Assembly (NCBI GenBank): GCA_934589525.1
Contig: CAKTOB010000034.1
Span: forward strand, 1-21,994
Length of the DNA stretch: 21,994 bases
Source: an uncultured Oscillospiraceae bacterium
GTDB taxonomy: Bacteria; Bacillota; Clostridia; Oscillospirales; Oscillospiraceae
Direction of reading: 5' to 3'
Below, one piece after another: positions 1-21,994 of this stretch. Every line of letters starts with the position of its first letter. The stretch's first letter is position 1. Made by a program: the position numbers and the translations under genes. Under the pieces are notes generated by a model. It was not told where the DNA came from. It ran no database searches and worked only from the letters and a program-made list of their open reading frames with translations.

Positions 1-1088
1 GGGGGATGACTGCCCTCCGTTTCCAGCCATTTCAGGACCTTTTCATTTCAATCCACATCCCCCGTGTGGGGGATGACTATCCCCGGACATGGTCCCGCCG
101 GTGGTCTTCAGATTTCAATCCACATCCCCCGTGTGGGGGATGACTGCCCTCCGTTTCCAGCCATTTCAGGACCTTTTCATTTCAATCCACATCCCCCGTG
201 TGGGGGATGACCACGCAGTAGCCCGCGATGTCCGCAAATACCGTGATTTCAATCCACATCCCCCGTGTGGGGGATGACCACAGCTTGTCGCACGTTGCAT
301 CAAACCACTCGGCATTTCAATCCACATCCCCCGTGTGGGGGATGACGGGGTAGGATGCTACCGCAGATACGGCAGCGGGATTTCAATCCACATCCCCCGT
401 GTGGGGGATGACATGGCGTGTAATTGCAACAAAAAATCCGCGGCCCAATTTCAATCCACATCCCCCGTGTGGGGGATGACCATGTCCAGGTCGTCCTCCT
501 CCGCCCGGTTGGCCATTTCAATCCACATCCCCCGTGTGGGGGATGACTTCCGGCCTGCAATTTATACATGGGGTAGGCAAAATTTCAATCCACATCCCCC
601 GTGTGGGGGATGACGTGCTTGTTCTCCGCATCCGCCGAAAGAACTTTTACATTTCAATCCACATCCCCCGTGTGGGGGATGACATTTTTCTTCCGCAATG
701 GCAATATGGGTATCTGCATTTCAATCCACATCCCCCGTGTGGGGGATGACTGTCCGCCAGTGCATCCACGTCCCGAACCACGTAATTTCAATCCACATCC
801 CCCGTGTGGGGGATGACCCAAATCCTTAAATTCCAGGCCCTTGACAGATAGGAATTTCAATCCACATCCCCCGTGTGGGGGATGACTTGGGGTGTACTCC
901 ATCCGCATTGATGAGAGCGTATTTCAATCCACATCCCCCGTGTGGGGGATGACCGGCGGCGCCGGAACAGCAGGAGGAGGCGACGGAAATTTCAATCCAC
1001 ATCCCCCGTGTGGGGGATGACCCAAGGCGGTTTACGTTACCTTTGCCCAGGGCGGATTTCAATCCACATCCCCCGTGTGGGGGATGAC
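1..1088 (-). CRISPR. Type I-C CRISPR array, 16 full repeats and 16 spacers, cut by the window edge
   Basis: Sixteen identical 33-bp repeats start at 45, 112, 179, 246, 314, 380, 448, 515, 582, 651, 718, 785, 854, 921, 989 and 1056. Bases 1-10 are the tail of a further repeat. In crRNA sense (minus strand) the repeat has a 7-bp stem ATCCCCC/GGGGGAT around loop ACAC and ends in GTGGATTGAAAT, the usual I-C 3' end. Spacers are 33-36 bp, mostly 34. The leader and cas2 lie at the high-coordinate end, so the spacer at 1022-1055 should be newest. No repeat in view is degenerate, so the old end of the array is outside the window. Spacers 11-44 and 145-178 are identical. Spacer targets cannot be judged from this sequence alone. 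Confidence 0.99.
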
Positions 1089-1265
1089 AGCAAAAGTATA
1101 CAAAAAAGAGGGTTCTGTTTTGTATTTTTGCGCTAAAAATTTTTGCTTTTTGGGAAACCGACCCGGATTTTTGAGGGGTGGGGTGGGTCGGGGCCTCGGT
1201 TTTTTGGGGGAAGCGGGTGCGAAGGTCCCAGGGGATCTATGGGTGCTGCCGCTTCGCACAGAGGG
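1089..1265 (-). promoter_or_regulatory. CRISPR leader between cas2 and the first repeat
   Basis: This 177-bp non-coding stretch separates cas2 from the leader-proximal repeat, where a I-C leader is expected. On the minus strand a TATACT hexamer (1095-1100) lies 6 nt before the first repeat, so transcription could start at or near the repeat; no good -35 box is visible at 16-18 bp. The half next to the array is A/T-rich with repeated GCAAAAA words. The half next to cas2 is G-rich on the plus strand, with four G-runs at 1175-1193 and a 7-bp inverted repeat CCGACCC (1158-1164) / GGGTCGG (1185-1191). Read-through from the cas operon could also feed the array, since no clear terminator follows cas2. 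Confidence 0.7.
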
Positions 1266-1556
1266 TCAGAGGATCAGGGGGTCGGCGGGGTTATAGCCTG
1301 GTTTAATGCCGTAATGGCGGATTTTTTCGGAATAGTTGTTCCCCAGGTTATAAAACCGCAGGCTGTCCTTTTCCTGATCCATGGTCGCCACCAGCTTTGC
1401 TTCCAGGGCCCGCAGCTGGGCCGCATCCAGGACACACTCAAAGACGCTGTTTTGCACCCGTTGGCCGTAATCAAGGCACTGTTTCGCAATTTTCCGCAGT
1501 CTGCGCCGCCCGGCGGCATCTTCAGTATTTACGTCATAGCTAATTAGTACGAACAT
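1266..1556 (-). CDS. cas2: Cas2, CRISPR adaptation endonuclease-fold subunit
   Basis: This 96-residue protein matches the usual length of type I-C Cas2. It opens with the beta-strand MFVLISYDV, whose Asp8 is the conserved acidic residue of the ferredoxin-like fold, followed by an Arg/Lys-rich helix (about residues 17-25) and the VQNSVFECVLD strand. Known role: a Cas2 dimer bridges two Cas1 dimers and measures the prespacer during spacer integration at the leader end. The start ATG lies 3 nt after the cas1 stop, so the two are translated from one mRNA. It is the last gene of the operon and faces the leader and array directly. No truncation is seen. Confidence 0.97.
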   Translation of the reverse strand: MFVLISYDVNTEDAAGRRRLRKIAKQCLDYGQRVQNSVFECVLDAAQLRALEAKLVATMDQEKDSLRFYNLGNNYSEKIRHYGIKPGYNPADPLIL

Positions 1557-1559
1557 GGC

Positions 1560-2591
1560 TCACTTCCATAAAAACGGTGGATACCCGTCCAAGTCACCCC
1601 GAATGAACCGTGCCAGCAGAAGCGCCTGGACGCAGGGGACCATGCCCCAGCTCATTTTTTCGTTCAAATAGGGATGCGTCATGGTATCCCGCTTTCGCTC
1701 CTGCCAGGCCTTTAAAAATTTCTTTCGGCCGGTGTCCGTCAGAAGCACCGCACCGCTGTCCTGCGTCTCGAAGTCCTCCGGTCGGATCATACGGTTATTG
1801 ACCAAGGTCAGAACGAACCGGTCTGCCATACAGGGCCGCAGCTCCTCCATCAGGTCCAGGGCCAGGGAAGTCCTTCCCGGGCGATCCCTGTGGAGGAAGC
1901 CCACATAGGGGTCCAGGCCCACGCTTTCCAGGCCGCTGGCGCAGTCGTGGGCCAGCAGGCTATAGGCAAAGGACAGCATGGCATTGACCCGATCCAGCGG
2001 TGGGCGGCGATTCCTGCCGTGGAAGAAAAAGGCTTCCTTCCGGTTCAGAAGCAGGTGGTCAAAGACACCAAAATACGCCGTTGCCCCCAGGCCCTCCAGG
2101 CCCCGCAAGGCACCGGGGTCCTCCGTCTCCAGCACCAGGGGCCGCAGTTCCAGAAGCTTTTGGACCGCATTTTCCAGGCCGCAGCCCTCCACCCGGGGCC
2201 CATGGTCCCGGAGGGTCCGCTGAAGGCTGGAGGCGCTGTTGGAGAGCTTTCCGAAAATCATATTGCGGGCAATGCGGCAGCTCCGCTCCAAATCGTCGGC
2301 AATGCGGTACTGTTCCCGGCGGAGCAGGACATTTCCGTTGTTTTCCCCCCCGACCCGGGCCAAAAACCGTCCTCTGGGCGTGCAGAACGCCAACCCGATG
2401 CCTCTTTCAGCGCAGGCCCCCATCAGGGCCGGAGAGGCCCCGGAGTAGGAAAAACTGACAATTGCTTGAAGCGTGTGCAGCGGATACCGGGCAGCCACCT
2501 CCCGGTCCCGGTTTGCCAGGACGTTTTCTCCCTCCAGGGATAAGTAAATATCCTCGGATGTTACAAACAGGGTGTTCAAAAGCTGCTTCAT
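1560..2591 (-). CDS. cas1: Cas1, CRISPR integrase (type I-C)
   Basis: The 343-residue protein carries the Cas1 active site: Glu166 in LRGLEGLGATAYF, His234 in GLDPYVGFLH and Asp246 in LALDLMEE, the three metal-binding residues of the family, plus the RPPLDRVNAMLSFAYSLL helix typical of the catalytic domain. The N-terminal 70 or so residues form the beta-rich domain. Known role: integrates prespacers at the first repeat together with Cas2. The frame is open for another 141 codons upstream, but that stretch is out of frame with and antisense to nothing functional: it simply overlaps cas4. The ATG at 2591 forms an ATGA overlap with the cas4 stop and starts with the family-typical MKQLLNTLFV, so it is the real start. 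Confidence 0.98.
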   Translation of the reverse strand: MKQLLNTLFVTSEDIYLSLEGENVLANRDREVAARYPLHTLQAIVSFSYSGASPALMGACAERGIGLAFCTPRGRFLARVGGENNGNVLLRREQYRIADDLERSCRIARNMIFGKLSNSASSLQRTLRDHGPRVEGCGLENAVQKLLELRPLVLETEDPGALRGLEGLGATAYFGVFDHLLLNRKEAFFFHGRNRRPPLDRVNAMLSFAYSLLAHDCASGLESVGLDPYVGFLHRDRPGRTSLALDLMEELRPCMADRFVLTLVNNRMIRPEDFETQDSGAVLLTDTGRKKFLKAWQERKRDTMTHPYLNEKMSWGMVPCVQALLLARFIRGDLDGYPPFLWK

Positions 2592-3250
2592 GGTGTTTCC
2601 TCCATTGCGGCCTTCAGGTAGTCGGATACGGGCTTTGTTTTCATCAGCCTTGGCAGGCACAGCTCCTTCAAAGAGCAGGCATTGCAGCTTTTCGAGGGCT
2701 TGACCTTGGGGGTATAGCCCCGCCGGTAAAGCTCGTGCATTTCCGTCAGCAGCGTCCGGACCTGACAGCGCAGTTCCTGGGTAAACGCAACCTTTTGCCT
2801 GCGGCGTATTTCGCCGTAATACACCGCCCCCTCCGGAATATCGCAGCACAGCATGGCTTCCAGGCACATGGCCTGGGCACACAGCTGCAAGGCATCGCTG
2901 CTGTCCTCCCGGGGGCTGCCCCGCTTGTATTCCACCGGGTAGGGCTGCCACAGGCCCTCCTTTCCCTGGAGCGGAATGCCCGTGGTACCCCGGTGGTATT
3001 CCACCACATCGCACTGGCCGGACACGCCCAATTCCCCGGAATAGACGCTGACGCCCCGGGTGATGAGCCGGTCTCCCCGGCTTTCCTGGAAGGACGGATC
3101 GTGGGCATGTTCATGGAGCAGCATTCCATCGACGGTACGGAAATTCTCCGCCCATTGGTGCTCGATGTGGATGAGCGCCCATTGCCGTCTGCAAAACCGG
3201 AAATGCTGCAATCCGGATAATTGGAGGAAGTCCTCCTCCTGATAGATCAC
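2588..3250 (-). CDS. cas4: Cas4, Fe-S cluster exonuclease for prespacer processing
   Basis: The 220-residue protein has the full Cas4 pattern: Cys20 near the N terminus and Cys189, Cys192 and Cys198 near the C terminus to hold the iron-sulfur cluster, and the RecB-nuclease motifs His48, Asp81 (GQCDVVEY), Glu107-x-Lys109 (PVEYKRG) and Gln122 (ALQLCAQAM). Known role in I-C: it binds Cas1-Cas2 and trims the PAM end so that spacers are taken up in the right orientation. The start is GTG at 3250, overlapping the cas7 stop as GTGA, so it relies on translational coupling. An ATGA overlap follows with cas1. The nuclease and cluster residues all look intact, so adaptation should be PAM-directed. Confidence 0.97.
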   Translation of the reverse strand: MIYQEEDFLQLSGLQHFRFCRRQWALIHIEHQWAENFRTVDGMLLHEHAHDPSFQESRGDRLITRGVSVYSGELGVSGQCDVVEYHRGTTGIPLQGKEGLWQPYPVEYKRGSPREDSSDALQLCAQAMCLEAMLCCDIPEGAVYYGEIRRRQKVAFTQELRCQVRTLLTEMHELYRRGYTPKVKPSKSCNACSLKELCLPRLMKTKPVSDYLKAAMEETP

Positions 3251-4134
3251 CCCATGCGCTTACAGGTGACACCGGCGGGGAGGTTTTCCTCGTCCAGGGT
3301 GATGGTGTAGTCCGAAAAGGCTCTGGGGGCGGTGACGTTGGGGTTCCGGGTGGCCTTTACCAAGTCAAAGAGCTTATAAGCCGGGGCATTGCCCAGTTCG
3401 GAATCATGGCGGAAGACAATGAGCTCCCGGAGGGCCATTTTGCCCCGGGCCGCGGAGTGGTCCAGCTCAAACATATTGAGCAGGGCCTGCCACAGCAGCT
3501 CCAGGTCCTCCTCGGAGAATCCCGTGGTTTTCCGGGCCAGGTTGGCGGACACATAGCCCTCAGCCCGGTAGAGGCCGTAGGGAACGATGTACTTCCGGCC
3601 CATTTCCGTGCCCTTCTTCTCTGCGTCCGCTTCAGTGGTAATGGCCACCCGGGTGATGGTGACCTCCTGGGGCATAATGGGGTCTACGCTTCTGGCAAAG
3701 CCCAGCTGCACCGGGCCCCGGACCTGGCCACAATTCAGAGCGCCCTTGACGAAAGTGGTCATCACAGCGCCGAAGGTGCGGATGTCAAAGAAGTTTTCGC
3801 ACATGAAGTCCCGGATCTTGGCGTCCAGGTCCGCGTCCTTTTTCTTCGCCTCTTTCAGCTTGGCGGGGTCTACGCCCAGGTAGGCGCAGGCTTCTCCGTC
3901 GCTGCGGTTCAGAGGCACGCCGTCCTTCACATAGATCCGATAACCGGGGACGCCCTCCTTGGCGGTTTCCACATAGTTGCGGATCTTCCGCTTCAGGCAA
4001 ACGTCCGTTACCAGACCGTAGCCGGTTTCCGGATCGATCCGGGGCATATTGCCGGCATCCGGGTCCCCGTTGGGATTTCCGTTCTCCACGTCGAAAAAGA
4101 TCACAAATTCATAGCGGTTGGCAATGGTACTCAT
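3247..4134 (-). CDS. cas7: Cas7 (Csd2), crRNA-binding backbone subunit of the I-C effector
   Basis: This 295-residue protein begins with the family-typical RYEFVIFFDVENGNPNGDPD segment and continues with GNMPRIDPETGYGLVTDVCLKRKIRNYV and the FFDIRTFGAVMTT region, the signature of type I-C Cas7/Csd2. Known role: six or seven copies form the filament that holds the crRNA spacer, and each copy's thumb kinks the guide so that every sixth base is flipped out and does not pair. That rule matters for the guide RNA at 6702-6784. The ATG follows the cas8c stop with no gap. Its ribosome binding site GAAGGAGG lies inside the end of cas8c. No damage is seen. Confidence 0.97.
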   Translation of the reverse strand: MSTIANRYEFVIFFDVENGNPNGDPDAGNMPRIDPETGYGLVTDVCLKRKIRNYVETAKEGVPGYRIYVKDGVPLNRSDGEACAYLGVDPAKLKEAKKKDADLDAKIRDFMCENFFDIRTFGAVMTTFVKGALNCGQVRGPVQLGFARSVDPIMPQEVTITRVAITTEADAEKKGTEMGRKYIVPYGLYRAEGYVSANLARKTTGFSEEDLELLWQALLNMFELDHSAARGKMALRELIVFRHDSELGNAPAYKLFDLVKATRNPNVTAPRAFSDYTITLDEENLPAGVTCKRMG

Positions 4135-5856
4135 TTATTTATCCTCCTTCTTGGTAAAACGGGATTGCTTCTGATGGTAATAGCCCAGGTAGAAAGAGCC
4201 CTGCTCCGGCAGGCTCAGCCGGACGGGGAAGCTTTCACCCAGAATGCCCAGGATGCCGCTGATCTTCCGGTCCAGAGCCGTTCTGGCCCCGATGTCCAGC
4301 TTTCGCAGATGCTTTTGAGACAGATTGCTCAAAATCGGGAAAATGGTCGCCGGTGTGGCGGCAGCGGAATTAAAATACTTATCCTTGATGGTGGCGTTGA
4401 TGCCGGGGTTTGCCCGCTCCTGGGCCTCCTCGTATACGGCAAACAATCGGCCCAGGGTATAGGGAATATTGGTGCTGTTTTCGTTCAGGCTCACGGTCAG
4501 TACCTCCTCCGGACATAGAGCATTTGGATTTTTCAGATAATAGGCTTTCAAAATGGCGGCCCGGCCGGGGGTGATCTCCCGCTCCGCCCGGATGCGCAGC
4601 ATGGTGGCCTCCATAAGGGCGGCGGGGTAGGGGGTCCCCGTAAAAATGGCCCGGGCAGTAGCCCCCGCCAGAATGGGAGAGGGGGACTTGTCGGTGGTGT
4701 TGAGATTCACGATTTCCCGGAGCATGGCCCACAGGGGCATGACCGCAAAGCGGGCCCCCTCTATTTCCAGTCGGGAATTGTGGTCATTGACGTTTTTCAT
4801 CAGGGCCCCAAAGGAATTTCGGAAGAAAAACCGGACGGACAGCCGGGCCGCATTGGGGGAAAGGCCCAGAATATAAAAATTCCGATTTGGGTCCAGGGAA
4901 AGGGCCTCACAGGGCAGCCCCTGGGCAAGGTTTTTCATGGCATCCCGCAGGTCCCGGTCCGTCAGCCCCTCCGGCAGGGCATCTCCAAAGAGGCTTAGTC
5001 CGGCGAACAGATCATACTGGGGTTCCGCCCCCTCTGCCCAGAAGACCACCGTGGTATCCCCGATGCGGTGAACATTGGGCTTGTCGCTGAGCAGATGATT
5101 CAGGGCTGCCGTGTAGGCAAAGGCGGCGTATTTTCCAACAGGGGCGTTGAGACTTTGCTCTTTTCCGTAAGAGCAAAAGGCCGGGGCATTGAAGGAGACC
5201 ATGGCGGCCCCGCTGGACTGGGCACCGGCCACGCCCTTGATGGTGGGGTGGGTCGCCGCGGGTACATCCGCCTTTCCGGTGACCAGGCATTGCTGGGGCT
5301 CCCCCTGGATCTCGCCGTAGCGGGCATTCCAGGCTTCCCGGATTTGGGGATCTTCCTGGGCGTATTCTGCCCCCACCCGGAACATCAGGTTGCAGCCCTT
5401 TAGGAGCTCCTGATAGCACTCTGCCAGCGCCGGGTGGTGCTGCGCCTCCTCCGGCTGCCAGCTGTCGAAAAAGGCCAGGATCGCCTTGGCGGCGGGGGTG
5501 TTGATTCCGTCCAGCAGTTCATGGTGCAGCTGTTTGCTGGCTTCAAAGCATTTTTTCGCCCGTTCCGGTTTGTTCTTATCGTCAAAGCCCAGAAAATAGG
5601 TCGAATTGTCCCAAAGGAAGTTTGGCAATATCCCCACCGTTCGGGTAACTGCCGCAGGCAGCTCTACGGGTTTGGGGCGGAGCTGGAGCTTTTTTCCCAC
5701 CGGCGTTTCCACCAGCGTAGGCACCACATATTCCAAATGTCCTTCCGCATCCACACACAGGGCATAGCTGATTTTTGCGGGACTCCAGCCGGACCGGGAT
5801 AATTTGCCCTGGGAGACAAGATCCTCAAACAGCTGGGTCAAGGCTTGCAAAATCAT
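4135..5856 (-). CDS. cas8c: Cas8c (Csd1), large subunit of the I-C effector, PAM recognition
   Basis: The 573-residue protein matches the type I-C Csd1 family in length and landmarks: an N-terminal MILQALTQLFEDL start, the GWSPAKISYAL segment, ILPNFLWDNSTYFLGFD, CLVTGK, FNAPAFCSYGKEQS.NAPVG, and an ILGLSPNAARLSVRFFF core. Known role: reads the TTC-type PAM, opens the duplex and recruits Cas3. The I-C gene also yields a small Cas11c subunit by internal initiation in studied species; a similar internal start may exist near the 3' end but I cannot identify it surely. GTG at 5862 is also in frame, but ATG at 5856 has a 7-nt spacing from GGGGAGG and forms an ATGA overlap with cas5, so it is preferred. 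Confidence 0.96.
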   Translation of the reverse strand: MILQALTQLFEDLVSQGKLSRSGWSPAKISYALCVDAEGHLEYVVPTLVETPVGKKLQLRPKPVELPAAVTRTVGILPNFLWDNSTYFLGFDDKNKPERAKKCFEASKQLHHELLDGINTPAAKAILAFFDSWQPEEAQHHPALAECYQELLKGCNLMFRVGAEYAQEDPQIREAWNARYGEIQGEPQQCLVTGKADVPAATHPTIKGVAGAQSSGAAMVSFNAPAFCSYGKEQSLNAPVGKYAAFAYTAALNHLLSDKPNVHRIGDTTVVFWAEGAEPQYDLFAGLSLFGDALPEGLTDRDLRDAMKNLAQGLPCEALSLDPNRNFYILGLSPNAARLSVRFFFRNSFGALMKNVNDHNSRLEIEGARFAVMPLWAMLREIVNLNTTDKSPSPILAGATARAIFTGTPYPAALMEATMLRIRAEREITPGRAAILKAYYLKNPNALCPEEVLTVSLNENSTNIPYTLGRLFAVYEEAQERANPGINATIKDKYFNSAAATPATIFPILSNLSQKHLRKLDIGARTALDRKISGILGILGESFPVRLSLPEQGSFYLGYYHQKQSRFTKKEDK

Positions 5857-6512
5857 TTCCACACCTCCCCGCTGTTCATCGCCGGGACCTCCAGAACGCC
5901 GTCCCGGAGGACTGCCCGGAAGAAATGGGGGGTAATGTTCCCTGGGTCCGAGTAATCCAGGTCCAGCAGCATCCAGCCCAGGTCCCGCTGCCCCTTCAGC
6001 TCCTCGGGACAGGGAGGAAGCTGGGTGCAGGGCTTGAAATGGGCGGGAAACTCCCGCACCCCGAAGCAGGGAGGCCGGTAAAACTGGCCCCGTTCCACCC
6101 GGCGGCGCATCATTTCCTGAAATTTTCCGGGATTGTCTGAGGGTGCGGCCCGGTCTGTCATTTCAAAATGGGCATCGATGACATAGCGCACATCCCGCAG
6201 GACCATGGCGGCCCGCTGCTGAATGCTGTCCGAGGCGGAAAGATAAAGTTCCTCCCCGGTTTCCATGGCGGAGCGGGCATTTCTGGCGCTGAGCACGTCC
6301 TTAACCTCGTTGCGGCGGATGTTTGTGAAGCGAATGGGGGCGCATACATGAATGCGGTCGATCCGCCACACCAGTCCCGGGTGCCAGAAAATACTTTCCA
6401 GCAGCCCCCGAGCCGCCGAAGGGGTCATCACGTCATAACTGACCCGTTCCGTTTTTAATTCCGGCCTGGAGAAGCAGGCAAAATCCCCCCAGACCTCAAC
6501 AGAAATCGACAT
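5853..6512 (-). CDS. cas5: Cas5 (Cas5c/d), crRNA-processing endoribonuclease and 5'-handle cap
   Basis: This 219-residue protein is the first gene of the effector-adaptation operon. It starts MSISVEVWGDFACFSRPELKTERVSYD and has the TPSAARGLLESIFWHPG segment and the ALRDV-like block VLRDVRYVIDAHFEM (about residues 120-135) of I-C Cas5. Known role: type I-C lacks Cas6, and Cas5 cuts the pre-crRNA at the base of the repeat hairpin, leaving an 11-nt 5' handle that it then holds. The frame extends 33 codons upstream, but the ATG at 6512 has AAAGGAG 8 nt before it and matches the usual family start, and the extension would run into the promoter. A leader of about 75 nt lies between the predicted transcription start and this ATG. 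Confidence 0.96.
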   Translation of the reverse strand: MSISVEVWGDFACFSRPELKTERVSYDVMTPSAARGLLESIFWHPGLVWRIDRIHVCAPIRFTNIRRNEVKDVLSARNARSAMETGEELYLSASDSIQQRAAMVLRDVRYVIDAHFEMTDRAAPSDNPGKFQEMMRRRVERGQFYRPPCFGVREFPAHFKPCTQLPPCPEELKGQRDLGWMLLDLDYSDPGNITPHFFRAVLRDGVLEVPAMNSGEVWK

Positions 6513-6594
6513 TGGGTGTCTCCTTTCTAATTTTTTTACGGAAGAAAACATTGCTGTTTGCAAAATACAGCAGGCTTTTTCTCTGTATGCCCCA

Positions 6595-6623
6595 ATCATA
6601 GCACGTCTCATTTACATTGTCAA
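6595..6623 (-). promoter_or_regulatory. Promoter of the cas5-8c-7-4-1-2 operon
   Basis: On the minus strand a perfect TTGACA (6618-6623) is separated by exactly 17 bp from TATGAT (6595-6600), and TG lies one base before the -10, giving an extended -10 element. Predicted transcription starts near 6588. This is close to sigma-A consensus, so the operon should be strongly expressed unless repressed. A TTC PAM and a match to the guide RNA lie immediately upstream of the -35 box. Confidence 0.9.
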
Positions 6624-6624
6624 G

Positions 6625-6644
6625 TTCAATAAATAAAAAAGTAA
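6625..6644 (+). promoter_or_regulatory. Guide-RNA target site: TTC PAM plus 17-nt partial protospacer beside the cas -35 box
   Basis: TTC (6625-6627) is the canonical I-C PAM. The next 17 bases (6628-6644) match the first 17 bases of the spacer-like region at 6727-6743 in 16 places: 11 contiguous from the PAM, a mismatch at position 12, then 5 more. Position 18 mismatches and similarity then ends. The PAM starts one base from the -35 hexamer at 6618-6623, so an effector bound here would cover that box. The match and distances are read directly; the binding is inferred. Confidence 0.85.
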
Positions 6645-6666
6645 ACTTATTGTATGGTGATTTTAT

Positions 6667-6695
6667 TTGACAAAACAAGGTGGGTATGGCATACT
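6667..6695 (+). promoter_or_regulatory. Promoter of the crRNA-like guide RNA
   Basis: A perfect TTGACA (6667-6672) is followed after 17 bp by CATACT (6690-6695). TG at 6687-6688 makes an extended -10 element that would compensate for the C at the first -10 position. The predicted start is about 6702, exactly where the degenerate repeat begins. It points away from the cas operon promoter; 43 bp separate the two -35 boxes and hold the target site. Confidence 0.8.
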
Positions 6696-6701
6696 ATGAC
6701 C

Positions 6702-6784
6702 GTCGGGGAAACCCGTGGATTGAAATAATAAATAAAACAGTAATGCGGTAAAAGGGGCAGGCAGATCATGCGCTGCCCCTTTTT
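6702..6784 (+). ncRNA. creR: CreR-type crRNA-like RNA: degenerate CRISPR repeat, spacer-like guide, terminator
   Basis: The predicted RNA of about 83 nt starts with a degenerate repeat (6702-6726). This keeps a leading GTC, has a 4-bp hairpin CGGG-GAAA-CCCG (6704-6715) in place of the array's 7-bp stem, and ends in GTGGATTGAAAT, identical over 12 nt to the array repeat and including the full 11-nt I-C handle. The guide begins at 6727 with AATAAATAAAACAGTAA and runs into a terminator hairpin at 6750-6783. The guide's first 17 nt match the site beside the cas promoter. Known family: Cas-regulating (CreR) RNAs use the effector to repress cas promoters through partial matches. The symbol is assigned by analogy. 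Alternatives are a CRISPR relic or a CreA-type antitoxin, but the matching target at the cas promoter and the lack of a nearby toxin gene favour CreR. Confidence 0.85.
6750..6784. terminator. Bidirectional intrinsic terminator shared by the guide RNA and cas3
   Basis: An 11-bp stem AAAAGGGGCAG (6750-6760) / CTGCCCCTTTT (6773-6783) with a 12-nt loop ends in a T-run on both strands. On the plus strand it ends the guide RNA; on the minus strand it lies 3 bp after the cas3 stop and ends cas3 transcription before the cas5 operon promoter. Confidence 0.88.
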
Positions 6785-6787
6785 CCG

Positions 6788-8923
6788 TTATATAAATTCC
6801 GCTTTTCCATTGTCTGCTTGGGTGGAAAGTCCGGTTTCACGGTCATAAAGGTCCGGGTTCACCAATATTCCGCCGTCCTCCGAAATTGGCAGTACGTCTC
6901 CCGCCTCCACCAGGGCACGGTAGTGCTGGGGATAAATGCTGACGCTGTATTGACCGGCCCTTCGGTAGTCTTCCCGGTCAGCCCGGCCCTCCCGGAGGGG
7001 ACGGCAGAGGGCCTCGCCCTCATCCAGCGGGATATAAACGGTGCGGGTGTCCTCGTTGATGAGATGAAAAGCCTTTGCCACCGTCTCAAAAGGCAGCAAC
7101 TCTTCCCGGACGGTTTTCAGAACCTGGGACCGGTCCATATCTTCCCCGATCAGAGACCGGAGGGCGCCAAAATACCGGTCCATCACCGCCGGGTCTCCGG
7201 GATCACCGCCGGACTTCAAAGCTTCCTGGGCGGCCCGGATGGGCACACGCTGCAAAGGCGGTACCGGATTTTCCCCCTGAAAATAGGTGACAACACTGGT
7301 TTCCGACGGGCGCTTTCCCTCCCGGTTGCAGCGCCCCGCGGCCTGGGCTATGGAATCCAGCCCGGCGATTTCCCGCCAGACCGCCGGGAAATCCACATCC
7401 ACACCGGCCTCAATCAGAGAGGTGGACACCACCCGGCAGGGAAGCCCTTCCCGGAGCCGCTGTCGGACCTCCGACAGGATCTTTTTCCGATGGGCCGGAT
7501 ACATCAAGGTCGAAAGATGGAATCGTCCCATCTCCGGAAGAAGGGTATAGAGGGACCGGGCCGCCTTTCGGGTATTTACAATGCACAGGGCCTGATTTTG
7601 CCGGGCCAGTTCCTCTGCCAGTGCCTCCTCCGAGCATTTTCCGCCCTCCCGATACACCACTCTGCGAAAACCGGTAAAGGAACCGGAAATCTTCGGGCAC
7701 AGCTCCCGGATGGGCTTTTCCGGGCAGAAGCGACGGAACAGATCCCCCAGCACCGGCTGGGTGGCGGTACACAGGACCACCGTGGAGCGGAACTGGGATA
7801 CCAGCGAAGCCATGGCCCCCACGCAGGGAAGCAGATGGCAGGTGGGGATCATTTGGGCTTCGTCAAAAATCACTACGCTGTTGGCAATGTTGTGCAGCTT
7901 CCGGCACTGGGAAGAACGGTTTCCGTAAAGAGATTCAAAAAACTGCACCGCGGTGGTAACGATCACCGGGGCATCCCAGTTTTCCGTGGCCAGCCGCTCC
8001 AGGCAGTTGTGCTGGTTTGTCTCCCCCTCATCCTCAAAGGAGACCCCGCTGTGGTGCTCTACCACGTTTGCTTCCCCCAGAATGTCCCGGAATACCCCGG
8101 CGTTCTGCTCGATGATGGAGGTGTAGGGGATCACATAGATCACCCGGTCCAGGCCCTGGGTGACGGCGTGGTTCAGGGCGAAGGCCAGGGAGGAAACGGT
8201 TTTTCCGCCCCCTGTGGGAACGGTCAGGCTATAAAGCCCCCGGGGCTGCGCTGCCTTTTCGATGCACTCCGACAAAATGGCGCAGCGATTCCGGTTTAGT
8301 TCCGTATTCCCCGGAAACCAGGGGCCAATATAGGCGTTCAACCGCTCCAGCAGCACCGGCAGAGGATCATAGCCGCCCCGGACAGGGGGCGTTTCCGCCA
8401 TGAAGCGCTCCGTGTCCAGAAAGTCTCCATCCACCAGGCAGGAATAGAGCATCCTTGTCCACATAAAGAGCCCATAGGGATCGGTGATGGGGGGCTTTTT
8501 CCCGGGGGCGGGCAGGGTGCCCTGCCAGTGATAGGGCGGGATGCCCCCTGCCATGGCTTTCTTCAGCCTTCCGGCACAGGTGGGCGCGCCGGGGTAGTCC
8601 GTTTTGGGGTTTCCGAAATCCGGCAGTCCTCCGTGGTGCCCCGCCACACAGCAGGCGGCGGCGTTTTCTCCCACTTTGGCGCATTCCAGGGCCCCGGCCG
8701 CCGCATGATCCACCGGGGGGCCGCCATGAAGCCGCTTCTGAAATTCCGCGGAGCACTTCCCGATGTCGTGGGCGTACCCCAGCATCCGCCCCCGGTCCTC
8801 CTCCCCAAAGGCCCGGGCAAATCCGCCGCACAGTGCCGCGGTGCCCTGTAGATGCTCCTCCACCGTCTGCTCCCGGCCGTCCGAGGCAATATGCGCAAGA
8901 TACCGCTCCTGGGTCATATCCAT
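6788..8923 (-). CDS. cas3: Cas3, HD nuclease-helicase
   Basis: The 711-residue protein (start at 8923) has an N-terminal HD nuclease domain with LGYAHDIGK (His52-Asp53), His73 and GHHGG (His96-His97), then a superfamily 2 helicase with Walker A PTGGGKT (Lys241), the DEAQ box (354-357), and the motif VI block QAAGRCNREGKR. Known role: recruited by the effector to a full R-loop, it nicks and unwinds the non-target strand and degrades DNA. The frame is open 84 codons further upstream, but the family starts near this MTQERYLAHIASDGREQTVEEHL segment. ATG at 8917 is an alternative with better spacing to GGGGG. Unlike the common I-C order, it is split from cas5 by a terminator and a guide RNA gene, so its dose is set separately. 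Confidence 0.96.
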   Translation of the reverse strand: MDMTQERYLAHIASDGREQTVEEHLQGTAALCGGFARAFGEEDRGRMLGYAHDIGKCSAEFQKRLHGGPPVDHAAAGALECAKVGENAAACCVAGHHGGLPDFGNPKTDYPGAPTCAGRLKKAMAGGIPPYHWQGTLPAPGKKPPITDPYGLFMWTRMLYSCLVDGDFLDTERFMAETPPVRGGYDPLPVLLERLNAYIGPWFPGNTELNRNRCAILSECIEKAAQPRGLYSLTVPTGGGKTVSSLAFALNHAVTQGLDRVIYVIPYTSIIEQNAGVFRDILGEANVVEHHSGVSFEDEGETNQHNCLERLATENWDAPVIVTTAVQFFESLYGNRSSQCRKLHNIANSVVIFDEAQMIPTCHLLPCVGAMASLVSQFRSTVVLCTATQPVLGDLFRRFCPEKPIRELCPKISGSFTGFRRVVYREGGKCSEEALAEELARQNQALCIVNTRKAARSLYTLLPEMGRFHLSTLMYPAHRKKILSEVRQRLREGLPCRVVSTSLIEAGVDVDFPAVWREIAGLDSIAQAAGRCNREGKRPSETSVVTYFQGENPVPPLQRVPIRAAQEALKSGGDPGDPAVMDRYFGALRSLIGEDMDRSQVLKTVREELLPFETVAKAFHLINEDTRTVYIPLDEGEALCRPLREGRADREDYRRAGQYSVSIYPQHYRALVEAGDVLPISEDGGILVNPDLYDRETGLSTQADNGKAEFI

Positions 8924-9053
8924 TTCCCCCTTTTCCTTTGTTTGTACGTCTATCATAATCCGCAAAAGGTCCAATAAACTTCCCTTATTCCCTCCACGCC
9001 TGAAATTTTTCCCGGCGGCGAAGGCCACCGCGTGGAAGTACTCTGTTCCTTTT

Positions 9054-9082
9054 ATGATACAACCTTTTCTCCCACGTCGCAA
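9054..9082 (-). promoter_or_regulatory. Possible cas3 promoter
   Basis: On the minus strand TTGCGA (9077-9082) lies 17 bp before TATCAT (9054-9059), each 4-5 of 6 bases from consensus, giving a leader of about 120 nt. A TATGAT at 8952-8957 is nearer to the start codon but lacks a -35 box. The rest of 8924-9178 holds no gene that I can support. Confidence 0.3.
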
Positions 9083-9178
9083 GATGGGATATTTCCTAAG
9101 CTTCAAACGCAAAACTTGGGGGAAGTGCCGACAAAAAATCCCCCTTGTGCACCACCTTCCGGCGGTGCCCCCCAAATG

Positions 9179-9220
9179 AAAAAACCAGCTGTCCCGGTGT
9201 TTTTTCCGCGACAGCTGGTT
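9179..9220 (-). terminator. Terminator after the GGDEF gene
   Basis: An 11-bp perfect stem, AACCAGCTGTC (9183-9193) with GACAGCTGGTT (9210-9220), is followed on the minus strand by six T. It lies just past the GGDEF stop codon and insulates cas3 from upstream transcription. Confidence 0.88.
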
Positions 9221-9228
9221 TGGTTTGT

Positions 9229-10626
9229 TTATTTGTTTTTCTTCTGATAGTAGGCCTGTTTTTCGATGTACATGGCCCGGTCGGCCTCTTTGGTCAGTTC
9301 TTCTACGGACCGGCCCGGGAAGTCTTTGGCGGCGGCGCGGCCCACGGAGAGGCTCAGGTGGGGGACCTTGGTGCCGGTCCAGGTACTGACGGTCCGGTTC
9401 AGGGCGGCCAGGAAGGCCTGGGTCTGGGCGGGGGACAGGGTGGCGAAGACCACGAACTCGTCGCCGCCGATGCGGTAGGTCCGGCCTTTGTCTTCCAGGG
9501 CCTGGGTGATGCAGGCGGCGGCGCCCCGGATGAGCTCGTCCCCGGCCTCGTGGCCCAGGGTGTCGTTGGTGATTTTCAGTCCGTTGATGTCCATCAGAAA
9601 GACCGTAAAGTCCTCCGGCAGGGGGGTAGGCGTCTGCTCCATGGCCTCGTGGTAGGCAAAGCGGCTGAACACCCCGGTCAAAGGGTCAATGGAGATCTGC
9701 ACGCTTTGCTCCAGAAGCTTTTGGTTCATTTTGAACCGCAAAACCGTATAATATTCATAAATCCACTGTATAATAATTCCGACAATGCCGAACAGGCCCA
9801 TGAAGGCGATAAACTCCTGGGTCAAAAAGGCGGTGATGTTCCGGTTGACGGTGCCCACCAGAGGGCAGCCCCGGAGCTCCAGCTCCCCAAGGATGACCTT
9901 CCGCAGATACAGGATGCACAGGATGCCCGTGATCAGTGCCCCGGCTTTTGCCCAGACCAGCAAGCGGCTCACACCGTTTTCCTGGACCGGGTCCGGGTCT
10001 TCACAGAGCACCGACAGGTATTTTTGGATTTTCCCTTTAGAAAGCACCCAATGGATCCCCCAGCAGCCCGCCACGGCCACGGCATAGGACATCCAGTCCC
10101 GGAACATGGGATAGGAAAAGAGGTCCTCCATCAGAGTTTTCCGGATCCCGGGAAAGGCCACCGGAAAGGCCGCCAGAATGCACAGACCGTGGAGGAATGT
10201 ACACCCCACCGCAACGGCCCCGATGCCCAGGTAAGGGTGCTTCCGGGGCTTCCGGAAATACAGCCCATACAGCCCCGCGGACCCCAGGGCAAAGAGCACT
10301 CTGGCCCCGGCCAAGGCCAAAGAGCCCAGAGGGTTGCCGCTGACAAAGGGGGAAAACATCCGGTCCAGCTGCCCATCTGAATAGGAGCCCACCCACATGG
10401 AGGTGGCCACAAACACACAGGCCACCGGCACGCTGCCCTGCCAGCCCAGGATCATGGCCCCCACGATCACCAGCACATGCAGCGTGGTGGTGGACACGTC
10501 GGGCAGCTCGATATAGCCCAGATACGAAAAGGCAAACACCGCCTCCAGACCGATAAGCATCCACACCATCTGCCGCAGTTTCTTCCCCGTCAGGGACACG
10601 CCGTATAGCTTCTCGAACCGTTTCAT
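9229..10626 (-). CDS. Membrane-anchored GGDEF-domain protein, probable diguanylate cyclase
   Basis: The 465-residue protein has an N-terminal half (about 20-290) with seven or eight hydrophobic segments and a C-terminal GGDEF domain starting at IDPLTGVFSR (313-322), with the intact signature GGDEF at 387-391. Known role: two such domains make cyclic di-GMP from two GTP. The RxxD product-inhibition site is absent: EDKG occupies that place, so feedback inhibition by the usual route is not expected. The membrane part resembles no sensor family that I can name. The start at 10626 is chosen because a TATAAT promoter overlaps the longer frame. It stands alone between two terminators, and no cyclic di-GMP effector is nearby. 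Confidence 0.9.
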   Translation of the reverse strand: MKRFEKLYGVSLTGKKLRQMVWMLIGLEAVFAFSYLGYIELPDVSTTTLHVLVIVGAMILGWQGSVPVACVFVATSMWVGSYSDGQLDRMFSPFVSGNPLGSLALAGARVLFALGSAGLYGLYFRKPRKHPYLGIGAVAVGCTFLHGLCILAAFPVAFPGIRKTLMEDLFSYPMFRDWMSYAVAVAGCWGIHWVLSKGKIQKYLSVLCEDPDPVQENGVSRLLVWAKAGALITGILCILYLRKVILGELELRGCPLVGTVNRNITAFLTQEFIAFMGLFGIVGIIIQWIYEYYTVLRFKMNQKLLEQSVQISIDPLTGVFSRFAYHEAMEQTPTPLPEDFTVFLMDINGLKITNDTLGHEAGDELIRGAAACITQALEDKGRTYRIGGDEFVVFATLSPAQTQAFLAALNRTVSTWTGTKVPHLSLSVGRAAAKDFPGRSVEELTKEADRAMYIEKQAYYQKKNK

Positions 10627-10663
10627 GATCCGACTGATTCCACCTTTCTTAGTCTTGGTTCCC

Positions 10664-10692
10664 ATTATAGCCCAGAAAGGGGGAAAATGCAA
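10664..10692 (-). promoter_or_regulatory. Promoter of the GGDEF gene
   Basis: A perfect TATAAT (10664-10669) lies 17 bp after TTGCAT (10687-10692) on the minus strand. Transcription would start near 10657, about 30 nt before the ATG at 10626. This also rules out the longer reading frame start at 10692. Confidence 0.7.
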
Positions 10693-10699
10693 CGCCGAA

Positions 10700-10739
10700 A
10701 GAAAACACGCCGCCGGCGGCTTTTCCGCAGGCGACGTGT
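10700..10739 (-). terminator. Terminator of the sugar transporter operon
   Basis: On the minus strand a 13-bp stem with one mismatch (arms 10727-10739 and 10705-10717, ACACGTCGCCTGC pairing with GCCGGCGGCGTGT) is followed by TTTTCTTT. It lies about 20 bp after the last permease gene. Confidence 0.75.
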
Positions 10740-10757
10740 ATTGTGTTGGCCTGTTTT

Positions 10758-11627
10758 TTATCCCTTCACCGATCCGGCGGTGACGCCCTTGATGATGAAG
10801 CGGGAGAGGACGATGTAGACGGCCAGCACCGGCAGGATGGCCAGGAGGATGAACATGTAGACCTTGCCCAAATCGAACTTGGAGTAGTCCGCCGCCCGGA
10901 GCTGGGCGATCATAATGGGGACGGTTTTCATTTCGTTCTTGTTCAGAAGCAGGGCCGGCAGGAAGTAGTTGTTCCAGGACTCCACGAAGGAGAAGATCAT
11001 CTGCACGGCGATGGCAGGCTTGATCATGGGCAGGACGATGCGGTTAAAGGTCCAGAATTCCCCGGAACCGTCCACCCGGGCGGCATCCACGATCTCCATG
11101 GGGAGCACCGAGGCCATATACTGCTTCATGTAGAAGAACACCACCGGGGCGGCGATGCCCGGGAGAATCAGGGGCAGGTAGCTGTCCGTCAGGCCGAAGC
11201 GGTAGCACAGCTGGACGAAGCCGGAGGCGCTGACCTGCTTGGGGATGACCATCACCGCCAGGATGAAGGTGGTGGCGGCTTTTTTCAGCTTAAAGTCATA
11301 GGCGTGGAGGCCATAGGCCGTCAGGGCGGAAAAATAGGTGGTAAGCAGCGCCGTGGCGGCGGCCACGAAGAAGCTGTTGGCCATGCCCCGGGGGATATTG
11401 ATGGAGGAGTCCGTCCAGGCGTTTTTCAGGTTTACCAGGAAATTGCCCTGGGGCAGGAACCGGAAGCCGCCCTGAAGGTCCGCATTGGACCGGGTGGAAT
11501 TGATGATCAGCATGTAAAAGGAGAACAGACACAGAACGGACAGGAACACCAGGATGATGTAGACCACTGCCCGGCTCAGGGTCAGCATGGCCCGGGCCTT
11601 GCGGCTGTCGGAAGAATTGGATCGCAT
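10758..11627 (-). CDS. Carbohydrate ABC transporter permease, MalG/CUT1 type
   Basis: This 289-residue protein has about six transmembrane segments: the first at 16-45, then an extracytoplasmic loop, then the conserved permease core from about residue 80. The EAA loop reads EIVDAARVDGSGEFWTFNRIVLPMIKP, the contact site for the ATPase subunit, and the C terminus ends in the RFIIKGVTAGSVKG form typical of MalG-like proteins. Known role: one half of the membrane channel of a sugar importer. AGGAGG lies 7 nt before the ATG. The gene starts 12 bp after the partner permease. Neighbouring cellobiose phosphorylase suggests cellobiose or short cellodextrins as cargo; this is inferred from context only. 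Confidence 0.93.
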   Translation of the reverse strand: MRSNSSDSRKARAMLTLSRAVVYIILVFLSVLCLFSFYMLIINSTRSNADLQGGFRFLPQGNFLVNLKNAWTDSSINIPRGMANSFFVAAATALLTTYFSALTAYGLHAYDFKLKKAATTFILAVMVIPKQVSASGFVQLCYRFGLTDSYLPLILPGIAAPVVFFYMKQYMASVLPMEIVDAARVDGSGEFWTFNRIVLPMIKPAIAVQMIFSFVESWNNYFLPALLLNKNEMKTVPIMIAQLRAADYSKFDLGKVYMFILLAILPVLAVYIVLSRFIIKGVTAGSVKG

Positions 11628-11639
11628 GGGGGCACCTCC

Positions 11640-12587
11640 TTAGTTGTCTTCTTTCGTCAGGCTCTTGAAAACCAGAATGCTCAGAAGCCCCGTAATGATG
11701 AAGATGATCACGGAGACCGCCCCGGCCATGCCGTAGTTCTTGCTGGTTTTCAGGAAGTTGTTCAGGTACATAATGAGAGTGGTGGAGGACCGGTTGGGGG
11801 TGCCCGCGCCGTTGGTCAGCACCTGGGGCACGTCGAACATCTGCAATCCGCCGATCAGCGCCGTGATCACCGTATACACCAGCACCGGCATCAGCAGCGG
11901 CAGGGTCACCCGGAAGAAGACCTGCAGGGAATTGGCCCCGTCCATGCTGGCGGCCTCAAAAAGGTTCTGGTCAATGCCCATAATGCCCGCCATGAGCAAA
12001 ATGGTGGTGTTGCCGAACCACATGAGGAAATTCATGGTGGCAACCAGGCCCCGGACGGTTATTTGCTTATCAAAGAAGGGAATGGCCGCGTCGATCAGCC
12101 CTGATTGCATCAGAACCTGGTTCACCGGGCCCACGTTGGAGAACAGGGTGAAGAACAGCATGGAAAAGGCGGAGGCCATGATCAGGTTGGGCATGTAGAT
12201 CACGGTTTTAAAGAACTGCTGGCCCCGGATCTTCAGCCGGTAGCTGGTAAAGAATACCGAGAGCATCAGGGCAATGACCACCTGGGGCACCGCGCCCTCC
12301 ACCCACATGAGCATGGTATTTCCGGCGAACTTCAGAATGCTGACGGTGCCGTTTTTGTCCGGGGTAAAGAGCTTTACATAGTTCTGAAAGCCCACGAACC
12401 GGGGTCCCACCTGGGTCAGGCCCTCCCGGTAGTTTTCAAAGAAGCTGTTGTAAATGGTCAGCACCTGGGGGGCCAGGGCGAAGACGCAATAGGTCAGGAA
12501 GAAGGGCAGGATGAACAGATACCCCCACTTGGCATAGCTGATGCCTTTTTCCTTTTTGGGGCGAAGGGACTTGACGGTTGTTTGCAT
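11640..12587 (-). CDS. Carbohydrate ABC transporter permease, MalF/CUT1 type
   Basis: The 315-residue protein has a basic N terminus (KSLRPKKEKG), a first membrane segment WGYLFILPFFLTYCVFALAP, and further segments to the C terminus. The EAA loop reads EAASMDGANSLQVFFRVTLPLLMPVL, the ATPase docking motif of CUT1 permeases. It pairs with the MalG-type gene downstream. The frame extends 16 codons upstream to 12635, but the ATG at 12587 has GGGAGG 8 nt before it and is preferred. A stable hairpin separates it from the binding-protein gene. No ATPase gene lies in the operon, a common arrangement where a shared MsmK-like ATPase serves several importers. Confidence 0.93.
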   Translation of the reverse strand: MQTTVKSLRPKKEKGISYAKWGYLFILPFFLTYCVFALAPQVLTIYNSFFENYREGLTQVGPRFVGFQNYVKLFTPDKNGTVSILKFAGNTMLMWVEGAVPQVVIALMLSVFFTSYRLKIRGQQFFKTVIYMPNLIMASAFSMLFFTLFSNVGPVNQVLMQSGLIDAAIPFFDKQITVRGLVATMNFLMWFGNTTILLMAGIMGIDQNLFEAASMDGANSLQVFFRVTLPLLMPVLVYTVITALIGGLQMFDVPQVLTNGAGTPNRSSTTLIMYLNNFLKTSKNYGMAGAVSVIIFIITGLLSILVFKSLTKEDN

Positions 12588-12671
12588 AGAAATTGCCTCC
12601 CTTTTGAAAAAGATGTTCTTTTCGGCATTCCCCATGGGGCGTGTTCACCCCATCCGGAATACCGGAAAGCG

Positions 12672-12703
12672 CTCCGGGACAGGGCATAAGCCCTGCCCCG
12701 GAG
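12672..12703 (-). promoter_or_regulatory. Intercistronic stem-loop between binding protein and permease genes
   Basis: A 14-bp hairpin with one G-T wobble and a 4-nt loop (arms 12690-12703 and 12672-12685) lies about 30 nt after the binding-protein stop. No T-run follows, so it is unlikely to be a full terminator. Such hairpins often protect the upstream mRNA segment and raise binding-protein level over permease level; here that is inferred. Confidence 0.7.
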
Positions 12704-12729
12704 GAGAAAAATGAATGGACCGGTCTGAA

Positions 12730-14088
12730 TCAAGGGGTGACGATGGTGGGATAGCTCTCGGAGACCAGGGCGTAGAAGTTGGCCAGAGCCTGCTCCTCGG
12801 TCACGTCGCCGTCGCAGTATTCCCGCCAGCACTTCTGCATATCCTCGTTGATGATCTGGTCGTAGATGGTGTGGTTCTTGAAGACGATGTTCTTCGCCAT
12901 CTCAACGTACATCGCGGTGTCGTTCTGGCCGCCCAGGAAGTCGTTGCCGCCGGTGGCAGCGCAGGCCGCGTTGACCTTCTGGTTGTTGGAGAACTGCATT
13001 TCGTTCTTCACCAGGTTGGTGCAGACCTCTTCGTCATTGATAAAGGTGTTCATAATGTCAGCAACCATGGTGGGGTTGTCGGTGCCGGCAGGCGCCAGCA
13101 GCCAGGTGCCGCCCCAGAAGTGGGCCTGGGGGCCTTCGCAGATGGCCCAGTCGCCGTAGCAGCCCTTTTCGGCATCCTGCGCGTTGCCCATGGAGAAGTT
13201 GTAGTACCAGGCAGGTCCGAAGTAGCACATGGTCTTGCCGTCCTTGAACATCTGGGCGGTGCACTCGTCAGACCAGATGTCGCAGGTCTGGGTATAGCCC
13301 TTATCGGTGAATTCCTTGGCCTGGGCCATCCAGGTCTTCATAGCCTCGGGGATCTGCAGGTTGTTGTCGGCATCGACCCAGGGCTCGTCGGCGTTGTTGG
13401 AGAAGACGCGGTAAGTAGCGGACTCGGAAGCGGTCATCATGTAGCCCTTAGCCTTGGCCTGGGCGGCCACGTCATTGAACTTGTCCCAGTCGGACAGGGC
13501 CTTCTGGACTTCCACGGGGTCGTCGGTTCCCAGCACATCCTGCGCGATGGAGCGGCGGTAGATCAGCGCGGCGGGGCAGCACTGGAAGGAAACGCCCTTC
13601 ACAACGCCGCTGGCATCGGAGGCGCACTGCACGGTGTAGGCATAGGTATTGGAGAAATCGGTAACACCCAGCTGAGTGACGTCCTGGGTAAAGGCGGAGT
13701 CGGTGTACTTCTGGATGTAGTCGGCTTCCGCCAGGAACAGGTCCACCTTGTCGTCATCGGCGGCATTTTCCTGGTTCAGCAGGGCCTGGTCCAGCTTTTC
13801 CTGATAAGCGCCGTTGTCACTGGGGGTAATGATCCAGTTGACGGTGACACCCTCGGGGACGGTGTAATACTTTTCAAAGAAGCCCTTGAACTCCTCGTTC
13901 CAGGCATAGATGTTGAATACTTTTCCTTCGGAGGACTCGGGGGCAGGAGCCTGGGTTTCGGCCTGGGTCTCCGGGGCCTTGGGGGCTTCGGTGGCGGCTG
14001 CGGTGGTTTCCGGGGATTGCTGGGAGCTGCAGGCACACAGTGCAAAAACCATGGCCAGCGCGAGAATGATGGATAGCGCCTTTTTCAT
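12730..14088 (-). CDS. Extracellular sugar-binding lipoprotein of a CUT1 ABC transporter
   Basis: The 452-residue protein starts with a lipoprotein signal peptide, MKKALSIILALAMVFALCAC, with a lipobox-like LCAC and Cys20 as the likely lipid anchor. A low-complexity Thr/Ala/Pro/Glu linker (about 24-55) then leads into a family 1 type solute-binding fold starting KVFNIYAWNEEF. The body is rich in Trp, Tyr and Asp, suiting stacking against sugar rings. Known role: captures the oligosaccharide outside the membrane and delivers it to the permeases. AAGGAGG lies 8 nt before the ATG. It is the first transporter gene, 77 bp after lacI, and I see no convincing promoter in that gap. Cellobiose or cellodextrin specificity is inferred from neighbours. 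Confidence 0.93.
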   Translation of the reverse strand: MKKALSIILALAMVFALCACSSQQSPETTAAATEAPKAPETQAETQAPAPESSEGKVFNIYAWNEEFKGFFEKYYTVPEGVTVNWIITPSDNGAYQEKLDQALLNQENAADDDKVDLFLAEADYIQKYTDSAFTQDVTQLGVTDFSNTYAYTVQCASDASGVVKGVSFQCCPAALIYRRSIAQDVLGTDDPVEVQKALSDWDKFNDVAAQAKAKGYMMTASESATYRVFSNNADEPWVDADNNLQIPEAMKTWMAQAKEFTDKGYTQTCDIWSDECTAQMFKDGKTMCYFGPAWYYNFSMGNAQDAEKGCYGDWAICEGPQAHFWGGTWLLAPAGTDNPTMVADIMNTFINDEEVCTNLVKNEMQFSNNQKVNAACAATGGNDFLGGQNDTAMYVEMAKNIVFKNHTIYDQIINEDMQKCWREYCDGDVTEEQALANFYALVSESYPTIVTP

Positions 14089-14125
14089 TGTATGTTCCTC
14101 CTTAAAATAATAAACGTGTCTATAT

Positions 14126-14142
14126 GCACCGCTTATGCGGTC
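14126..14142. promoter_or_regulatory. Small palindrome between lacI and the binding-protein gene
   Basis: ACCGC (14128-14132) and GCGGT (14137-14141) form a 5-bp inverted repeat around TTAT. It could be an operator half-site pair or a weak RNA hairpin. There is no T-run and no good promoter beside it, so the transporter genes may depend on read-through from lacI or on a promoter within lacI. Confidence 0.25.
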
Positions 14143-14165
14143 GGCACCGAAGAAAAATGGGGGTG

Positions 14166-15173
14166 TTACCCGATCTTTGCCACGGATTCCCGGATGCGCA
14201 GGCTGCCGGGAATCACGATCCGGTCTAACAGGGTGGTTCTGGGCCGCTCGATCAGGTCGATGAGCCCTTTGGCGGCGGAGGTGCCCAGGGCCTTGGTGTC
14301 CTGGTGGTAGGTGGTCATCCGGGGGGACATGATGTCCGCCAGCTGGATGCCGTCGTAACCGCAGACGCTGATGTCCTCCGGAATGCGGAGCCCCGCCTCC
14401 CGAATGGCGTTCAGGCCGCCGATGGCGGAAAAGTCATCGGGGAAGAAAATGCAGGTGGGCCGGTTTGGCAGCTCTAAAAGCTCCTTGGTAATGGCGGCGC
14501 AGCTGTTGGCCTCGTGATAGGTCCCTTGCCGGACGATGGCCTCATCCCCCCGGAAGCCCAGCTCCTCGCAGGCCCGGTAGAAGCCCGTCAGCCGGTTCTC
14601 CGTTACGGCGGTGCGCTCGCCGTGGATGAAGGCGATGCGCCGGTGGCCCTGGCTGTAGGCGTAATGCACCAGCGCCTCCATGCCCTGGACGTTGTCGGAG
14701 ACCACCGCCAGACGGTTGTTGAAAATGTGGTCAATGGTCACCACTGGCAAATCGGAACTTACCAGCTCCAGCACCTGGGGGTCGGAAAAATCCACACAGG
14801 CGATGATCACGCCGTCTACCCCTCTATAGAGGCAATGCTGCAAGTAAGTGGTCCGGCGGCCTACATTCCGGTTGATAAAGGTCACATCGTAGCCCTGCCG
14901 CTCGGCCTCCACCTTCAGGCTTTCCAGCACCGCTGAAAAATACTCGTGGGTCAGGCCGCTGCTCTGCTCATCTACAAAGAGGATGCCGATGTTGTAGGTC
15001 CGGTTGGCCTTCAGGGCCCTGGCGGCGGAATTGGTCACATAGCCCATTTCCTCGGCCACACTCCGGATCCGGTCTCTGGTCTCCGGGCCGATGTCCGGCT
15101 GACCGCTGAGGGCCTTGCTGACTGTCGCCACGGAAACACCGCAGCGCTTGGCAATGTCCTTCATGCTGACCAT
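14166..15173 (-). CDS. LacI-family transcriptional regulator
   Basis: The 335-residue protein begins MVSMKDIAKRCGVSVATVSKALSG, the classic LacI helix-turn-helix, followed by the hinge helix NSAARALKANRT and a periplasmic-binding-protein-like sensor domain from about residue 60 (NIGILFVDE) to the end. Known role: a dimer binds palindromic operators and is released by, or bound with, a sugar. The start at 15173 has AAGGAGG 9 nt before it; the frame reaches 20 codons further, but those overlap the -10 region. Its position between divergent cellobiose genes suggests that it controls both arms and itself. The inducer, likely cellobiose or a related disaccharide, is inferred. Confidence 0.94.
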   Translation of the reverse strand: MVSMKDIAKRCGVSVATVSKALSGQPDIGPETRDRIRSVAEEMGYVTNSAARALKANRTYNIGILFVDEQSSGLTHEYFSAVLESLKVEAERQGYDVTFINRNVGRRTTYLQHCLYRGVDGVIIACVDFSDPQVLELVSSDLPVVTIDHIFNNRLAVVSDNVQGMEALVHYAYSQGHRRIAFIHGERTAVTENRLTGFYRACEELGFRGDEAIVRQGTYHEANSCAAITKELLELPNRPTCIFFPDDFSAIGGLNAIREAGLRIPEDISVCGYDGIQLADIMSPRMTTYHQDTKALGTSAAKGLIDLIERPRTTLLDRIVIPGSLRIRESVAKIG

Positions 15174-15205
15174 GCTGCTTATCCTCCTTCGGCGTTTTTT
15201 CTCAA

Positions 15206-15219
15206 TCGTTTTCGTAATC
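15206..15219. promoter_or_regulatory. Operator-like box just downstream of the lacI start site
   Basis: TCGTTTTCGTAATC (15206-15219) shares the word TCGTTTTC with an inverted copy at 15307-15314 and CGTAAT with 15345-15350. It lies at about the predicted lacI transcription start, a good place for autorepression. Assignment to this LacI protein is inferred. Confidence 0.4.
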
Positions 15220-15221
15220 AC

Positions 15222-15250
15222 AGCATACCGCACCTTTACCTAAATTGCAA
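15222..15250 (-). promoter_or_regulatory. lacI promoter
   Basis: On the minus strand TTGCAA (15245-15250) is followed after 17 bp by TATGCT (15222-15227). Transcription would start near 15215, about 42 nt before the ATG. The -10 hexamer is identical to that of the divergent GH94 promoter. Confidence 0.65.
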
Positions 15251-15351
15251 GTCCTATTTTCTGAATTTTTGACGTTTCCGTGAAATTTGAACAGTCTGCA
15301 CAAGTTGAAAACGAAAAAATAGACACATTGCTTACGCAAGTTTTTCGTAAT

Positions 15352-15370
15352 TTTTGAAGTACTTTCAAAA
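15352..15370. promoter_or_regulatory. Inverted repeat in the lacI-GH94 divergent region, operator candidate
   Basis: TTTTGAA (15352-15358) and TTCAAAA (15364-15370) form a perfect 7-bp inverted repeat around a 5-bp centre, about 70 bp before the GH94 -35 box. Size and symmetry suit a dimeric regulator. With the boxes at 15206 and 15491 it could support looping; this is inferred. Confidence 0.4.
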
Positions 15371-15436
15371 TTGCACAGAAGCCGGGGCCTGCGATTGGGC
15401 AGAACCGCCAAATATCATTGATTTTGGAAAAGACAG

Positions 15437-15465
15437 TTGCGTTTTCTGCAAGATTGCGCTATGCT
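15437..15465 (+). promoter_or_regulatory. Promoter of the cellobiose phosphorylase operon
   Basis: TTGCGT (15437-15442) is followed after 17 bp by TATGCT (15460-15465). Transcription would start near 15472, leaving a leader of about 57 nt with AAGGAGG at 15516-15522. Both hexamers are moderate, as expected for a regulated promoter. Confidence 0.6.
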
Positions 15466-15487
15466 AAATCAGAGAATACCCATGCTT

Positions 15488-15505
15488 AAACGATTTCGAA
15501 AAACG
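15488..15505. promoter_or_regulatory. Operator-like box in the GH94 leader
   Basis: The CG-centred palindrome TTTCGAAA (15494-15501) sits inside AAACGATTTCGAAAAACG. LacI-family operators commonly have a central CG and A/T-rich flanks. It lies about 20 bp after the predicted start, where a bound repressor would block transcription. Confidence 0.45.
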
Positions 15506-15528
15506 AATTTCATACAAGGAGGAGCCAT

Positions 15529-17967
15529 ATGCAGTACGGCCATTTTGATGACGAACTTCGGGAATATGTGATCGACACCCCCACCACGCCCCTGCCCTGG
15601 ATCAACTATCTGGGCAGCGAGGACTTCTTCGCCCTGGTGTCCAATACGGCGGGGGGCTACTGCTTCTATAAGGATGCCCGGCTGCGGCGGATCACCCGCT
15701 ACCGCTACAACGGCAGTCCCCTGGACGCCGACGGCTTCCATGTGTACGTCCGCCGGGAGGGGGGCACCCTCTGGAATCCCGGCTGGCAGCCCACCCAGGA
15801 GCCCCTGGATTTCTATCGCTGCCGCCACGGCCTGGGCTACACGGTGATCACCGGGAAGAAAGAGGGCCTTTCTCTGGAACAGGCCCTGCTGGTGCCCCGG
15901 CAGGACCCCTGCCTTCTGTGGAAGCTGACGGTCCGGAACGAAACCGACTGTCAGCAGCGTCTGCAGCTCTTCCCCTATGTAGAGTTCTGCCTGTGGGATG
16001 CCATGGATGACAGCTCCAACTTCCAGCGGAATTTCTCCACCGGAGAGGTGGAGATCGAGCCCCGGGCCCTGTACCACAAAACCGAGTACCGGGAGCGCCG
16101 GGATCACTATGCTCTTTTCTGGGCGGACCGGCCCTATGACGGCTTTGACACCAGCCGGGATGCCTTCTTAGGGGTCTACGGCAGTCCCGCCAAGCCCCAG
16201 GCGGTGCTGGAGGGCCGCTGCACCGGCTCCCAGGCCCACGGCTGGGCCCCGGTGGGGGCCATGGAATTTGACCTGACCTTAGCCCCCGGGGAGCAGCAGC
16301 AGCTGGTGCTGGGCCTTGGCTATATCGAAAACCCCCAGGAGGAAAAATTCGAGGCCCCGGGGGTCATCAACAAGGCCCGGGCCCACGCCATGATGGAAAA
16401 ATACAGTTCTCCCGCCGCCTTTGACCGGGCTCTGGAAGACCTGCGGCAGTTCTGGGGAGACCTGCTTAGCGGCTGTACCGTCCGGACCGGGGACGAAAAG
16501 GTGGACCGGATGGTGAACATCTGGAACCAGTACCAGTGCATGGTGACCTTCAACATGTCCCGCTCCGCCAGCTATTTTGAAAGCGGTATGGGCCGGGGCA
16601 TGGGCTTCCGGGATTCCTGCCAGGATCTGCTGGGCTTTGTCCACATGATCCCCCAAAAGGCCAGGCAGCGGCTATTGGACATTGCCGCCACCCAGTTCCC
16701 TGACGGCAGCGCCTACCACCAGTATCAGCCCCTGACAAAAAAAGGGAATCTGGCCGTGGGCTCCGGCTTTAATGACGACCCCCTGTGGCTGATCGCGGGC
16801 ACCGATGCCTACATCCGGGAGACCGGGGACTTTTCCATTCTCTCGGAGCCTGTGGCCTTTGACAATGACGAGACCCTTGCCCAGCCCCTCATGGAGCATC
16901 TGCGCCGGAGCATCCGCTACACCCTGACCCACTTAGGCCCCCACCGTCTGCCCCTCATCGGCCGGGCGGACTGGAACGACTGCCTGAACCTCAATTGCTT
17001 CTCCGCCCATCCGGGAGAGAGCTTCCAGATCACGGGGCCCAGCGAAGGGCCCGTGGCGGAAAGCGTGTTCATCGGGGGGATGTTTGTGAAATACGGCGGC
17101 GCTTACGCAGAGCTTTGCCGCCATTTAGGGCTTTCGGAGGAGGCAGACCGGGTGGAGGCCGCCGTCCGGGACATGGAGCAGACCGTCCTCACCGCCGGTT
17201 GGGACGGGGCCTGGTTCCGCCGGGCCTATGATGCCTACGGGGCCCCTGTGGGAAGCCGGGAATGCAGAGAGGGGCAGATCTACATTGAGCCCCAGGGCAT
17301 GTGCGTCATGGCGGGCATCGGCAAGGCCACCGGCCAGGCCGCCCAGGCCCTCAAGAGTGTCGAAGAGCGGCTGGACACCCAATACGGCATTGTGCTGTTG
17401 CAGCCGGCCTATGAGGAATATTACCTGAATCTGGGTGAGATCAGCTCCTATCCCCCGGGATACAAGGAAAACGCCGGCATTTTCTGCCACAACAACCCCT
17501 GGATCGTCTGCGCCGAGGCGGAGCTGGGCCACGGGGACCGGGCCTTCCAGGTCTATCGGCGGACCTGCCCAGCCTACACCGAGGACATCAGCCACATCCA
17601 CCGGACCGAGCCCTATGTATACAGCCAGATGATCGCGGGGAAGGATGCCCCCAGCTTCGGTGAGGCGAAAAACAGCTGGCTCACCGGCACCGCCGCCTGG
17701 ACCTTCCTCAGCATCACCCAGAGCATTCTGGGCCTCCAGCCCACCCTGGAGGGCCTGCGCATCGACCCCTGCATTCCGGCAGAGTGGACCGCGTTCCGGC
17801 TCCACCGCCGGTTCCGGGGGGCGGAATATGACATTCTGGTGAAAAATCCCAAGGGCGTCCAAAAGGGCGTGGCTTCCGTGACCGTTGACGGCCGGGCTAT
17901 TTCCGGCAACGTCCTGCCCATTCTCCCGGCGGGCAGCGCCGCCCAGGTGGAGGTGGTGCTGGGATGA
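15529..17967 (+). CDS. cbp: Cellobiose phosphorylase, glycoside hydrolase family 94
   Basis: The 812-residue protein is close to the length of characterised cellobiose phosphorylases and follows them throughout: N-terminal [10 protein letters not shown] and [77 protein letters not shown], the catalytic-acid segment [15 protein letters not shown] (DWND at 481-484) and [16 protein letters not shown]. Reaction: cellobiose plus phosphate gives alpha-glucose 1-phosphate plus glucose, saving ATP. There is no signal peptide, so it acts in the cytoplasm on imported sugar. AAGGAGG lies 6 nt before the ATG. The stop overlaps the GH1 start as ATGA. Cellobionate or cellodextrin phosphorylase is less likely, since the match to cellobiose phosphorylases is continuous. 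Confidence 0.95.
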
Positions 17968-19310
17968 CCGCTTTTCCGAAAGATTTCGTCTGGGGCGCGG
18001 CCTCCAGCGCCTATCAGATCGAGGGAGACCCCTTGGCCGACGGCGGCGGTCCCTCCGTCTGGGATACCTTTTCCCACACTCCCGGCAAGACCTTTGAAGG
18101 CAACACCGGGGACACCGCCTGCCGCAGCTATCGCCACCCGGAGCGGGACATAGAGCATCTGAAACATTTGGGCCTCGCTGCCTACCGCTTCTCCACCTCC
18201 TGGGCCCGCATCGACCCAAAGGGCACCGGGGATTGGAACCCTCTGGGCCTTGCCTACTATGACCGGCTGGTGGAGCTGTGTCTGCAAGAGGGCATTACCC
18301 CCTATATGACCCTGTACCACTGGGAGCTGCCCCAGGCCCTGGAGGACCGGGGCGGCTGGCTGAACCCGGAGACCCCCAAGGCCTTCGCCCGGTTTGCTTC
18401 CATGATGGCCGGGCACTTCCGGGGGCGGGTAAGCCACTATTTCCTGCTGAACGAGCCCCAGTGCGTGGCGGCCCTGGGCTACGGCAGCGGCATCCACGCC
18501 CCGGGCCGCCGGGAGCCCCAGGACCGGCTCTTCCTGGTGTGGAAGCATCTGCTGCTGGCCTACGGCCTGGGGGCAAAAGCCATGAGGCTGGAAGACGGCG
18601 GGGCGAAGCTGGGCATTGCCACCACCGGGCGGCTGTGCTACCCCGAAAAGGAAACCGACACCGCCGCCGCCCGGGAGGCCACCTTCCGGGTTTCTGACGA
18701 CGACTGGATGTTCACCCACCAAATGGCCCTGGACCCCATCTGCCTGGGCCGCTTCCCGGACTGCCCCCCGGGGCCCCTGCAAAAGCTTATGGCCGCCGTC
18801 ACAAAAGAAGAGCTGGCCGCCATGAACCAGCGGCCAGACTTCCTGGGCTTCAACATTTACAACGGCTGGTGCGTCCGGGCCGGAACCCATGGGCCTCAGT
18901 ACATCCCCCGCTACGAGGGCTTCCCCCGAACGGCCCTCAAGTGGCCCGTGACCCCGGAAGTCATGGACTATGGCCCGTTTTTCCTCTGGCAGCGCTACGG
19001 CATTCCCTGCTATATCACGGAAAACGGCCTGAGCTGCAACGACATCATCAGCCTGGACGGCGCCGTCCACGACCCCAACCGCCAGGATTTCCTCCACCGA
19101 TCCTTAAAGTGCCTCCAAAACACCTTCTCCCGGGGCACGGAGCTTCTGGGCTATTTCCACTGGTCCCTGACCGATAATTTCGAATGGCACAGCGGCTACA
19201 GCGAACGCTTCGGCCTGGTCTATGTGGATTTCCCCACAGGAAACCGCATCTATAAAGACAGCGCCCGGTGGTTCACCCAGACGGTCAAAAGCAACGGGGC
19301 GGAACTGTGA
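17964..19310 (+). CDS. Beta-glucosidase, glycoside hydrolase family 1
   Basis: The 448-residue protein has the GH1 opening [18 protein letters not shown], the acid/base Glu164 in FLLNEP and the nucleophile Glu353 in YITENG, plus the C-terminal aglycone-site block [26 protein letters not shown]. Length and order are normal for the family. Reaction: hydrolyses terminal beta-linked glucose from cellobiose, cellodextrins or plant beta-glucosides. No signal peptide is present, so it is cytoplasmic. It is translated by ATGA coupling from the phosphorylase gene. The [12 protein letters not shown] form points to an unphosphorylated substrate rather than a 6-phospho-glycoside, which fits an ABC importer in place of a PTS. 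Exact substrate range cannot be read. Confidence 0.94.
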
Positions 19311-19312
19311 AT

Positions 19313-19383
19313 CAATTGACAATTGACAATGGACAATTGACAATTTTTCTAAGTTGACAGTTGACAGTTGACAGTTGACAGTT
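19313..19383. repeat. Tandem heptamer repeats, TTGACAA then TTGACAG
   Basis: Two runs of 7-bp units follow directly after the GH1 stop: TTGACAA/TGGACAA copies at 19313-19346 and TTGACAG copies at 19351-19383. The same units recur at 21389-21453 and, inverted, at 21888-21951. Each unit resembles a -35 hexamer, but no -10 box follows. Confidence 0.9.
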
Positions 19384-19437
19384 CGTGGGGACGGACGTGC
19401 CCGTTTTGAAAATACATTGGTTAAAAACTACACCAAT

Positions 19438-19473
19438 CAGCGAAACCGTAGGGAACGGCCTATGTGCCGTTCC
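19438..19473. repeat. Interspersed hairpin repeat, copy 1
   Basis: This 36-bp segment is identical to 21554-21589. Its second half is a perfect inverted repeat, GGAACGGC (19452-19459) and GCCGTTCC (19466-19473) around CTATGT, and it is preceded by the family word GTAGG. A third copy of the palindrome lies inverted at 21816-21837. Confidence 0.9.
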
Positions 19474-19478
19474 GGGGA

Positions 19479-19652
19479 CGTTACGATTATAACCCGTGTG
19501 GATGAACGGTACCACGCCTGTAGGGGCGGCAATCTGCCGCCCGCCACGTTGCATATATAACCTGTGCGGTTGAATGGAATTACGCAATGTAGCGGCGATG
19601 ATCCATCGCCATGCAACGTAACGAATATAACCCGTGCGGATGAACGGTACCA
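19479..19652. repeat. Tandem array of about 70-bp units with variable hairpins
   Basis: Three diverged copies of a unit built on ATATAACCCGTGCGGATGAA start near 19479, 19548 and 19618. Between them lie two hairpins with different arms but the same layout: GTAGG, then GGGCGGC/GCCGCCC (19521-19543), and GTAG, then GGCGATG/CATCGCC (19590-19610). A further inverted copy of the unit lies at about 21775-21812. The region has no gene and resembles BIME/REP-type arrays. Confidence 0.8.
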
Positions 19653-19660
19653 CCCCCCGA

Positions 19661-19791
19661 TATGTCATCCCGACCGAAATGAAATGGAGTGGAGGGATCT
19701 TCCCAAGCAGCAGATTTTACCTTACGCAGGTAATTTTTGCAACATGGGTGGATTCCTCCACTCCGCTTTCGCTACGGTCAGAATGATATGA
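19661..19791. mobile_element. MITE-like element with about 40-bp imperfect terminal inverted repeats
   Basis: The left end (TATGTCATCCCGACCG then GGAGTGGAGGGATC) and the reverse complement of the right end (ATATCATTCTGACCG then GGAGTGGAGGAATC) align over about 40 bp. The element is 131 bp and codes for nothing. A second family member lies at 21639-21766. Repeats with TGTCATTC-GA-CG ends are common between genes in gut Clostridia. No transposase is in the window. Between it and 19919 (19792-19918) I see no feature beyond A/T-rich DNA. Confidence 0.75.
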
Positions 19792-19918
19792 TTTGCTTTT
19801 ATTTTTATAAAGCGCTTGTTAATCTATAAAAGAAGCACTTGCGAATCGAAACAATTTGTGCCATAATTATGAAGGAATTAAGGTTCTGCGGGAATTAAGG
19901 CTAGAACCCCCAAAAAAA

Positions 19919-20003
19919 CTTCTTCACTCTTCACTATTACTTATTACTTACCAAAAATCGGCCCCGATATTTAGTGAAGAGTGAATAGTGAAAAGTGAAG
20001 AAG
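19919..20003. repeat. Second heptamer family (AGTGAAG-type) arranged as an inverted repeat
   Basis: Units of AGTGAAG, AGTGAAT and AGTGAAA stand in tandem at 19973-20003 and in inverted form at 19919-19951. Between them is a small hairpin ATCGG-CC-CCGAT (19956-19967). The sequence differs from the TTGACAR heptamers but the 7-bp period is the same. Confidence 0.75.
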
Positions 20004-20005
20004 AA

Positions 20006-20041
20006 AAAATCGGCAAGCACCAAGTGGTGCTTGCCGATTTT
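20006..20041 (-). terminator. Terminator of the tRNA operon
   Basis: A perfect 16-bp stem (arms 20006-20021 and 20026-20041, core ATCGGCAAGCACC) with a 4-nt loop is followed on the minus strand by a T-run. It begins directly at the encoded CCA of tRNA-Glu. Confidence 0.92.
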
Positions 20042-20116
20042 TGGTGACCCGTACGGGAATCGAACCCATGTTACCGCCGTGAAAGGGCGGTGTCTTAACC
20101 GCTTGACCAACGGGCC
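20042..20116 (-). tRNA. trnE: tRNA-Glu (TTC)
   Basis: Minus-strand 75-nt cloverleaf: acceptor GGCCCGT with ACGGGTC, anticodon stem CCGCC/GGCGG around CTTTCAC (anticodon TTC), T-arm GGGTTCGAATCCC, discriminator A and an encoded CCA. It abuts tRNA-Met without a gap. Confidence 0.96.
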
Positions 20117-20192
20117 TGGTAGCGGCAATCTGATTCGAACAGATGACATACCGGGTATGAACCGGCTACTCTACCAACTGAGTTATGCCGCC
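20117..20192 (-). tRNA. trnM: tRNA-Met (CAT), elongator type
   Basis: Minus-strand 76-nt cloverleaf: acceptor GGCGGCA with TGCCGCT, anticodon stem GCCGG/CCGGT around TTCATAC (anticodon CAT), T-arm CTGTTCGAATCAG and an encoded CCA. The anticodon stem lacks the three consecutive G-C pairs of initiator tRNA. An Ile2 tRNA, with CAT modified to read ATA, cannot be ruled out by sequence alone. Confidence 0.93.
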
Positions 20193-20234
20193 ATATGGTC
20201 AACGCAATTCCGGCACCGCCGAAACAGCTTCTGT

Positions 20235-20263
20235 ATTATATCCGACACTTTCAATTTTGTCAA
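20235..20263 (-). promoter_or_regulatory. tRNA operon promoter, full consensus
   Basis: On the minus strand perfect TTGACA (20258-20263) and perfect TATAAT (20235-20240) stand 17 bp apart. The start lies about 35 nt before tRNA-Met. Full consensus suits a stable RNA operon. Confidence 0.92.
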
Positions 20264-20319
20264 TCCTTTTTTTGAATTTTTTCAAAAAATTTTGGCAATG
20301 CTTTCCATGAGGTGAGATC

Positions 20320-20670
20320 ATGGCATTGCTCTTTGGAGTTGGGGGCCTGGGTTATGTGCTTTTGGAGCTTCTGTACCGGGGCCGCAGTCACTACAGTATG
20401 TTTTTGGCGGGAGGCCTGTGCTTCCTGCTGTTGGGAAAATTGGAGGGAACAAGGCTCCCCCCATGGTGCAGACCCTTGGTGGGGGCGGGGCTCATCACCC
20501 TGGTGGAGCTGGCGGTGGGGCTGGTATTCAACCGGGACCACCGGGTCTGGGATTACCGGGCTGTGCCCCTGAATTTCCGGGGGCAGATCTGCCTGCGCTA
20601 CTCTTTGCTGTGGGTACCGGTAGCCGCCTTTGGCGGCTGGGTCTACCGCCGGGTGCGGGGTATTTTATAA
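20320..20670 (+). CDS. Small membrane protein, putative ABC transporter permease CmpB-like (PF06541 type)
   Basis: The 116-residue protein has about four hydrophobic segments (near 3-18, 27-40, 51-68 and 92-108). Its hallmark is the stretch FNRDHRVWDY followed by NFRGQICLRYSLLW (about 70-97), which matches the VWDYS...FN..GQICL..S..W pattern of the CmpB-like family, found widely in Firmicutes and of unknown function despite its transporter label. GAGGTG lies 5 nt before the ATG. It stands alone, divergent from the tRNA operon. No promoter is obvious in the short upstream region, which also carries the tRNA promoter on the other strand. Confidence 0.75.
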   Translation: MALLFGVGGLGYVLLELLYRGRSHYSMFLAGGLCFLLLGKLEGTRLPPWCRPLVGAGLITLVELAVGLVFNRDHRVWDYRAVPLNFRGQICLRYSLLWVPVAAFGGWVYRRVRGIL

Positions 20671-20683
20671 CCAAAACTGACAG

Positions 20684-20712
20684 TTGCCAATCGGGGTAAA
20701 ACATTGTATACT
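20684..20712 (+). promoter_or_regulatory. Promoter of the TRIC-family gene
   Basis: TTGCCA (20684-20689) and TATACT (20707-20712) stand 17 bp apart. Transcription would start near 20719, 28 nt before the ATG at 20747. This argues against the longer frame that begins at 20684. Confidence 0.75.
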
Positions 20713-20746
20713 AGGCTCCATCTATATAAAAAGGAACTGTATCGCA

Positions 20747-21382
20747 ATGACAGAAGTTTTGGTTATTCTTTTTGACCTGATCGGCACCATTGCCTTTGCC
20801 ATTTCCGGGGCCTTGGTGGGAGTCAACCGGCGGATGGATTTGTTTGGCATCATCGTCCTGGCGGTCTGTACGGCCTGCGGCGGCGGCATGATCCGGGACA
20901 TCACCGTGGGGAATATCCCCCCCAATATGTTCCGGAACCCCCTCTACGTAGGCATTGCCGCCGGTGTGGCGGTGGTGGTGTTCATTCTGTTCTACCGCCA
21001 CGCCAAAATGCCCCGGCGGATGGCCCCGGTGTATGACAAAATGCTCTTTTGGTTCGACACACTGGGCCTGGCGGCCTTTACCGTAGACGGCATCATGGTT
21101 GGTATCGGCTGCGGCTACGGCGACAACGCCTTTCTGCTGGTGTTCCTGGGCTTCCTCACCGCCGTAGGCGGCGGCACCCTGCGGGACGTGCTGGCAGGCC
21201 GCATCCCGGACATTTTTCTAAAACACGTCTACGCCGTAGCCGCCATTGCCGGGGGCACTGTGATGATCCTGACCCGCAGCCTGGGCGACCGCACCGCCAT
21301 GATCCTGGGCTTCTCCCTGGTCATCACCCTGCGGTGTCTGGCGGCACACTATCGGTGGAACCTGCCCAGGATCCGGGAGTGA
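20747..21382 (+). CDS. TRIC-family / YicG-like (UPF0126) membrane channel protein
   Basis: The 211-residue protein shows the two-fold internal repeat of the family: repeat one GTIAFAISGALVGVNRRMDLFG then CGGGMIRDITVGNIPP, repeat two DTLGLAAFTVDGIMVG then VGGGTLRDVLAGRIP, each with three membrane spans, plus a seventh C-terminal span. Length is typical. Prokaryotic TRIC relatives form trimeric cation (K+) channels, while other family members have been tied to glycine transport, so the cargo is open. The ATG at 20747 follows AAAAGGA by 11 nt and is downstream of a clear promoter, so the 21 extra upstream codons are rejected. No terminator is seen; heptamer repeats start soon after the stop. Confidence 0.92.
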   Translation: MTEVLVILFDLIGTIAFAISGALVGVNRRMDLFGIIVLAVCTACGGGMIRDITVGNIPPNMFRNPLYVGIAAGVAVVVFILFYRHAKMPRRMAPVYDKMLFWFDTLGLAAFTVDGIMVGIGCGYGDNAFLLVFLGFLTAVGGGTLRDVLAGRIPDIFLKHVYAVAAIAGGTVMILTRSLGDRTAMILGFSLVITLRCLAAHYRWNLPRIRE

Positions 21383-21388
21383 GGGGGA

Positions 21389-21453
21389 AGTGGACAGTTG
21401 ACAGTGGACAGTTCTGTCCCAATTGACAATGGACAATGGACAATTGACAATTT
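21389..21453. repeat. Tandem heptamer repeats, left end of the second island
   Basis: TGGACAG/TTGACAG units (21389-21413) and TTGACAA/TGGACAA units (21420-21453) repeat the pattern at 19313-19383 in the opposite block order. They begin six bases after the TRIC stop codon. Confidence 0.88.
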
Positions 21454-21553
21454 TTCGGGGGACGGATGTTTTACCTTTGCGTTCGTTGTTCCCACAATAC
21501 GGAACACCCTACCGCCCGTCCTCAGAATACCCCGGTTGAAAACGTCCACCTAC

Positions 21554-21589
21554 CAGCGAAACCGTAGGGAACGGCCTATGTGCCGTTCC
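21554..21589. repeat. Interspersed hairpin repeat, copy 2
   Basis: Identical over 36 bp to 19438-19473, with the palindrome GGAACGGC (21568-21575) / GCCGTTCC (21582-21589). The stretch from 21454 to 21553 contains no gene and only weak similarity to 19384-19437. Confidence 0.9.
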
Positions 21590-21638
21590 ACCCTGAAAGG
21601 ACGGAACCGTTACCAATAAAAACCAGACACGCCCCCCG

Positions 21639-21766
21639 TTATGTCATTCAGGCCTTTAGCGCAAGCGGAGTGGAGGAATCCACCACGTTGGAGAAAGTAC
21701 CACCACAAGATAAAACCAGCAACTTGGGAAGATTCCTCGACTCACTGCGGTCTCGGAATGACATAA
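21639..21766. mobile_element. MITE-like element, second copy
   Basis: Ends TTATGTCATT and AATGACATAA are exact inverted repeats, and imperfect similarity continues inward (GGAGTGGAGGAATCCACC on the left; GAGTCGAGGAATCTTCCC as reverse complement of the right). At 128 bp it is the same family as 19661-19791 but with a different centre, and it codes for nothing. Confidence 0.75.
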
Positions 21767-21774
21767 TCGATGGG

Positions 21775-21837
21775 TGGTTCCGTTTTGTCCACACGGGTTG
21801 TAATCGCCACGCAGCGGAACGGCACATAGGCCGTTCC
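21775..21837. repeat. Inverted copy of the 70-bp unit and hairpin repeat
   Basis: Read on the minus strand, 21775-21812 matches the ATAACCCGTGTGGATGAA unit of the first island, and 21816-21837 is the GGAACGGC/GCCGTTCC palindrome with loop ACATAG, the complement of CTATGT. It mirrors the copy at 21554-21589 across the MITE. Confidence 0.8.
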
Positions 21838-21887
21838 CTACATACTTTAACGGGTGGATACATATGAACAACGTCGGTTGCCCCAAT

Positions 21888-21951
21888 AATTGTCAATTCT
21901 CCATTGTCAATTGGGATATAACTGTCAACTGTCCACTGTCCACTGTCAACT
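21888..21951. repeat. Inverted heptamer repeats, right end of the second island
   Basis: On the minus strand TTGACAG/TGGACAG units (21920-21951) are followed by TTGACAA/TGGAGAA units (21888-21913). This is the mirror image of 21389-21453. The remaining bases to 21994 show no recognisable feature. Confidence 0.85.
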
Positions 21952-21994
21952 CTTTTCCTCCTCCTCTGGCGCACGTTTGTCTTTATCTATTCTG

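What the first reader, a model, noticed from the sequence alone, without database searches (positions are those of the whole stretch)
6702..6784. Self-contained crRNA-like guide RNA gene between cas3 and cas5
The plus strand carries, in under 120 bp, a TTGACA/extended -10 promoter, a degenerate CRISPR repeat, a guide-like stretch and an intrinsic terminator. The degenerate repeat keeps the exact 12-nt 3' end of the array repeat, including the full I-C handle, while its hairpin has been rebuilt as CGGG-GAAA-CCCG. The transcription start falls at the repeat. A relic of an old array would not be expected to keep a promoter, processing hairpin, handle and terminator in register. This is a strong candidate for a CreR-type Cas-regulating RNA of a I-C system in a gut Clostridia lineage.
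Basis: partly seen in the sequence, partly recalled or inferred. Interest (0 to 1): 0.95.

Follow-up and report, generated by a model that had tools for sequence, protein, structure and literature searches.

The report
Type I-C CRISPR self-silencing guide RNA
Between two genes of a bacterial CRISPR immune system lies a tiny stretch whose guide sequence matches DNA beside the predicted switch of the neighbouring immune genes, and the same pairing recurs with different letters in dozens of related systems, so its predicted RNA likely acts as a built-in brake that would keep those genes in check.

Summary
In detail: window 6667-6784 (+) carries a promoter-like pair, a degenerate I-C repeat with the exact 12-nt 3' end of the array repeat, a guide and an intrinsic terminator. 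The guide (6727-6743) has a partner 99 bp upstream: TTC (6625-6627) and a protospacer (6628-6644) matching 16 of 17 positions, the mismatch at position 12, one base from the -35 of the predicted cas5 promoter. The same design was found in 44 of 198 distinct cas5-upstream regions (39 strict, 5 relaxed): 38 of 39 guides hit their own region, against 3 of 1482 swapped pairs. Matching falls to background at positions 6, 12 and 18 and stops after 17: the six-base rhythm of Cascade, and below the >18 bp reported for interference in E. coli I-E. Best reading: a CreR-type autorepressor of a I-C system, with one repeat and its own terminator. Expression and repression are untested. CreR is a known kind (one review names I-B, I-E, V-A; another says type I and V-A); the two key papers were not held, so priority for I-C is open. 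In passing: a rarer form that appears embedded in the cas5 mRNA leader.

The parts
6667..6695 (+). creR promoter-like pair: TTGACA 6667-6672, 17 nt, CATACT 6690-6695, TG extension
   Evidence: 10 of 12 consensus positions
6702..6784 (+). predicted creR transcript (start and end inferred)
   Evidence: spacing from the promoter-like pair; terminator; fold
6704..6715 (+). degenerate repeat hairpin CGGG-GAAA-CCCG
6716..6726 (+). crRNA 5' handle TGGATTGAAAT, identical to the array repeat end
   Evidence: the 11-nt handle length is recalled
6727..6743 (+). guide AATAAATAAAACAGTAA (17 nt that can pair)
6750..6784 (+). intrinsic terminator: 11-bp stem and T run
6625..6627 (+). PAM TTC of the regulatory target
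6628..6644 (+). protospacer AATAAATAAAAAAGTAA: 16 of 17 match, mismatch at position 12
   Evidence: of four sites in the window with seed 9/10 or better (one is the guide itself) the only one with a TTC
6595..6623 (-). cas5 promoter-like pair TTGACA-17-TATGAT with TG extension; one base lies between its -35 and the PAM
   Evidence: (11 of 12)
5853..6512 (-). cas5c, first gene after the targeted promoter
   Evidence: TIGR01876
4135..5862 (-). cas8c/csd1
   Evidence: TIGR01863
3247..4134 (-). cas7/csd2
   Evidence: TIGR02589
2588..3250 (-). cas4
   Evidence: TIGR00372
1560..2576 (-). cas1c
   Evidence: TIGR03640
1266..1556 (-). cas2
   Evidence: TIGR01573
6788..8926 (-). cas3 (start approximate)
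   Evidence: TIGR01587, TIGR01596
1..1088 (-). CRISPR array, 16 repeats seen, reaches the window edge

Best explanation
The element is predicted to be transcribed into a crRNA-like guide that would load into the I-C Cascade and bind a TTC-flanked match one base from the -35 of the predicted cas5 promoter, and so likely represses cas5-cas8c-cas7; the guide, the TTC and the match themselves are in the sequence. Shown in sequence: promoter-like pair, repeat hairpin with the array's handle, guide, terminator, PAM and protospacer at the predicted cas5 promoter; recurrence in relatives with co-changing guide and target. Inferred: transcription; cutting by Cas5c at the base of the hairpin; loading; covering of the -35 by bound Cascade; no Cas3 attack on the own chromosome, because pairing ends at 17 nt. 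The loop is closed: little free Cascade leaves the promoter on; spare Cascade not occupied by array crRNAs takes creR and turns it off. The single repeat plus own terminator makes it a compact unit read against the cas genes.
For: (1) 10/10 seed (positions 1-5, 7-11) plus 5/5 at 13-17 with TTC in the window; 4 of 200000 shuffled guides do as well. (2) In 198 distinct cas5-upstream regions 582 handle occurrences gave 53 seed hits; 20 draws of permuted handles (mean 368 occurrences; equal counts suggest that some five draws repeat a handle) gave 1-12 hits, mean 4.0. Antisense, same-strand, TTC/TTT hits: 35 against 0 in each of the 20 draws. PAM was not demanded in that scan: of its 39 antisense same-strand hits 29 had TTC and 6 TTT. 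(3) 38 distinct seeds among the 39 accepted pairs; own region hit by 38 of 39, other regions in 3 of 1482 swaps, two of those being one related pair with equal seeds. (4) Matches by position over the 39 pairs: 6: 11, 12: 7, 13-17: 34, 32, 33, 29, 22, 18: 9, beyond that 5-12, near the quarter expected; positions 1-5 and 7-11 are 39 of 39 by the selection rule. Review PMC11127173 (passages) gives flipping of every sixth guide base as a feature of Class 1 complexes. (5) In E. coli I-E 5 bp suffice for binding and >18 bp are needed for interference (PMC5904413 abstract). (6) Targets sit 19-174 nt upstream of the cas5 start; in loci with a strong promoter call they lie just above the -35 or just below the -10. 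(7) Among evaluable regions with cas5 identity of 50% or more, all 40 with creR have a cas3-cas5 gap of 120 nt or more; of 48 without, 36 have a shorter gap.
Against: No transcript, binding or repression data. 12 of 52 long-gap relatives (cas5 identity 50% or more) gave no match; of these L083 and L149 keep a handle (11 and 10 of 12 letters), L094 a decayed one (9 of 12) and L100 one seen by eye, without a target found. The nearest cas5 relative, L001, lacks the whole spacer region. creR handles depart from the host array by a letter or more in L005, L091, L093, L095, L098, L104, L117, L165, L167, L198. My promoter-overlap rule was met in 19 of 39 pairs only; in others the target lies below the predicted -10, or the promoter call is weak or elsewhere (L092, L093, L102, L104, L136, L164). 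Downstream stem of 6 bp or more in 34 of 39, with a T tail in 21 (the scorer under-called the window's own terminator). A section heading of PMC5904413 says that off-target Cascade binding does not affect local gene expression (outline). The genome is not held, so targets outside these 22 kb could not be looked for.
Confidence: 0.86

Rival explanations
1. A plain antisense RNA: the transcript pairs with the cas3-cas5 read-through mRNA and acts on RNA, without Cascade.
For: 36 of the 39 accepted pairs are same-strand, so the guide could pair with a cas read-through mRNA.
Against: TTC/TTT before 35 of the 39 antisense same-strand hits though not demanded; gaps at every sixth base; in L092, L097, L140 (strict) and L087, L090 (relaxed) the guide matches the other strand; in the window the target lies upstream of the predicted cas5 start site.
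Confidence: 0.03
2. A Racr-like decoy: a solitary repeat RNA that occupies Cas5c/Cas7 and blocks the effector, the guide being incidental.
For: A solitary I-C repeat RNA that inhibits I-C is known from a prophage (RacrIC1, PMC10651486 passages).
Against: A decoy does not explain the guide-target co-change; the element lies inside the cas locus.
Confidence: 0.04
3. Cascade placed by creR activates or only fine-tunes cas5 rather than repressing it.
For: In the window the protospacer lies upstream of the -35, a place where a bound protein can also help; off-target Cascade sites in E. coli did not affect expression (section heading).
Against: One base lies between PAM and -35, which a bound Cascade would be expected to cover; in other loci the target lies below the predicted -10, where a block is expected.
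Confidence: 0.06
4. A relic of an old array with a spacer that happens to match.
For: The repeat is degenerate.
Against: Recurs with new guides that keep pairing; the match stops at 17 nt instead of a whole spacer; promoter-like pair and terminator in register.
Confidence: 0.01

Closest known systems
CreR, cas-regulating RNA (Liu et al. 2023; paper not held, read only through passages of PMC12737573, PMC13131331 and PMC12948488)
   Same: crRNA-like RNA for the cas genes' own promoter, partial match, predicted autorepression
   Different: PMC13131331 names I-B, I-E and V-A, PMC12737573 says type I and V-A; here I-C, with Cas5c in place of Cas6, one repeat only, own terminator, match limited to 17 nt, read against the operon
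CreA of CreTA (PMC9458426: abstract, introduction, discussion)
   Same: One or two degenerate repeats, a spacer-like part partly matching a promoter, TTC PAM, Cascade as repressor without Cas3
   Different: Target is the promoter before cas5; no toxin gene seen, though short ORFs and toxin RNAs were not screened
Standalone repeats / crRNA-like RNAs of Shmakov et al. 2023 (title seen in reference lists; paper not held, content recalled)
   Same: As recalled: standalone repeats in type I loci with spacers partly matching cas promoters
   Different: Whether I-C single-repeat units are listed there could not be checked
Racr, RNA anti-CRISPRs (PMC10651486 passages)
   Same: Solitary repeat; a I-C example exists
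   Different: Encoded in viral genomes, inhibitors of the effector
Natural single-guide RNA of Cas9 that autoregulates CRISPR-Cas (Workman et al. 2021, title seen; rest recalled)
   Same: A natural short guide turns the effector on its own promoter
   Different: Class 2, Cas9

Membership tests
CreR | Repeat-like element outside the array, in the cas locus | tested here: met
CreR | Spacer-like part with limited complementarity and PAM to a cas promoter | tested here: met
   (the promoter is a consensus match)
CreR | Complementarity kept in relatives by co-change of guide and target | tested here: met
CreR | Transcribed and processed into a small RNA | not testable with these tools
   promoter-like pair and terminator only
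CreR | Effector-dependent repression of cas genes, eased by crRNAs or anti-CRISPRs | not testable with these tools
   none
CreTA (CreA) | Target is the promoter of a linked toxin gene or toxin RNA | tested here: inconclusive
   the targeted promoter leads directly to cas5 and no separate ORF of 80 aa or more lies between; shorter ORFs and toxin RNAs were not screened
Racr | Solitary repeat in a viral genome, not associated with cas genes | tested here: not met
   lies inside a complete I-C cas locus; prophage context beyond the 22 kb not searched
Array relic | No selection on guide and handle | tested here: not met

The most novel reading that the evidence does not exclude
Type I-C systems of Clostridia, of the Selenomonas order and of the Slackia order share a one-repeat, terminator-ended autorepressor guide of three five-base blocks whose target is rewritten together with it again and again; and in an offshoot of I-C the guide has moved into the cas5 mRNA leader, so that each cas message carries, and Cas5c would cut out, the very guide that shuts its promoter.
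Probability: 0.45. Interest if true: 0.85.

Novelty: new variant of a known kind. Interest (0 to 1): 0.74.

Why it matters
[quoted passage not shown] If right, a compact natural guide with a 17-nt code, readable from sequence, lets one predict the regulation of a I-C system and design a clean test. The 39 guide-target pairs are also a natural experiment on which pairs a I-C Cascade needs to bind without cutting: blocks 1-5, 7-11 and 13-17, then nothing.

Tried and rejected
Own-genome search for other targets: genome not held. Phage carriers of the same handle plus seed: one exact hit in one scan of viral contigs (L234); by eye no repeat hairpin stands before it, taken as chance. Rfam at gathering scores finds only two tRNAs in the window. 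Seed hits dropped before the 39: L123 (TGC), L128 (GGA, inside cas5), a second L204 site (ACC), L171, L185 (two), L133, and the 7 sense-strand hits, four of which belong to the leader form. L124 (CTT) was kept and fails the TTC/TTT rule of the swap control. L212 was dropped (no cas5 start mapped). The five relaxed cases were picked by eye as antisense, TTC and 13 or more of 15 positions; left out were L072 (TTT, about 370 nt upstream), L029 (sense strand) and L166 (12 of 15). Sampling limits: one search kept 80 of 124 relatives; 50 of 52 matching genomes were fetched, and 30 of 34. Does the creR handle copy the host array? Only partly: regions for 20 of the 39 loci were fetched and 19 gave an array (one, L102, too short to read the handle). 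Of 9 hosts whose array 12-mer departs from GTGGATTGAAAT, seven show the departing letter in creR (L111, L119, L124, L136, L140, L143, L145), two do not (L104, L167); and in at least L091, L093, L095, L098, L117, L165, L198 (and L005) creR departs where the array does not. Origin on the cas5 tree: 42 of 97 rows carry creR, 20 changes, all inside one supported set of 77 rows, so one origin with many losses is possible but not shown (the bootstrap had not settled). More leader-type loci: one new (L237) in 87 genomes, none in 48, 8 and 381.

Full report
The finding. The window holds a type I-C CRISPR-Cas locus on the minus strand: cas3, cas5c, cas8c, cas7, cas4, cas1c, cas2 and an array with 16 repeats seen. 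Between cas3 and cas5 lies a gap of 275 bp (6513-6787). On its plus strand stand a TTGACA-17-CATACT promoter-like pair with a TG extension, the hairpin CGGG-GAAA-CCCG, the 12 bases GTGGATTGAAAT that end the array repeat, an unpaired stretch and an intrinsic terminator.

The missing half. Read as a crRNA, the guide starts at 6727: AATAAATAAAACAGTAA. On the same strand, 6625-6644, stands TTC-AATAAATAAAAAAGTAA. Sixteen of 17 positions match; the mismatch is position 12. In the 22 kb four sites reach 9 of the 10 seed positions: this one (10, TTC), the guide itself (10, AAT) and two others (9, AAG and AGT). One base lies between the PAM and the TTGACA of the predicted cas5 promoter (TTGACA-17-TATGAT, 11 of 12, TG extension). 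That TTC is the I-C PAM is recalled; the enrichment below shows it independently.

Is it chance? For this window, shuffled guides reach the same seed with TTC/TTT in 359 of 200000 trials, and 5/5 at positions 13-17 as well in 4 of 200000. Relatives decide it. I collected 214 loci with cas5: the window, 80 from the species-genome collection (80 of 124 kept), 5 repeats of those, 49 from the order of L002, 29 from the order of Slackia, 30 from the order of a Lachnospiraceae bin, 1 from Enterococcus' order, 19 from the order of a Selenomonas bin. Of these 213 had a mappable cas5 start; 198 upstream regions were distinct in their last 150 nt. Handles within one mismatch of ATTGAAAT or GTTGAAAT occurred 582 times and gave 53 guide-target pairs with all ten seed positions matched. 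Twenty draws of permuted handles (223-644 occurrences, mean 368; equal counts suggest that about five draws repeat a handle) gave 1 to 12 pairs, mean 4.0. Antisense, same-strand, TTC/TTT pairs: 35 against 0 in each of the 20 draws. PAM had not been demanded: of the 39 antisense same-strand hits 29 had TTC and 6 TTT. I accepted 39 pairs: those 35, three with TTC on the other strand (L092, L097, L140) and L124 with CTT. A looser search added five picked by eye: L087, L090, L110, L113, L153. Together 44 of 198 regions.

Co-change. The 39 guides hold 38 different seeds. A guide hits its own region with TTC/TTT in 38 of 39 cases and another locus' region in 3 of 1482. Near-identical loci show it best: L203 and L204, whose cas5 are almost the same, differ by one seed base, changed in guide and target alike; L106 and L107, again with nearly the same cas5, carry different guides, each fitting its own target.

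A Cascade signature. Over the 39 pairs, matches at positions 6, 12 and 18 are 11, 7 and 9 of 39 (about a quarter is expected), while 13-17 match in 34, 32, 33, 29 and 22 of 39; positions 19-30 match in 5 to 12 of 39. Positions 1-5 and 7-11 were the selection rule and prove nothing here. Flipping of every sixth guide base is described for Class 1 effectors (PMC11127173, passages). The end at 17 fits E. coli I-E work in which 5 bp suffice for Cascade to bind and more than 18 bp are needed for interference (PMC5904413, abstract). That this carries over to I-C is inference. Against easy optimism, a section heading of the same paper says that off-target Cascade binding does not affect local gene expression.

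Where it docks. In loci with a strong promoter call the target lies either just upstream of the -35 (window, L082, L086, L091, L095, L084, L011: PAM 1 to 9 nt from it) or just below the -10 (for example L203, L165, L208, L119, L138). In 14 of the 36 same-strand pairs the PAM is 19 to 28 nt from the cas5 start. My formal overlap rule (target or PAM with 12 nt margin touching -35 to -10) was met in 19 of 39; the rest lie below the -10 or have a weak or distant promoter call. Both main places fit a block of cas5-cas8c-cas7 transcription.

Architecture and spread. A second repeat-like 12-mer within 150 nt was seen in 1 of 39 (9 of 12 letters, L141); a stem of 6 bp or more follows the guide in 34 of 39, with 4 or more T of 8 behind it in 21. 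Among evaluable regions with cas5 identity of at least 50%, 40 carry creR and all have a cas3-cas5 gap of at least 120 nt; of 48 without, 36 have a shorter gap and 12 do not. L001, the nearest relative, and L202, nearly identical in cas5 to L203/L204, have lost the gap. On the cas5 tree creR is scattered through one supported set of 77 of 97 rows (42 carriers, 20 changes) and absent from the other 20. Carriers with names include Ruminococcus and Oscillospiraceae bins, a Lachnospiraceae bin and Slackia faecicanis DSM 17537.

How it works. Shown: anatomy, target, co-change, rhythm. Inferred: the RNA is made; Cas5c, which in I-C processes the crRNA and holds the 5' handle (PMC7684278, passages), cuts and keeps it; the complex sits on the cas5 promoter; transcription falls; Cas3 is not called because pairing stops at 17. 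Array crRNAs would compete for the same proteins, so the loop would sense free Cascade, as a review describes for CreR (PMC12737573, passages). The degenerate repeat fits work on creA, where degeneration protects from recombination and ties the RNA to its own system (PMC9458426, abstract, introduction and discussion).

What is known. CreR is named for I-B, I-E and V-A in PMC13131331 (passages) and for 'Type I and Type V-A' in PMC12737573 (passages). I saw no I-C CreR in the listings of my searches or in the passages read; the two papers most likely to have one, Liu et al. 2023 and Shmakov et al. 2023, were not held. So the element meets the CreR features that could be tested here; priority for I-C is open.

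Beside the finding. In a divergent I-C group (cas5 34-39% identical to the window's), seven loci (L060, L129, L130, L131, L132, L191, L192) carry a repeat hairpin and handle in the sense direction shortly before cas5; the guide matches the opposite strand further up, near the promoter, with GTC or GTT before it in 7 of 7 and mismatches at 6 and 12 in most. Four of seven have the full seed (L060, L130, L132, L191); the others 8 or 9 of 10. In the 7 x 7 swap table the own score (10-14 of 15) beats every other locus in six rows; for L191 another locus ties at 12, without a GTC/GTT. Locus L237, fetched afterwards, was missed by the handle rule (its handle reads TTTGAAAT), was seen by eye and then scored 10/10 plus 4/5 with GTC; L238, fetched with it but outside the group, gave nothing. 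I saw no T run behind the guides (by eye), so the guide would be part of the cas mRNA itself. Eight loci, found while looking, deserve a test of their own.

Noticed in passing
L060, L129, L130, L131, L132, L191, L192, L237 (cas5 leaders): Leader-embedded form: sense-strand repeat hairpin and handle between the predicted cas5 promoter and cas5, guide matching the opposite strand near the promoter with GTC/GTT before it; no T run seen, so the guide would be cut out of the cas mRNA.
   Followed up: partly
L083, L094, L100, L149: Long-gap loci with a handle or decayed handle but no target found; possible decaying creR or targets elsewhere.
   Followed up: partly
window 6556-6575: Inverted repeat in the cas5 leader that scores as terminator-like on the plus strand; might matter for cas5 leader folding.
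   Followed up: no
window 19313-19390 and 21388-21456: Runs of a degenerate TTGACAG/TTGACAA-type 7-mer at two places about 2 kb apart.
   Followed up: no
window 19423-19473 and 21539-21589; 19478-19656: A 51-nt repeat at 90% identity 2116 bp apart, and three copies of a 41-nt repeat, not far from two tRNA genes (20045-20192).
   Followed up: no
L005, L095, L098, L117, L165: creR handle reads GTTGAAAT while the host array reads ATTGAAAT: the same one-letter shift in several loci.
   Followed up: no
L072, about 370 nt upstream of cas5: A TTT-flanked opposite-strand match that also agrees at positions 6 and 12 behind a poor handle; more like a local repeat than a creR.
   Followed up: no
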